Assembly (NCBI GenBank): GCA_018814875.1
Contig: JAHIYH010000025.1
Coordinates: forward strand, 1-57,970
Direction of reading: 5' to 3'
DNA: 57,970 bases
Source of the DNA: Patescibacteria group bacterium
GTDB lineage: Bacteria > Patescibacteriota > Gracilibacteria > Peribacterales > Peribacteraceae
The translations under genes and the position numbers were made by a program. The notes below the pieces were generated by a model. That model worked only from the letters and a program-made list of their open reading frames with translations, did no database searches and was not told the origin of the DNA. Every line of letters starts with the position of its first letter. Positions within the stretch are counted from its first letter, which is position 1. Of this stretch, positions 1-57,970 are shown piece by piece.

Positions 1-326
1 CTTCGATTGATATATTTTTCCAAATAGTCCACCTTCGCCACTGGTTGGCTTGCCAACCGAAGCCGCAGCGACTTTGAAAATTGTTAAACAACCAAAGTCC
101 AGTGGACTACGGTGGACAGCCTACGCTGCGCGTAGGCTGGAAGGGGTCATTTTTGCAGCGGAGCGCTTGGGAAGGCTGATCCGTGAGCAATCACAGGAGC
201 GGAACTTTTCTTTAGTTCTTTCTTTTAGTTATAAAAGAAAGAACAGGAAGAAGGCAGAGCAAAGATAGATAAAATTAGTGACTGAGAGATACCAATCCCA
301 GCAAAATTTGGTGTAATATAAAACCG
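1..326. other. Intergenic region without a convincing gene
   Basis: Positions 27-139 hold copy 1 of the structured repeat also found beside both tRNA-Ser genes (separate entry). The rest is AT-rich. The open frame at 50-268 begins inside the repeat, has no family resemblance and is not called. A TAATAT box at 314-319 precedes the permease start at 327 by 7 bases. Confidence 0.6.
27..139. repeat. Structured dispersed repeat, copy 1 (no tRNA attached)
   Basis: The outer stem is GTCCACC with GGTGGAC and the next stem is CCACTGG with CCAGTGG. The conserved centre contains CCGAAGCCGCAGCGACTT. A tail hairpin reads CAGCCTACG / CGTAGGCTG around a short GC loop. Copies at 40575-40717 and 52255-52367 keep the same fold with different stem bases. 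Here no tRNA-Ser follows the tail hairpin. Confidence 0.75.
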
Positions 327-1058
327 ATGGAGCTACTCATTATATTTTTCATATCTGTGTGTGCCAGTTTTATTGGGGCGCAAGTGGGAAGTGGTGGAAC
401 TATTTTAATCCCATTTCTTATTTTCTTTGGTCTTCCTGCGCCATCAGCAATTGCTGCGCATAAAACAGCTTCGCTATTTGGAGATATTGCAGCACTAAGA
501 AAGTACGCTCAAGACAACATGGTCAAATGGAGACTTGGTTTTTCCTTAGCATCATTAGAAATAGTTGGATCTGCAATTGGAGCAAGTTTACTTTTGAGTA
601 TCGATCCTGAATTTGTTGCTCGTACATTGGGATTTGTAATTCTTATTCCAATACCGTTCCTATTTATTTCTAACGTCGGATTAAAAAATCAAAAACGATC
701 TAAGCTAACTCTTGGAATTGGATCTGCCATATACTTCTTGCTAACTATTTGGTCCGGAGTTTTTCATGCTGGTGCTCTTACACTCTTTATTTATCTTCTC
801 GCAACATTTTTTGGTCTTACATTTATTCAAGCAAAAGCTACTAAAATCATTCCATCCTATTTTGGTCGCATTACAGCAATCATTATCTATATTTATGGAG
901 GAATTATGAATTGGACGTTTATCATCCCTATAACTATCGGATATATGATTGGATCGCACCTTGGGGCCTCTTTTGCTCTTACAAAAGGCAATCGATGGGT
1001 TAGAGCATTATTGGTCATCGTGGTGTCAGCCTCTTCTGTCAAATTGATCTTATTCTAA
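327..1058 (+). CDS. TauE/SafE-family membrane permease
   Basis: A 243-residue polytopic membrane protein of the TauE/SafE (DUF81) family, which is linked to export or uptake of sulfite, sulfoacetate or other small organic anions. The substrate cannot be read from sequence. The family hallmark is the N-terminal glycine-rich turn VGSGGTILIP (about residues 21-30) followed by a second amphipathic stretch with AAHKTASLFGD. About seven hydrophobic segments fill the length, close to the usual 240-260 residues. The start at 327 follows a TAATAT box by 7 bases, so the mRNA may be leaderless. The next gene runs the same way after 39 bases. The family is confident, the transported compound unknown. Confidence 0.85.
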   Translation: MELLIIFFISVCASFIGAQVGSGGTILIPFLIFFGLPAPSAIAAHKTASLFGDIAALRKYAQDNMVKWRLGFSLASLEIVGSAIGASLLLSIDPEFVARTLGFVILIPIPFLFISNVGLKNQKRSKLTLGIGSAIYFLLTIWSGVFHAGALTLFIYLLATFFGLTFIQAKATKIIPSYFGRITAIIIYIYGGIMNWTFIIPITIGYMIGSHLGASFALTKGNRWVRALLVIVVSASSVKLILF

Positions 1059-1097
1059 GAACGAGTACACTGATCGCGTCATTTCCACTATTTAATT

Positions 1098-2300
1098 ATG
1101 AAAAGATTTTCTTCAGCCCTAATAACGTTGAGCCTTTTAGTTCCTGTCGTCGCATTCGCTGCAACTTTTCAAGCTGCAAAAGATGACGATAAGCTCTTTA
1201 TGGTAAGTGTTCCTGTTTGGGATGACTTATACGTTGCTGGAGGATTGGTACAGATAAAAGAAACTATAGGTGGAGACCTTGTAATTGCTGGTGGCGAAAT
1301 TACTATTACCGGTAATGTAGAAGAAGATATTATTGCAGGAGGAGGACGAATAACAATCGACGGTAATGTAGGTGATGATATACGTGTAGTTGGAGGTGAC
1401 ATCGAAATAAGAGGAACCGTATCGGACGATTTGATTGTAGCTGGAGGTACAGTTCGAATAACTGAAGATGCTGTGATTAATGGAGACGCGATAGTTGCAG
1501 GAGGAATGCTGGTGATAGACGGAACAATTAAAGGGAATATAACTGTAGGAGGAGGACAAGTTTATTTGGCCGGAACAGTAGAAGGAGATGCACTCGTAGA
1601 TGTTGAATCATTACAATTAAATGGAGAGATTCTTGGAAAAGCAAAGATCGTATCAAAAGAAGTAACAGTTCAAGAAGGAGCATCTATTGGCGGCGATTTG
1701 GAATACTGGTCTACAGAAGTTGATCCATATGCAGGAATTGTGAGTGGAGATACGTTCATGAATCCTGATTTGAAAAGATCAAAGAAAGTGATGTCTGATA
1801 AAACTTTCTTTGGAGCGGCAAAAGTAGCACTTATTGCATACTTTGGATTCACGTTACTCAGCGCTGCTCTGATTATTTTCATCTTGGTGATAGCTACAAA
1901 TAAATTCCCCAAGGAAGCAGCTAAACTGGTAGATAAGAAGCCGTGGAAAAGTTTGTTTATGGGATTGGCCTTCTTCGTTATAACGCCATTTGTTGCACTT
2001 CTCTTCCTCATTTCTATAATTGGTGCTCCTATTGCGCTGTTGATATTCCTCATATACGGATTCGCAATCTTCTTTGCCAAAGCACTTACAGCATTTATAT
2101 TTGCATCGTTTATATCTCTGTATTACAAGAAGAAGTGGGGCAAGGTCGCATTATTTTTTGTTGCTATTGCATTCTTAGTACTTCTAAAACTACTGACATT
2201 CGTACCTATCATTGGATGGATCATTAATCTTGTATTCATCCTCATAGCGTTTGGTGCACTGATTCAGATGAAAATGGATATATGGAAGAAGTTTGCCTAA
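1098..2300 (+). CDS. Membrane-anchored bactofilin-like beta-helix protein
   Basis: A 400-residue protein with an N-terminal signal peptide (residues 1-21, ending AFA). Residues about 45-195 form a run of short repeats of the type GGDLVIAGGEITITGN, with G-D and G-G turns every 16-18 residues; this is the pattern of bactofilin-type right-handed beta helices. From about residue 245 there are four hydrophobic segments, so the beta domain is probably outside the cytoplasm and held by the C-terminal membrane part. Bactofilins proper are short and cytoplasmic and this arrangement differs from them, so the role may be an envelope scaffold. A GC-rich hairpin with a T-run follows the stop. Beta-helix fold likely; function inferred. 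Confidence 0.7.
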   Translation: MKRFSSALITLSLLVPVVAFAATFQAAKDDDKLFMVSVPVWDDLYVAGGLVQIKETIGGDLVIAGGEITITGNVEEDIIAGGGRITIDGNVGDDIRVVGGDIEIRGTVSDDLIVAGGTVRITEDAVINGDAIVAGGMLVIDGTIKGNITVGGGQVYLAGTVEGDALVDVESLQLNGEILGKAKIVSKEVTVQEGASIGGDLEYWSTEVDPYAGIVSGDTFMNPDLKRSKKVMSDKTFFGAAKVALIAYFGFTLLSAALIIFILVIATNKFPKEAAKLVDKKPWKSLFMGLAFFVITPFVALLFLISIIGAPIALLIFLIYGFAIFFAKALTAFIFASFISLYYKKKWGKVALFFVAIAFLVLLKLLTFVPIIGWIINLVFILIAFGALIQMKMDIWKKFA

Positions 2301-2313
2301 TCGATCTAACCGT

Positions 2314-2343
2314 AGCAGCGACGTCGCGTCGCTGCTGCGTTTT
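2314..2343 (+). terminator. Rho-independent-type terminator
   Basis: A perfect 9-bp stem AGCAGCGAC/GTCGCTGCT with a 5-base loop is followed by GCGTTTT, 14 bases after the stop of the bactofilin-like gene. It lies between convergent genes and could serve both strands. Confidence 0.7.
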
Positions 2344-2360
2344 GTATCAGATTAGATCTG

Positions 2361-2819
2361 TTACGTGTTTGTTGTAATCGAATACAATGCAACCCCTGCT
2401 GCCACAGCAACGTTCAACGATTCCTTTTTCCCCTTCATTGGAATCTGAACTTTTGAATCACAAAGATCAAGTAACTCTTTTGGAACACCTGTGACTTCGT
2501 GTCCAACTATTAAACATATTTTTGAAGAAGATTCGAACTGCAAAAGCTTCTGTGCATCGTCAGTAAGTTCTAATGCAACAATATCGAATCCGTCACTTTT
2601 TAGATCCTTTATAACATCTGTTGGATCCTTGTTATATTCCCATGGAATAAATTCTTCTGCACCAATCGCCGTCTTGGATATCTCTCTACGAGGCGGAGTT
2701 GCTGTGTAACCCGTCAAGAAGAGCTTGCGTACACCAAAAGCGTCACACGTACGAAAGAACGAGCCGACATTCCAAAGTGAACGAATATTGTGTGCCAATA
2801 AAACTACTTCACGTTCCAT
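2361..2819 (-). CDS. SpoU/TrmH-family RNA 2'-O-methyltransferase
   Basis: A 152-residue S-adenosylmethionine-dependent RNA ribose methyltransferase of the SPOUT (trefoil-knot) class. The three SpoU motifs are visible: NVGSFFRTCDAFGV near residue 17, LIVGHEVTGV near residue 105, and IPMKGKKESLNVAVAAGVAL near residue 126, which forms the knot and binds AdoMet. There is no N-terminal L30e-like RNA-binding extension, so this is the minimal form seen in TrmL-like enzymes; the RNA target is not determinable. The start lies 2 bases after the stop of the PurQ-like gene, so the two are probably co-transcribed. Confidence 0.88.
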   Translation of the reverse strand: MEREVVLLAHNIRSLWNVGSFFRTCDAFGVRKLFLTGYTATPPRREISKTAIGAEEFIPWEYNKDPTDVIKDLKSDGFDIVALELTDDAQKLLQFESSSKICLIVGHEVTGVPKELLDLCDSKVQIPMKGKKESLNVAVAAGVALYSITTNT

Positions 2820-2821
2820 AA

Positions 2822-4045
2822 TTATCTAAACACACTCAGAGTACTCGCATGAGGATTAGCAGACACTTCAGATAACTTTCCTGTACACAATTGTTGTTCA
2901 TTTATATTCCCTAACACATAACAAATACCGGATATCGCATCCTTCCCAAGAATACGCGATCCAGTGTCCGGATCATCACGCCTAAGAACAGTAATCCCCT
3001 TCTGTAGTGGGGACGATGTTTCTTCTTCTTGTTTTGAATCAGGATTCCACTTCGTCACATTTTGTCCTCTTTTGATATATGCAATCTCTTTATTTGGATT
3101 AAAAAGAGAAAGAATTGAGAGGACTTCTTGCGGTTTCATTTCTTTTGAAGAGAAATACTTTAGCTGCTTAATCTGTATATCAGACGCAACTCTCCTTGCG
3201 GCTTGCTCAATGGTTCTCTCTTCATTATTTACAATGATCGTATCTATGAAGATTTCTGTGTCGCGTTTCTCATGATCGGATAATTTAATATCATTCAACT
3301 CTAAAAGATCTGCAGATAATCCTCCGCCTCTTCCATTCTCAACCCAATTCTTCATCGAAATGAAATACGGATCTCCTACAATTGTTCGTTCGGGATGTGG
3401 CATGAGTGCAACAACGTTCCCTTCTTTATTACAAATACCTGCTGCTCCAAACAATGATCCATTTGGACAAATTGGTGCATCATCCGAAACGTTTCCATCA
3501 CTGTCGCAATAGGAGAATGCTATTTGATCGTTTCTCTTAAGCTCCTCAATGACGTCTTTATCTTTCGTGGCAAATCTCCCTTCACCATGAGCTATTGGAA
3601 GTTGCATAGCTCCTTCCCAATCTGATGTTGCGCAACGATCACGTTTGCAAGTAGGCGTAATCCATATCCACTCATTCAAGAATCCAACTGCTTCATTCTC
3701 TACTACATTTCTAGCCAAACTCATCCTAAGCCCTTTATCTAATGGAATGAGCCCGCTCTCTACCAGAACTTGCGCTCCATTACAGTTTCCTATGATCACC
3801 TTCCCATTTGCGGCTTCTTCTGCCAAAAATGCAAGAAGAGGATCTCTGGCTGCTACCATTCCGGCTCTGCCACGATCTTCGTAACTAAATCCACCGGGGA
3901 TGAAATATCCATCTATATCACTTAACTTATCGTGTGAGTCATTCCACTTAAAGAAAACTGCCTCCATTCCACATCGTCTGATGGAGCGTAAAGACTCTAC
4001 TTCGCAGTTATTGCCAGGAAATGATAGAACAGCGACCTTAGTCAT
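2822..4045 (-). CDS. purQ: PurQ-like glutamine amidotransferase with C-terminal extension
   Basis: Residues 1-235 match the glutaminase subunit of phosphoribosylformylglycinamidine synthase, a class I amidotransferase that supplies ammonia for the fourth step of purine synthesis. The start SFPGNNCE, the nucleophile in GNCNGAQ (Cys88) and the His217/Glu219 pair in MPHPER are intact. At 407 residues it is much longer than a usual PurQ (about 225-280). The last 170 residues, with a helical part near RVASDIQIKQLKYF, match nothing I can name. No purL or purS is in the window. A TAAAAT box ends 6 bases before the ATG. The gene is followed at once by the SpoU methyltransferase. Confidence 0.85.
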   Translation of the reverse strand: MTKVAVLSFPGNNCEVESLRSIRRCGMEAVFFKWNDSHDKLSDIDGYFIPGGFSYEDRGRAGMVAARDPLLAFLAEEAANGKVIIGNCNGAQVLVESGLIPLDKGLRMSLARNVVENEAVGFLNEWIWITPTCKRDRCATSDWEGAMQLPIAHGEGRFATKDKDVIEELKRNDQIAFSYCDSDGNVSDDAPICPNGSLFGAAGICNKEGNVVALMPHPERTIVGDPYFISMKNWVENGRGGGLSADLLELNDIKLSDHEKRDTEIFIDTIIVNNEERTIEQAARRVASDIQIKQLKYFSSKEMKPQEVLSILSLFNPNKEIAYIKRGQNVTKWNPDSKQEEETSSPLQKGITVLRRDDPDTGSRILGKDAISGICYVLGNINEQQLCTGKLSEVSANPHASTLSVFR

Positions 4046-4051
4046 ATTTGC

Positions 4052-4092
4052 ATTTTAAACTAGCCCAAGCCCTAACCCTAGCCCTAAACCGT
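4052..4092. repeat. Short word repeat (ctagccc/ccctaac)
   Basis: Between purQ and frr the heptamer CCCTAGC/CCCTAAC recurs about four times (ctagcccaagccctaac...). Similar words occur at 37930-37985, 39510-39540 and 52475-52500. Confidence 0.6.
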
Positions 4093-4629
4093 CATAACTT
4101 CTTCTTCCTTCTTTTTCATGAATTCTTCAACTCTTTCATTAGCTACTTTAACGGCTTTTTCAAGTTCTTCTAATAATGTATATCTAGCATCCTCATCCTT
4201 CTCATTATCCTTAATGTCATCATTCACATCTTGTCGCTGTTGGCGAATAGAAATACGTGCTTCTTCCGACAATTTATGAACCACTTTAGTAAGTTGTGTC
4301 CTGCGTTCTTCTGTCATAGGCGGAAGATTAATACGAAGTACGCTCCCATCGTTTACAGGAGACGTTCCCAAGTCCACTTGCATCAATGCCTTTTCTATAT
4401 TTCCCAGAATGGATGGATCCCACGGCTGTATGATAAAAGTTTTTGCATTTTCCACAGTGATACCAGCAACTGCCTTAAGAGGTTGCCTTTGCCCATATGC
4501 ATCTACATCTACATTCTCTAATAAAGAAGCATTCGCCCTACCAGTATGCAATTTTGCAAACTCACCATGTAAATGTGTCAGAATCTTTTCTACTTCACCG
4601 TTGAATTTTTCGATACGTGAATCGGCCAT
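4084..4629 (-). CDS. frr: Ribosome recycling factor
   Basis: A 181-residue protein colinear with ribosome recycling factor, which with EF-G splits the post-termination ribosome. The family motifs are present: HTGRANASLLE near residue 26, IQPWDPSILGNIEKAL near residue 77, INLPPMTEERRTQLTK near residue 105, and RQQRQDVND near residue 137 in the long three-helix bundle. Length is standard (about 185). It lies downstream of pyrH in the same direction, the widely conserved pyrH-frr order, but a 106-bp MITE-like palindrome has entered the gap between them. Confidence 0.95.
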   Translation of the reverse strand: MADSRIEKFNGEVEKILTHLHGEFAKLHTGRANASLLENVDVDAYGQRQPLKAVAGITVENAKTFIIQPWDPSILGNIEKALMQVDLGTSPVNDGSVLRINLPPMTEERRTQLTKVVHKLSEEARISIRQQRQDVNDDIKDNEKDEDARYTLLEELEKAVKVANERVEEFMKKKEEEVMTV

Positions 4630-4701
4630 ATATAAGTGGGTGGTGGAATATTACAGCTACAAACTACCAGTTATGAGTTTATAAGTACAACTGATTAGCT
4701 T

Positions 4702-4807
4702 CTAGGGAACCTCTGATTAATACATAAAACGTAACGCGGATTCGACTATCCGCGCATATCTTGCAGGTAATCGAACCTGCACTACGTGTTTTTCAGAGGT
4801 TCCCTAG
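4702..4807. mobile_element. MITE-like palindrome, copy A
   Basis: A 106-bp element with perfect 15-base terminal inverted repeats CTAGGGAACCTCTGA / TCAGAGGTTCCCTAG and two internal hairpins (GCGGAT...ATCCGC and GCAGGT...ACCTGC). Copy B (44895-45000) has the same length and nearly the same bases; copy C (17208-17315) is a diverged, inverted copy. It codes for nothing, and no transposase with these ends is in the window. It sits between pyrH and frr. Confidence 0.8.
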
Positions 4808-4895
4808 CTACTAGAAGAGTTGTTATCTGTGAATTCTAAGATTTTTGAATTTTCCTCTTTTCCTATTAATAACTTTATTCCACTTCCTCTAGAAG

Positions 4896-5600
4896 CTAGT
4901 TAACCAACGTTCCTACATCTCCCCCTTCTGCAGCTTTGATCAAGTTGCTCCTGTTCTTAAAGTTGAATACACGAATTGGAAGTTTCTGATCCTGACAAAG
5001 ACTAAATGCTGCCTGATCCATGATATTCAAATGTTTCTCGATAGCTTCTTGATATGTGAGCTTGTTATATAATTTAGCATCCGAATGTTTGTCTGGATCT
5101 TTGTCGTACACACCATCTACATTGGTAGCCTTAAGAAGAATCTCACAGCTTAATTCAACGGCGCGCAATGCGGCAGCTGAGTCTGTTGTGAAGTAAGGGT
5201 TACCAGTTCCACCTGCACAAATGACAATTCTTTCCTTTTCTAAGTGACGAATAACACGACGGCGCAAATATGGTTCGGCAAGTTGTGGTACATCAATAGC
5301 ACTACAAACACGCGTATATGTGCCCAATGTCTCGAGAGCTGATTGTAATCCAACACTATTCATAATAGTCGCTAGCATCCCCATGGCATCACTTGCCGTG
5401 CGTTCGATGCCACTTTCTTTGGTATCTCTGTACCGCCAGATATTTCCTCCTCCAACAACCACAACAACCTGTATTCCTTTATCAGACACTTCTTTGATGC
5501 TTTTAGCCACATCCATAAGAACCGTGTGATTTAACCCAAATCCGCCAGGCTTACTAAGAGCCTCGCCTGAGAGCTTTAACATGATTCTTTTGTACTTCAT
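4896..5600 (-). CDS. pyrH: UMP kinase
   Basis: A 234-residue amino-acid-kinase-fold UMP kinase that phosphorylates UMP to UDP. The family features are KLSGEAL (residues 9-15), VVVVGGGNIWR (about 45-55), the DAMGMLATIMN segment, the CAGGTGNPYFTTDSAA signature near residue 129, and LLKATNVDGVYDKDP near residue 155. Length is normal. The ATG is 7 bases downstream of a perfect TATAAT (5608-5613, reverse strand), suggesting a leaderless transcript. It is the first gene of the leftward pyrH-frr-purQ-spoU group. Confidence 0.95.
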   Translation of the reverse strand: MKYKRIMLKLSGEALSKPGGFGLNHTVLMDVAKSIKEVSDKGIQVVVVVGGGNIWRYRDTKESGIERTASDAMGMLATIMNSVGLQSALETLGTYTRVCSAIDVPQLAEPYLRRRVIRHLEKERIVICAGGTGNPYFTTDSAAALRAVELSCEILLKATNVDGVYDKDPDKHSDAKLYNKLTYQEAIEKHLNIMDQAAFSLCQDQKLPIRVFNFKNRSNLIKAAEGGDVGTLVN

Positions 5601-5607
5601 CCTATCT

Positions 5608-5613
5608 ATTATA
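5608..5613 (-). promoter_or_regulatory. -10 box of pyrH, leaderless spacing
   Basis: TATAAT on the reverse strand ends 7 bases before the pyrH ATG. With usual -10-to-start-site distances the mRNA would begin at or next to the ATG. No clear -35 box is seen. Confidence 0.6.
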
Positions 5614-5619
5614 CCTGTT

Positions 5620-5705
5620 TTAGGGACTAGGGGCTAGGCACTAGTATCTAGTTTGTAGCTGGTAGCTTGTAGGCGATCTACTACCAGCTACAAGCTACTA
5701 GCTAA
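5620..5705. repeat. Intergenic palindrome of ctagnn words
   Basis: Repeated GGGCTAGG/ACTAG words lead into a long hairpin in which GTAGCTGGTAG pairs with CTACCAGCTAC. A second imperfect hairpin (GCACCATTCTCCCGCT with AGCGGAATAATGTGC) lies at 5772-5808. Neither overlaps a gene. Confidence 0.6.
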
Positions 5706-5841
5706 TAAAAGCTCCTCAAACATGCAATTTTCTTGTAAAATACAATTATATTACAACAATGCCCCGGCCACGCACCATTCTCCCGCTGAAGCGGAATAAT
5801 GTGCGGGACGAGTCACTCAATAATTGTTCATTCTCAGTACG

Positions 5842-5847
5842 TATAAT
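5842..5847 (+). promoter_or_regulatory. -10 box of the tRNA-Arg gene
   Basis: TATAAT lies 12 bases upstream of the first base of tRNA-Arg. The -35 region is not clear. Confidence 0.45.
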
Positions 5848-5859
5848 GATGCATCACTT

Positions 5860-5936
5860 GCCCCGGTAGCTCAGTTGGATAGAGCGGAAGCCTTCTAAGC
5901 TTCAGGTCACAGGTTCGATCCCTGTCCGGGGTACCA
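5860..5936 (+). tRNA. tRNA-Arg (anticodon TCT), CCA encoded
   Basis: A full cloverleaf: acceptor GCCCCGG pairs with CCGGGGT (one G-T), the D arm contains AGCTCAGTTGGATAGAGC, the anticodon stem GAAGC/GCTTC holds the loop CTTCTAA (TCT), and the T arm is ACAGG TTCGATC CCTGT. The discriminator A (5933) is followed by an encoded CCA (5934-5936). The last 30 bases overlap the 3' end of the serine recombinase gene on the other strand, so the gene marks the left edge of an integrated element. Confidence 0.97.
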
Positions 5937-7517
5937 TATACTTTTAACCTCAGCCAAAGACAGACTTTTACCAGTTTGGAATTGGCTTTTGTTGAGTTCA
6001 AACCTGTGTTTTCCCAGTACAAGTGAACGCTTTGTTTTTGTGAGTGCTAATGTTACAAAATGAGGCTCATAATCCAATTTCTTGTCAGATATGCGCCAGT
6101 TCAAACCTAGTCCACGAACGACTTTTTTCTTCTGCTCAGCAGTACCTTTTTGAAAGGTATGCTTCGCATGAAGAATCAATTCTAAGCGATTCTTAATCTC
6201 TATATTCGGATTTTGTCTTTGTCTCATTGCTTCTTTTAAATCCTGCTCCAAACCATTCCTTTGAACTTTGAGTTCGTTTCTGCGAGTGTGAATTGTTGCT
6301 CGAATCTCTGCTTCAGATTCTTCCGCTAAGTTATTTTCCATATTTACAATGCGCTTATTCAATAATTCAATTTCACTTTTTAGGTGTTTTTCAACAGTGC
6401 TTTCTTTGGGATTGCTATCCATTTGATCGAGCATATGCAGACCGAACTCAATAACCTCATCGGGGATAGTCATGTCTTCTATTTTTTGCAGGATTTGTTC
6501 TTCAATTATCGTCTCTGACAGAGGCTTCTCGCAACACCTAATATTTTTCTTGCGGTGTCCGCAACGGTAATACTTGTACTCTTTCATCTCGCCAGTGGAC
6601 TTTACATGTTTGCTATGACTTTCTGCCGTAATCAGCGCATCGCAACAACCACAACGAAACAGACCCTTCAAATCAAACTGCAATTCACGAGTTCGCAGAC
6701 CCTTACCAGTGTTAAGAATTTCTTGTGCCTTCTCAAAATCTTTCTGTGTGATCATTGGAATATGTGCACCTACATACTCGACATTCTTCCATGTAAATAT
6801 TCCACTGTAGAATTTATTATGAAAGAGCGCATCGAATCGAGAACGACTGAATAGCTTCCCCTTTCTATACAACGGAGATTCTTCACACATATAGTCATAC
6901 AATTCCTTCATGGAAAGCCGATAATTGAGCAGGGTTTGCCACAAATGCTGAATAACGGGGAACGTTACGGAATCTATCAATATTCGCTTACAGCCTTTGT
7001 TTGCATGTTTTTCGTTTAGATATCCGATTGGTGCAGGAGCAGGAAACCAACCCTGCTCAATTTTCGTTTGCATTCCACGTTCTACATTTACCTTAAGATC
7101 ACGGCTAAACTGTGTAGCCATACCAAACTCTACATTTAGCACTAACGTATTCTCGGAAGGTAGATACGTCTTGTGTGGTGTTACGATTTCAGCAATAGCA
7201 CTTTCTTGTAGAAGCCAAATAACCGTACCTCCATCAATCATATTTCTTGCTAGACGATCAAGTTTCCAACAAAGAATACCTTCGGCTTCACCTTTATTAA
7301 TGCGCTCTATTAATTGCGAGAATCCCTTTCGACCAGGCGACTTCGCTGTTCTTTCATCTGTAATAACATCTGCTACTTCAAAACCACGCTCACGGGCTAC
7401 GTCTTGCATGGTGCGAACCTGATCTTGTATGGATTGCACTTGCTTCTTTTTATCCTCGGTAGATTTTCGAGCGTAAATGAAATACCTCATAGGAGATGCA
7501 TTATGAACCATAATCAC
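5907..7517 (-). CDS. Large serine recombinase (integrase of the tRNA-Arg element)
   Basis: A site-specific recombinase with the order typical of large serine integrases. The N-terminal resolvase domain starts MRYFIYARKST; counting from this internal Met (7490, the likelier start) the nucleophile is Ser10, and WKLDRLARN is the second active-site motif. A recombinase domain (IGYLNE...) is followed by a zinc ribbon (CGCC ... CGH...RCC) and a coiled-coil C-terminus rich in E/K/R. About 527-536 residues. The final residues and the stop codon are read from the 3' end of tRNA-Arg, so they derive from the chromosomal target. The 5' end overlaps the 3' end of the Rep gene. Role: integration and excision of the 5.9-14.7 kb element. 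Confidence 0.93.
   Translation of the reverse strand: MIMVHNASPMRYFIYARKSTEDKKKQVQSIQDQVRTMQDVARERGFEVADVITDERTAKSPGRKGFSQLIERINKGEAEGILCWKLDRLARNMIDGGTVIWLLQESAIAEIVTPHKTYLPSENTLVLNVEFGMATQFSRDLKVNVERGMQTKIEQGWFPAPAPIGYLNEKHANKGCKRILIDSVTFPVIQHLWQTLLNYRLSMKELYDYMCEESPLYRKGKLFSRSRFDALFHNKFYSGIFTWKNVEYVGAHIPMITQKDFEKAQEILNTGKGLRTRELQFDLKGLFRCGCCDALITAESHSKHVKSTGEMKEYKYYRCGHRKKNIRCCEKPLSETIIEEQILQKIEDMTIPDEVIEFGLHMLDQMDSNPKESTVEKHLKSEIELLNKRIVNMENNLAEESEAEIRATIHTRRNELKVQRNGLEQDLKEAMRQRQNPNIEIKNRLELILHAKHTFQKGTAEQKKKVVRGLGLNWRISDKKLDYEPHFVTLALTKTKRSLVLGKHRFELNKSQFQTGKSLSLAEVKSIWYPGQGSNL
5928..5937. other. Putative left attachment site (attL)
   Basis: GGGGTACCAT at the tRNA-Arg 3' end resembles GGAGTACCAA at 14735-14744, sharing GG-GTACCA. 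Serine integrases need only a very short common core, so such limited identity is compatible with att sites. Confidence 0.4.
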
Positions 7518-8508
7518 ATTGAGTAGAAGGCGAAGGAGTTCGAACCTGTTCTTGGAAGGGTTCTAAATGTGCTTTAATGAGTTCGATTGGATCAAATTTC
7601 ATTTCCTGTATTCGCCTTGCACGAGAAAGAAAGTCTCGGATATATGGTACTTTTTCAATTTGGTCTGTCGGTTTCCTTTTTGTTGTATCTATTGCTGTAA
7701 CAATTCGCTCTACCTTTGCTACATCAATGCTTTTTAGAATAGGAAAACAGGTGCTACGAGTATTAATACAGCACGATGCAAATACCGACTGTAAAAATTT
7801 CTGACCTTCTTTTTCGTTTACCAGTCTTGCTTTTTCATATTCTATGACTTTATGTAACGATACTTTCATAGCTTCCAAGCTCTTTATGTTCACTTGTACT
7901 TCTACTCTCGTCACTACTTCTTCTTCCATATAATTCATGAATAGATGAAACTTTCCCTTCTTCTGTGAATCTAACTTTTTATCGTACACACGTATAAAAT
8001 GTTTCTTATTACCTTTCTTTGCACCCAAATAAAACGTTTCCAAATGATTTCCGTTCTCAATACGTTGTTTTTTACGAAACTGTGACTTGTGACTTTTCCA
8101 TAACGTACTGGTTGAAACATTTACATCTAGACATAAATCAAGACGAGACAGTGACAAACTGGACTTATACTGCTTCATGAACTTCAACAAAAACTGGTCA
8201 AGTGCATCAATGTAAAAGAAAGCACCATAGAATGTGGCAACATAACTAATACTTCGAACTATTCCACCATCTATAATTTTTGTGAGACAAAAAACACCGT
8301 CTCCCTCAAACTCAAAATACAAAGACATCATGTTACTTTGAATTGCACACGTTACTGTGAATTCATATCCCATGAATAACACACCAAATTTTTGGTTAGA
8401 GTTTTCGGAAAGCCCAAGGAAAAACGAATCAAAAATTGGGCTTCTAAAATCGCTTTTAAAATTAAATCGGATTGTGTCGATGCCGAAGCGGAAAACTTGT
8501 ACTTTCAT
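7501..8508 (-). CDS. Rep_trans-like replication initiation protein
   Basis: A 335-residue protein whose middle resembles the replication initiation factor family (Rep_trans, PF02486) of rolling-circle plasmids, conjugative transposons and filamentous-phage RstA. Visible family features are LSRLDLCLDVN near residue 140, TFYLGAKKGNKKHFIRVYDK near residue 180 (the G-x-RvYDK signature), and TRVEVQVN near residue 222. Such proteins nick a double-strand origin through a tyrosine. It lies between the recombinase and a small ORF, all leftward, and suggests that the excised circle can replicate or be mobilised. The family call is from motif pattern only; the nicking tyrosine is not assigned. Confidence 0.72.
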   Translation of the reverse strand: MKVQVFRFGIDTIRFNFKSDFRSPIFDSFFLGLSENSNQKFGVLFMGYEFTVTCAIQSNMMSLYFEFEGDGVFCLTKIIDGGIVRSISYVATFYGAFFYIDALDQFLLKFMKQYKSSLSLSRLDLCLDVNVSTSTLWKSHKSQFRKKQRIENGNHLETFYLGAKKGNKKHFIRVYDKKLDSQKKGKFHLFMNYMEEEVVTRVEVQVNIKSLEAMKVSLHKVIEYEKARLVNEKEGQKFLQSVFASCCINTRSTCFPILKSIDVAKVERIVTAIDTTKRKPTDQIEKVPYIRDFLSRARRIQEMKFDPIELIKAHLEPFQEQVRTPSPSTQCDYGS

Positions 8509-8511
8509 GGT

Positions 8512-8703
8512 CTAACTGGTCATGGGGTTACTTCCCCATGACTGCGCTACGGGCGCAGATGCGCCCTTGCGCACAGCACAAAGGAAGTCTAGTAAGCTCC
8601 TCAGCCTCTGCTGAGCATCGTTGTCCGCAAGGCGTATGCCATATATGCGCTCGTAGAGCGTTTGGAAGTCTTTGACAGCCGAATGGGGCAACGGTTGATT
8701 CAT
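8512..8703 (-). CDS. Small helical protein of unknown function
   Basis: About 63 residues from the ATG at 8703, chosen because AGGGG lies 4 bases upstream, one of the few clear Shine-Dalgarno sites here. An earlier in-frame ATG at 8727 lacks one. The sequence AVKDFQTLYERIYGIRLADN followed by a leucine-rich helix resembles the small proteins often seen in CPR genomes with the pattern ...F..LY...G..L...EA...L..L. Function unknown. It sits 3 bases upstream of the Rep gene in the same operon-like run. Confidence 0.6.
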   Translation of the reverse strand: MNQPLPHSAVKDFQTLYERIYGIRLADNDAQQRLRSLLDFLCAVRKGASAPVAQSWGSNPMTS

Positions 8704-8732
8704 CGTGCCCCTATTTAATGCCCTCAAATATC

Positions 8733-9659
8733 TTACCGTCGGGCTTTCGTCAAATCGTCAGAGGGTAAGTTAAATTTTGCTCCGAGCAAAGTGAGATTAA
8801 TTCTGAAGTGTGTAGGATAACAGATCCTCTCTATCTTCGTAGGCTGATGCTTTTTGAAGGGGTATTTCATTGTATCTTCATCTCTACCTTGTGGAATACG
8901 GTGCTCAGCACTAAAAACAAGACAATCTGAATCAATCCACCGAATGTACTTACCGCTTATGTCCTTCTTATCAAGTTTGGCCTCTCTGCGCCAACGCTTT
9001 ATTCGTCTGTCCTTCTTCTTAACTCCCATTAATTCATACACTTCATCATATGTCATTTCTTGTCCTTGATGAGCAAAAAGACATTGTATGAATTTCTCCG
9101 GTGCTTTATCCGGCGTGAAATCCCGTAATACCTTCGACTCTCCTTGTTGGCTGTATTCTATCAATTTATGCCTTACTTCATCGTACTCAATGCGAGTTTC
9201 AATACTATGACCACACAAGAAACAGCGGTCTTCACACTCACCTATAACATCTCGTAGCCTTGTAAGATTGTACGGATTCCAAATAAAGATAGGTTGCCAG
9301 AAATGGCGTGGGTACTTAATCATGTCGTATGATTGAAGCTCCCAGAGTATCCATCTTCGCAACCTGTATAGCTCTAACCGTGATTCTTGATCAAAACCCT
9401 TGCGCCAGTGATCCGTATAGTACTTTCCTTCGTGCCTGTGTTTTGGTGGAAACCTTGAAAACTGCTTCTTCTGCTCATATGCCTCAATCAGATCATCAAT
9501 CGTTTCTCTGTACATGTCTCTCTGTCGTGCAGATTGCGCCAGATAGCGGTTCAATGCACAGGTGAACAATTCCTTGTCTGCGAGGATTTGAAATGTTTCT
9601 GGGTCGTCCTCAAACTTCTTCAGTACAAGATCGCGAATGGGGCGTTCAAACGGATACAT
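8733..9659 (-). CDS. Hypothetical protein with one CxxC knuckle
   Basis: A 308-residue, basic, soluble protein that I cannot assign. It has a CFLCGH knuckle near residue 150, a likely helix-turn-helix around TYDEVYELMGVKKKDRRIKRW (about 205-225), and a C-terminal SAEHRIPQ segment that recalls but does not complete an HNH motif. It is the first gene of the leftward group with the small protein, Rep and recombinase (gap 29 bases or less), so a role in replication or transfer of the element is plausible but inferred. A GATAAT box lies 8 bases before its ATG. Confidence 0.6.
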   Translation of the reverse strand: MYPFERPIRDLVLKKFEDDPETFQILADKELFTCALNRYLAQSARQRDMYRETIDDLIEAYEQKKQFSRFPPKHRHEGKYYTDHWRKGFDQESRLELYRLRRWILWELQSYDMIKYPRHFWQPIFIWNPYNLTRLRDVIGECEDRCFLCGHSIETRIEYDEVRHKLIEYSQQGESKVLRDFTPDKAPEKFIQCLFAHQGQEMTYDEVYELMGVKKKDRRIKRWRREAKLDKKDISGKYIRWIDSDCLVFSAEHRIPQGRDEDTMKYPFKKHQPTKIERICYPTHFRINLTLLGAKFNLPSDDLTKARR

Positions 9660-9699
9660 AGCAGATCATTATCTATTCTTTGGCTCTCGGGGGCAATTC

Positions 9700-9799
9700 T
9701 TCTTTTTTCGGACAGCAAGACGCTACCACTGGCGGTCAAGGTAGTGCTACGCCTCCACCTTGGCCGCCGTGGATACACAAAAGGCGTCCGAAAAAAGAA
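9700..9799. repeat. Large two-tier hairpin flanking the R-M cassette, copy 1
   Basis: The outer arms TTCTTTTTTCGGAC (9700-9713) and GTCCGAAAAAAGAA (9786-9799) are a perfect 14-bp inverted repeat. Inside, 9726-9742 pairs with 9757-9772 over 16 bp (CCAC-GGCGGTCAAGGT type) with one bulged T, leaving a 14-base loop. It lies between the hypothetical gene and the DUF262-HNH gene. A diverged copy is at 12246-12350. It could be a replication or transfer origin, a recombination site or an RNA element. Confidence 0.8.
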
Positions 9800-9850
9800 A
9801 ATTAGAGCTGTTATTCTCTTTAATTATCGTTGTAGAGAGAGTTCAGTTTC

Positions 9851-11020
9851 TTATCGATTTCCCTTGGCTCGATTGTGTGTTTTGCAAAGCATCTCACAGT
9901 TCTTGGCTGCGGTAGCACCGCCTTTGCTCCAGGCTGTTACATGGTCAGCATCCATATCAGTTGCATTCCAAATCTTTTCTTTATTGGCATCATGTCCGAT
10001 GGCGCAGTGTGAGCAATTTGATATGCCCTTGGTCTTTGCTGTCTTTGTCTGCGCTGCATACACCGATTTTTTTGTCGCATCATCAAACACACGGACATTA
10101 AGTAATTTTGTATCAATAGAACCGCCGAGTATGTACTCAAAAATTCCTTTGCGGTTTTTTATGTATGGATCACTATACAGCTCATGCAATTTTGCAGATA
10201 TTTTCGCGGGATTGTACGATTGCTTGTGATATTCCTCATATAGTCGCCCCCACTCCAGTCCGCACATTTCGCTTTCGACATCGGTAAACACACTAGAAGC
10301 CCAATCAATGACGCTGTTGAAGTAGGTTTTGACCTCGTTAATATTCTTGTCTTTGCGGTGTCGACTCATGTAGTCACCGATTTCACCCTTGCTTGCCCAA
10401 TCCAATGCTCGGTGCCAAAATTCCTGTCGGTTGGCGGTGCCTTTAACGTAAGCACTCCACTTTTGAATGTTGGAGTTCTGGCTGTTGCTAAACTCTTCTT
10501 TGCCCAGAGTCACAAATGGACCCGAATAAACGGCATTGAGCAGCTCCTGTTCATTGAGCGGTACTCCTGCGATATTGATAGTTTTGAACCATTCTTTAAT
10601 CTCACTTTCGGTGCCTTCACATTCGTAAATGGTGAGCGTTGATTTCAAGATTGTGCGTTGTTTGTTTACAGCCAAACCACTGAAATACTGCTCCATCCCG
10701 TTTTCATCTTTAGTTGCAAACTTGTCGGTGACGAATCGCCCGAAACTAGTAATGCGCTGCTGTCCGTCCAGCACTTCCAGTTTGTCATTATTTACTTTTA
10801 CAAAGTACAGCAATCCGATGGGATATCCTTTCAGAAGCGATTCGATGACCGCCACTTCCTTTTTGCCGCCGTCGGATGCGTAAATGTAGTTACGCTGGTA
10901 CTCAGGCTGAATGGTCAACTTACCAGATAGACCAAACAATCCCTTGCCTTCTAGTTCGTTGTATACGAACCCATCACAAATATCTTTGACGGTGATGTTG
11001 GTTTTTAAAGTAGTTTTCAT
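9851..11020 (-). CDS. DUF262-HNH endonuclease (GmrSD/SspE-like)
   Basis: A 389-residue single-chain protein. The N-terminal DUF262 (ParB/sulfiredoxin-like NTPase) domain shows QPEYQRNY (38-45) and [11 protein letters not shown] (about 84-94), the motifs of the GmrS, BrxU and SspE nucleases. The C-terminus is an HNH nuclease: a CSHC knuckle near 335, ADH with His360, Asn374, then CEMLCKTHN with the closing Cys/His/Asn (375-383). GmrSD-type enzymes cut modified DNA, but here the neighbour 11 bases upstream is an adenine methyltransferase, so this is more likely the restriction partner of a modification system. Pairing and specificity are inferred. Confidence 0.82.
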
Positions 11021-11031
11021 ATATTTACTCT

Positions 11032-12201
11032 TTAGTTTAATTTAATTAGAACTCTCATATAAGGGACAACTGGTCGGTTATCATGATCATAATAACATAA
11101 GTCAGGGTGTCCTTCGCTGATTGCACCTGTTTGTCCAGATTTATAGTATGCATCAACAAATTCCTTAGACATTCCTTGTGTCTTTGTGTACCTACTTAAT
11201 CCTAATATTTCAAATTGTTCAGGTGAATATTTATCGAGGAAGGTAATCGGTACGCCCATAACACCGTTATAATCACTGGGTATAGAATCGGTAAGAGGTA
11301 CCTCTATTCCATCGTAGTTATCATATAGAGCATATTTCTTGCCTTTGATTTCTTTGTGCTTACTAAACTTAATATTATCTGACATTGTCATCAATGGTAA
11401 AGGCTGGTGGCGTCGTCCATGATCTATGTTTGTAAACCAACAAACACCAGGGACACGATTAACTTTTACACCATTTTGTTCACGTTCAAAATTATAAGTA
11501 TCAGTGTAAACAAAATCATTCGGAACTTGAAAATACATACCTTTGTTAAAATTTGTTGCACCTATCCATACTTTATTAGCCTTTATTAATGGGAAAACCT
11601 CTTTGTAGGTGATCGCGTTTAAGTTTCCGATGATCACAAACTTTTTATCATAATCAACAAGTTGTTTTATATACTCGCGAAAAAGACTGAACGGCGGATT
11701 GGTTACCACTATGTCAGATTGTTTAAGTAGGTCTATACATTCATCGCTACGGAAGTCGCCATCTTTTTCAAGAGACGTCCATTCATTATTTTTGTTTGCC
11801 TTTAACTGCTTAGCAACATCCTTTAAATTAAACTCACCATCGTCATCTATATCATGCACCTCGTTGATAATAAATCTATTGGCGGTTACCTTTGGACGAC
11901 CTTTTGATTTTGCGAGAGTTTTATCATCACCGAACAACGCTAACTGTGTGTTTGCTACGGGCGAAGGCTTGTAGCTGGTGGTGATAAGCTGTTTCAGTCC
12001 AAGCTTTTTAAAATTGAGTACGAAATAGCGAAAAAAATTGCTTTCAAACGGATCGTCGCAGTTGCAATAAACTACCTTGCCACGAAATACATCTGGATTG
12101 TATTCCAGATACGCTTCAATCTCTTTTTGAATATCACCATATTGTGTATAAAACTCGTCGTTTTTTTTATTTTTCGCATTGGTAAGATTACTGTTAGCCA
12201 T
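11032..12201 (-). CDS. EcoRI-type adenine-specific DNA methyltransferase
   Basis: 389 residues from the ATG at 12201 ([10 protein letters not shown]). An in-frame extension up to 12366 is low-complexity, lies over the second structured repeat and is not believed. The protein matches the EcoRI methylase family: [15 protein letters not shown] at the start, the AdoMet-region motif [10 protein letters not shown] (48-57), and the catalytic adenine-MTase motif TNPPFSLF (167-174). Product: N6-methyladenine that protects against the adjacent nuclease. The target sequence cannot be predicted. It lies immediately upstream of, and co-oriented with, the DUF262-HNH gene; the two form a cassette bounded by the repeats at 9700-9799 and 12246-12350. 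Confidence 0.9.
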
Positions 12202-12245
12202 AATTGTTTGTATTGTATTTGTTTTCCTCTTATAAATAAAGATTG

Positions 12246-12350
12246 CGAACCTATTAAAGCGAGTATCATGCACTTTTGCTAGTAAAGGTAATGCTGGGCC
12301 TCCACCTTGATCGACATAGGTTTTTGGGAGACGTTCGAAAAAGAAAAACA
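12246..12350. repeat. Two-tier hairpin flanking the R-M cassette, copy 2 (diverged)
   Basis: Same orientation as copy 1. The segment TAAAGGTAATGCTGGGCCTC aligns with TCAAGGTAGTGCTACGCCTC of copy 1, and both continue CCACCTT and end in an A/G-rich tail. The outer stem is CGAAC/GTTCG instead of CGGAC/GTCCG, a paired change that keeps the stem. The inner AAGGT/ACCTT pairing is also kept. The left poly-T arm is lost. Confidence 0.55.
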
Positions 12351-12358
12351 AAAAGGTA

Positions 12359-12682
12359 TTAGCCATTGTTCCACCATGCCATGTACTCAGCAGTTTTTTT
12401 AATCCATGTTCCTATTACAAACAAAATAAAGCCCATAATTAGGAATAAAAATGCCAGTACTCCCTGATCATAAATTACTGATACAACTGAACACGCAATA
12501 CCCAAAATAAATCCAAGAACTGCAAAATTCATTCCTCTAACCATCCATCGTTTATACTTCTTGGGCGTTAATTCCACAAGAACAGGTTTATCATTCTCTC
12601 TTTCTACATAAACAATTTTTTCTACTACACGCTCTTTCGGAAAATCATTAATTTCTGTTTGTTTGAATGGTTTGTTTTTCAT
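12359..12682 (-). CDS. Small two-helix membrane protein
   Basis: About 107 residues from the ATG at 12682 (MKNKPFKQTE). A charged N-terminal half with VVEKIVYVEREN is followed by two hydrophobic segments (FAVLGFILGIACSVVSVIY and VLAFLFLIMGFILFVIG), ending KKTAEYMAWWNNG. No family recognised. It is transcribed divergently from the XRE regulator from a strong promoter whose spacer is filled by a palindrome, so it is probably under that regulator. It precedes the methyltransferase with the structured repeat between them. It may be an accessory of the defence cassette, but that is inference. Confidence 0.7.
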   Translation of the reverse strand: MKNKPFKQTEINDFPKERVVEKIVYVERENDKPVLVELTPKKYKRWMVRGMNFAVLGFILGIACSVVSVIYDQGVLAFLFLIMGFILFVIGTWIKKTAEYMAWWNNG

Positions 12683-12688
12683 AGATGT

Positions 12689-12718
12689 ATTATACACCCC
12701 TATATATCGGGGTGTAAA
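12689..12718 (-). promoter_or_regulatory. Promoter of the two-helix membrane protein
   Basis: On the reverse strand TTTACA (12713-12718) is separated by 18 bases from TATAAT (12689-12694), which ends 6 bases before the ATG at 12682. This is the best promoter in the element; the mRNA would be leaderless. The first XRE operator fills its spacer. Confidence 0.75.
12694..12715. promoter_or_regulatory. Palindromic operator 1
   Basis: ACACCCC and GGGGTGT half-sites are separated by 8 bases, and the site lies between the -35 and -10 boxes of the leftward promoter. A second site of the same spacing follows at 12730-12751. The likely ligand is the adjacent XRE protein. Confidence 0.7.
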
Positions 12719-12729
12719 GATCAGTTGAT

Positions 12730-12751
12730 GAACCCCATAATTTCGGGGTGT
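12730..12751. promoter_or_regulatory. Palindromic operator 2
   Basis: GAACCCC, 8 bases, then GGGGTGT: the same half-site and spacing as operator 1 with two changes in the left arm. It overlaps the GTG start codon of the XRE gene (12748), so binding would block its own expression. Confidence 0.68.
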
Positions 12752-12963
12752 CTACATCTACATCCAAGAAACTGGCAAAACGTATCAAGGAATTGCGTCT
12801 AGAGCGCGGTTTAACACAGGAAGAAGCAGCAAAAAAATGTGGCTTAAAGTACAAATACTATCAAGAATATGAAGGAAAGAAGCCGAGGGATATGCGTTTG
12901 AGTACTATGGATAGAATCGCGAAAGGCTTTAATATTAATACATCTGAACTATTTAATGATTAA
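12748..12963 (+). CDS. XRE-family HTH transcriptional regulator
   Basis: A 71-residue single-domain HTH_3 repressor. The helix-turn-helix is KRIKELRLERGLTQEEAAKK followed by CGLKYKYYQEYEGK, then the dimer-type helices of the family. The start is GTG at 12748; no other start codon allows the full domain. The GTG lies inside the second palindromic operator, with CATAAT at 12735-12740 upstream, pointing to autorepression and a leaderless mRNA. Comparable small regulators control restriction-modification timing (C proteins) or toxin-antitoxin modules. It is 23 bases upstream of the DUF262 gene. Confidence 0.9.
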   Translation: MSTSTSKKLAKRIKELRLERGLTQEEAAKKCGLKYKYYQEYEGKKPRDMRLSTMDRIAKGFNINTSELFND

Positions 12964-12986
12964 CGATAATAGTATATATTATTAAT

Positions 12987-14060
12987 ATGAAAGATTTTGA
13001 CACTCGAGCGTATAGCATATCGGATTTCAAAGAGTGGAATCAAAACGGCTTACTCGAACTTAGTCCCGATTTTCAACGTCGGACTGTCTGGCTTGAAAAA
13101 GCCAAATCCTATCTCATTGATACAATAATACGAGGCAAACCCATTCCAAAAATTCTTATTAGCCAAGAGCTTAAAGATGAACGAAATGTTCGTACAGTTG
13201 TAGATGGTCAACAACGCCTCAGAGCAATTCTTGAATTTTTAAATGGTGATTTTAAAATCTCAAAAGCACATAATAAAGAATATGCGGATTGCTATTACCA
13301 AAGTTTACCAAATGATGTGCAAAAGGATTTTATGCAATACGAATTGGGTGTAGATATATTATTTGGAATGGGTAATTCAGATCTGCTTGATGTTTTTGCA
13401 CGTATCAATTCGTACACAGTTTCTCTTAATAAACAAGAAAAGCTAAATGCTTTATATTTAGGATACTTTAAACAAGCAGCCTTTGGTCTTGGGTTTAAAT
13501 ATGTTGATTATCTTATTCGTGGCAACATAATAACGAAGACAAGAATGGCTCGAATGGGAGAAGCTGAATTGGCTAGTGATATGCTTGCAGCACTTGTTGA
13601 TGGAGTGCAAACAAATAAAACCATTGAACAACTTTATAAGAAATACGAAGACAAACCTGGAAATATTGAAAAAGCCACTGAACAATTCGACAAGATTTTT
13701 TCATACATTGGAACAATCTATTCTCCAGAGGAGATAGAAGGCACAAACTGGTCAAGAGTACATCTTTTTTACACTCTATTCACAGCTATAGGACATTGCC
13801 TTTTTGGAATTAGTAATTTAAAGACATCTTATAAATGTCAAATCCGTATAAAGGATATAAGCCGAATTCGTATATGTCTTGATGAAATCAGTGCTAATTA
13901 TGATGCCATTGCTGCAGATATAGATAACCCCAATAATCCTAAAGATTATCTTGATTTCATAAATAGATCACGAAGAGGCACTACCGATACTCAGTCTAGA
14001 ATTGATAGAGCAAATTTTGTTTGTAGGAAAATAACTGAGCGATTTCAGAACGCCAAATGA
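12987..14060 (+). CDS. DUF262 protein without nuclease domain
   Basis: A 357-residue DUF262-family protein with SPDFQRR (26-32) and VVDGQQRLRAILEFL (71-85), the nucleotide-handling core of GmrS-like proteins. No HNH or DUF1524 nuclease motif appears in the C-terminal half, which looks helical. It is the second DUF262 protein of the element and differs clearly from the one at 9851-11020. A TATATT box ends 6 bases before the ATG. The stop overlaps the next start (ATGA), so the HEPN gene is translationally coupled. Best guess: the sensor/NTPase half of a two-gene defence module. Confidence 0.82.
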   Translation: MKDFDTRAYSISDFKEWNQNGLLELSPDFQRRTVWLEKAKSYLIDTIIRGKPIPKILISQELKDERNVRTVVDGQQRLRAILEFLNGDFKISKAHNKEYADCYYQSLPNDVQKDFMQYELGVDILFGMGNSDLLDVFARINSYTVSLNKQEKLNALYLGYFKQAAFGLGFKYVDYLIRGNIITKTRMARMGEAELASDMLAALVDGVQTNKTIEQLYKKYEDKPGNIEKATEQFDKIFSYIGTIYSPEEIEGTNWSRVHLFYTLFTAIGHCLFGISNLKTSYKCQIRIKDISRIRICLDEISANYDAIAADIDNPNNPKDYLDFINRSRRGTTDTQSRIDRANFVCRKITERFQNAK

Positions 14061-14680
14061 TAAATCACTATTCAACAGAAAAATGCTTTATAGACTTCCA
14101 AAAAGAACTAAATAGGATCAGAAAGTTAGATACATTCAATCAAAAACAATTTATTGAAAATTCTGCACTTACACGATCTCAAATATATTACTTAACAGAA
14201 GGTGCTTTTTTTACTGCATTTAGAGCATATGAACATTTTATTAGAAATATTTTTCTGCTTTACTGTAGTGGCAGACAATCAAATAATCATAGAAAAGTTA
14301 CATCACTACTTAACTCATGCAGTCTTGAGCAATCAGAATCTATACTGCAGTCATCTATGCCATTTATCGATTGGAATAGCACTGAAGCATTAATAAAAAG
14401 GGCTAAAACTTACCTAAAAAATGGATTTCCCATAAAAGATGTACTGGAACTAAACTTGGCATCATTAAGAGATTTAAGAAAAGTTCGCAATCATATTGCT
14501 CATATGTCTCCAGCATCAACAGCAGATTTTAACCAAGTACTTAAAAATCATTATGGTACAGTACCAATAAATACACCGCTTACTGGTGAGTATTTATTAA
14601 TGCGAAAAACATCAAAATCTGACTATTATCTTTTGGAGTATCTAAATCTAATGGAAAAAGTGGCAAGACAACTAGCTTGA
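14057..14680 (+). CDS. HEPN-domain protein, putative RNase effector
   Basis: A 207-residue helical protein. Residues 144-149 (RNHIAH) form an R-x4-H motif, with N at the second position, as in HEPN ribonucleases of defence and toxin systems (RNLS, MAE_28990-like, Abi proteins). The motif is preceded by the usual acidic helix (LASLRDLRK). An N-terminal helical bundle with ...YEHFIRNIF resembles the first HEPN helices. It is coupled to the DUF262 gene by a 4-base overlap and is the last gene before the right edge of the element. The HEPN call rests on motif and size; toxicity and target are inferred. Confidence 0.72.
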   Translation: MINHYSTEKCFIDFQKELNRIRKLDTFNQKQFIENSALTRSQIYYLTEGAFFTAFRAYEHFIRNIFLLYCSGRQSNNHRKVTSLLNSCSLEQSESILQSSMPFIDWNSTEALIKRAKTYLKNGFPIKDVLELNLASLRDLRKVRNHIAHMSPASTADFNQVLKNHYGTVPINTPLTGEYLLMRKTSKSDYYLLEYLNLMEKVARQLA

Positions 14681-14734
14681 TAATCAATACTCCAAATTTA
14701 TGCTACATCATCAGTTTCTAATAAGCTCCCATAA

Positions 14735-14744
14735 GGAGTACCAA
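14735..14744. other. Putative right attachment site (attR)
   Basis: GGAGTACCAA, 55 bases after the last element gene, matches the tRNA-Arg end GGGGTACCAT at 8 of 10 positions, with the shared core GTACCA. A small hairpin (CTCC...GGAG, 14727-14738) precedes it. Beyond it are genes of ordinary chromosomal type. Confidence 0.4.
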
Positions 14745-14776
14745 TCAATGAACAACCACAGCCTAAAATTACTCAT

Positions 14777-15925
14777 TTACAGATCACTCTCAAGAATCTT
14801 CCTGAATGCATCCATTGTGTGCTGAACCGTATCAATACGCACTTCATTGCGTGTCACAGACACCTTCATTCCACCCACAACTCTCTCCGGAAACCCGTGC
14901 TCTATCCCCTCCTCCGGAGTCACTTGTAAACTAATCAGATTTTGTAAGGCCAACTCAAGCGCATCTTTGTAACTATCAATATGCTCTTGGTCATCTGTTA
15001 GCAGAGCAATCTCATAAGCATAAGCTACTCCCTCTGTATAAACACCATCCGATGATGAATGTGGCGTTCCGTATTGCGGTGTATCCGGATTGTAGAATCG
15101 ACCAACGTAATCCGTTGTATCCAATATTTCCAACAACTTATCATTCATAATAAAAATAGCATCCGCATAATTCGTGTTCCCTGTTATTTTGAACAACCTA
15201 TTAAGTGACAAAGTATGCCAAGGCACATAAGCAGGATAATAATACTTATCCATTTGATTCACATAACGATCAACATAAAAATCCTGAGCGAGTATTGCCG
15301 CTTCTAGTATTCGTTCATCACCTGTTTTCTCATAATATTCTATGAGACTCAAAATAGCTTCACCCGAATAGAAATAAAGAAGTCTCTCTGAATCATATTC
15401 ATATGAAGGTTCTTTATACCACGGAACAAAAGACCCATCTTCATCCATTAACGAAAGAATCCCTTCTGCAAGTTTCTGTGCTTCCTCCTCATATTCATCA
15501 AAGTACGGGCTATAAACCAATGCTCTAAGCGCCATCGCATTAGCTCCAAGTTTTGATTTATCAGAATAATATATATAACCAATGTCTCCTTCTTCCTGAT
15601 ACCAATATTTAAAAAGGAAATCCAGATTCTTCTTATGCATATCTAGCCATGATGAGTCTTCCTGACTTAATTCGGCAACCAATCTAGATGCCATAAGTTG
15701 CCTGATTGCATTATTATTATTCGAATATTCCTTTTTATCCATCATGTACAAATAACTAAAGAGTCCTTTGTCTCTTAAGCTGCCTCTGAACCACTCTTTC
15801 ATTAGATCATAAGAATCTTCAATCGAAGAAATTTCGATCGCATCCTCGTAATTCGCAGGAACTGATTGCTGACATCCTGATAAAAATAAGCCACACATAA
15901 TGATGATTGAAATAGCCTTATGCAT
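14777..15925 (-). CDS. Lipoprotein with alpha/alpha-toroid (glycosidase-like) domain
   Basis: The ATG at 15925 gives MHKAISIIIMCGLFLSGC, a classic lipoprotein signal with lipobox LSGC; a TTG at 15961 would only lengthen the leader. The roughly 360-residue mature part is built of paired helices with recurring GxxAxxxL and acidic/aromatic stretches (for example GANAMALRALVYSPYFDEY and FYSGEAILSLIEYYEKTGD), as in six-hairpin glycosidase-like enzymes. Trp/Tyr-rich loops (PWYKEPSYEYDSE) would suit sugar binding. No exact family or catalytic residue assigned. It is the last gene of a leftward group with a pseudopilin and a membrane protein. Confidence 0.65.
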   Translation of the reverse strand: MHKAISIIIMCGLFLSGCQQSVPANYEDAIEISSIEDSYDLMKEWFRGSLRDKGLFSYLYMMDKKEYSNNNNAIRQLMASRLVAELSQEDSSWLDMHKKNLDFLFKYWYQEEGDIGYIYYSDKSKLGANAMALRALVYSPYFDEYEEEAQKLAEGILSLMDEDGSFVPWYKEPSYEYDSERLLYFYSGEAILSLIEYYEKTGDERILEAAILAQDFYVDRYVNQMDKYYYPAYVPWHTLSLNRLFKITGNTNYADAIFIMNDKLLEILDTTDYVGRFYNPDTPQYGTPHSSSDGVYTEGVAYAYEIALLTDDQEHIDSYKDALELALQNLISLQVTPEEGIEHGFPERVVGGMKVSVTRNEVRIDTVQHTMDAFRKILESDL

Positions 15926-15970
15926 ACTCAACGTTTTAATGGAAAGTTGCTTCTTAAGCAATACTAGCTA

Positions 15971-16450
15971 CTAGGACCCGTACCCATACAACAACTCACA
16001 CTCTCCGAGGTAGAGTGCATTTATCTGTATGCGCTGATATGCATCTCTGTAGATGGAATATCCTGTGTAATTATCATTTGTTTCCATTATTTCATCCACT
16101 GGCAAATCAGCCAAATAGTCTGGAACGAGTAGATCAAGATTCACACATGTCGGATCAGTTGAAACTCCAAAGCGACAGATAGGCAATGCATTTTCTTCCC
16201 CAAGTGGAATTTCACTAGAAGGCTCCTCCCATTCACTAATAAGATACTGAATGGTGGCGTTGTTTAGCTCACGAATCATGCTCCTTCTCTCAACATCATG
16301 AGCATCACAAAGCTGTTTTGTCGGATTTATTGCTATAATCACAACTGCCGCCAAGATGCCCAAGATCCCGATCACAACCAGAATTTCTATAAGAGTGAAT
16401 GCTTTTCTATTCTTTTTGAAGTGACCTTTTTTATCAAAAATAAACATCAT
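15971..16450 (-). CDS. Type IV pilin-like / type II secretion pseudopilin
   Basis: About 159 residues from the ATG at 16450 (or 16447). The prepilin motif KKNRKAFTLIEILVVIGILG is complete: a basic leader, the cleavage site before Phe, Glu at +5, then one long hydrophobic helix. The mature part contains INPTKQ and four cysteines. A longer in-frame start at 16525 would put a cysteine-rich leader before the signal and overlap the upstream gene, so it is rejected. Likely a minor pilin or surface pseudopilin; the peptidase and ATPase are not in the window. Confidence 0.88.
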   Translation of the reverse strand: MMFIFDKKGHFKKNRKAFTLIEILVVIGILGILAAVVIIAINPTKQLCDAHDVERRSMIRELNNATIQYLISEWEEPSSEIPLGEENALPICRFGVSTDPTCVNLDLLVPDYLADLPVDEIMETNDNYTGYSIYRDAYQRIQINALYLGECELLYGYGS

Positions 16451-16467
16451 TGAGAAGGAATAACAAT

Positions 16468-17070
16468 CTAAACCCAGAGATACAAAACAACCCAAAAGAT
16501 AAATATTATTAGCGATAAGGCACACACCTTAACCTTCCAAAATTTGGTTGACTCCCACTTTGCCAGAATCGCACATCCAATGAGAATCATCAGTAAGATT
16601 ATTGAAAGCATTGGTTTATTTAGAGGAATTGTGTATTTGAGAACTAGAAAAATATAAGCAAGAGCCGTGCCAATTATGCTGGCAAAGAAATACTCTTTGC
16701 TACCTTCATAATAAAGCTCTGAAAGAACACCTCCTGCAGCACAAAGAACAAAGAACGCTGCGAGATACAAAAACTCATACGGCCCATCAAGAGGAGGAAC
16801 CCCTCTTATAGCATTCATCGCCACAACGAGCAGTGCTATGAAGCAAATGAAAATGGTGATAATCGCACGCAATGAAGGTATGTGTGGCTGTGAACGTTCA
16901 ATTTCCTTGAGCGAAATCGGCTCCAATGGTGAAAGTTTAACTGCTCTAGACCAAACTAAAATACTTATGCCTACAAGAAGCACAACTGTACTGAAGACAA
17001 ACACCTGAAAAGCAAGTGAAGAAATCAGATTTGCCCAGAACAGGAAAACTATAGATTTAATAAATTCCAT
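16468..17070 (-). CDS. Polytopic membrane protein of unknown function
   Basis: A 200-residue protein with about six hydrophobic segments and short loops; the only polar stretch is about residues 45-68 (LEPISLKEIERSQPHIPS). No family recognised. It is first in the leftward group with the pseudopilin (17-base gap) and the lipoprotein, which may form one transcription unit for a surface function. Confidence 0.7.
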   Translation of the reverse strand: MEFIKSIVFLFWANLISSLAFQVFVFSTVVLLVGISILVWSRAVKLSPLEPISLKEIERSQPHIPSLRAIITIFICFIALLVVAMNAIRGVPPLDGPYEFLYLAAFFVLCAAGGVLSELYYEGSKEYFFASIIGTALAYIFLVLKYTIPLNKPMLSIILLMILIGCAILAKWESTKFWKVKVCALSLIIFIFWVVLYLWV

Positions 17071-17207
17071 ATTGCAAACGGAGAAATACGGATCTTATAT
17101 TAGCTTTCTCTACTTATGTTAGCAAATTAATATTTTATGCCCCCCCTAATCTTCATCTGAAACTCCGTTGCCTGAGATTGTTTATTATGTTAAATAGCTT
17201 CTATCTT

Positions 17208-17315
17208 CTGGGGAACCTATGAAAAACATGTAATGCAGGTTCGGCTACCTGCACGATCTGCAAAAATAACTTAAATCCTACGCTACGTTTTATATATTAA
17301 TCAGAGCTTCCCTAG
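17208..17315. mobile_element. MITE-like palindrome, copy C (diverged, inverted)
   Basis: A 108-bp element with ends CTGGGGAACCTATGA and TCAGAGCTTCCCTAG. Read on the reverse strand it aligns with copies A and B, including TCTGATTAAT-ATAAAACGTA. The internal hairpin GCAGGT-TCGGCT-ACCTGC is kept. It lies in the gap between divergent genes. Confidence 0.72.
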
Positions 17316-17351
17316 AAGTCATTCATCAATTGCACTAACCCCTATTTATTG

Positions 17352-17357
17352 TATAAT
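17352..17357 (+). promoter_or_regulatory. -10 box of the small ORF, leaderless spacing
   Basis: A perfect TATAAT ends 6 bases before the ATG at 17364 and decides that start over the in-frame ATA/ATG choices nearer 17349. Confidence 0.6.
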
Positions 17358-17363
17358 AATTAC

Positions 17364-17630
17364 ATGACTCCAGAAAAATCTCGTGTACCAATTGACCAAA
17401 CAATCAATAGCTTAGGTGATCTCTTTGCAGCACCTGGAGAAGCAATAGTAGACGGATTATCTGGAGAAAGCCCATTTAAAAGGCCAAGACAACGTTTAAA
17501 GAGTGCCATCGAAGATACACTCAAGTTCCCATTTAGAGCCATAAGAGACATCACGTTTGGAACCTCAAAAAAGGTATTAAAACTGCTCGGAAAAGGAGTA
17601 CTAAATGCTCCATTCATCCCCGTTAAATAG
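17364..17630 (+). CDS. Small basic protein of unknown function
   Basis: 88 residues from the ATG at 17364 (MTPEKSRVP), chosen because TATAAT ends exactly 6 bases upstream. Two amphipathic helices (INSLGDLFAAPGEAIVDGLS and RLKSAIEDTLKFPFRAIRDI) are joined by a basic linker (FKRPRQ). There is no signal peptide and no recognised family. The leaderless promoter argues that it is a real gene. Confidence 0.6.
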   Translation: MTPEKSRVPIDQTINSLGDLFAAPGEAIVDGLSGESPFKRPRQRLKSAIEDTLKFPFRAIRDITFGTSKKVLKLLGKGVLNAPFIPVK

Positions 17631-17775
17631 ACCCAATTTCTGTAAAACACCCAACGGACAAAAGTCAGTGTTTTTAGCAAGATAAAGAGCATTGCTTCTT
17701 TGAACAAACCCACTAAAGTGCGCTCTCATTTAAGGTTTCTGAGCATTGACATTTTGCCATTTTATATTATATAGT

Positions 17776-19620
17776 ATGCCCTTATTTTCGCTTACAGATC
17801 ACATGACTTCCCATTTGAGGTACTTAACGGTCATCTTCATTATCCTTAGCGCATCCGTCGTATTGACCGGATGTGGCACGCAGCCTGATCTTGAACAAAA
17901 AGTAATTCGTCCAAAAGTAACAGCTATAGAAATTAAAGGTGGGCTGATGCACCAGTTCTCTACTACAGGCGAAGTTACAGCAGAAAAGTCTGCCCGCATT
18001 ACAGCTGAATTCAGAGCAACCGTTACATCTATTAATAAGAAAGCAGGAGATCAAGTATTAGAAGGAGACAGCATTGTCACATTGGATGCTCAAAGTGTAA
18101 GTGCAAGACTCTCAACGGCAAATACATCCTATGCCACGTCATATCAGAATGTGCAACAGACCAAACTAACCGCACAGAAGAACGTTGAATCTTCACGTAT
18201 AGGACTGGAGTCCGCGAAGTCAAATTTAGGAACAGTCTTAAAACAAAACGTAGCAAGAAAGGTTCAAGCAGAAGCAGCACTTAAATCTTCTCAGATCAAT
18301 CTGAATCTTTCCGTATCATCTGCGCAAGTAAATCTCGAAGCAGCTATTAGCCAAACATCAAACACTGTGAATACTGCTTTAACTTCCATGGATGAAATAT
18401 TCGAGTACTCACCAGAGTACAAGGACTTAGATAACATTCGCGAGGTGCACATTGGTGTGCGTGATCCATACTTCAAGATTGAAGTAATCGAGTATCTAAT
18501 GGATACCTACACCCAATTTCGCTCATATACACCATCATATAAAAGTGCAAAGCAGCTGCTTGTAAGAGCAATTCAAGCTTTGGATAAGACATTACAAATT
18601 TTACGCTTGAGTGTCACAAGTCCTCAGTACACACAGTCTCAGCTTGACTCGGAGATTTCCAAGATCATCGGACAACAGGCAACCATAAGAACCATTATTT
18701 CTCAGCTTGATTCAGCCAAGAGTGCTCTAGATTTGACTGAGCAAAGCAGTGGATCCGACTCACAAACACTCGTAAATGCTAGAGCAGTTTACGAATCTGC
18801 AATGGCGGATCTGGAATTTGCCGAACAAGCAGCACACCGCAGAGTAGAAGAAGCACAAATTGCATTCGAGAATGCACAAGCAAGTGCAAAGATTTCTGAG
18901 ATTGGCGCACGAAGTGCACTAGCTGGCACCAGTGGAGAACTCTCTCAGGCACGTATTTCTGATGATAAAAGGAACGTCCGCTCCCCTTTTGCAGGCCAAG
19001 TAATTGATATCCCATTGAATATTGGTGACGAAATACAACCCGGTACGCTACTAGTTGCTATAGAAAATGATAGCTTGTTAAAAATTGTTACATACCTTTC
19101 TGCAGAAGAAGTCTCGAACGTATATAAAGGAGATCTGGTCTCTATAGAGAACACAAGCGAAGCACGAGTATCTTCTGTCTCTCCAAGTGCCGATCCTGTG
19201 AGTAAGAAATACAAAGTAGAGATTATCCACAGCGAAAAAGCACTTACACCCGGAACACTTGTTCGTCTTACGTTTACCAGTACATCAAAGAATGGAAACG
19301 GTGAGCGCATCTTTGCACCCATTACATCAGTCCATATCAACGGATCAGAAATCTTTGTTTGGACATTAGAAGGATCTGGAGAGTTCCCAGTAACTAAAAA
19401 ATCACCAATTACAATAGACAAGATAGTCGGCGAGTTTGTAGAAGTGATTTCGGGACTCTCTGCAGGAGATGTATTGATAATGGAAGGTGGACGGATGCTT
19501 GATAAAGAGGGTATAGAAGTAATCATAGACTTCGAAAAGCAGACGTCGAACATTGATAACACCAACATTGAATCCGAAACCCGAAGTCCTAAGCCCGAAG
19601 TCCTAATTCCTAAATCCTAA
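17776..19620 (+). CDS. RND efflux periplasmic-adaptor (MFP) lipoprotein
   Basis: A membrane-fusion protein of about 614 residues, long for the family (usually 350-450). The ATG at 17776 follows a TATTAT box by 5 bases; an alternative ATG at 17803 also leaves the signal VIFIILSASVVLTGC intact. Features: a biotinyl-lipoyl half-motif ARITAEFRATVTSINKKAGD, a very long coiled-coil hairpin rich in A/S/Q (about residues 90-390) that explains the extra length, the second lipoyl half RSPFAGQVIDIPLNIGD, and beta-barrel and membrane-proximal domains. It would bridge the RND permease and the outer cell layers. The permease starts 10 bases after the stop, so they form an operon. Confidence 0.9.
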   Translation: MPLFSLTDHMTSHLRYLTVIFIILSASVVLTGCGTQPDLEQKVIRPKVTAIEIKGGLMHQFSTTGEVTAEKSARITAEFRATVTSINKKAGDQVLEGDSIVTLDAQSVSARLSTANTSYATSYQNVQQTKLTAQKNVESSRIGLESAKSNLGTVLKQNVARKVQAEAALKSSQINLNLSVSSAQVNLEAAISQTSNTVNTALTSMDEIFEYSPEYKDLDNIREVHIGVRDPYFKIEVIEYLMDTYTQFRSYTPSYKSAKQLLVRAIQALDKTLQILRLSVTSPQYTQSQLDSEISKIIGQQATIRTIISQLDSAKSALDLTEQSSGSDSQTLVNARAVYESAMADLEFAEQAAHRRVEEAQIAFENAQASAKISEIGARSALAGTSGELSQARISDDKRNVRSPFAGQVIDIPLNIGDEIQPGTLLVAIENDSLLKIVTYLSAEEVSNVYKGDLVSIENTSEARVSSVSPSADPVSKKYKVEIIHSEKALTPGTLVRLTFTSTSKNGNGERIFAPITSVHINGSEIFVWTLEGSGEFPVTKKSPITIDKIVGEFVEVISGLSAGDVLIMEGGRMLDKEGIEVIIDFEKQTSNIDNTNIESETRSPKPEVLIPKS

Positions 19621-19630
19621 GTCCTACTCA

Positions 19631-22600
19631 ATGGAAAGAAGCCACCTATATGAACAGGCCAAACAAATAGCCAAATCTCCAATGGCGTTCTTTGTTCGTA
19701 ACGGACACATGACAATACTTTTATTTATAGGACTAGTTTTAGGAGGTTTTTATAGTTTGTCCGCTTTACCTATCGAATCAGATCCAGAGGTGAAAATACC
19801 TATTGGAACAGTTGTTACGGTATATCCTGGAGCTTCTCCTTCTGATGTAGAAAAGCTAATTACAGATAAGCTAGAAGAGAAACTTAAAAACCTTGATGAT
19901 TTAAAAACACTTACTTCAAGCTCATTAGAAGGAGCATCTTCTATTGTTGTAGAATTTGATGCTTCTGCCGATTTAGATGATTCAATACGCAAATTACGCG
20001 ATGAGGTAGAAAGTGCAAAACCTGATCTGCCAGAAGAAGCTAATGATCCTATAGTGACACAGATAAGAGCCGGAGATAGACCAATTGTGACATTCGCCCT
20101 TGTAGGAAATGCACCACTGGAAGAACTTAAAGTTCACGCAGAAGATTTAGAACAAATTCTTGAAGGCATTAAGGGTGTTAATAAAGTAGAAGTACTCGGT
20201 CTACCGGAAAAAGAAATGCAGGTACTAGTAAATATCCAGAAATTAGAAGGACTTGGACTTTCTATTACTCAAATCTCTCAAGCAATAGCTGCTAATCACT
20301 TAGATTTCCCAGTTGGATCTATCCGTACCAACGAACTCTACTATCAAGCATCACTTAAAGGACAATTCGATTCACAAGAAGAATTAACAAAGCTAGTGAT
20401 TACCAATAAAGATGGACGCAATATATTTCTAAAAGATGTAGCAGAAATTCGTGAAGTATTTGCTGAAGCTAAATCAGAATCCTATGTATACATAACAGAA
20501 AAAGGCGAGCAAGAACGTACAGTATCAATAGATATCTATAAAAAAGTCGGATCTGATCTTGTCAAAATTGTAGATGAAGCAAAAAAAGAAGTTGAGATAT
20601 TCAAGGAAACACTACCCTCCTCACTTTCAATAATAATTACAGAAGATGTATCTGATTTTATACGTGACGATATTTCACGACTCTCTAAAAGCGCTCTTCA
20701 AACAACTGGAATAATCGCTGTAATTCTATTTATTGCTCTCGGATTAAAGGAGGCCATAGCCGCTGCTCTTTCTATTCCTATTCTATATTTAATCACATTT
20801 ATTACACTGCTTCTGATAGGAGAAACATTTAACTTTCTTACGTTCTTTGCACTAATCCTGTCACTTGGTATCGCAATTGACACTTCCATCGTGATTATAG
20901 AAGGAATTCATGACAATACTCGAAATCATCTTTTGGATTCTAAGAATGCAGCACTTGCATCGGTTGCTACGTTCCGCTCTCCACTAATTTCCGGAACTCT
21001 TACAACAATAGCAGCGTTTCTACCTCTGTCTTTGATGACTGGAATTATGGGTGAGTACGTCAAACATATCCCCATAACAGTAAATATCACACTGATTGCA
21101 TCTCTTGCTACCGCTCTGATGATATTGCCTGCAATAGCTGCAAAAATTCTGAAGACAGAAGAAGTAGTTCAGCATAAGACATCAATAATGGACAGGCATA
21201 TTGGACCATTCAGGCAATGGTATCTGGGAAATATTAAATCTATTCTGGCTTCCAAGAAGAAGAGACGCACTTGGGTTGGCGGAATGATTATCGCTTTCAT
21301 TATTGCAATGAGCTTGCCATTTGTTGGGCTTGTTAAAGTGCAAATGTTCCGACCGGTAGACTTCGATTACCTGTACGTAGATATAAAAGCTGCAGAAGGT
21401 TCCACTCTAGAAGCACTAAGACCTTCGGTTGAAAAAGTGCAAAAGATAATCGATGAACTACCAGAAGTTCAGCATTACATAACAATCTTAGGACGTGGTT
21501 CTACAAATAAAGCGTTCATAAATATTCGATTCACAAATTCTGATGACAGAGATATTTCCAGTATCGACATATCTAAACAATTAAGAGAAAAAGTCCGTAC
21601 CATTACAGATGCAGAAGTAACTTTAACAGAAGCGCAAGGAGGCCCTCCAACAGGATCACCTATCGAAGCTCGTCTTATTGGCGATGATGTATTAGAACTG
21701 GAAAAAGCTGCATCTATTCTTCAACAAGAACTTGAAAGTATCGAAGGCACAAAAGACATATTCAATGACTTAGAATCTTCTCCTGGAGAGTTTCATATAT
21801 CACTAAAACGAGATCGACTTGAATACTTTGGAGTTACAGCTCTCCAAGTTGCACAAACTCTCAGAACATCTGTATTTGGCAATGATTCAATCAAGATTCT
21901 ACGTGCAGGAGAAGAAACTCCAATATTGGTAAAATTAGATTATCGTGATATCTCTTGCATGAATAACACTCTGGTTACATTGCAAGAAGCCAAAGAAAAC
22001 ATGACTATATGTAGAATAAATCCACAAAGCATTTCTGAAATACAGAATTTATTAATCCCTACTATTCGTGGACAGGTATCTGTCAGTGAGCTTATAGATG
22101 TATCTTTGCAACCAGCGGTAACAACTATTAGGCATTACAACACAGACCGAGTAGTAAGTGTTAAAGGTAATGTTTTAGAGAATTATGTTCCTAGCGATGT
22201 TATTAGTGAACTGCAAAATCGGATTCCTTCTTTAGATTTAGGAGAAAGTATACGCGTTGAATTTGGTGGAGAGACCGAAGATATTAATGAATCTTTCAAC
22301 ACATTAGGACGCTCAGCAATAATCGCAATAATACTAATCGCAGCTATTCTTGTGTTCCAATTTGCCTCATTCAAACGTGTATTTATTATTCTCTTCACAA
22401 TCCCACTTGCAATGATCGGAGTGCTTGGCGGACTCGCTATTCTGCGATTCCCTCTTTCCTTCCCAGGACTAATAGGACTAGCAGCCTTAACAGGAATCGT
22501 AGTAAATGACGCTATTGTTCTAATTGATAGGATAAATATAAATCGCGAACTTGGTCTCGAACTCACCGAAGCCGTAGTAAAAGGATGCGAACAAAGGTTA

Positions 22601-22822
22601 GAACCTGTAATACTCACAACACTCTCAACTGCTGGAGGAATGGTACCTCTTATCTTTGGAGGACGAATGTTCGTAGACCTTGCATTGGTTGTTGCACTGG
22701 GAATTACATTCGCAACTATTCTCACTCTTGTAATGGTACCTGTATTCTACGTTGGGTTGGAATGTACCAAAAAGTATCCGTGCTTCTTAATTAGAATTAA
22801 AAACAGAGTTAGACGAAATTGA
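19631..22822 (+). CDS. RND-family efflux permease (AcrB/MMPL type)
   Basis: A 1063-residue resistance-nodulation-division transporter. The first helix and start of the pore domain are LFIGLVLGGFYSLSALPIES with YPGASPSDVEKLI; two duplicated halves each carry a large extracytoplasmic loop and a six-helix bundle (from about residues 345 and 885). SLGIAIDTSIVIIEGI in the first half replaces the usual D-D pair region with I-D-T, and LTGIVVNDAIVLIDRIN is the matching segment of the second half. Length is typical. With the adaptor upstream it would pump lipophilic compounds or lipids by proton motive force. No TolC-like channel is visible. A hairpin separates it from the convergent surface-protein gene. 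Confidence 0.93.
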   Translation: MERSHLYEQAKQIAKSPMAFFVRNGHMTILLFIGLVLGGFYSLSALPIESDPEVKIPIGTVVTVYPGASPSDVEKLITDKLEEKLKNLDDLKTLTSSSLEGASSIVVEFDASADLDDSIRKLRDEVESAKPDLPEEANDPIVTQIRAGDRPIVTFALVGNAPLEELKVHAEDLEQILEGIKGVNKVEVLGLPEKEMQVLVNIQKLEGLGLSITQISQAIAANHLDFPVGSIRTNELYYQASLKGQFDSQEELTKLVITNKDGRNIFLKDVAEIREVFAEAKSESYVYITEKGEQERTVSIDIYKKVGSDLVKIVDEAKKEVEIFKETLPSSLSIIITEDVSDFIRDDISRLSKSALQTTGIIAVILFIALGLKEAIAAALSIPILYLITFITLLLIGETFNFLTFFALILSLGIAIDTSIVIIEGIHDNTRNHLLDSKNAALASVATFRSPLISGTLTTIAAFLPLSLMTGIMGEYVKHIPITVNITLIASLATALMILPAIAAKILKTEEVVQHKTSIMDRHIGPFRQWYLGNIKSILASKKKRRTWVGGMIIAFIIAMSLPFVGLVKVQMFRPVDFDYLYVDIKAAEGSTLEALRPSVEKVQKIIDELPEVQHYITILGRGSTNKAFINIRFTNSDDRDISSIDISKQLREKVRTITDAEVTLTEAQGGPPTGSPIEARLIGDDVLELEKAASILQQELESIEGTKDIFNDLESSPGEFHISLKRDRLEYFGVTALQVAQTLRTSVFGNDSIKILRAGEETPILVKLDYRDISCMNNTLVTLQEAKENMTICRINPQSISEIQNLLIPTIRGQVSVSELIDVSLQPAVTTIRHYNTDRVVSVKGNVLENYVPSDVISELQNRIPSLDLGESIRVEFGGETEDINESFNTLGRSAIIAIILIAAILVFQFASFKRVFIILFTIPLAMIGVLGGLAILRFPLSFPGLIGLAALTGIVVNDAIVLIDRININRELGLELTEAVVKGCEQRLEPVILTTLSTAGGMVPLIFGGRMFVDLALVVALGITFATILTLVMVPVFYVGLECTKKYPCFLIRIKNRVRRN

Positions 22823-22839
22823 AAAATTGATACAGTTAT

Positions 22840-22963
22840 CCATTGTTCCATTGCTCCATTGTTCGCCCTTCGATATCACTACACTTAATCAGGGCAAGCA
22901 AGCAATTACCAGATCTGCTGCCACTTTAGAACAATGGAACCATGAAACAATGGAACAATGCAG
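22840..22963. repeat. Inverted array of ccattgttc words between convergent genes
   Basis: Left arm: CCATTGTTCCATTGCTCCATTGTTC; right arm: the complementary GAACAATGGAACC...AATGGAACAATG. The arms could form a long stem around about 65 bases. The position between the stops of the RND permease and the leftward surface protein suggests a two-way terminator. Confidence 0.7.
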
Positions 22964-22969
22964 TTTTTA

Positions 22970-25900
22970 TTAACTACTCCTAGATTCAGAATTAGAAATC
23001 GTACCAAACACCTCTCCATCCGGATAGGCATCTGTTTTTACAACAATATCCAGTTCTCCTGATTTTAAAAGCACCAGCTCTGCCTGTGTAAGAGAACGTG
23101 TTTGACCGGATGTGCCATCAAAACGCATAAGTTCTATTCCACTACGTTCTATGGCGATACTTAAATTATTTTCCTTTGATAGCAATACGTTATACAGAAG
23201 CTTACCTTGATCGGTTAAACGAATAACAACGAATCCGTTCAATGTTGTTTCGACTGGTGGATCAACTTTATTTCCACTCAGATCAACTTTGAAATAGGAA
23301 GCCCCCGTACATTCAGTTGGATCAAAACGCTCTTTTCCACATAGAGGTGTACAATTACTTGGCTCGCCTATACACACATAACCTATTTCGATCGTACACT
23401 GTTTTGAGCAACCATCATTGGAATTCTCATTCAATATCATCACAACTTTCTCCTCCACTGATTACGCCATCACCGCAACTCCCAAAACAAATACTAGGCT
23501 CTGATTTGCATTCAAATCCTTGTTCTATTTGACATAACAAAGAACATCCATCTCCAAAAACCAAATTGCCATCGTCACATTCTTCTAATGGCTCTTCTAT
23601 TTCTCCATTACTACACATCTCAACTGTCTCTTCACAAAACTGTGCCTGAAAATCAAAGTTTTCATTTTCATCACGATCAATACATTCTTCAGCGCACATC
23701 AACATTTTCCCTTTGTACGTAATACCACTTACATCCAGAGACTTCAGTTCGCTCCGTCCCAATATATGCAAATTCCAATTCGTACTAGAATCACTAGATC
23801 TAACTTGCATTAGGTTACATCCAGAACTTGTGAGTAACAGATTGCCATTAATAATTTGAGTGGTTTCTGATTCAACTATAAGCATCTCTTTATCTTCTAC
23901 GGCTGTTTTTTCTAGATTGAAAAACGTATTGTCCCCTTCTATATAGCTGTTATTCCCCAACAGTTTTAATGTTCCAAATCCTGAGATAAAGTCACCTCCT
24001 GTATGTAGCCACGATCCATACAGATTAATATCCTTATTATTGTCGACTTTTAGTACTCCTCCTTTAATAGAAAGATCTCCTCGTATGTAGAGTCCATCTT
24101 CTGGAAGAAGCATTATCATTCCTCTATCGGAATCCAAAATTAAATTATGGTAATTACCATTGGCAATTCTTACAGGACCTTCTACAAGATTATATTCCAC
24201 GGTTGAATCGACTTTAAGATCAAGTTCTGGAATTTTTTCATTCCCTCTTATAATTAATTTGGAATTACTTCCAACAGAAAGTGGAAGAGTTGCACCGGAA
24301 AAAATCATGCTATGACCATTCAGATCCAATACTCCTTTAGTAATACTAATGCTTTGCCCCGATTGTGTCAGAGGAAAATCTGAAAGAAAAGAAACACTAG
24401 AACCGATTCGTTTATCAATATTAATGGAGCCCTGAAACCTTTCGGGACGTTCCAACATCAATGTTTGCTCGTTTTCTCCTGTAAATTTAAGAAGCAAAGA
24501 ACCTGTGTTGAATTTTTCACTTATTACAACATTGCCAGAAACAATAATCTCACTTCCTGTCATCGACCCCTTCTTCAAAATCAGATCATTACTTACAACC
24601 ACGCTTCCACTCGAAATATTCACATGTGCATTTTGGTTCTTATCAATAGAAAGATTTGTGAATTTCATATCTGAAATAGCAAGATCGGCAGTTTCTCCAA
24701 TTAGAATCATCGTTCCGCCATTGTGATCGAATACACCTCTCTTTTGAACTATGTCTCCCGCAAGTGTGAGATCACCTGTTGTTGCAAAGAATTTTCCTCC
24801 ATTCAGAATAAATTTGCCACCGATCACTACATCACCTTTGCCACTATTGAATGTGCCTTTTTGGATGGTAACGTTATCATCAAAAATAAAGACAGCGTCT
24901 CCGCTATCAATATCTCCACCATTGAGTACAAAAGTCTTTTTAAATGCCAGCGTTCCTTCCTGTGCCTTCAGCAAGCCCCCCTTGGCAATGAACGGCTCAT
25001 CGAAGATAATTGACCCACCATCAAGAACAACCGAACCACCAGTAATATTACACTCGTCATGGAACAGCACATGTACATCCAAAATTTCAAATTCGCCATT
25101 GCGAAGCACAAACGGCTTGTCGAAAATAGTCGTTTCTATTTTTATTAAACCTGTATCTGCATCATTTGCTTCTTCTAATTTTACTAGAACATTTGGTGCA
25201 TCAATTTCCATTGATGGATACTGCGCTCCTGCCGAAAGAGAAATGACACGCTCTCCGGATCCGGTAATCTTCAAGGTAGCGTCACCTCCATCAAAATTCT
25301 GAGATACTTTCAATCCATCTTGTGCCAATACTATTCCTCCATCAATCTTGCCATCTTCCAAGACGAGATTATTGGATACTTCAACTCTACTTTCCAAAGG
25401 AATACTGACGCGCGTTCCATTTTCTTTCCCGATATGCAAATTGAAGAATGGCTGTCCATCACTAATCTGAAGAGGATGTGACGTACCTCTTAATTGAACC
25501 GTGCCATCATTATGTTTAAATACACCACCAGACTGTTTCCATTTGGAACGTATAATCAGTAAATCTGGAGCAACGAATTCGCCACCTTGTAAATTAAATA
25601 CTCCTACCAAATCATCATTTAGTTCTACCGTTCCTTGTGCCCCCAAAAAAGTCCCACCTTCGATGATAACATCACCATTAAAGCTCACATTTCCTTTTCC
25701 TGCTTTGAACATACCCGATTTCTGCACGTAATCTCCAAGAACCGTAACAGAATACGCCCCTTGTTTAAGGACCCCATGTAATACCAATCCATCTGTTTTC
25801 AAATTTCCTCGAAGATCCAACATACTTTTTTGCGGGATATATAATGTCATACCTGCCTGCAAGGCAAGTTCATCATCATCCACTATCAAAAGTGCATCAA

Positions 25901-27674
25901 TGTCGGCGTGCGAATCACCTCCATTCGTTGTTGCTTTTAAAATATCTTCGGTTGTATAAAGCGATCCACCTGATCCACTCGCGAGAGTCAATTGATTGTA
26001 ATATAAATTAATATCTTCAAGAGGCTCCTGTGCCACTCGTAATATGGTAATAGCTTTTTTGATTTCTCCTTCCATGAAAAGTGTCAAAAGATCCCCCTGA
26101 GACACAGCTGGAACTGCGATACTATATTCTCCTGCTTTGCTAATCTGAGTTCGTGCGATAGCCTTATTTCCATTTACACTCACAGCAACTGTCATATTTT
26201 CACGATCCTGTACCGGCTTGTCTTCGGAAACATATACTGTACCAGAAACATAAGTGATTGACTCATCAGCTTTTGCATTTGAATTTTCTTCAGCACCATC
26301 CACAGTATTGATTCCTTCTTTCTTTTGCATTGCATGCATAATTTCGTCTGCAGAAGTTAGCGCTTTTATAGAAGGATACTTTTCATTCATAAACCACGTT
26401 TCTGCAAAATCCCATCCCACGAATGACTGCTGCTCCCCTGCTTCTTTAATAGAAAGTGATTCTCCTTTTCCATTATCATCCATACCACTTTTCTCCCCGA
26501 TATAAAACGACTTAACAATGATTCCATCATCCTCGTTACGCCCAACTAAACCACCAACATATTCGTACTGACATTCTCCGCACATAACCTTACCTGCTGC
26601 AAATGCACTGGTAATTACACCCTTGTTTTCATTTGCCCCCACAAGACCGGCTACTCCAATTTCACCTTCAACTTCTATATCCGAATAAACATTAATTAAC
26701 TCCCCACCTGCGTTTCTTCCAGCAATACCACCAACATTATACTCTCCGCGCACTGAGCACATTGTGGAAGAAAGAATGCTCAAAAGACTTGAATCATTCA
26801 CTCCTACTAATCCACCCACTCCTCCATTGCCCTCCACCATACAATTAGAAATAGATGACCGAATAATAGCGCTTATCCCATTTTCATATTTACTTAATCC
26901 AGCCAACCCGCCAACGTTGAATGTACCTGAAACCTTTACATTATTTAGGACCATATCCTTTACTCTTCCATGTAATAAGGAACCTACAACACCTCCAACA
27001 TTGCTTCTTCCTAAAATATTCACATTATTTAAATGTATATTTTCAATGATTCCTCCATTGACTACACCAAAAATACCCACATGCGATACCTCGGGTCTCT
27101 TTATAAGAAGATTTAATATTGTGTGACCTTCCCCATCTAGCACCCCTCTAAATGGGTCATCAAAAGTCCCAACAGGCTCAAAACCAAGCGGATCTTCACA
27201 GGAAGTACTCGTTATCCACTCACTTCCATTGCACCATTCCAAACAATCATATTCTTGATATGCACACCCATCATAAAATTCTCCCTGACAAACTGATATC
27301 TTGCTCCATGCACATCCTGAATTTCCACGTTCTTGACCTAAGAGCACACTCTTCGATCCTGAACCAAAAGTCGAAATATCAGAACCTTGAACATCTGATT
27401 CACATTCTTTTTCGCTCTCAAATGATGTGCATAAATCTACATTCCACTCTTGCGATACGGCACAATCAATATCCTTTGTTAATTTATAGTATGCACTCAA
27501 ATCATTCCGAATGGCTTGTAATTCTTCGCACGTAGAAATGAGAATTGGATTTAAAACACCCCCTTGAACAACTGTAGACTGAAGATATGAGAATGCCTCT
27601 CCACGTAAAAATAAAAACGGAATCACAAGAATCATTCCAATAAATAAGCCTATTTTGTATCGAACATTATTCAT
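22970..27674 (-). CDS. Giant surface protein (GLUG, beta-helix, DUF4215, CHRD), frameshifted
   Basis: Two overlapping reading frames (23427-27674 and 22970-23458) read as one gene of about 1570 residues broken by one extra base. Order: signal peptide MNNVRYKIGLFIGMILVIPF; a cysteine-rich region; GLUG repeats (VGGLVGVN, VGGIAGRN, VGGLVGRN) at about 200-420; a long run of parallel beta repeats (GNVSFNGDVIIEGGTF type) to about 1280; two DUF4215 units; then a CHRD-like domain (KVDLSGNKVDPPVET ... YPDGEVFGTI). The frame break lies inside the last DUF4215 unit near 23430-23445, where TGT to TGC spans 37 bases instead of 36. The ATG overlaps the upstream DUF4215/SLH stop by 8 bases, so they are coupled. 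Probably an adhesin or cell-surface filament. Confidence 0.8.
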
Positions 27675-30600
27675 GCAGCTTGTTGTTAGAGCGGAATAAT
27701 TTTCGATATGCGATCCACCCCACACAGAGAGCTACAAAAATATTAATCACGAGCACCTCGGCGGAAAGAGGTTCACCTGTTTGTTTTTTAAGAAGACTAC
27801 CCTGAACATTTACTCCTTTTTGATTACCCAAAGAACAGGACTGAAGGAATCTTACGAATACCTTAGTTATTTCTGCCCTATTTATTGTATCGTCCGGACG
27901 AACTGTAAAGAGTGGCATTCCTGCTTGGTCCTTGTCACCTTCAATAATACCCAGTGATGCCGCAGTATTAATTACATCGCCATATACGTGATTGGACGGA
28001 AGGTCGATAAATATACTTTCTGACTGCTGTTGTGTAATTCCAAATGCCTCGATAATCGTAAGCACAACCAGGCCACGCGAAACAGATTGGTCGATGTCCA
28101 ATGATGCATCCCGAAATGCAGTGATTCCCAATTCTTCCAGCTTGGCAATATATCCTTGTGCCCAATGTCCTCTTGCCGAGAAAGTGGCTGGTACAACACC
28201 GGATGTTCCAAGTTGTGCAGCCTCACTCACCATTTTTGCCATCTCTGCAAATGTTACAGATTCCGAAGGTTTAAAGATGCCCAATGGACGACCGAAATTA
28301 TCTCGATATCCTGAAACAATTCCCTTTCGTGATACTGCATCTACAAACAATGCAAACCATGCATCAAATGGAATATCTTTGAATTCCAAATATTCTCCAT
28401 CTGTTTGTGTAAGTAAATTTTGTCCTGTACTTCTCATAGATGTTTCACCTATTTCAAACTGAACAGAAACCTTACATGAAGTAGGAAGTGCCGCAGATCT
28501 TAATTGAGGTACAATGTATATACCCCCTGTTTCCTCTCCTCTTTTAACAGGAGCTGCAAATCTGAATAATTCATTATTACAAAGATCAGAACATCCATCA
28601 TTACTATTTAGATTGCCATCATCACATTCCTCGTCCTCTTCAACATAACCATCTCCACAAATCGCTGTATTAAGAGGAGCTTGGCAATCATAAGCCTGAC
28701 CAACATTACGTAATTGCTGAATTTGCACAGAACAATTTTCTGAGGTCGTTTCCATAAAGGAAACATTTTGCACAATCTCATCATCCAATGTGATCATGAA
28801 TTCTTGCTGCCGAAGTGAATGAACAAGATTGCCATTATCATCAACCACGATAAGATCAAGACCGATATTCTTATCTATGCCCGAAATGAATCGATTCTTA
28901 TTGGTAATAAGAGAAAGATGTAATGAAGTAATTCCACGCCTCACTTGCGCCATAGTTGACCTAAGAGGTACATCAATATCGTGAACCGGTATTTTTTGTG
29001 CAGTAAGAATAGCCTCTTCTTCGATAGTGAAATCTGTTTCTTTTACAGCCCACGCACCACAAGGATTACTTACTTTTACTTTAATTGTATGTCGCCCAAC
29101 ATCAATATTATTAAGATCGAGTATAGCTCTGTACATTCCGTAACAAAGACCACAGGAATCTGTACATGCACTATTGATAGTGCTGTTATATTCACACAAA
29201 CCACCACTACAGTCTGCATCCGACCTACATAAGCGGCTTGGATCGTTGGAACAAACTCTACCGTTGTCACACCCCTCAACCGATTGCATTTGACCATCAC
29301 CACAGAATTCACGACGACACTTATCATCACATCCGTCACCTGATCGTGGGGAACTCGTACCATTATTTGCATTACAAATAAGCGCCTCATTACGATCCGC
29401 CCAAAGAGTTCCATGATATTCACCACCAATGCATATTCCCCCCAGATCACATTCTTCACCAAAATCTTTACGACCATCACCACAGTATGGCTGCTCTTCT
29501 ACTTGTATAACATCCTGAGGTGCGCCACAAACAGGCCTAGTGACAATACGACACCCTCCTCCGATATGCTCTGGCGCAGTACAATAATATTCTCCATCTT
29601 CTGTACACACAGGAATTTCTGGATAGATCCATAAGCCATCTTTAAGAATTTTTTTAGACTCACATTCTTCACCCAATGAACGCTGCAAGAGCCCATCTCC
29701 GCAGAATCCTAATTCCAAATAACAGAATATAGAGCATCCATCGAAATCAACAATATTGCCATCATCACACTCCTCCCCGATATTTATTTCACCATTACCA
29801 CACGAAGTCAATACTCGCCCACGCACAGGAATATCAGATGAGAGTGGTCTATCGATATCAAAAATCCAACCGTAAGAGATATACGATTCTCTACTTTCCT
29901 TACGTCCAGATGTTGTACCAATTTTAGTACCAACTCCACCTCCAGTGTTATATCGGCAGATACTTGAACATGAATCAGCTCCAGGAAGCTCACATTCCTC
30001 ATCACCTGCCACAATATTATCTCCGCATGTAGTAGAGCATGAACTAGGCGTACCGCTGCATGTCCATCCTGATTCGGTCACACAAACAGAAGAACATCCA
30101 TCTGAACCAGATACATTGTTATCATCACATTCTTCTGTAAGAAAAACTGTACCATCACCACAGAGAGGTCCACAAACACTTGGTTCACCTGAACAAGTGT
30201 AATAGGTCTCTACGGCACACACACTGGAACAACCGTCTTCATTCACTGCATTATCATCATCACACCCCTCATCGCTTGCTACAACACCATCCTGACACGT
30301 AGAAGCACATGAGCTTGGTTCCCCATTACAGGAAAATCCATTCTCCACTACACATGCATCCGAACAACCATCTTCATTTGTCGCATTGTTATCATCACAT
30401 CCCTCATCACTAGCAACAACACCATCAGGACAAGTAGATGAACAGCTGCTAGGTGTTCCGCTACAACCAAATCCGTTTTCTATTGTACAAGTACTTGAAC
30501 ACCCATCACCGCTATCAGTATCACTGTCATCACACGCTTCACTTCCCGTAATCAAACCATCTCCACAAACAGTAGAACAGGAACTTGGTTCTCCTATGCA

Positions 30601-30978
30601 TGAATAACCAGTTTCTACCGTACACGTTGCTGAACAACCATCTCCATTATCAGTATCACTGTCATCACAAGCTTCTGTTCCTTCTATTAGTCCATTTCCA
30701 CATTTTTGACATACCGATGGCACTGTTCCGGCACAAGTCCATCCTGATTCAACCGTACACGTTGCTGAACAACCATCTCCGCTAGAAGTATCACCGTCAT
30801 CACATGCTTCGTGTCCTGCCCATACCGTTCCATCACCACAAACAGTATATCCATATAGAATCGGTATTCCCCGCTCTCCCCGCTCTATATTCTCTTGCTG
30901 AAAGGGAAATCCCCACGTCACAAGACCCCCGATAACGAGGACAGAGAGAAGCAGATAGAGATTGAGGTTTTTGTGCAT
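27667..30978 (-). CDS. DUF4215-repeat surface protein with SLH domains
   Basis: 1103 residues. Signal peptide (LYLLLSVLVIGGLVTWGF). About 12 DUF4215 units follow, seven in tandem at 47-340 (CGDGTVWAGHEACDDGDTSS type, roughly 35 residues each with six cysteines), others spaced by Cys-rich inserts up to about 800. The C-terminal third carries S-layer homology repeats (DIPFDAWFALFVDAVSRKGI; HWAQGYIAKLEELGI; VYGDVINTAASLGIIEGD), and a final hydrophobic helix (VLVINIFVALCVGWIAY) with a basic tail. The protein is thus anchored both by SLH and by membrane. The Asp-rich turns may bind Ca2+ (inference). It is followed by the coupled giant protein. A TATAAT lies 11 bases before the ATG. Confidence 0.88.
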   Translation of the reverse strand: MHKNLNLYLLLSVLVIGGLVTWGFPFQQENIERGERGIPILYGYTVCGDGTVWAGHEACDDGDTSSGDGCSATCTVESGWTCAGTVPSVCQKCGNGLIEGTEACDDSDTDNGDGCSATCTVETGYSCIGEPSSCSTVCGDGLITGSEACDDSDTDSGDGCSSTCTIENGFGCSGTPSSCSSTCPDGVVASDEGCDDNNATNEDGCSDACVVENGFSCNGEPSSCASTCQDGVVASDEGCDDDNAVNEDGCSSVCAVETYYTCSGEPSVCGPLCGDGTVFLTEECDDNNVSGSDGCSSVCVTESGWTCSGTPSSCSTTCGDNIVAGDEECELPGADSCSSICRYNTGGGVGTKIGTTSGRKESRESYISYGWIFDIDRPLSSDIPVRGRVLTSCGNGEINIGEECDDGNIVDFDGCSIFCYLELGFCGDGLLQRSLGEECESKKILKDGLWIYPEIPVCTEDGEYYCTAPEHIGGGCRIVTRPVCGAPQDVIQVEEQPYCGDGRKDFGEECDLGGICIGGEYHGTLWADRNEALICNANNGTSSPRSGDGCDDKCRREFCGDGQMQSVEGCDNGRVCSNDPSRLCRSDADCSGGLCEYNSTINSACTDSCGLCYGMYRAILDLNNIDVGRHTIKVKVSNPCGAWAVKETDFTIEEEAILTAQKIPVHDIDVPLRSTMAQVRRGITSLHLSLITNKNRFISGIDKNIGLDLIVVDDNGNLVHSLRQQEFMITLDDEIVQNVSFMETTSENCSVQIQQLRNVGQAYDCQAPLNTAICGDGYVEEDEECDDGNLNSNDGCSDLCNNELFRFAAPVKRGEETGGIYIVPQLRSAALPTSCKVSVQFEIGETSMRSTGQNLLTQTDGEYLEFKDIPFDAWFALFVDAVSRKGIVSGYRDNFGRPLGIFKPSESVTFAEMAKMVSEAAQLGTSGVVPATFSARGHWAQGYIAKLEELGITAFRDASLDIDQSVSRGLVVLTIIEAFGITQQQSESIFIDLPSNHVYGDVINTAASLGIIEGDKDQAGMPLFTVRPDDTINRAEITKVFVRFLQSCSLGNQKGVNVQGSLLKKQTGEPLSAEVLVINIFVALCVGWIAYRKLFRSNNKLHE

Positions 30979-31521
30979 GAAATCTTACTATTATAGCAGT
31001 TTTTTGCATTTTAGACCTCCGTGTAGAATTGTCATATATGCCATATAATGTCATAATCGCGTGTCAGTAAATAATGATTTGAGCAAAATCCCAAAACCCA
31101 ACAGCCTTCGCCCAGCCGTCGCTAAAGCTATGGCCAGCAAGCAAGGTTATGGCCGATAAGAAGGCTACGGCCGTCAAGAAAAACAAAACCCAAAACCTCC
31201 AGCTCAGGCGTTTGGGATTTGGGATTTGGGTTTTGGGATTTACACAGTTAATTTTTAGCTGCTAGCTTCTAGAAGAAGTGAAGCAGGTATCTAGATAGGG
31301 AGGAAAACATCTAATAATTCAATTATAGTAAAACGACTCTTCTAAAAGCTAGAAGCTATAAGCTACCCATCCCATGTTCACAGAAATCATTGAAGCAATG
31401 GAAGGATTTTTCATTTTTTCCACACATATTGACGTTGATCCTAATTTACATATGACCAGAATATTCGAATCCTAAAAGAGAGAATTGTACATTCCCATTA
31501 TTGTGCATTATCATAATCAAC
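30979..31521. other. Repeat-filled intergenic region, no gene seen
   Basis: Positions 31103-31177 carry the AGCCTTCGCC...GGCTACGGCCG repeat. At 31188-31250 words CAAAACCC/GGGTTTTG and GGGATTTGGG form an inverted array. At 31259-31365 CTAGCTTCTAGAAG and CTTCTAAAAGCTAGAAG words form another. No open frame has coding character. Confidence 0.65.
31103..31177. repeat. AGCCTTCGCC/GGCTACGGCCG dispersed repeat
   Basis: Starts AGCCTTCGCC and ends GGCTACGGCCGTCAAG with a longer middle (AGCCGTCGCTAAAGC) than other copies, at 34135-34158 (reverse), 40678-40708, 46497-46558, 47013-47043 and 55848-55887. Confidence 0.6.
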
Positions 31522-33993
31522 ATGAAAAAGAAGCAGTCTCCAAAAAGTACATCTAGACATAGAAAAAATCAGAGAACAGTTAAATCCTCCAAAAGGAAAA
31601 ATGCATTCATTTTATGGTTTGATGAACTCGGGATAGTCGATGTTCCTCTCGTAGGTGGCAAAAATGCCTCCCTTGGGGAAATGTATCGTAAACTTAAACG
31701 CAAGGGAGTGAAGGTCCCCAATGGCTTCGCGATTACATCCTATGCCTATTTTCACTTTATACGTGAATCGGGGCTCATGAAAGATATACGCAAAACTCTA
31801 AAAAATGTAGATACGCACGATGTTGTAGATCTGTCTCACCGCGGTAAAGCGATCCGCAATCTCATACTCAATGCACCGTTCCCCGAAGACCTAGAAAAAG
31901 AAATTATTAATGCCTACAAAGAATTCTGTAAACTCGAAAAGATTTCTAATGTGGATACAGCGATCCGCAGCTCTGCAACTGCAGAAGACCTCCCAGACGC
32001 AAGTTTTGCTGGCCAGCAGGAAACATACCTAAACGTACGCGGCGATAAGGCGATCCTTACTTCTTGCCGCAAATGTTTTGCCTCTTTATTTACAAATCGT
32101 GCTATCTCCTACCGCGAAGATAAAGGATTCGACCACTTTAACATCGGCCTCTCAGTAGCCGTGCAACGCATGGTGCGCTCCGACAAGGCCACATCTGGCG
32201 TCATGTTCTCCATCGATACCGAGACTGGTTTTCGAGATACGGTGTACATAAACGCAGTCTACGGACTTGGTGAGTACATCGTGCAAGGTATGGTTAACCC
32301 CGATGAATTCACAGTATTCAAACCACTACTCGCAAAAGGCTTCAAGCCGATCATTAGGAGAAAAATCGGCGCCAAGAAGCGTAAATTGATCTACAGCTCC
32401 AACGGAACAAAAACTACCAAAAACGCAACAGTTTCACTCAACGACCGTCAGAAATTCTGCATCTCCGATGAGGAAGCACTCACACTATCGCGCTGGGCCA
32501 TGATTATCGAAGACCATTACAAAAAACCCATGGACATGGAATGGGCAAAAGACGGGCGAACAGGAGAGCTCTTCATTGTACAAGCAAGACCTGAGACGGT
32601 GCAGTCGATGAAGAACATCAATGTTCTGGAAGAGTACATTCTGGAAAAAAAGGGAGAAGTGCTTACGAGTGGCTCTCCAGTCGGTCGCAAAATCGGTATC
32701 GGAAAGGCACGCGTCATCATGGATGCAAAGGACATGGTCAAATTCCGCCCTGGCGAAGTTCTGGTAACTGACATCACAGACCCCGATTGGGAACCAATCA
32801 TGAAGATCGCTTCCGCAATTGTTACAGATAAAGGAGGTCGCACGTCGCACGCTGCAATAGTCTCGCGGGAACTTGGCATCCCTGCAGTAGTTGGATGCAA
32901 TAACGCGACCAGTCGTATTCACACCGGAACAACCGTGACGATAAGTTGCACAGAAGGTGATACAGGAAACGTCTACAAAGGAATCCTACCATTTAGAATT
33001 AATAAGACGAACATCAAGAATCTTAAGAAACCAAAAACCAAAATCATGATGAACGTAGGCACACCTGAAACAGCATTAGATGCCTGTAAAATCCCCAATG
33101 ACGGCGTTGGGCTGGCACGTGAAGAATTCATCATAACGGAATCTGTGGGTGTTCATCCGCTCGCACTAATAAACTACAGCAAGCAACCCAAAGACATCAA
33201 AAAGAAAATCGATCGCCTAATGGTCGGATATCCATCACCACGAGATTTCTACGTAATGAAGCTTGCAGAGGGCATCTCTACAATTGCAGCTGCATTCTAT
33301 CCAAAAGACGTTATCCTGCGGTTCTCCGATTTTAAATCCAACGAGTACGCCACACTTGTTGGCGGTGAACAATACGAACCCAAAGAAGAAAATCCAATGA
33401 TAGGATGGCGCGGTGCTTCGCGATATTACGACGAAAAGTTTGAGCCTGCATTCTCTCTTGAATGCGAAGCAGTGCATAATGTTCGCACTAAAATGGGACT
33501 GACAAATCTGAAGGTCATGATCCCATTTTGTAGAACCATTGATGAAGGGAAACGGGTACTAAAGGTCATGGAAAAGAACAAGCTCAAGCGCGGCAAAGAT
33601 GGATTGGAAGTGTATGTGATGTGCGAGATTCCTTCCAACGTGATACTCGCAGATGAGTTTGCCAAAATCTTTGACGGATTCTCCATCGGCTCAAACGATC
33701 TTACACAGCTAACACTAGGAGTCGATCGTGATTCAGCGCTTGTCTCACATGTGTTCGATGAACGTAACGAAGCTGTGAAAAAAATGATCTCAAATGTTAT
33801 TGCCATCGCAAAAAAACATAAGAAAAAAATCGGCATCTGCGGTCAGGCTCCCTCGGACTTCCCAGACTTCGCTACATTTTTAGTAGAACAGGGAATTGAT
33901 TCGATCTCTTTGAATCCCGACACTGTGCTACCAACGACTATGAAGATTTTAAAGAAGGAACAATCGCTTAAAAGGCGGCATAAGAGAAAATAA
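31522..33993 (+). CDS. ppsA: Phosphoenolpyruvate synthase
   Basis: 823 residues from the ATG at 31522; an upstream TTG at 31501 is discarded because CATAAT lies just before the ATG. The enzyme converts pyruvate + ATP + water to PEP + AMP + Pi. Domain order: ATP-grasp with LVGGKNASLGEMYRKL and RSSATAEDLPDASFAGQQET; the phosphohistidine domain GGRTSHAAIVSRELGIPA with His443; the C-terminal PEP/pyruvate barrel with GSNDLTQLTLGVDRD and a Cys in IGICGQAPSD. The basic leader (KKKQSPKSTSRHRKNQRTVK) is an unusual 25-residue addition. It faces the same way as pyruvate kinase 290 bases downstream; the two enzymes oppose each other at the PEP/pyruvate node. Confidence 0.95.
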   Translation: MKKKQSPKSTSRHRKNQRTVKSSKRKNAFILWFDELGIVDVPLVGGKNASLGEMYRKLKRKGVKVPNGFAITSYAYFHFIRESGLMKDIRKTLKNVDTHDVVDLSHRGKAIRNLILNAPFPEDLEKEIINAYKEFCKLEKISNVDTAIRSSATAEDLPDASFAGQQETYLNVRGDKAILTSCRKCFASLFTNRAISYREDKGFDHFNIGLSVAVQRMVRSDKATSGVMFSIDTETGFRDTVYINAVYGLGEYIVQGMVNPDEFTVFKPLLAKGFKPIIRRKIGAKKRKLIYSSNGTKTTKNATVSLNDRQKFCISDEEALTLSRWAMIIEDHYKKPMDMEWAKDGRTGELFIVQARPETVQSMKNINVLEEYILEKKGEVLTSGSPVGRKIGIGKARVIMDAKDMVKFRPGEVLVTDITDPDWEPIMKIASAIVTDKGGRTSHAAIVSRELGIPAVVGCNNATSRIHTGTTVTISCTEGDTGNVYKGILPFRINKTNIKNLKKPKTKIMMNVGTPETALDACKIPNDGVGLAREEFIITESVGVHPLALINYSKQPKDIKKKIDRLMVGYPSPRDFYVMKLAEGISTIAAAFYPKDVILRFSDFKSNEYATLVGGEQYEPKEENPMIGWRGASRYYDEKFEPAFSLECEAVHNVRTKMGLTNLKVMIPFCRTIDEGKRVLKVMEKNKLKRGKDGLEVYVMCEIPSNVILADEFAKIFDGFSIGSNDLTQLTLGVDRDSALVSHVFDERNEAVKKMISNVIAIAKKHKKKIGICGQAPSDFPDFATFLVEQGIDSISLNPDTVLPTTMKILKKEQSLKRRHKRK

Positions 33994-34017
33994 ACTTGAG
34001 GTTGGGTTTCTCTAATT

Positions 34018-34067
34018 GATAAGAAGGTAAAGTAAGTAAAGTAAGTAAAGTAAGTAAAGTAGGTAAT
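34018..34067. repeat. Tandem 9-bp repeat GTAAAGTAA
   Basis: Four consecutive units of GTAAAGTAA follow ppsA, ending in degenerate GTAGGTAATAGG. This is unlike the inverted word arrays because it has one arm only. Confidence 0.8.
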
Positions 34068-34084
34068 AGGTAAGGAAGGTGCAG

Positions 34085-34205
34085 CGATTTCGTACCGGTT
34101 ACAACTTGGTCGGCAAACGCATTTGTTTGCCTGTCGGCCGTAGCCAACGGCGAAGGCTGAAGCGACGAGCGAGTTTGTCCCGCATCCAACTTTGTTGGGG
34201 TGCGG
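34085..34205. repeat. Structured intergenic repeats before pyk
   Basis: Contains the inverted word GCAAACGCATTTGTTTGC, a reverse copy of the dispersed repeat (CGGCCGTAGCCAACGGCGAAGGCT, 34135-34158), and the hairpin GTCCCGCATCCAAC / GTTGGGGTGCGGGAC (34177-34205). Confidence 0.6.
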
Positions 34206-34284
34206 GACCAAAGATTTTTTTGACAATGATTTCAACCATCAAGATATCCAACTATTGAACAAGTGTTGTGCTACAATACACGTC

Positions 34285-35694
34285 ATGGATGTCCGTTTAA
34301 CGAAGATCGTTTGTACCCTCGGCCCCTCTTCTGCAAGTTCTGTGCAAATTCGATCACTAATAAAAGGTGGCATGAATGTTGCAAGGTTCAATCTATCACA
34401 CGGAACACACACTGATCACGCACGATTGATCCGAATTGTGCGCAAGATTAATATGAAGCGCTCAACGCCTTGCGGAATCCTACTCGATACCAAAGGAGGG
34501 GAAATTCGCACAGGAAAAAAACGCACACCACTCATAATTAAGAAAAACGATCGTGTGACATTCTATCCCCCTTCTTGTTCTGCACCTGACAAAGGGAAAT
34601 CGATAGAAGTAAGTTACGACTCTTTTTATGAAGATGCAGAAGAGACTGATACCATTTTGCTCGACAATGGCGAGCTCTCATTTGATATACTATCGGTCGA
34701 CCATCAAAAAGGAACTGTGACCGCACGTGCACGGGGAAACGGCTCCATCGGTGACTGCAGACACATCAACTTACCCGGAGCCGACATCGATAACCCAACA
34801 ATGAGAGCACGTGATTGGACAGATATTGATTTTGCAATCAAAGAAAAGGTTGATTTTCTCGCACTATCGTTTGTGCACTCTGCGGAAGATATCACGCGCG
34901 TTCGCAACTATCTCAAAAAACACAACAGTACAATCGATCTAATTGCAAAAATCGAAACGCGCCAAGCACTATCGCATCTTGCAGAAATTATTGCTGCTAC
35001 TGATGCTGTTATGATTGCACGTGGTGACCTAGGCGCAGAAATCCCCTTCGAGAATCTCCCTGCAATCCAAGATGAAATCGTGCAACGCTGTAACAACGCT
35101 GGGAAACCCGTGATCGTTGCCACTCATATGCTCGAAAGCATGAAGGAACATCCTATTCCAACACGAGCAGAGATGACAGATGTGGCGCATGCAGCAACCA
35201 CTTTCGCCGATGCAACGATGCTCTCGGGCGAAACAGCGAGCGGAAATCATCCAACAGAAGCGCTAAAAGCTATGGACCGCCTTCTTCTAGCTGCAGAGAA
35301 GCACTTGCGCATAAGCAGGAGACCACCACAACTTGATATCCAAGAAGAACACGATGTGCGCGCCAAATCCGCAGTGGAACTTGCACACGACATACATTCT
35401 CAGGTAATTATCGTATTCACCCGATCAGGGGCAACAGCCAATCAACTCTCTAGATTCCGTCCTTCTGTTCCAATCATCGCTTGCACCAACGATTCGTCAG
35501 TTCAACGCAAACTCACCTTGCTCTATGGTGTAGCACCATTACGTATTGCCTTTTCGGATGCCGAGACAACCATCCGTCGTGGCATGGCAGCTGCACAGGC
35601 CAGTGGATTCGCTTCCAAGGGACAATCTGTAATTCTGGTTTCTGATATCCCCAAAGATATCACAGATTGGAGTATCCAGCAGAGACACTTCTGA
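34285..35694 (+). CDS. pyk: Pyruvate kinase
   Basis: 469 residues from the ATG at 34285 (MDVRLTKIVCTLGPSS); the frame is open further upstream but that part lies in repeats, and TACAAT ends 7 bases before this ATG. The enzyme makes ATP and pyruvate from PEP and ADP. Signatures: TKIVCTLGPSS, NVARFNLSHGTH, LDTKGGEIRTG, DLIAKIE (active-site Lys), VMIARGDLGAEIPFE, VATHMLESM, TRAEMTDVAHA and MLSGETASG, then the C-terminal allosteric domain. It pairs with ppsA upstream. A short hairpin with a T-run follows the stop. Confidence 0.96.
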   Translation: MDVRLTKIVCTLGPSSASSVQIRSLIKGGMNVARFNLSHGTHTDHARLIRIVRKINMKRSTPCGILLDTKGGEIRTGKKRTPLIIKKNDRVTFYPPSCSAPDKGKSIEVSYDSFYEDAEETDTILLDNGELSFDILSVDHQKGTVTARARGNGSIGDCRHINLPGADIDNPTMRARDWTDIDFAIKEKVDFLALSFVHSAEDITRVRNYLKKHNSTIDLIAKIETRQALSHLAEIIAATDAVMIARGDLGAEIPFENLPAIQDEIVQRCNNAGKPVIVATHMLESMKEHPIPTRAEMTDVAHAATTFADATMLSGETASGNHPTEALKAMDRLLLAAEKHLRISRRPPQLDIQEEHDVRAKSAVELAHDIHSQVIIVFTRSGATANQLSRFRPSVPIIACTNDSSVQRKLTLLYGVAPLRIAFSDAETTIRRGMAAAQASGFASKGQSVILVSDIPKDITDWSIQQRHF

Positions 35695-35699
35695 TGCTT

Positions 35700-35716
35700 C
35701 ATCTTGAGATGTTTTT
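35700..35716 (+). terminator. Weak terminator after pyk
   Basis: CATCT/AGATG hairpin directly followed by TTTTT, 6 bases after the pyk stop. The stem is only 5 bp, so strength is doubtful. Confidence 0.4.
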
Positions 35717-35763
35717 ATGTATTAGCTATATAAACTATGGTGAAATTCGTCAAACGTCATAAG

Positions 35764-35815
35764 GTGCCTGCGTCTCGCGCCTCCGCTATCGCTCCGGCGC
35801 TTGAACGCAGGGTAT
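35764..35815. repeat. Nested GC-rich hairpin
   Basis: Outer pair CCTGCGT/ACGCAGG encloses GCGCC/GGCGC around CTCCGCTATCGCTCC. No gene overlaps it. It lies between the pyk terminator and the 3' end of the DUF4215 gene. Confidence 0.6.
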
Positions 35816-35971
35816 GAGATAATCAATACCTGATATCATGAGCTGACTACGATGATAAAGAAATCATATGTCAATAGTTGATTCTTGAAGAATTTTTAGT
35901 CGTTGTGCCCAAAACGAAAACTCTACAATTAAAAAGATGTTCGCTTATTTCGCGCAACTAGTCCCTAGAGC

Positions 35972-37819
35972 CTAGTTATTATCCCATTTATGCCACGGCA
36001 TCTCGAGTTCATCGAGAGGAATATCATCCAGCGATACAATCGTTTCTATCTTCTTTCCACTATTTAAAATGGCACCTCCAAGAGCTGTAAGTTTTTTGCG
36101 TAGTAAGAAAAGAAGTCCACCAATAGTCAGAACACCACCACCCATTGCAGACTTACCATTTCTTGTCTGCAAAAATGTCATGAGCAAACATTCATTTGTA
36201 CAATTTTCTCCACCATCACATTCTTCCCCTTTTTCCTGCTTTTTGTTGCCGCATTCCGCTTCGCTCTTGCAGGTACGACTACATCCATCTTCATCCTGTT
36301 TATTTCCGTCATCACATTCTTCTAATCCTTCCAAAATATTGTTTCCACAAATGGCAAGCCTGCAATAACTTGGACATTCATCATAATCAGACAAGTTGCC
36401 ATCGTCACACTGCTCCTTGCCTTCCATAATACCATCGCCGCACACGGGGATCGTGCAATCATTGGGGCACTCATCAAAATTATTCTTATTGCCATCATCA
36501 CATTCTTCTGTGCCATCCTTTTTCTTGTTCCCACAAACCGCAAGCAGACAATTATTTGGACACTCATCAAAATTACTTCTATTCCCATCATCACATTCCT
36601 CTCCAAGCTGAATTATCCCATCACCACAAATGGCTATCTTGCAGGAATTAGTACATGAATCCGTGTTGATTTGATTTCCATCATCACACCCTTCTCCATC
36701 ATGCACAATACTGTCCCCACATATCGCTTTCCTGCATTTGTTTGAACAAACATCATTATTGACTTTATTACCATCGTCACACTCTTCACCATTTTGTACA
36801 ATGCCATCACCACAACGCACAAGATTACATGAATTGGAACATGCATCATCGTCACTGCGATTCCCGTCATCACAATCCTCCCTGCCCTCTCGTATACCAT
36901 CACCACAAACAGCTGCAATACAGTCTGTAGGACAATTATCAAAATCATTCTGATTTCCATCATCACACTCTTCTCGACCTTCACGAATTCCATTTCCGCA
37001 GTATGGGATTTGGCAATTAGTAGGACAGTTATCAGTGTTGATATGATTGCCATCATCACACTGTTCGATACCCTCCTTGATTCCATCACCACAAACAGCA
37101 AACCGACAATCGTTTGGACACTCATCATTACTATTTGAATTTCCATCATCACACTGTTCATCTTTTTCAAGTTTACCGTTGCCACATACAGGAGATTCAG
37201 GCTCGGGAGGTGCTGCGTGAACCAAAGATAGAGGTTCACTTGGTGGTAACTCAACTAGAATAGAATCAGGTTCTGCAGTTGAAGCAAGTACTTCCGTAGA
37301 TTCCGGCTCAACACATTCAGGAAGGATTAGCCATACACATCCACCTGAACACTGTTCTTCCGATTCACAAACAGGAACTGTGCAAAATTCGCCGCACGTT
37401 TTCTCTACAAATTGTACTTCCGTTGTAAGCTGTCCGTTGATCGGATCTATGATATAAACTTCAATCGTACTCGGTTCGCATTCCTCTCCATTAAACGGTG
37501 ATATTTTCCCATCACCACAATAAAGAATTGTGCAGCTATCTGTACAATAACTAAATCCATTGAATCTCCCAGCATCACATTCCTCATCGGAATTTAAAAC
37601 ACCATCTCCACAATTGGGAGGTGTAACTGGATCCTCTGTTATCTCCTCTTCTGTATCCATTCTTAATGGACAACCATCCGTACCATAAGGAAGACCTACA
37701 CACTGAATTTGCGCAGTGAGGTTACTCGATTTAATAGGTACAAACGCAATGAATAACAATCCAAGCACAGCCATAGCTGCACTCATCGCGCCTGTTCGTA
37801 AAAGTGTATTTTGATTCAT
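35972..37819 (-). CDS. DUF4215-repeat cell-surface protein, membrane anchored
   Basis: 615 residues. Signal-like N-terminus (SAAMAVLGLLFIAFVPI), two degenerate Cys units, a Pro/Glu/Ser linker (about 170-210), then 11 almost perfect tandem DUF4215 units of about 31 residues (CGDGIREGREECDDGN, with DxCPxxC endings). A C-terminal hydrophobic helix (GGGVLTIGGLLFLLRKKL) and a short charged tail with LDDIPLDELEMPW follow. The units here (DECPNDC) form a different subfamily from the DGCS units at 27667-30978. Probably a rigid disulfide-braced stalk; no enzymatic domain is seen. Confidence 0.86.
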   Translation of the reverse strand: MNQNTLLRTGAMSAAMAVLGLLFIAFVPIKSSNLTAQIQCVGLPYGTDGCPLRMDTEEEITEDPVTPPNCGDGVLNSDEECDAGRFNGFSYCTDSCTILYCGDGKISPFNGEECEPSTIEVYIIDPINGQLTTEVQFVEKTCGEFCTVPVCESEEQCSGGCVWLILPECVEPESTEVLASTAEPDSILVELPPSEPLSLVHAAPPEPESPVCGNGKLEKDEQCDDGNSNSNDECPNDCRFAVCGDGIKEGIEQCDDGNHINTDNCPTNCQIPYCGNGIREGREECDDGNQNDFDNCPTDCIAAVCGDGIREGREDCDDGNRSDDDACSNSCNLVRCGDGIVQNGEECDDGNKVNNDVCSNKCRKAICGDSIVHDGEGCDDGNQINTDSCTNSCKIAICGDGIIQLGEECDDGNRSNFDECPNNCLLAVCGNKKKDGTEECDDGNKNNFDECPNDCTIPVCGDGIMEGKEQCDDGNLSDYDECPSYCRLAICGNNILEGLEECDDGNKQDEDGCSRTCKSEAECGNKKQEKGEECDGGENCTNECLLMTFLQTRNGKSAMGGGVLTIGGLLFLLRKKLTALGGAILNSGKKIETIVSLDDIPLDELEMPWHKWDNN

Positions 37820-37927
37820 AGTTCTATCGGCTCACTTTTAAATAAATCCTGTTATTATAACACTTTTCCCATTCTGATACCCTGCATTACACTTGCCAAT
37901 AAGTGGTATTTATTGGATGAATTAAAC

Positions 37928-37985
37928 AGGGACTAGGCGGCTAGGGGTTAGATTAGGAACTAGGGGCTAGGGGCTAGGGACTAGA
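37928..37985. repeat. Tandem GGGGCTAGG words
   Basis: GGGACTAGG, GGCTAGGGG, GGAACTAGGGGCTAGGGGCTAGGGACTAG: about six related 7-9 base units between the DUF4215 gene and the FtsL-like gene. Confidence 0.7.
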
Positions 37986-38044
37986 TAAAACAGATCTATA
38001 GATAAATAAAAGTAAACTGTACATAGTAAAGACACTCAATCCTC

Positions 38045-38383
38045 TTATTCCTGAGCTACAGTTGAGTCTCCTTCTGTATATATGGGATTTTTGAGCGGAA
38101 GCATTGTCTGAATTTGGTTTTCATTCTCCAATTTCTCCAGTGCTTGTGCCTCGGCTACCTGTACCTGAAGCACCTCTTCTTCTAGTAGTAGATATGACCT
38201 TTCTCGCTCAAGCGTGCGAAGCATGTATCCTTTAGTGGCGTTGGCATTTTGATGAAATAGAATAAGAAGCGCCAAGATCAAAATAATGGCTCCAATAGAA
38301 ACCATCAGAAGCACAGTGCTCTGATTTACCAATCGACCAAGAGAAGATCGTTGGGTTACTGATGATGTAGAAAATAATGACAC
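38045..38383 (-). CDS. FtsL-like single-pass division protein
   Basis: 112 residues: a short cytoplasmic part, one transmembrane helix (VLLMVSIGAIILILALLILF, about 28-47), then a coiled-coil-prone segment (LERERSYLLLEEEVLQVQVAEAQALEKLENE) outside. This is the topology of FtsL/DivIC septum proteins. It lies just downstream of rsmH, the normal place of ftsL in the division and cell-wall cluster, although a word-repeat palindrome of about 110 bases lies between them and no ftsI follows. Sequence alone would not prove FtsL; position supports it. Confidence 0.62.
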   Translation of the reverse strand: MSLFSTSSVTQRSSLGRLVNQSTVLLMVSIGAIILILALLILFHQNANATKGYMLRTLERERSYLLLEEEVLQVQVAEAQALEKLENENQIQTMLPLKNPIYTEGDSTVAQE

Positions 38384-38407
38384 AGGAGAGGCTGGTGAAG
38401 TATAGCA

Positions 38408-38520
38408 GAACGAATAAGTGAATAGTTAAAAGTTAATAGTTAATAGTTAATAGTTAAAAGTGCCTCTTTACTATCTTTTACATTGTGCACTATTCACTAT
38501 TCACTTTTAACTTTTAACTC
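38408..38520. repeat. Inverted array of gttaata/ttaactatt words
   Basis: Left arm has AGTTAAAAGTTAATAGTTAA units; right arm has the complementary CACTATTCACTATTCAC and TTTTAACTTTTAAC. The right arm overlaps the last bases of rsmH. Same words recur at 47183-47215 at the end of the transaldolase gene. Confidence 0.72.
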
Positions 38521-39397
38521 TTAGAATGCGTAACTTAGCACTCCTCGCACGTGGATTCTCTGCGATCTCTTCTTCACTCGGAACAATTGGCTTCTTTGTG
38601 AGAATCTCAAATAGTGCTTCGTGAATATCAGCTCCAGTAATCGGATCTTTTTCTGGAGTGGCAAGGACTTTAAATTCCTGCTTGACCATGCGATCTTCTA
38701 GAGAATGAAAAGTAATCACTCCCATTCGACCTCCGCTCTTTAAGAGCTTTGGGCCTTCTCTTAATAAAATCTCCAAGGAGCCCATCTCGTCATTAACTGC
38801 AATTCTCAATGCCTGAAATACCTGAGGAAGCATTGTCTTCGCATGAAATCCAACAGCTTTTTCGGTGCACTCCTTTAGATCGAATGTCGTCTTCACACTT
38901 TCAGATTCCTTTATAGTTCGAGCAAGTTTTCTACCAGACTTCAACTCACCATACGTCCAGAAAATCTGAGCAAGCCCCTGTTCATCCAAAGATGCAATTA
39001 GTTGTGAGGCTGGCATTCCAGTAGTTCGATCAAAGCGCATATCAAGTGGAGCATCTTCTCTGAAACTAAATCCTCTCTGAGGATCATCCAGATGCGGCGA
39101 GCTCAATCCTAAATCCGCAAAAAGTATGTCCACTTGAGGGAATTCCATCTGGGCAATATTGCAGAAGTTGTTATGACGCAGATCAATCTGACCTGAATAA
39201 TCACTCAAATTTTCTTTTGCTATGTCCAGATTCACTTGATCTGCTTCTATTGCTAAGAGCTTTCCTGAAGATCCTATCTTTTCCAGAAACAGGCTACTAT
39301 GTCCTCCTAATCCAAGAGTCACGTCCAATACAATCTCGCCTTCCTGAGGATCAAGCAGATTAATTACTTCGTTGTGAAGGACCGGAGTGTGCTGCAT
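38507..39397 (-). CDS. rsmH: 16S rRNA (cytosine1402-N4)-methyltransferase
   Basis: 296 residues, the MraW/RsmH family that methylates C1402 of 16S rRNA. Visible: HTPVLHNEVINLLDP start, AdoMet loop LDVTLGLGGHSSLFLE, FADLGLSSPHLDDPQRGFSF, APLDMRFD, FQALRIAVNDEMGSLE and GVITFHSLEDRMVKQEF. Length is slightly short of the usual 300-315. TAAAAT ends 6 bases before the ATG (leaderless spacing). mraZ is absent; the FtsL-like gene follows. Confidence 0.96.
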   Translation of the reverse strand: MQHTPVLHNEVINLLDPQEGEIVLDVTLGLGGHSSLFLEKIGSSGKLLAIEADQVNLDIAKENLSDYSGQIDLRHNNFCNIAQMEFPQVDILFADLGLSSPHLDDPQRGFSFREDAPLDMRFDRTTGMPASQLIASLDEQGLAQIFWTYGELKSGRKLARTIKESESVKTTFDLKECTEKAVGFHAKTMLPQVFQALRIAVNDEMGSLEILLREGPKLLKSGGRMGVITFHSLEDRMVKQEFKVLATPEKDPITGADIHEALFEILTKKPIVPSEEEIAENPRARSAKLRILRVKS

Positions 39398-39612
39398 TTC
39401 TTGATTTTACTGATCGTGGCTTAGACCTCAAATATTCCCTCTTGCTTAAGGATTAAGACATTTCTTTGTATACATTATTTGTTCAAATAACGCGTAACAA
39501 AGTCCCTATATCTAATAACCTAGCCCCTAGCCCCTAAAACCTAATTAATTGGCTTATTTAAAGGCTAAACAGCCCATTGACATCATAAGAATAGCAGGTA
39601 TTATAGATAACT

Positions 39613-40188
39613 TTGTCCAATCGCCCTGTCACGATCATCGGCTGCTTTTTGAGTGCTTGTGCGCTTAGCACGTTAGCACCTGCTCCTACAGCCGCTGCGC
39701 CTGCCATACTCTTCGAACGCATTGGGTTCCTGCAATGGGAACCTCAAAAAGGAGACTCATTTATGGTCGATACAAAGGATAATATCGGATATCTAGTTCA
39801 CTCTGATGGTCGATACTATCGGTTTCCTCTCGTAACAGGACAGCGTAAGTTCGTATGTTACATCGGACGCTGTTACAACGCAGCTACACCAAACTGGACA
39901 TGGCGCGCACTGAGCAAAGAAATCAAAGGAGACCGTGTTACATTCGGACCTTCAGGTCGCTTTATTCGCCTATTTCAAAACGGTGAAACGCACACTGCAT
40001 ATGGTATCCATGAATACAAGTATGAAGATACCATCTTCGAGAGTCCTGAGCGCTTTGGATCTATGGGATGTATAGTCGTGCGCAAACCTATCATGGATCT
40101 GATGGAAAGAACTTTTGATGTGAATGAAGGAAACTTTGAAGTAATCTCACAACATGGATTGGATGAGGCGTTGTTTGTGTGGAAATAA
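39613..40188 (+). CDS. L,D-transpeptidase-like (YkuD-type) secreted protein
   Basis: 191 residues with a TTG start at 39613, preceded by TATTAT 7 bases upstream. Signal peptide (TIIGCFLSACALSTLAPAPTAAA). The catalytic region of YkuD peptidoglycan L,D-transpeptidases is recognisable: GIHE (His133), then RFGSMGCIVV with Cys153. The usual S-H-G-C has Met in place of His, so activity is uncertain, though His133 and Cys153 remain. Such enzymes make 3-3 cross-links or attach proteins to peptidoglycan. It stands alone between divergent and convergent neighbours. Confidence 0.75.
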   Translation: MSNRPVTIIGCFLSACALSTLAPAPTAAAPAILFERIGFLQWEPQKGDSFMVDTKDNIGYLVHSDGRYYRFPLVTGQRKFVCYIGRCYNAATPNWTWRALSKEIKGDRVTFGPSGRFIRLFQNGETHTAYGIHEYKYEDTIFESPERFGSMGCIVVRKPIMDLMERTFDVNEGNFEVISQHGLDEALFVWK

Positions 40189-40223
40189 GAAAAAATTAAG
40201 AATGAAAAATTAAGAATGAAAAA

Positions 40224-40541
40224 TTAACCCGTTGCTTTAGCCAATTCCTTATTAGGATCAAAGGTCTTGAGTTCTTCTATCCACTCATTAATCTGTTTGG
40301 CTTTATCTGGATATTGTTCTTTTAGTATATCTGCTGCTGCTTGACATGCATTCACTGCCTGTTCCCTTGCTTCTTCATCTGCTTTCTTTGCCCAAAGCAT
40401 AACGTCTTCTGTAGCAGAACGAACTCCTCTTGCAGCACAATGTATCTGACGAGCAGTATCTTCGTTTAAATTAACACTAGTTGCCTCCTTTGCACTTTCA
40501 AATAACCTATGCGCCTGTTGTATTTCAGAATCAATTGGCAT
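40224..40541 (-). CDS. Small helical protein of unknown function
   Basis: 105 residues, predicted entirely helical, alanine- and glutamate-rich, with no signal or membrane segment (HRLFESAKEATSVNLNEDTA; EEAREQAVNACQAAADILKE). The composition resembles helical-bundle proteins; no family assigned. GAATGAAAAATTAA words lie between its stop and the L,D-transpeptidase stop (40190-40225). Confidence 0.55.
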   Translation of the reverse strand: MPIDSEIQQAHRLFESAKEATSVNLNEDTARQIHCAARGVRSATEDVMLWAKKADEEAREQAVNACQAAADILKEQYPDKAKQINEWIEELKTFDPNKELAKATG

Positions 40542-40574
40542 AAGAGTACTTGGTAAAAAATTTGGTTATAAGTA

Positions 40575-40807
<233 letters not shown>

Positions 40808-40898
40808 ATGAGCTGAGTATACAACAAAACCAAAGAACTAAAATCTTCTTCTCGATAAGTTTTTTAAGCTACAATTAGCACGATTTTCCCCAAATTTC

Positions 40899-41207
40899 AT
40901 GGATAACCAAGATCCCACCAAGAAACCCAATAGCTCTTCTTATCTAAATAGATCTATGCAAAAAAGAGAGATTGGAAAAATTCTCATCATCGGCTCACTT
41001 ATACTTTGGTTAATAGATAGGTTTTCGCTAATTATTTCTACCTTTTTAGGCAAGATGTATTGTGGAGATCAATATATGCAATCTATAGATGGTAGCGTTG
41101 GAGATGTATCCTGTGGTTTTAATACTGATATCTATCTTGCAGTTTGCCTTCTGATTGTGTTGATAATTGGTATTACACTTATTATCACTGTTAAATTTAT
41201 CAAATAG
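40899..41207 (+). CDS. Small two-helix membrane protein
   Basis: 102 residues: a polar N-terminus (DNQDPTKKPNSSS), transmembrane segments at about 27-49 and 77-99, and a short outer loop with two cysteines (MYCGDQ ... VSCGF) that could form a disulfide. No family recognised. It stands alone. Confidence 0.6.
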   Translation: MDNQDPTKKPNSSSYLNRSMQKREIGKILIIGSLILWLIDRFSLIISTFLGKMYCGDQYMQSIDGSVGDVSCGFNTDIYLAVCLLIVLIIGITLIITVKFIK

Positions 41208-41230
41208 ACATCGAGCAGAGCAAAGGAGAA

Positions 41231-41331
41231 CATCAAAGGTTTGTGACCTTCCTACCTTTCGACTTTACGACCTTTCGACCTTTCGACTTTTCGACCTTCC
41301 AACAATTGACTGCCGCAATATTCTCTGTACA
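41231..41331. repeat. Direct repeat D1 with cgacctttcgac words
   Basis: Begins CATCAAAGGTTTGTGACCTT, continues with repeated ACCTTTCG units, and ends CCAACAATTGACTGCCGCAA. D2 at 42184-42270 has the same start and end with fewer internal units. Both lie just downstream of a leftward gene. Confidence 0.8.
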
Positions 41332-41335
41332 AAGG

Positions 41336-42040
41336 TCAGGAACTATCCCTCCACCAACCATCATGATCCATCCCAAGATCTACAATAAGTTGCTTCGTCT
41401 CTTCTGCGTATCGATCAGAGGTTGAATGTACGTGTTCTGCTTCATTAATAAATTTTATACGCTCATCACACTGCACACCGTGAGTTGCAAGAACCCTCTC
41501 ATATTTTGCAAGTTTCTCACCATAAATGATCAATAATTTATGTTCGTTAAATTGAACTTCCTGAACAATATCCGGATTGAGCACCGCAATCCCCAAACAT
41601 CCATCGTTTATTATTTGTTCTCTATATCCCTCCATAATACTTTCCAAAACCGGAAGGTCTATGTGATCTCTATAAATATCATTGTGACCTACTACATCTC
41701 TATCATGACTTGTTTCAACGACGACATCTACAATCTCACCCAGTGGATCTAATAGATCTATGAATAAATTCCACAACTTCTCCCGTGAAGCTGCAACAAT
41801 AAGAATCGGTACTTGCGAATCATCATCTTCATAATGATATGTATCATGACGATACCCTTCACTTGGTACTACCTTAAGATCGCAAGATGGCCTAATAGCC
41901 TGAGTCAGTTTAAAACCATAGTATTCTCCGATTGCCAAATGCATATCTAACTCATATTTAGTCAAACCATCAAAACTACTTCGAGTACCTTTAGAAGATT
42001 TACTCCCAAACATGCCAAGAAATTTTTCTTTAAATCCCAT
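41336..42040 (-). CDS. Acidic soluble protein of unknown function
   Basis: 234 residues, His- and Asp-rich, without signal or membrane segments. An N-terminal basic stretch (FKEKFLGMFGSKSSKGTRSS) is followed by an alpha/beta part with LDMHLAIGEYYGFKL, VPILIVAASREKLWNLFIDL and a hydrophobic LLIIYGEKLAKYERVL. No family recognised. It is bracketed by near-identical direct repeats (41231-41331, 42184-42270), so the gene may have come in as a unit or one repeat copied with it. Confidence 0.6.
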   Translation of the reverse strand: MGFKEKFLGMFGSKSSKGTRSSFDGLTKYELDMHLAIGEYYGFKLTQAIRPSCDLKVVPSEGYRHDTYHYEDDDSQVPILIVAASREKLWNLFIDLLDPLGEIVDVVVETSHDRDVVGHNDIYRDHIDLPVLESIMEGYREQIINDGCLGIAVLNPDIVQEVQFNEHKLLIIYGEKLAKYERVLATHGVQCDERIKFINEAEHVHSTSDRYAEETKQLIVDLGMDHDGWWRDSS

Positions 42041-42183
42041 ATTGGAGACTATTGATATAGATCCATCTTAATCATGTCAATCATTGCTAAGATTTTCTCT
42101 GAAATCAGAGTATCAAAAGCCGTAAATCCGATTTTGAAGCATAAGAGAGCATAAAGCGTATCCATCATTTAATAAGTAGAAAG

Positions 42184-42270
42184 TCATCATAAGGTTTGTG
42201 ACCTTTTGACTTTTCGACCTTCCGACCTTTCGACCTTCCAACAATTGACTGTCGCAATATTCTTTGCACA
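42184..42270. repeat. Direct repeat D2
   Basis: CATCATAAGGTTTGTGACCTT, then CGACCTTCCGACCTTTCGAC words, then CCAACAATTGACTGTCGCAA, matching D1 at both ends. It adjoins the 3' end of the P-type ATPase gene. Confidence 0.8.
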
Positions 42271-42273
42271 GGT

Positions 42274-44760
42274 TTAAGCCATCCTCTTCTCTGGAATCAA
42301 CTTCATCAACTCAAAGATCAAGAACCCAGAGAACGCCAACACAATAATCTCAACCCATTCAAGCAGGCTTAATGGTACCAATCGGAAGAGGACGTTGAGC
42401 GGTGTATATAGGAGCAACAAATGAAGGCACAGAGGAATGGACACTGCCCATATAAGCCACTTATTAGAGAAGACTCCAATCTCCCACAGAGGTCGTCTGG
42501 AACGCACTGTAAAGGCCAGAAATAGCTCAAATACCATTGCAAGAGTGAATGTAGTTGTGCGTGCTTCTATCAAAGGAACACCTGATCCCATCTGCCAAAG
42601 GAAGTATAAGAAGGCCAAAGCAAACGCATAGAGCCCCGCAATAATAAGTCGTCCCCATTCACCTGCAAGCAGATGCTCATTATGTAAACGCGGAGGACGA
42701 AGCATAATGTCAGCTTCAGCTTTTTCCATTCCAAGAGCCAGAGCCGGTAGACCGTCCGTCATCAAATTAATCCACAAAATGTGGATAGGAAGATACGGAA
42801 GCGGCATACCCAGAATCATAACCGTCATAATAAGGAGGAGCTCATCAAAGTTCGCACGCAACAAGTACAAAATGAATTTACGGATATTATCGTAAATACG
42901 ACGACCCTCCCTTATCGCATTTACTATTGTTGAGTAGTGATCATCTGCAAGAACAATAGAGGCAGCCTCGCGTGCCACTTCGGTTCCATTGCGTCCCATG
43001 GCAATACCAACATGAGATCCCTTGAGAGCTGGCGCATCATTTACGCCATCACCAGACATCGCCACGATCTCGCCCATACTTTTAAGTGCTTCTAATATCA
43101 CAAGCTTATGAGACGGAGATACACGCGCGAATATTGCTGTGTGTTTGAGATGTTTCTTGAGTGCCTTCTTATCAAGAGTTGCCATCTCATCACCAAGCAT
43201 CGCATCACCTTCTATTCCTACCTGCTCAGCAATCGCTTTGGCTGTGATGATATTATCGCCCGTAATCATAATTGTTCTAATACCAGCAGTCTTCGCATCA
43301 TTAATAGCTTCTTTTACTCCTTCACGCGCCGGATCCTCGAGCGCTACAAGTCCCAGAAACTTAATCTTTCCATTCTCCTTTATGGCAGCTGCAAGTACGC
43401 GAAGTCCTTTTCTGGCAAATTCATTGTTTTGATTCAAAACTTCCTTTGCCTTTACATCATCGCACATCTTCACGATCACTTCCGGCGCACCTTTTAGGAA
43501 GTATTTTTTACCGTGACGCGTCATCATATATTTATCTTCCGACGTGAACGGAACTTCCTCCTTATCTATAGGCAGACGCTGCGCACCTAGTTTACGAGCG
43601 TATCCAAGTAGTCCTATCTCTGTAGGATCACCAAGCTTGGGCCACTTAGCACGATTACACGACGCAAGGACAGTTGCCATCAGTTCTTTAGTCCCCTCTT
43701 TTCCTCCCCCACCAGTCCACGCTTCTTTTACCTCCATTCGGTTTTCTGTGATTGTTCCAGTCTTATCTGCACAAATAACAGTGACACTTCCTAATGTTTC
43801 CAAAGAATCCAAACGACGAACCAGAGCATTCTTCTTCACCATACGCCTGACTCCTAATGCCAAACATACTGTAACTACCGCTGGCAATCCTTCCGGAACT
43901 GCGGATACCGCCAAACTTACAGCAACTAACAACACATCCAAAAAGTGCATTCCCTTTAGATATCCAACTCCAAGAACAAATAAACAGAGCACAAGGACAA
44001 CAGCTCCCAAAAGCTTTCCTAGTTGCTTCATTTTTCTTTGCAATGGAGTTTCCGGAAACTCTGTCTCTGATACTAACTTAGCAATTTTACCAATTTCTGT
44101 GTTAAGTCCCGTTGCCGTTACCACATACTCACCCGATCCACGTGTGACAAGAGTGCCACGGAAAACCATATTCTCCTGTTCAGCGAATGATTTCTTTCCT
44201 CGAACCACTCTTGCTGTCTTGGAAACTGCTTCGTGTTCTCCAGTTAAACTTGATTCATTACAACGCAAGTGTGACTCAGAAATAATTCGCCCATCTGCAG
44301 AAATCATATCGCCTGCTTCTATAATAATGATGTCACCGGGAACAAGCTCACGCGATTCAATGATTTTTTCTCCTCCATTACGTCGTACACGAACATGAGG
44401 TGCGGTCATTTTTTGTAACATTTTGATCGCCTCCTCTGCCTTATATTCCTGAATAAAACCCAAGATAGCATTAAGAAGAAGAATCGAACCAATGACTATA
44501 GAATCAAGGAAGCTCTCGAATGTGAGCACATGTCCTTCTAAAAATGGAGTCGCAATAGAAAGTGCAAGTGCCACTATAAGGATATAAACGAGTATGTCTT
44601 GAAACTGACTTACGAAAAGTAAAATTAGTGATCTCTTTTTGTGAGGCAATTCATTGAAACCAAATTCGGTACGCTTCTTATTTATATCGGAAGTCTTCAA
44701 ACCATCCAAGGTAGTTCCCAAACGCTTGAGGACATCATCCGCTGTCAGGTTGGCGTACAT
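42274..44760 (-). CDS. P-type cation ATPase, Ca2+-type (IIA-like)
   Basis: 828 residues from the ATG at 44760 (MYANLTADDVLKRL); the 34-residue upstream extension is in repeat DNA and lacks family character. Domain order: cation_ATPase_N; actuator with SSLTGEHEAVSK (TGE); membrane helix 4 with VPEGLP, the Ca2+/Mn2+ transport motif; the phosphorylation site CADKTGTITENRMEV; nucleotide domain; hinge MITGDNIITAKAIA and GDGVNDAPALKGSHVGIAMG; and a C-terminal block of six helices. It pumps Ca2+ or Mn2+ out at the cost of ATP; exact ion inferred. TAAACT ends 8 bases before the start. Confidence 0.95.
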   Translation of the reverse strand: MYANLTADDVLKRLGTTLDGLKTSDINKKRTEFGFNELPHKKRSLILLFVSQFQDILVYILIVALALSIATPFLEGHVLTFESFLDSIVIGSILLLNAILGFIQEYKAEEAIKMLQKMTAPHVRVRRNGGEKIIESRELVPGDIIIIEAGDMISADGRIISESHLRCNESSLTGEHEAVSKTARVVRGKKSFAEQENMVFRGTLVTRGSGEYVVTATGLNTEIGKIAKLVSETEFPETPLQRKMKQLGKLLGAVVLVLCLFVLGVGYLKGMHFLDVLLVAVSLAVSAVPEGLPAVVTVCLALGVRRMVKKNALVRRLDSLETLGSVTVICADKTGTITENRMEVKEAWTGGGGKEGTKELMATVLASCNRAKWPKLGDPTEIGLLGYARKLGAQRLPIDKEEVPFTSEDKYMMTRHGKKYFLKGAPEVIVKMCDDVKAKEVLNQNNEFARKGLRVLAAAIKENGKIKFLGLVALEDPAREGVKEAINDAKTAGIRTIMITGDNIITAKAIAEQVGIEGDAMLGDEMATLDKKALKKHLKHTAIFARVSPSHKLVILEALKSMGEIVAMSGDGVNDAPALKGSHVGIAMGRNGTEVAREAASIVLADDHYSTIVNAIREGRRIYDNIRKFILYLLRANFDELLLIMTVMILGMPLPYLPIHILWINLMTDGLPALALGMEKAEADIMLRPPRLHNEHLLAGEWGRLIIAGLYAFALAFLYFLWQMGSGVPLIEARTTTFTLAMVFELFLAFTVRSRRPLWEIGVFSNKWLIWAVSIPLCLHLLLLYTPLNVLFRLVPLSLLEWVEIIVLAFSGFLIFELMKLIPEKRMA

Positions 44761-44894
44761 TGGTGCTAAGTTTAGCGTAGGTCGGGACAAGCTTCTAGCT
44801 TTTAGAGGAAGCTGGACAGGGATTGATAGGAAGGAGAAAAACATCCTCATACACCTTGGCATTCATAAATAACCTCTCTTCTAAAAGCTAGAAA

Positions 44895-45000
44895 CTAGGG
44901 AACCTCTGATTAATACATAAAACGTAACGTGGATTCGGCTATCCGCGCATATCTTGCAGTTAATCGAACCTGCACTACGTGTTTTTCAGAGGTTCCCTAG
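44895..45000. mobile_element. MITE-like palindrome, copy B
   Basis: 106 bp with ends identical to copy A (15-bp inverted repeats) and only a few internal changes (GTGGATTCGGCTATCCGC for GCGGATTCGACTATCCGC). It is flanked by CTAGAAACT and AGAAGCTAAAAGC, that is, inserted within another word array. It lies between gnd and the P-type ATPase. Confidence 0.82.
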
Positions 45001-45018
45001 AAGCTAAAAGCTAAATAG

Positions 45019-46416
45019 TCACCATTCACTGTGAAACACCCCCTTCCTATCAGTTCTTTCAAACGTATGTGCACCAAAGAAGTCACGCTGTGCCTGAATT
45101 AAATTCTGTGGAAGCTTCTCAGATCTTAATGAATCAAAGTAACTAAGCGAAGCACTCATCGCTGGAACAGCCACTCCCCTACTGGATGCGAATGTAATTG
45201 CTCTACGCCAATCAAGCTGACGATCTCCTCCGTTAAACCTTTCCAAGATAGCTTCTCTGGCTGCTTTTGAATCAGAACTCATAGCTTTTTGGAAACGCTT
45301 TAGTTGTGAAGAACGGATGATACAACCTCCGCGCCAAATCCTAGCAACCTCACTCATATCAATATTCCAACCTTTTGCCTCATTTGCCTTTTCAATCAAC
45401 TTAAATCCTTGCTGATAAGAACATATGATAGAAAGCTCTAAGGCGTGTCGAACAATAGATCTGAGCTTCTCTGGTGGTGGCACAGGATCTTGTTCATCCA
45501 ATGCTGCCGGATAGAAGCTTCCTAACTTTCTGTCGCTCTCACTTCCAGAAATAATTCGTGCATCTACTGCAGCGTTGATTGTTGGAATAGCAACTCCAAA
45601 ATCGTGTGCTGCTTGTGTTGTCCACTTACCAGTCCCCTTTTGACCTGCTATATCTTTTATAAGATCGATAAGTTCACCTTTACCTTCTTTCTTTTTAAAT
45701 ATCTTTGCAGTGATCTCTATAAGGAATGATTGAAGGTCTTCGTCTGCATTCCACGCTTCAAAAGTTTCGCTGAGTTGTGCATTACTAAATCCACCAATGT
45801 TTTTGAGAATCGCATACACCTCCGCAATAAGTTGCATCACTCCATACTCAATTCCATTGTGAACCATCTTCACAAAGTGACCTGCACCTTCGGGTCCTAG
45901 ATACGTAACACACTTCCCACCATCTTCGTCATCAGCTGACATCTTCTGAAGTAAATCTTCAACTGCTTTGTACGCTGCCTTTTCTCCACCCGGCATCATA
46001 CTTGTCCCATTAAGCGCCCCCTCTTCTCCCCCGCTCACTCCTAATCCTAAAAAGTGAATCCCCTTCTCCTTTAGTGTATTAGCTCTACGTTCTGTATCAG
46101 TATAATGACTGTTCCCTCCATCAATAATAATGTCACCTTTCTCGAACAGAGGCACAAGTTCTTCTATTACTTTATCTACTGCTTCTCCTGCCTTTACCAT
46201 GATTAAAATAGCTCTACTTGGGGATAAACTCTGTACTAAATCTTTGTACGACTTACAGGCTGTAAACGTACCTTCCTTACCAAAATCCTTTATAAACTCA
46301 TCTGTTACTTTTTCTGTGCGATTGAAGACTGAAACTCCAGCTCCATTGCGAGCAGCGTTACGGGCGAGATTTGCCCCCATGGTTCCCAAGCCGATGACAC
46401 CGAGTTGCATTGTCAT
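45019..46416 (-). CDS. gnd: 6-phosphogluconate dehydrogenase (decarboxylating)
   Basis: 465 residues. It oxidises 6-phosphogluconate to ribulose-5-phosphate with NADP. Rossmann start LGVIGLGTMGANLARNAARN, IIDGGNSHYTDTERR, LGLGVSGGEEGALNGTSMMPGG (signature with the catalytic region), FVKMVHNGIEYGVMQLIAE (active-site Lys) and QKGTGKWTTQAA, and the C-terminal helical domain. TATGAT ends 6 bases before the ATG. With tal and tkt nearby the window covers most of the pentose phosphate route except glucose-6-phosphate dehydrogenase and the isomerases. Confidence 0.96.
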   Translation of the reverse strand: MTMQLGVIGLGTMGANLARNAARNGAGVSVFNRTEKVTDEFIKDFGKEGTFTACKSYKDLVQSLSPSRAILIMVKAGEAVDKVIEELVPLFEKGDIIIDGGNSHYTDTERRANTLKEKGIHFLGLGVSGGEEGALNGTSMMPGGEKAAYKAVEDLLQKMSADDEDGGKCVTYLGPEGAGHFVKMVHNGIEYGVMQLIAEVYAILKNIGGFSNAQLSETFEAWNADEDLQSFLIEITAKIFKKKEGKGELIDLIKDIAGQKGTGKWTTQAAHDFGVAIPTINAAVDARIISGSESDRKLGSFYPAALDEQDPVPPPEKLRSIVRHALELSIICSYQQGFKLIEKANEAKGWNIDMSEVARIWRGGCIIRSSQLKRFQKAMSSDSKAAREAILERFNGGDRQLDWRRAITFASSRGVAVPAMSASLSYFDSLRSEKLPQNLIQAQRDFFGAHTFERTDRKGVFHSEW

Positions 46417-46439
46417 GATTGGATCATAGCATTCTCAAG

Positions 46440-46610
46440 TTGTCTGAACCATTGATTACACGGATATTGTCTGGAACTAAGATTTACAGGATTATCAGCC
46501 TTCGCCTCCCCACTTCGCCTCTTGGCTACAAGTGGCAGGCTGGGCTACGGCCGACAAGTAAGGATTAGTAGGATTAATCTTGTCCATCTTTTTAATCCTA
46601 GTTCAGACAA
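46440..46610. repeat. TTGTCTGAAC...GTTCAGACAA palindromic element 1
   Basis: Perfect 10-bp terminal inverted repeats enclose GATTTACAGGATTA / TAATCCT words and a copy of AGCCTTCGCC...GGCTACGGCCG (46497-46558). Related elements are at 46968-47144 and 55925-56219. Confidence 0.68.
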
Positions 46611-46613
46611 TTT

Positions 46614-46904
46614 TCAGGCAGCAAGTCCAACGTGTTGTTTGATTGTGATAATTTCGGATTCAAGTTGCTTATTTGTCGGTATCATTGCCATTGCAATACG
46701 ATCACTTTCTTCAACGATCTTCTCTTCCAATTGAACTTCCATTTCGGTCATCTGTTGCTCCATGCTCTGCATTCGCTTGTTTAAGCCTAGCACGCCCTGT
46801 TCTACACTCTGCATTCGCTTGTCTAAGCCTCGTACGTCATACTTCACACTCTGAATGGCTTTCAGGATCATTTGATTCGTGATGTCTTTTGGGTCGTCTG
46901 TCAT
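46614..46904 (-). CDS. Small coiled-coil protein of unknown function
   Basis: 96 residues from the Met at 46904 (MTDDPKDITNQMIL); 46919 is an alternative. The core is a heptad-rich coiled coil with an internal repeat (GLDKRMQSVEQGV / GLNKRMQSMEQQM), then an acidic helix ending EKIVEESDRIAMAM. Proteins of this kind are common in CPR genomes, role unknown. It sits between two TTGTCTGAAC palindromic elements. Confidence 0.6.
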   Translation of the reverse strand: MTDDPKDITNQMILKAIQSVKYDVRGLDKRMQSVEQGVLGLNKRMQSMEQQMTEMEVQLEEKIVEESDRIAMAMIPTNKQLESEIITIKQHVGLAA

Positions 46905-46967
46905 TGGGACACGGAGCATATAACTTCCACATCACGTATGCAAGATTGTGATGTTTCACATGTTCCA

Positions 46968-47144
46968 TTGTCTGAACTACATATATAAACACTGTCTGAA
47001 TCACTGATTACCAGCCTTCGCCTCTGGGCTACGGCTTGGCAAGCGCTGATTAAGCAGATTACACGGATGCTCGTCAATGAAGACACGACCAATTTTATGT
47101 AATCCGTGAAATCCGTCTAATCCGTTTCATCCGCGATTCAGACA
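46968..47144. repeat. TTGTCTGAAC palindromic element 2
   Basis: TTGTCTGAAC at the left, GATTCAGACA at the right; between them GCAGATTACACGGAT and its counterpart GTAATCCGTGAAATCCGTC, plus AGCCTTCGCC...GGCTACGGC (47013-47043). Confidence 0.65.
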
Positions 47145-47202
47145 TGGATGAAGTTATAACAGAGAAAAATCTGAACCATGATTAACTTTTCACTATTCAC
47201 TT

Positions 47203-47868
47203 TTAACTTTTAACTTTATTCCAATCATCTTGAAACTTCTTCAAACCAATATCCGTAAGCTGATGTTTAGGAAGTTTAATGAATAAGCCATAAGGAATAG
47301 TGCAAATGTGTGCACCTACTTCTCCTGCTTCAACTATGTGACGTGGATTACGCGTTGATGCAACTAGCACTTCGGTATCAAAGTCGTAGTTATCCCAAAT
47401 CGTCATGATCTCTGCGATCAATCCCATGCCATCCTGACCTGCATCATCTAATCTTCCGATGAAAGGACTGATGATTGTGGCACCTGCCTTAGCAGCAAGT
47501 AATGCTTGGTTTGCGGAGAATACGAGTGTGCAATTTGTTTTAATCCCCTTCCCTTTGCAGTAACTAATTGTCTTTAGTCCCTCAACAGTCATAGGAACTT
47601 TAACGACAACGTGTTTATGCCAACTTGAATATTCATCTGCCTGCTTCTTCATTCCTTCAAATTCAGTTTCGGTAACTTGCGCACTTACACAAGGAACCAA
47701 CTCACACATCTTGAGCACTGTCTCTTTAAAAGCTTGTAGTGAGTTCGACGAACTATCTTTACCTTCTTTAGCAACAAGCGAAGGATTGGTAGTTACACCA
47801 TCCAATATGCCCCATGAGGCGATCTCTGCGACTTGGTCAACGTTTGCGGTATCTAGGAAAAGCTTCAT
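47203..47868 (-). CDS. tal: Transaldolase, short (TalC/MipB) type
   Basis: 221 residues of the small transaldolase / fructose-6-phosphate aldolase group. MKLFLDTANVDQVAEIASWG and DGVTTNPSLVAKEG at the N-terminus, HVVVKVPMT with the Schiff-base lysine, TLVFSANQALLAAKAGATII and SPFIGRLDD in the middle. It links sedoheptulose-7-P and glyceraldehyde-3-P with erythrose-4-P and fructose-6-P; the short family can also be an aldolase, which sequence alone does not settle. Together with transketolase at 49.8 kb it supports the non-oxidative pentose phosphate pathway. Confidence 0.93.
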   Translation of the reverse strand: MKLFLDTANVDQVAEIASWGILDGVTTNPSLVAKEGKDSSSNSLQAFKETVLKMCELVPCVSAQVTETEFEGMKKQADEYSSWHKHVVVKVPMTVEGLKTISYCKGKGIKTNCTLVFSANQALLAAKAGATIISPFIGRLDDAGQDGMGLIAEIMTIWDNYDFDTEVLVASTRNPRHIVEAGEVGAHICTIPYGLFIKLPKHQLTDIGLKKFQDDWNKVKS

Positions 47869-47872
47869 AGGA

Positions 47873-47964
47873 ATTAAGAATTAAGAATTAAGAATGAAAA
47901 ATGACTGAACAACGCTCATAATCTACCATTTTTCATTTTTCATTATTCATTTTTCATTCATTTT
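47873..47964. repeat. Inverted array of ttaagaa/gaaaaatg words
   Basis: GAATTAAGAATTAAGAATTAAG and GAATGAAAAATGA on the left; CATTTTTCATTTTTCATTATTCATTTTTC on the right. It fills the gap between divergent tal and the C39 peptidase gene. Confidence 0.75.
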
Positions 47965-48006
47965 ACACAACCTCATTCGTCAATTATATGTAAGATATAG
48001 CACAAC

Positions 48007-48651
48007 ATGAAACTCTCCATTTTTATCATCAGCCTATTGCTTACAGCGTGCTCCACACAAATCACGCCAGAAGGAAAACCGATGCTACCTAAAAAAGTAT
48101 CAATCCAAGTCCCCTTCTCCTCTCAGGCACCTAATGCAAATTGGGATGATCCATATCAAGAAGCATGTGAAGAGATGTCTTTGATAATGGCACATTACTT
48201 TTTGGAAGGAAAAGAACTGACTCCAGAGATTGCAGATAAAGAATTACTCTCTCTTGTAGCTTGGGAAAAAGAACATGGTTACAGCGAAGATGTAACTCTC
48301 ACAGAGCTCTCACTTATTGGATGTGAGTACTACGGAGATTGTACAAATTATGTGATCAACAAAGTTACAATTGAAGCCATCAAAGAGCAACTAGCTCAAG
48401 GTCATCCTGTGATAGTGCCTGCAGCGGGTAGAACTCTGTTGAACCCCTATTTCTCCGGTGAAGGACCGTGGTATCACATGCTTATGATCACCGGATACGA
48501 TCAAAACAAATTTATTACAAATGATCCGGGTACAAAGCGCGGGGAAGGCTATGAATATACACACGAAATTCTCCTCAATGCAGTCCATGATTGGACAGGA
48601 GCTAAAGAGGATATATTTCGAGGAGAGAAACGGATGCTTGTTATTAAATAA
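48007..48651 (+). CDS. C39-like cysteine peptidase lipoprotein
   Basis: 214 residues. Lipoprotein signal MKLSIFIISLLLTAC (Cys15). The mature domain is a papain-like C39 peptidase (Peptidase_C39_2): oxyanion Gln40 in VPFSSQ, nucleophile Cys54 in QEACEEMS, His157 in WYHMLMITGYD, and Asn172/Asp173 in FITNDPG. It is therefore likely an active, lipid-anchored extracellular protease or peptidoglycan/bacteriocin-processing enzyme; no ABC exporter is adjacent. Substrate unknown. Confidence 0.85.
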   Translation: MKLSIFIISLLLTACSTQITPEGKPMLPKKVSIQVPFSSQAPNANWDDPYQEACEEMSLIMAHYFLEGKELTPEIADKELLSLVAWEKEHGYSEDVTLTELSLIGCEYYGDCTNYVINKVTIEAIKEQLAQGHPVIVPAAGRTLLNPYFSGEGPWYHMLMITGYDQNKFITNDPGTKRGEGYEYTHEILLNAVHDWTGAKEDIFRGEKRMLVIK

Positions 48652-48656
48652 ATCGA

Positions 48657-48728
48657 AAAGTCCTAAAGTCGAAGGGTCGAAAGGTCAAAAGGTCAAAAGG
48701 TCGAAAGGTCGGAAGGTCGGAAGGTCTG
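48657..48728. repeat. GGTCGAAA word array, left arm
   Basis: About eight units of GTCGAAAG/GTCAAAAG/GTCGGAAG. The complementary arm is at 49185-49246; together they bracket the broken four-helix-bundle gene. Confidence 0.8.
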
Positions 48729-48785
48729 ATCGTAGTTTGGTCATGCTTTGCATAAATTAGATTTAGTAGTACATTCGGCTGCTTA

Positions 48786-49178
48786 TGGGGTTTAAATCAT
48801 TCGAAGACATTAAGGCGTGGAGAGATGCTAGATCTCACTAAGGATATTCGCGACATTTGTAAGCGAGATAAAACACGACTTGATTTTGCATGGGTAGATC
48901 AAATTACCAGGGCGAGTATATCTATCATGGCAAACATAGCAGAAGGATTTGAAGCACAATCAGATGTAGAATTTGCCACATTTTTAGGTTATGCAAAAAG
49001 ATCATCTGCAGAAGTCCGCTCACTTTTATACTATAGGAATGACCAGTCATATTTAACTAAAGAATAATTTACTTGCAATATGAATATTGCTCGCAAAATA
49101 AGTGCCAGTTTAAATTCACTCATTAAATATTTGAGAGTATCAAAACGAAAAGTACGATCCTCAACTACATCAAAATAG
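48786..49178 (+). pseudogene. Broken four-helix-bundle (S23/IVS-type) protein gene
   Basis: The ATG at 48786 starts FKSFEDIKAWRDAR, the usual N-terminus of four-helix-bundle (23S rRNA intervening-sequence) proteins. The frame is lost by one extra T near 48834; a second frame continues LTKDIRDICKRDK ... IMANIAEGFEAQSDVEFATFLGYAKRSSAEVRSLL, then meets TAA (49065-49067) where Glu is expected, and reads on to IARKISASLNSLIKYLR, the normal C-terminus, stopping at 49178. One frameshift and one nonsense change show decay. The inverted word arrays on both sides suggest it came as a small mobile unit. Confidence 0.8.
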
Positions 49179-49797
49179 CTCGTCAGACATTTCGACCTTC
49201 CGACCTTTCGACCTTTTGACATTTTGACATTTTGACTTTTCGACCTTAATTAAACACCTGCGTAAGAACGATAAACGCGTACCGTTACCCAAGGGTAAGC
49301 ATTACAAGAGATAACAGAACGATTGCAGATATATTAAGTAGAAGTGGTGCTTTTGACTGAGTTCTTACTTGTTTCATATATAGGAATTAAGAGATAAAAA
49401 TCATTAGCCAAAGAACCCTACTGACGACATCTATTGGTGTCAATATTTTAACGCTTGCAATTATTGATAATACAAGTAAATTTTGGGTCTGCCATGATCA
49501 TATTTTATATTCATTCCTCAATTTCCTAGTATTTTAAGATGATCACAAATAAGCAGAAATATATTCCGTGCTTAGCTTGTAACAGTCTCACATGCACATA
49601 CGCATATATGAACAGGGCATGGAGCAAGTTGTTTCTCGATTATCTAAAAAACACTGATTCACCAGTCAAAGAAAAATGGCAGACAAGGACATATATCAGA
49701 AACCTGAACGTTCTATTGGAGGCGCCTTGTACTTCACTCTAAAAAACTATCTTTACATGGTATTCTATTCTCACACCTACACACGAGCGAGACGCTC
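49179..49797. other. Long gap without a convincing gene
   Basis: 49185-49246 is the right arm of the GGTCGAAA array. The rest is AT-rich. A 67-residue open frame at 49539-49742 (with PCLACNSLTC) lacks a promoter, a recognisable family and conserved character and is left uncalled. No RNA gene was recognised. Confidence 0.5.
49185..49246. repeat. GGTCGAAA word array, right arm (inverted)
   Basis: TTTCGACCTTCCGACC, TTTCGACC, TTTTGACATTTTGAC units, the complement of the array at 48657-48728. Confidence 0.8.
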
Positions 49798-52113
49798 GTG
49801 AAACTCTCTTCTTCTCCACTTATGAAACGTCCTGATTCTTCTCCACTCAAAAACGCCACCGCTTCCTGCCAGCGTGTTCTTAAATCAAGCGTCGAAGGTG
49901 AACACATCTGGATTGGTCCAAATGATGCCACTGCATTAAACGAAGAAGATCAGAAAGCCTATGACTTGGCACATACCATTCAACGCCACTTAATCATACA
50001 TGCCCCGCTTAAGCACAAGTCCGGTCATCCAGGAGGGCCGCTCTCCGCATTTACTCCAAGCTACTTTGTTTATAAAAGAAGAAACCCACAAGTTGATCAG
50101 CCTTACCGTATGAGTCCGGGGCATCTATCACTACTCTCTTACGGTCTACAGTGGATGTTTGGGCGTGATAAAGGAGATAAAAGACTGAGTAGCCCACAGG
50201 CAATCATAGATACATTCAGAACGCCTGACGGACTTCCCGGTCATATAGAAGCTGGAATTGGTGATATTCCTTTTGGTACAGGACCTCTTGGAAAAGGTGT
50301 AAGCAATGCGCTGGGTGCTGCTTTTGGTCTTAAATATCAGAAGAAGCCCGGAATCGTAGATGTTCTCCTCGCAGACGGAGATTCACAGGAAGGGCAAGTA
50401 ATGGAAGCCTTCAGGCTCGCTTCTCACCTCAAATTAGACAATCTGGTGGTTCACGGCGATTTCAACGATATTCAGCTTGGCGATCTGCCATCCAAAACTG
50501 TCTGGGCAGATTTTGCAACAATTGCCTATGCCACAGGATGGAACGTGATAGAAGTGGAGAATGGAAACGATCCAGCTCAAGTGACTGCAGCATTGGACAA
50601 ATCTGACTCGCTCATCGGAAACGGTAAGCCTACCTTCATATGCTATTACACCACGATGGGATACGGCATCGACTTTATGGAAGAGGCTTCTAACACCGGA
50701 GGAAAAAATTATCATGGCGCTCCACTATCAGAAGACGAAGCAAAAGATGCACTCTCCAAACTTCAACCACTCGAAGAAGCAGTTAAGGAGTTCGAACCAT
50801 TTAGAGCAGCCGAGAAGGAACGATTCGAGTCCGGCCCACCAACAGTTACAGACATTCCACTTGAGTTTGATGCAAAAAAACTTAGTGGTTACACACGTAC
50901 AATTACAGAAGAAAAAGGTGCAGCGCGAAAAGACTTTGGAGCTACTCATATTAAGAGTCTTATGGCAGTGGACGACCGTATTATCGTGCTACATGCGGAT
51001 CTCGCAGGATCAGGAGGATTCAACAAATGCGCCAAAGATTTCCCAGATCGGGTAATTAACGTAGGAGTGGCTGAGGCGAACATGCTTATGATGGCTGCGG
51101 GCATGCGTCAGACAGGACTTTTGGTTGTTACTTATACTTTTGCAGCATTCACAACAAACGAAGCACGCGCAAACGCAAGACTCATCGATATTAACTGCGG
51201 ACACACACGTTGCGGGATTATAAATGATGGAACACATGCGGGACTGAGTGTTGGCGAAGATGGCGAAACACATCAGGAACAAAACTACTTCAACATTCCT
51301 TATTACTACACACAGGTCTGGATGCCGGCAGACAGTAACCAAGCTGCTGCTATGGCGGAACGATCTATGGAAATAATTGCAGAAGGACATCAAAGTGTTT
51401 TCGTATTTGCACCACGCACAGGACACGAACAACTAAAAAGCCCAATTGGCGAGCTAATTTACGGAAGTGATTACGCCTTTGATGGCAAGGCTGACATTGT
51501 AAGAGGAAGTGGAGATACCTCCGATCAGATCACGATAATCACTACAGGAATTGGCGTCCATGACGCAATTCAGGCGACAGAAGAATTAAAGAATTTAAGT
51601 CAACCAATCCAAGTGCGCGTACTAAACATTGGCTGTATTCGACCGATTGATTCGTCAGCAATCATGCAAGCAGCATTAGAAACAGGTCATCTTATAGTCG
51701 TAGAAGATCACAATTCGGACGGAGGAATCGCAACTCTTGTTGCCGACATCATCGCAGACTTTGCACTTCCTTGTACGCTACGAAGACTCGGACTTAATCA
51801 CTACTTCCCTTCTGCACCTTCTGGTGATCTTAAGATTTTGGCAGGTCTGGATAGCAACAGCATTGTGGATGCATGCGAGGATGAAGTGCGAACCGAAGTG
51901 TGTGGTGGAGAAGACGCATTTATTAGTGCCATTTTTGAACTCACACATAACTTAAGTCACAGTAGATTCAAAGACACTGCACAATCATTTATCGATAAGT
52001 TATTAAATGAGAAGCAATATCTTCAAAATCTTCGATCATTCTGGGGTGAACGAACGTGTTCTGCAGAGGATTTGCCGACGAACGAAGAGCTGCAGCAGAG
52101 ACTAAAAGCATAG
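49798..52113 (+). CDS. tkt: Transketolase
   Basis: About 771 residues from a GTG at 49798; the ATG at 49822 is an alternative and no -10 box decides. Full-length transketolase fusing the TPP, pyrimidine and C-terminal domains. HKSGHPGGPLSAF, the TPP/Mg motif LLADGDSQEGQVMEA with HGDFNDIQLGD, IINVGVAEANMLMMAAGMR, and C-terminal VRVLNIGCIRPID and VVEDHNSDGGIATLV. It is somewhat longer than typical enzymes (630-680) because of an N-terminal leader of about 50 residues and a C-terminal tail of about 80. It moves two-carbon units in the pentose phosphate pathway. Confidence 0.93.
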   Translation: MKLSSSPLMKRPDSSPLKNATASCQRVLKSSVEGEHIWIGPNDATALNEEDQKAYDLAHTIQRHLIIHAPLKHKSGHPGGPLSAFTPSYFVYKRRNPQVDQPYRMSPGHLSLLSYGLQWMFGRDKGDKRLSSPQAIIDTFRTPDGLPGHIEAGIGDIPFGTGPLGKGVSNALGAAFGLKYQKKPGIVDVLLADGDSQEGQVMEAFRLASHLKLDNLVVHGDFNDIQLGDLPSKTVWADFATIAYATGWNVIEVENGNDPAQVTAALDKSDSLIGNGKPTFICYYTTMGYGIDFMEEASNTGGKNYHGAPLSEDEAKDALSKLQPLEEAVKEFEPFRAAEKERFESGPPTVTDIPLEFDAKKLSGYTRTITEEKGAARKDFGATHIKSLMAVDDRIIVLHADLAGSGGFNKCAKDFPDRVINVGVAEANMLMMAAGMRQTGLLVVTYTFAAFTTNEARANARLIDINCGHTRCGIINDGTHAGLSVGEDGETHQEQNYFNIPYYYTQVWMPADSNQAAAMAERSMEIIAEGHQSVFVFAPRTGHEQLKSPIGELIYGSDYAFDGKADIVRGSGDTSDQITIITTGIGVHDAIQATEELKNLSQPIQVRVLNIGCIRPIDSSAIMQAALETGHLIVVEDHNSDGGIATLVADIIADFALPCTLRRLGLNHYFPSAPSGDLKILAGLDSNSIVDACEDEVRTEVCGGEDAFISAIFELTHNLSHSRFKDTAQSFIDKLLNEKQYLQNLRSFWGERTCSAEDLPTNEELQQRLKA

Positions 52114-52254
52114 TTCAAATCAACTATCAACAGTCAACAATCAACTATCAACATGCTTCGCTCTCAACTATCGACTATCAACACGCTTCGCTCTCAACAT
52201 GCAACTGTAGATTGGATTTCCGAAAGAGTTCCCAAAGTCACTACTTTATTAGTA
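52114..52254. repeat. CAACTATCAAC word array
   Basis: After tkt the words TCAACTATCAACA and ATGCTTCGCTCTCAAC recur (52115-52203). No complementary arm was seen, so this one is tandem and not palindromic. Confidence 0.7.
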
Positions 52255-52367
52255 GCCAACCTCCGCTCCTGGCTGGCCTGACATCCGAAGCCGCAGCGAC
52301 TTCGAGAAAAAATAAATAATCGAAGTCCAGGAGACTACGGTTGGCATCCTTCGCTGCGCGAAGGATG
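52255..52367. repeat. Structured dispersed repeat, copy 3, beside tRNA-Ser(UGA)
   Basis: Stems GCCAACC/GGTTGGC and CTCCTGG/CCAGGAG as in copy 2, core CCGAAGCCGCAGCGACTTCG as in copy 1. Tail hairpin CATCCTTCGC/GCGAAGGATG with a minimal loop; its last bases are the CCA of the tRNA. Confidence 0.82.
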
Positions 52368-52455
52368 GCGGAGGGAGTGGGATTCGAACCCACGAGACCC
52401 TTGCGGGTCTAACAGTTTTCAAGACTGTCGCCATCGACCACTCGGCCATCCCTCC
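52366..52455 (-). tRNA. tRNA-Ser (anticodon TGA), CCA encoded
   Basis: On the reverse strand acceptor GGAGGGA pairs with TCCCTCC, the anticodon stem ACAGT/ACTGT holds the loop CTTGAAA (TGA), the long variable arm GACCCGCAAGGGTC is class II, and the T arm is GTGGG TTCGAAT CCCAC. Discriminator G (52369) and CCA (52366-52368) are encoded. Directly downstream is the structured repeat. Confidence 0.97.
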
Positions 52456-52661
52456 ATTTACCATTATACATCTCCCAAGCCCAAGCCCTAGCCCTAGCCC
52501 ACTTTTTAATTGTCTCGCTACACATCGCACACTATGTCGCGCAACACATTCTTTTGAATAGAATTGACGATTTGGCCTCAAGGACTTCAACAAAAGACGT
52601 TTTTCTGCTATAATAAGGAGATTTATTAAGCGCATGTTGCGCAATACACAAAGAAGCACGC
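52456..52661 (+). promoter_or_regulatory. Upstream region of the HTH-tail-fibre gene
   Basis: CCCAAGCCCTAGCCCTAGCCC words at 52472-52499 are followed by CGCTACACATCGCACACTATG-type palindromic words (gcgcaacaca / tgttgcgcaa at 52534-52545 and 52633-52643). A TATAAT box at 52609-52614 followed by AAGGAG gives a leader of about 40 bases, which sets this gene apart from the leaderless ones. Confidence 0.5.
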
Positions 52662-55600
52662 ATGTCAGACAAACATATAAACAAAGGCATCCTGCACTCA
52701 CTTCTAGAAAAAGCGATCGAAGAAGAGGCATCCAAAGAAGTTATAGAAAGACTTCAGTGGTTGATGCGCTACGAAAACCACAGATCCGTGAGTGCAACTT
52801 GCAAGCATTTTAATATTGCACGCTCTACCTTCTATAGATGGTACGACAGATTTGATCCTAACGATCTTTCAACACTAGAAGATAGACCAACAAACTTAAT
52901 TACAAAAAGAAAGTTACTCACCGAGAATAATGACCATCTAATAACTACCGGCAAAGAACGGCATTCATTGCCGACATTCAATATGCAAAGACACCTTGTA
53001 ACAACCTTAGCTGTTCTGTTCATTTTGAACTTAGGTTTTCTGTTATTCATAGTTCCAACACTCGCAAGTGCCGCAAGTAGCTGGAACCCAACACTCCTTG
53101 TAAACACAGAGGCATTCCAGATCATTGATGATGATGACACTAATGCAAATGTAGTACTCAGATTCGGTGACACTATTGGCGAAGAATTAAAGTACGTCCG
53201 TGCAATTAGCCGCTTCGATCTTACACGTGACTTACGCGTATCAGGAAACATGACAGCTACAGGTGCGATCTCTGCATCAGGATCAATCACAGCAGAAGGT
53301 GCATTCTCCGGAGCATCACTTCATGTAAGTGGAGAAACAACTATGAGTGGAGCTTTGTCGGTTGAAGGTACTTCATCATTGCAGGGAGCTGTTACTCTTG
53401 GATCAACCATTTCTATTAACGGCGTCACCTACACCTTCCCTCCTTCAGACGGAGTCTCATCTGGATGGGTGCTTAAGACCGATGCGGCAGGGACTTTGAG
53501 TTGGGCTGCAGAGTCCGGTGGAAGTGGACTTTCACAATCAGAAGCTGATGATAGGTATGTGAATACTAGTGGGGATACGATGACGGGAGCTTTACTCATC
53601 ACTCCTAGTGGTGATGAGGCACATACTCCAAATACTGCACTGGAAGTTCACGGAACCATGTCTGGTCAGCGTCTGAGTGTGACGCCAACGGTTGCTAGTG
53701 AGACGGGAGCGGTATTTGTGGACGTTGACGTGAATGGAACAGGAATGTTGCTCGATTCCGAAGCAACTTCTGCACCTGGCATTGCTATAGATATGAACGG
53801 GAAAACTAATGCAACTCCTCACATCCTCTTTGGATATAACGGCACATTTGATACAAACCTTTACCGTTCAGCAGCCAACATTCTTCGTACCGATGACTCG
53901 TTACATGTATTAGGAGCTTTATCAGGTACTTCACTTCATATAAGTAGCTCGTCAACTATGAGCGGTTCTTTATCTGTGGAAGGTACTTCATCATTGCAGG
54001 GAGCTGTTACTCTTGGATCAACCATTTCTATCAACGGCGTCACCTACACCTTCCCACCTTCAGACGGAGTCTCATCCGGATGGGTTCTTAAAACCGATGC
54101 GGCAGGAACTTTGAGTTGGGCTGCAGAGTCCGGTGGAAGTGGACTTTCACAATCAGAAGCTGATGATAGGTATGTGAATGTAAGTGGAGATACGATGACG
54201 GGGGCGCTCACTATTAATGATGAAACAGGAGCAGATGCAGGTCTGGACATAGTTGGAACAATGAGTGGTACTTCGCTGCAAGTAACAGGAACAGGATCCG
54301 CTCCTATTATTTACACAGATCAGACAACAGGAAGAGTTGGTATTGGGAATGCAACACCAACAACAAAGCTACAAGTGAAAGGTAACTCATTGACAACAGA
54401 GGTAATTTTTAGTGTTATTGACAGCGAAGATGTAAACATCTTTAATATTGCAACGGACTCAAATGGGAATACAGAAGCGAGCCTATACGATACAGGTGGG
54501 ACAAGAAATATTGCACTATTAGGAGGAGATAATCTTGATAGCTGGATCAGAAATGGACAACTTGCTATAGGTAAGACTTCTGTCACAGCTGGTTATGATT
54601 TAGATGTTAATGGAGGTGCTCTATTTGGTGGAAATGTTGGAATCGGAACTACTACTCCGGCCGCTAAACTCGATGTTAAAGGTACTATGTCCGGTCAAGC
54701 ATTGGTAGTGAGAGACACAGTTACTCTAAATGGCGTCACCTACACCTTCCCACCTTCAGACGGAGTTTCATCCGGATGGGTCTTAAAGACCGATGCGGCA
54801 GGGACTTTGAGTTGGGCTGAAGCAAGTGGAGGTATATCTCAGACAGAAGCTGATGATAGGTATGTAAATGTGAGTGGAGATACTATGACTGGTGCTCTTA
54901 CTATTAATAATGAAGGAGCTGAGCCAAGCTTGAATGTGGTAGGGACGATGTCAGGTACCAGTTTGCAGGTTACAGGTACTGGAAGCAGTCCTATTCTTTA
55001 CACGAATCAGACAACAGGAAGAATTGGAATTGGGACAACAACACCATTAGCCAAACTTGATGTCAGAAGTGGAGCAGTTGGAGAAATAGCGAAGTTTTAT
55101 GCCGATGATACATCAGGATGGATAAACATTGTAGAACCAACGGGAAACGCAAATAGATTGTCATTGGGATTTGGAAATGATGGTTATCTCTTTACAGGAG
55201 CATTAACGGATTCTGCAGCTATCAGAGCATCTCACGCTTTGCACTTAGGAACTAATGGAAATAATATTGCTATGACTATTGATACAAGTCAGAATGTTGG
55301 GATTGGGACATCATCACCTTCTACTGCACTAGAAGTAGTTGGTACTATTTCTGGTTCTCAACTTAATGCAAATAATATGCTCACAGACGGTGGAATCGTC
55401 TACAGTGACGGAACAGCACTTCAGGACACTGCAGCCGGTTCATCTGGCCAACTACTAACCTCACAAGGAACAGCCGAGCCTGAATTTAAGGACTTCACAT
55501 CTGCAATGATCTGGTACATAGACGGAGCCGTAGCTACCGGAGCAGACCAAGGAGCAACTGTAGTTATGCCATTCGGATTTACTGTGACGGATGTTGATAT

Positions 55601-55841
55601 ATATGCAGAAACCGCACCAGTAGGCTCCAGCCTCATAATAGATATTAACGAAGCCGGAAGCACTATCTTCTCCACCAATCCGGAAGTGGACGCCAGTGCA
55701 AACCGTGAAGATGGTAATCATGTAATCAGTGATGCAACTCTGGCTGCAGGAGCACTGATGACTCTTGACATTGATCAAGTAGGAAGCGGCACGGCAGGAA
55801 GTGATTTGACTGTTATTCTTAAGGGAACGAGGAAATATTAG
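52662..55841 (+). CDS. HTH-transmembrane-tail-fibre chimeric surface protein
   Basis: 1059 residues. Residues 1-85 are cytoplasmic-type, with a transposase/Psq-like helix-turn-helix (SVSATCKHFNIARSTFYRWYD, about 45-65, then LEDRP). A single transmembrane helix follows (VTTLAVLFILNLGFLLFIV, about 112-130) ending at ASAA. The remaining 920 residues are a phage-tail-fibre-like ectodomain: repeats of DDRYVNVSGDTMTGALTI, GRVGIGNATPTTKLQVKG-type units as in S74/fibre proteins, and a C-terminal beta-sandwich (GSSLIIDINEAGSTIFSTNP ... LTVILKG). Two DNA blocks are nearly identical inside the gene. An upstream AAGGAG and TATAAT support expression. A membrane-bound DNA-binding adhesin is the direct reading; function inferred. 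Confidence 0.85.
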   Translation: MSDKHINKGILHSLLEKAIEEEASKEVIERLQWLMRYENHRSVSATCKHFNIARSTFYRWYDRFDPNDLSTLEDRPTNLITKRKLLTENNDHLITTGKERHSLPTFNMQRHLVTTLAVLFILNLGFLLFIVPTLASAASSWNPTLLVNTEAFQIIDDDDTNANVVLRFGDTIGEELKYVRAISRFDLTRDLRVSGNMTATGAISASGSITAEGAFSGASLHVSGETTMSGALSVEGTSSLQGAVTLGSTISINGVTYTFPPSDGVSSGWVLKTDAAGTLSWAAESGGSGLSQSEADDRYVNTSGDTMTGALLITPSGDEAHTPNTALEVHGTMSGQRLSVTPTVASETGAVFVDVDVNGTGMLLDSEATSAPGIAIDMNGKTNATPHILFGYNGTFDTNLYRSAANILRTDDSLHVLGALSGTSLHISSSSTMSGSLSVEGTSSLQGAVTLGSTISINGVTYTFPPSDGVSSGWVLKTDAAGTLSWAAESGGSGLSQSEADDRYVNVSGDTMTGALTINDETGADAGLDIVGTMSGTSLQVTGTGSAPIIYTDQTTGRVGIGNATPTTKLQVKGNSLTTEVIFSVIDSEDVNIFNIATDSNGNTEASLYDTGGTRNIALLGGDNLDSWIRNGQLAIGKTSVTAGYDLDVNGGALFGGNVGIGTTTPAAKLDVKGTMSGQALVVRDTVTLNGVTYTFPPSDGVSSGWVLKTDAAGTLSWAEASGGISQTEADDRYVNVSGDTMTGALTINNEGAEPSLNVVGTMSGTSLQVTGTGSSPILYTNQTTGRIGIGTTTPLAKLDVRSGAVGEIAKFYADDTSGWINIVEPTGNANRLSLGFGNDGYLFTGALTDSAAIRASHALHLGTNGNNIAMTIDTSQNVGIGTSSPSTALEVVGTISGSQLNANNMLTDGGIVYSDGTALQDTAAGSSGQLLTSQGTAEPEFKDFTSAMIWYIDGAVATGADQGATVVMPFGFTVTDVDIYAETAPVGSSLIIDINEAGSTIFSTNPEVDASANREDGNHVISDATLAAGALMTLDIDQVGSGTAGSDLTVILKGTRKY
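53364..53564 (+). repeat. Intragenic repeat, unit 1
   Basis: 201 bases nearly identical to 53979-54179 (offset 615), encoding EGTSSLQGAVTLGS through the DDRYVN motif. A shorter, related unit is at 54732-54870. Confidence 0.9.
53979..54179 (+). repeat. Intragenic repeat, unit 2
   Basis: Second copy of the 201-base block; only scattered third-position changes (for example tctattaac/tctatcaac). Such recent identity would allow recombination to change the ectodomain length by 205 residues. Confidence 0.9.
54732..54870 (+). repeat. Intragenic repeat, unit 3 (partial)
   Basis: Shares GGCGTCACCTACACCTTCCC and the following segment with units 1 and 2 but lacks the first 60 bases and differs in the linker before DDRYVN. 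Confidence 0.8.
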
Positions 55842-55847
55842 ATGACC

Positions 55848-55887
55848 AGCCTTCGCCCCGCTGAGGCGGTGGCTACGGCCGGCAGGC
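55848..55887. repeat. AGCCTTCGCC/GGCTACGGCCG dispersed repeat, copy
   Basis: AGCCTTCGCCCCGCTGAGGC then GGTGGCTACGGCCGGCAGG. It follows the stop of the HTH-tail-fibre gene. Confidence 0.6.
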
Positions 55888-55924
55888 AGTTAACAATCGA
55901 TTGTCAAAAGCGAGTCATACTCAA

Positions 55925-56219
55925 TTGTCTGAACCACAGATTACGCAGATTACACGGATTTCACAGATGAAGTCTGTTCTAGAAATCCGTGTAATCAGTG
56001 TAATCCCCTTAATCTGTGGTTCAAACAAGGGAAGAAGTTATTACAGAAAAAAGTCTGAACCTTGATTTACTTCTTTACCTCCACCCATAGCCCCTCCTCC
56101 GGAGGAGGAGGGTAACTTTGTTAAAGAAGATAATACTTTGTGCTTCAATAACGAAGCTCCCCTTCCTCATGTGGAGGAAGGGGTCGGGGGATGGAGGTAA
56201 AATCCGTGATTCAGACAAC
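55925..56219. repeat. TTGTCTGAAC palindromic elements 3 and 4
   Basis: First unit 55925-56027: TTGTCTGAACCACAGATTAC ... CTGTGGTTCAAACAA with internal GATTACACGGATTTC / GAAATCCGTGTAATC. Second unit 56051-56219: AGTCTGAACC ... GATTCAGACAA enclosing TACCTCCACCC / GATGGAGGTA and CCCCTCCTCCGGAGGAGGAGG. No gene lies in 55842-56255. Confidence 0.7.
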
Positions 56220-56255
56220 ACAACGAGCACGTCAACAATGCTACAATACCCGCAC

Positions 56256-57970
56256 ATGAAAGTAGCACAGCGCACACTTGCCATAGTCACACTCTCAACA
56301 GCCTGCCTTGCAGGTACGTTACTTTATGCCCCTCCGACCTCTGCAAAGTTGAAAATTTTTGATGCTCCCATAGAAGCTATGGAACGCATTCTGGATATTG
56401 CATCTCCTTGGAAAAATCATAAACAACTTACCTCAACCGAGACACTAACTTTTGGCAATGCACTAGACAGCAAAATTCATAATTTTTCGAAAGGTAAACT
56501 CAAACTAATCGATGAGGAATCCCCAAGCTGGCGCTATCTAAGAAGTTTGAAGACTGAAAAAAATCCTCAGATCGATGTTAGCTATGCACTCAGCGCAATT
56601 GGACTTTCCGATAAAGATGCAGAGGACTCTTTTAAAGTACATGTAAAGAAATATGGAAATGAGAAACAAGAAATAATAGAGGCAACGTTTAACGCAGATG
56701 AAAAAACAATTTCATTACCGCTAAAGCGTTCATTTAAACCAGGACGTTATACCGCAACAGTAGAAAGTATCAATCCATCCACAGGCCTTACATACAGCTT
56801 TGAACAAGATTTTGTTTGGGGAGTACTGGCAATGAATACAGATAAAGATCGTTACAGGCCAAAAGAAGAAGCCCACATTGCATTTGGAGTACTAGATGAG
56901 ATGGGAAGGATTGTCTGCAATTCTGAACTGACACTAACAGTAACAAGCCCTGCGGGAGAAGTAAAAACGCTCTCTACAGAAAACGACGGGATCACCACCA
57001 CCAATACATGTGGAAAAATGGAGCCTGGCCTTATAACGCCAGATTATGAAGCATTTTTCACATTTAAAAAGAATGGAACCTATCAATTGGAACTGGAAGC
57101 AGAAACATACAATGGGATTTGGACTATTTCGAGTTCCGTTGAAGTTACCAATAGCCCACCCATCATCATCAAACGCGAAGCAGCAACTCGTCTCTGGCCT
57201 TTTGCACCAAGTTCAATGAAAATCGAAGTTGAGTTCTTTGAAGATTATGAAGGTGAGATTACTGATGTTGTTCCAAGTGAATTCAAAATAATTGACATTT
57301 CTGCAAACGGTAAACGTTCAACGTTGAACGTTGAACGAATAGTCTGGTACGGTTCTTGGAAAAAAGGACAAACAGCCCAATTCTCCTATCAATATGACGC
57401 ACCCAATATTTCACCTGAATTCTATTTGATAGGCCCGTTGGAACTTGATAACAAGAAAGAGCTGCGTACCTGGCAAATAGCTAACGACGCAATCACAGCG
57501 GACAACTTAATTCTTCACCTCGACGCAGCAGATATAAACGGTGACAGTGTTCTTAACTCAGGAGACATCTGTTCCAACGGCAGCACAACATGGACGGATG
57601 CCTCTGTCTCCAGCAACGATGCGACACTTAGTACCTTCTCGGCTCCTTGTATAGGCACAAGCGGGTGGGATGGCGATGGAACAACATCTGATCCGTACCG
57701 ACTAGAATTCGATGGAGGAACCGATAATGTTTTTACTGGGTATGTAACAGCACCAAAATCCATTTCCACATGGTTTCGCATCGATGTGATGCCAACAAGT
57801 CCGGATTATATTCTCTACTGGGCAGGCGATGGATCGAACGTGTATTTCCTTTTGTACGTGTATGATGGCCTCCTCTTTGCGCAGACTCAGGCAGGATATG
57901 GTCAGGTATTGGTCACTGGGGCAACGGGCATTTCAACGGGAATCTGGCACCACTTCACCTATGTCAATGA
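56256..57970 (+). CDS. Large secreted protein with LamG-like domain, cut by window end
   Basis: An open frame of 571 codons from the ATG at 56256 to the end of the window. TACAAT ends 8 bases before the ATG. Signal peptide (RTLAIVTLSTACLAGTLLYA). Residues about 85-310 look like two Ig/macroglobulin-type beta domains (KPGRYTATVESINPSTG; NGTYQLELEAETYNGIW). A further beta region follows, and from about 415 a laminin-G/concanavalin-like fold begins (LILHLDAADINGDSV, LEFDGGTDNVF, SISTWFRIDV, GIWHHFTYVND). Probably an adhesin or matrix protein; total length unknown. It shares the strand of the HTH-tail-fibre gene, separated by repeats. Confidence 0.85.
   Translation, partial: MKVAQRTLAIVTLSTACLAGTLLYAPPTSAKLKIFDAPIEAMERILDIASPWKNHKQLTSTETLTFGNALDSKIHNFSKGKLKLIDEESPSWRYLRSLKTEKNPQIDVSYALSAIGLSDKDAEDSFKVHVKKYGNEKQEIIEATFNADEKTISLPLKRSFKPGRYTATVESINPSTGLTYSFEQDFVWGVLAMNTDKDRYRPKEEAHIAFGVLDEMGRIVCNSELTLTVTSPAGEVKTLSTENDGITTTNTCGKMEPGLITPDYEAFFTFKKNGTYQLELEAETYNGIWTISSSVEVTNSPPIIIKREAATRLWPFAPSSMKIEVEFFEDYEGEITDVVPSEFKIIDISANGKRSTLNVERIVWYGSWKKGQTAQFSYQYDAPNISPEFYLIGPLELDNKKELRTWQIANDAITADNLILHLDAADINGDSVLNSGDICSNGSTTWTDASVSSNDATLSTFSAPCIGTSGWDGDGTTSDPYRLEFDGGTDNVFTGYVTAPKSISTWFRIDVMPTSPDYILYWAGDGSNVYFLLYVYDGLLFAQTQAGYGQVLVTGATGISTGIWHHFTYVN

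Follow-up and report, generated by a model that had tools for sequence, protein, structure and literature searches.

A fibre protein gene of Peribacterales with a transposase-type helix-turn-helix domain and candidate operators at its own promoter

We found that one gene in the window (the whole 57,970-nt stretch of Peribacteraceae DNA analysed) joins a transposase-type helix-turn-helix (HTH) domain, through a single membrane helix, to a large fibre ectodomain, and that its promoter carries palindromes which recur at the promoters of related genes. On comparative sequence evidence, and with a probability of about 0.6, the product may be read as a membrane-tethered autoregulator inside a surface fibre, the HTH of which binds palindromes at its own promoter and most likely represses it. 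Cultivated Patescibacteria live attached to other cells, and the source bacterium is tiny and probably host-attached; how attachment is regulated in these organisms is, to our knowledge, largely unknown. An adhesin-like giant fibre, its membrane anchor, a DNA-binding domain and a candidate operator have now been identified together, and autogenous control of a surface structure can be tested directly with a 107-aa protein and short DNA. If true, this would clearly exemplify how the HTH of a transposase can be turned into a regulator whose binding site can be identified.

Architecture of the fibre protein

An earlier note on this DNA had described one uninterrupted frame encoding a transposase-like HTH, a membrane segment and about 920 residues of fibre. 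The translation bears this out, with 1059 codons free of any frame interruption, as do Pfam, hydropathy, AlphaFold and PHROG matches for the order of the parts:

52662..55841, + strand: whole gene, one open frame of 1059 aa (HTH, linker, membrane helix, fibre ectodomain)
52683..52859, + strand: HTH bundle of IS481-transposase type, aa 8-66 (Pfam, NCBIfam IS481, invariant residues, AlphaFold)
52746-52856, + strand: HTH_28 core, aa 29-65 (Pfam)
52860..52988, + strand: predicted cytoplasmic linker, aa 67-109, variable and probably disordered (low conservation, low pLDDT, fast dN)
52989..53072, + strand: membrane helix, aa 110-137, ending in A-x-A (hydropathy)
53028-53030, + strand: nearly invariant Asn123 in the membrane helix (alignment of homologues)
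53064..53075, + strand: possible signal peptidase site ASA/A, aa 135-138, with A-x-A before SSW, present also in HTH-less paralogues
53076..55838, + strand: exported fibre ectodomain with repeats, aa 139-1059 (PHROG tail-fibre matches)
55434..55838, + strand: C-terminal beta domain, aa 925-1059 (phage-fibre-tip fold matches)

Pfam HTH_28 matched the HTH with an E-value of 3.9e-9, exceeding the gathering cut-off, and HTH_23 matched as well. The best NCBIfam model was the N-terminal part of IS481 transposases (NF033577; E 1.7e-7, positions 2-86 of 284); the DDE catalytic core was not found, this match scoring 31 bits against a cut-off of 224 and stopping at position 86 of 284, and no Pfam integrase-core match was obtained in the 1059-aa protein. 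AlphaFold predicts the HTH bundle with confidence (pLDDT about 94 over aa 11-60). A PDB fold search with the model of the HTH-membrane helix module, a mostly disordered query, gave no significant match, nor did a profile search of PDB sequences. Over 12 aligned proteins, 14 HTH columns are invariant (R30, L31, W33, T46, C47, F50, I52, R54, T56, Y58, R59, W60, R63 and D65), and the recognition helix is invariant across genera. Four pairs gave dN/dS values of 0.17, 0.11, 0.11 and 0.08 for the HTH, which shows purifying selection on this domain, and the linker evolves far faster (dN) in most of these pairs.

A single hydrophobic helix spans roughly aa 110-137, with a Kyte-Doolittle mean of 2.59 for the best 19-aa stretch (AlphaFold helix at 106-140). 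In 14 HTH-bearing proteins the best 19-residue hydropathy is 2.36-3.21 and the helix has a central Asn (Asp in one), whereas in 17 HTH-less paralogues that share an SSWxPTLLVNTE-like start it is 1.33-2.23, typical of signal peptides; the HTH therefore comes with a real membrane helix. The order of the parts and the export-type helix imply that the N-terminus with the HTH would lie on the cytoplasmic side. The helix ends in a signal-peptidase-like A-x-A motif (LASA/ASSW), which is kept before the mature start in both HTH-bearing and HTH-less proteins, and cleavage there after export may detach the fibre from the HTH part.

The ectodomain of about 920 aa matches PHROG tail-fibre families and contains the repeats quoted in the earlier note. 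Its C-terminal 135 aa are predicted to be all-beta and resemble phage tail-fibre and collagen-like tips (best E 4.7e-8), and this domain is shared with the fibre genes located downstream of split HTH forms (see below); ectodomain length varies greatly among relatives. Another contig (C59) of the window genome, G000, encodes two fibre paralogues (L101, 143-2437 and 3056-5026) that lack the HTH and the operator and have ordinary signal peptides. The next gene downstream in the window (56118-57968) is cut by the contig end; its product is large, looks exported and has weak matches of MG2 and laminin-G-like type.

Recurrence and genomic context

Of 74 genomes from the order, which all belong to one family (Peribacterales-type Patescibacteria), 35 have the HTH module, and 16 of these contain the form found in the window, here called type A, whose 16 genes form a single clade in the tree (support 96/89). 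The domain order, which the earlier note proposed to seek elsewhere, recurs: the HTH is fused in frame to membrane helix and fibre in 13 genomes, several of these frames ending at contig ends, and is split in the other three (G020, G035 and G007), where a separate short HTH-membrane helix protein overlaps with its end the start of the fibre gene downstream. The separate proteins of G035 and G007 have almost no ectodomain. Since the 13 genomes with the in-frame order belong to several genera, a chance junction or misassembly as the origin of the fusion is ruled out. Nor do homologues consistently lack the HTH, a pattern named in the earlier note as one that would count against its reading; type A homologues keep it, under purifying selection. 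Outside the family, the HTH matches mostly frames of about 340 aa, which is the length of IS481 transposases.

Type A genes usually adjoin two neighbours conserved across genera:

49798..52113, + strand: transketolase, conserved upstream neighbour (Pfam; beside most type A genes)
52366..52455, - strand: tRNA-Ser(TGA), conserved upstream neighbour at type A loci

Because this neighbourhood is conserved, type A is an old resident locus and not a chance junction, and the gene is not encoded in a phage or prophage tail module. These data bear on the reading that the HTH is a frozen accident, i.e. an upstream transposase fragment fused by read-through and devoid of function, with only the fibre mattering. 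Such an origin would suit an HTH that corresponds to the N-terminal portion of IS481-type transposases, the catalytic core being absent. It does not suit the purifying selection and the recognition-helix residues that are invariant across genera, the single clade that survives also as a separate HTH-membrane helix gene and has matching candidate operators (see below), or the fact that Met108 of the window protein, a start after the HTH, has no conserved counterpart. We give this reading hardly any weight, and the sequence comparisons largely refute it.

Two features vary among type A genes. At the expected start in two sister lineages (L060 near 6206 and L044 near 7573) no ATG, GTG or TTG is present, the codon there being ATA or ATC, and a rare start codon may be used. 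In 8 of the 16 proteins (L042, L043, L044, L045, L058, L059, L060 and L061) the linker contains CxxC, often CPFC, just N-terminal of the membrane helix, a possible metal or redox site; the linker of the window protein has none.

Promoter and candidate operators

The following elements were identified upstream of the gene:

52511..52522, + strand: second distal operator-like site, TGTCTCGCTACA (palindrome match)
52535..52546, + strand: candidate distal operator, TGTCGCGCAACA (palindrome match)
52586..52591, + strand: candidate -35 box, TTCAAC, 17 bp before the -10 box (consensus reading only)
52609..52614, + strand: candidate -10 box, TATAAT (sequence; TATAAT or TATACT precedes each type A gene)
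52635..52646, + strand: candidate proximal operator, TGTTGCGCAATA (palindrome match)

The promoter of the window gene is flanked by two near-identical motifs. Of the 16 type A promoters, 15 carry a 12-bp palindrome, TGTaGCGCtACA, which closely follows the -10 box, lies further upstream, or does both. The form TGTTGCGCAACA, idealised from the window only and specified beforehand, was tested on 14 other loci and, allowing up to 2 mismatches, gave 17 sites in 12 of the 14 upstream regions, against 0.19 expected from dinucleotide shuffles (largest count 2 in 300). A refined consensus, TGTNKCGMNACA (best form TGTAGCGCTACA), which is post hoc, has 20 sites in 189 kb of loci, all within 320 bp upstream of type A genes. 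In 14 of the 16 promoters a proximal site follows the -10 box at a distance of 9-29 bp, most often 15-16 bp, and most promoters carry further sites upstream as well. G015 has a distal site only, at the scoring threshold, and no good proximal one, and the type A promoter of G002 has no recognisable palindrome even though its HTH is present. Conservation is lowest at positions 4 and 9, yet the bases there change together and stay complementary (p 0.0017), as would be expected for a symmetric dimer on DNA. By eye rather than by a formal test, no helical phasing was seen between paired operators. A role of the palindrome as an RNA hairpin was rejected by reasoning, as the core lacks a proper loop and the distal copies lie upstream of the promoter.

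Association of the palindrome with the HTH

The palindrome is absent from all 28 promoters examined for type B HTH genes (see below). In eight genomes the consensus has 3-7 matches in total, against 1-5 for a reversed-pattern control, with at least one at the type A promoter of each, and three good matches elsewhere that were checked are all inside coding sequence. The HTH-less loci of genus g18 provide a comparison at the same transketolase-tRNA-Ser position. Three members (G021, G110 and G112) have HTH, long helix and palindrome, whereas G111 and G049 have a fibre with an ordinary signal peptide (1.73 and 1.85) and neither HTH, long membrane helix nor palindrome, a partial half-site being kept in G049. 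The candidate operators thus prove to be conserved and tied to the presence of the HTH, an association for which Fisher tests, which ignore shared ancestry, are a rough guide only and the HTH-less controls at the same locus number two.

These results separate the ideas put forward in the earlier note. That a surface protein is linked to DNA gains from the retention of the HTH in homologues and from the absence of own-promoter palindromes where the HTH is missing; a covalent link to the fibre is not essential, because the HTH-membrane helix part is a separate protein in three genomes. The suggestion that the HTH tethers the chromosome found no support and was rejected, since no set of sites exists around the genome, the palindromes elsewhere in the eight genomes being at about chance frequency.

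That the palindrome is the site of another regulator, the HTH having some other role, we regard as improbable. G002, with an HTH and no site, would fit; against it, the palindromes track the HTH gene, G111 and G049 lacking both at the shared locus, and no wider regulon of palindromes was found.

Proposed mechanism and alternatives

We propose that autoregulation would proceed as follows: i) the HTH stays in the cytoplasm while the single membrane helix anchors the protein and the 920-aa fibre is exported, ii) the HTH, probably as a dimer aided by the Asn-containing helix, binds TGTaGCGCtACA palindromes (TGTnnCGnnACA), iii) the sites bound belong to its own promoter region, some closely following the transcription start and others lying upstream of the promoter, paired palindromes possibly allowing looping, and iv) membrane-resident fibre curbs the production of more fibre, its HTH ends occupying the operators. 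Repression, or feedback, is favoured because the proximal palindrome follows the transcription start so closely; activation by the HTH at its own promoter is an alternative. To judge by the split forms, no fibre need be covalently attached for the HTH-membrane helix unit to act.

The HTH may also tether its own gene. In the version in which this is the main role, as in transertion, the anchored HTH would hold its gene at the membrane, so that transcription, translation and export of the fibre would all take place there, promoter output being hardly affected. Sites confined to the protein's own gene and a DNA-binding domain anchored in the membrane are what this predicts, yet the proximal palindrome lies right after the transcription start, where a bound protein should hinder RNA polymerase, and we hold this version to be distinctly improbable.

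A further alternative, which adds an outside signal to the autoregulator, is a receptor that senses contact: once the fibre binds a host cell, the state of the HTH would change across the membrane and transcription would be switched, as in ToxR/CadC-type proteins. The resemblance of the ectodomain to phage receptor-binding fibres, the single-pass topology with a conserved polar residue in the membrane helix and the precedent of the class (PMC10269533) speak for it; the near absence of an ectodomain from the HTH-membrane helix proteins of G035 and G007, the A-x-A motif, which suggests that the fibre may be cleaved off, and the great differences in ectodomain length speak against it. It is further disfavoured in that no target genes were found beyond the protein's own promoter. 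The receptor signalling straight to DNA that the earlier note had proposed is plausible. On balance we consider contact sensing a serious though rather unlikely possibility.

Comparison with known systems

Membrane-anchored HTH regulators (transmembrane transcription regulators, TTRs; ToxR, CadC and others) are a well-known class (PMC10269533). The fibre protein shares with them an HTH, a single membrane pass and an outer domain in one polypeptide, as well as control of transcription from the membrane, which is only proposed here; it has a recognisable DNA-binding domain (HTH_28 above the curated cut-off) and, by hydropathy and AlphaFold, at least one transmembrane region in the same protein. 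It differs in that the outer domain is a giant fibre and not a compact sensor, the HTH is of the IS481-transposase type and the only sites found are at its own promoter. The main text on TTRs makes no mention of transposases, Patescibacteria or autoregulation (PMC10269533). The proposed feedback, in which a surface adhesin would control its own production, is best read as a new variation on TTRs.

IS481 transposases (NF033577) have an N-terminal DNA-binding part that matches the type A HTH; unlike them, the fibre protein has no DDE catalytic core and its HTH is fused to a membrane helix and fibre. Eukaryotic IS481 relatives end in TGT...ACA (PMC10045372), and these ends resemble the operator half-sites. 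Elsewhere in the phylum, only one IS481 element (L094) proved to be bordered by inverted repeats, several others having short flanks. With phage tail fibres and minor tail proteins the ectodomain has in common the PHROG repeat matches and the fibre-tip fold; unlike these, it belongs to a surface protein that is encoded in the chromosome, at a conserved housekeeping locus, and brings its own export helix.

Two further analogies are PutA, which acts both as a functional protein and as the repressor of its own gene, and MyRF, a membrane protein in which a DNA-binding domain is found together with a phage-tailspike-like domain; neither is an exported bacterial surface fibre with this HTH. The statement in the earlier note that no characterised protein has this architecture holds for the exact combination in the open-licence literature searched, TTRs being well known as a class. 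In that literature no fibre with its own transposase-type regulator and matching operator was found, and nothing on Peribacteria and helix-turn-helix or on autorepressing surface proteins; the single match for Patescibacteria, HTH and membrane is off topic by its title and abstract.

Type B genes and other HTH fusions

A second kind of regulator is proposed for the type B genes, which encode a two-part IS481 HTH region without a catalytic core and either overlap the start of a large surface protein gene by a few bases (ATGA-type) or are fused to it; some of the proteins have their own C-terminal membrane helix with a central Asn. The loci are:

Overlapping forms: L050 3563-4078; L053 16494-17042; L055 2995-3603; L051, L052, L062 and L070
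Fused forms: L048 15375-18272; L056 3632-6637; L073 6649-10014 and 10324-15183; L074, L075 and L077

Many type B genes (e.g. L074, L075, L073 and L048) share another motif, about TTCAGNANNATCNT, which precedes their promoter and differs from the type A palindrome. Chosen after looking, it occurs with up to 2 mismatches at 16 of 28 type B loci, against 2.6 in shuffles. Tentatively, and at slightly less than even odds, we suggest that throughout the lineage a domesticated transposase HTH has become part either of the fibre itself, at its membrane end (type A), or of a partner that overlaps or is fused (type B), every surface locus having a membrane-tethered cis-regulator with a private operator, such that the amount or state of the surface fibre would set its own transcription. 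In other families of Patescibacteria (L079 2368-6378, L080 and L081), a transposase-type HTH is fused ahead of membrane-bound family 2 glycosyltransferases.
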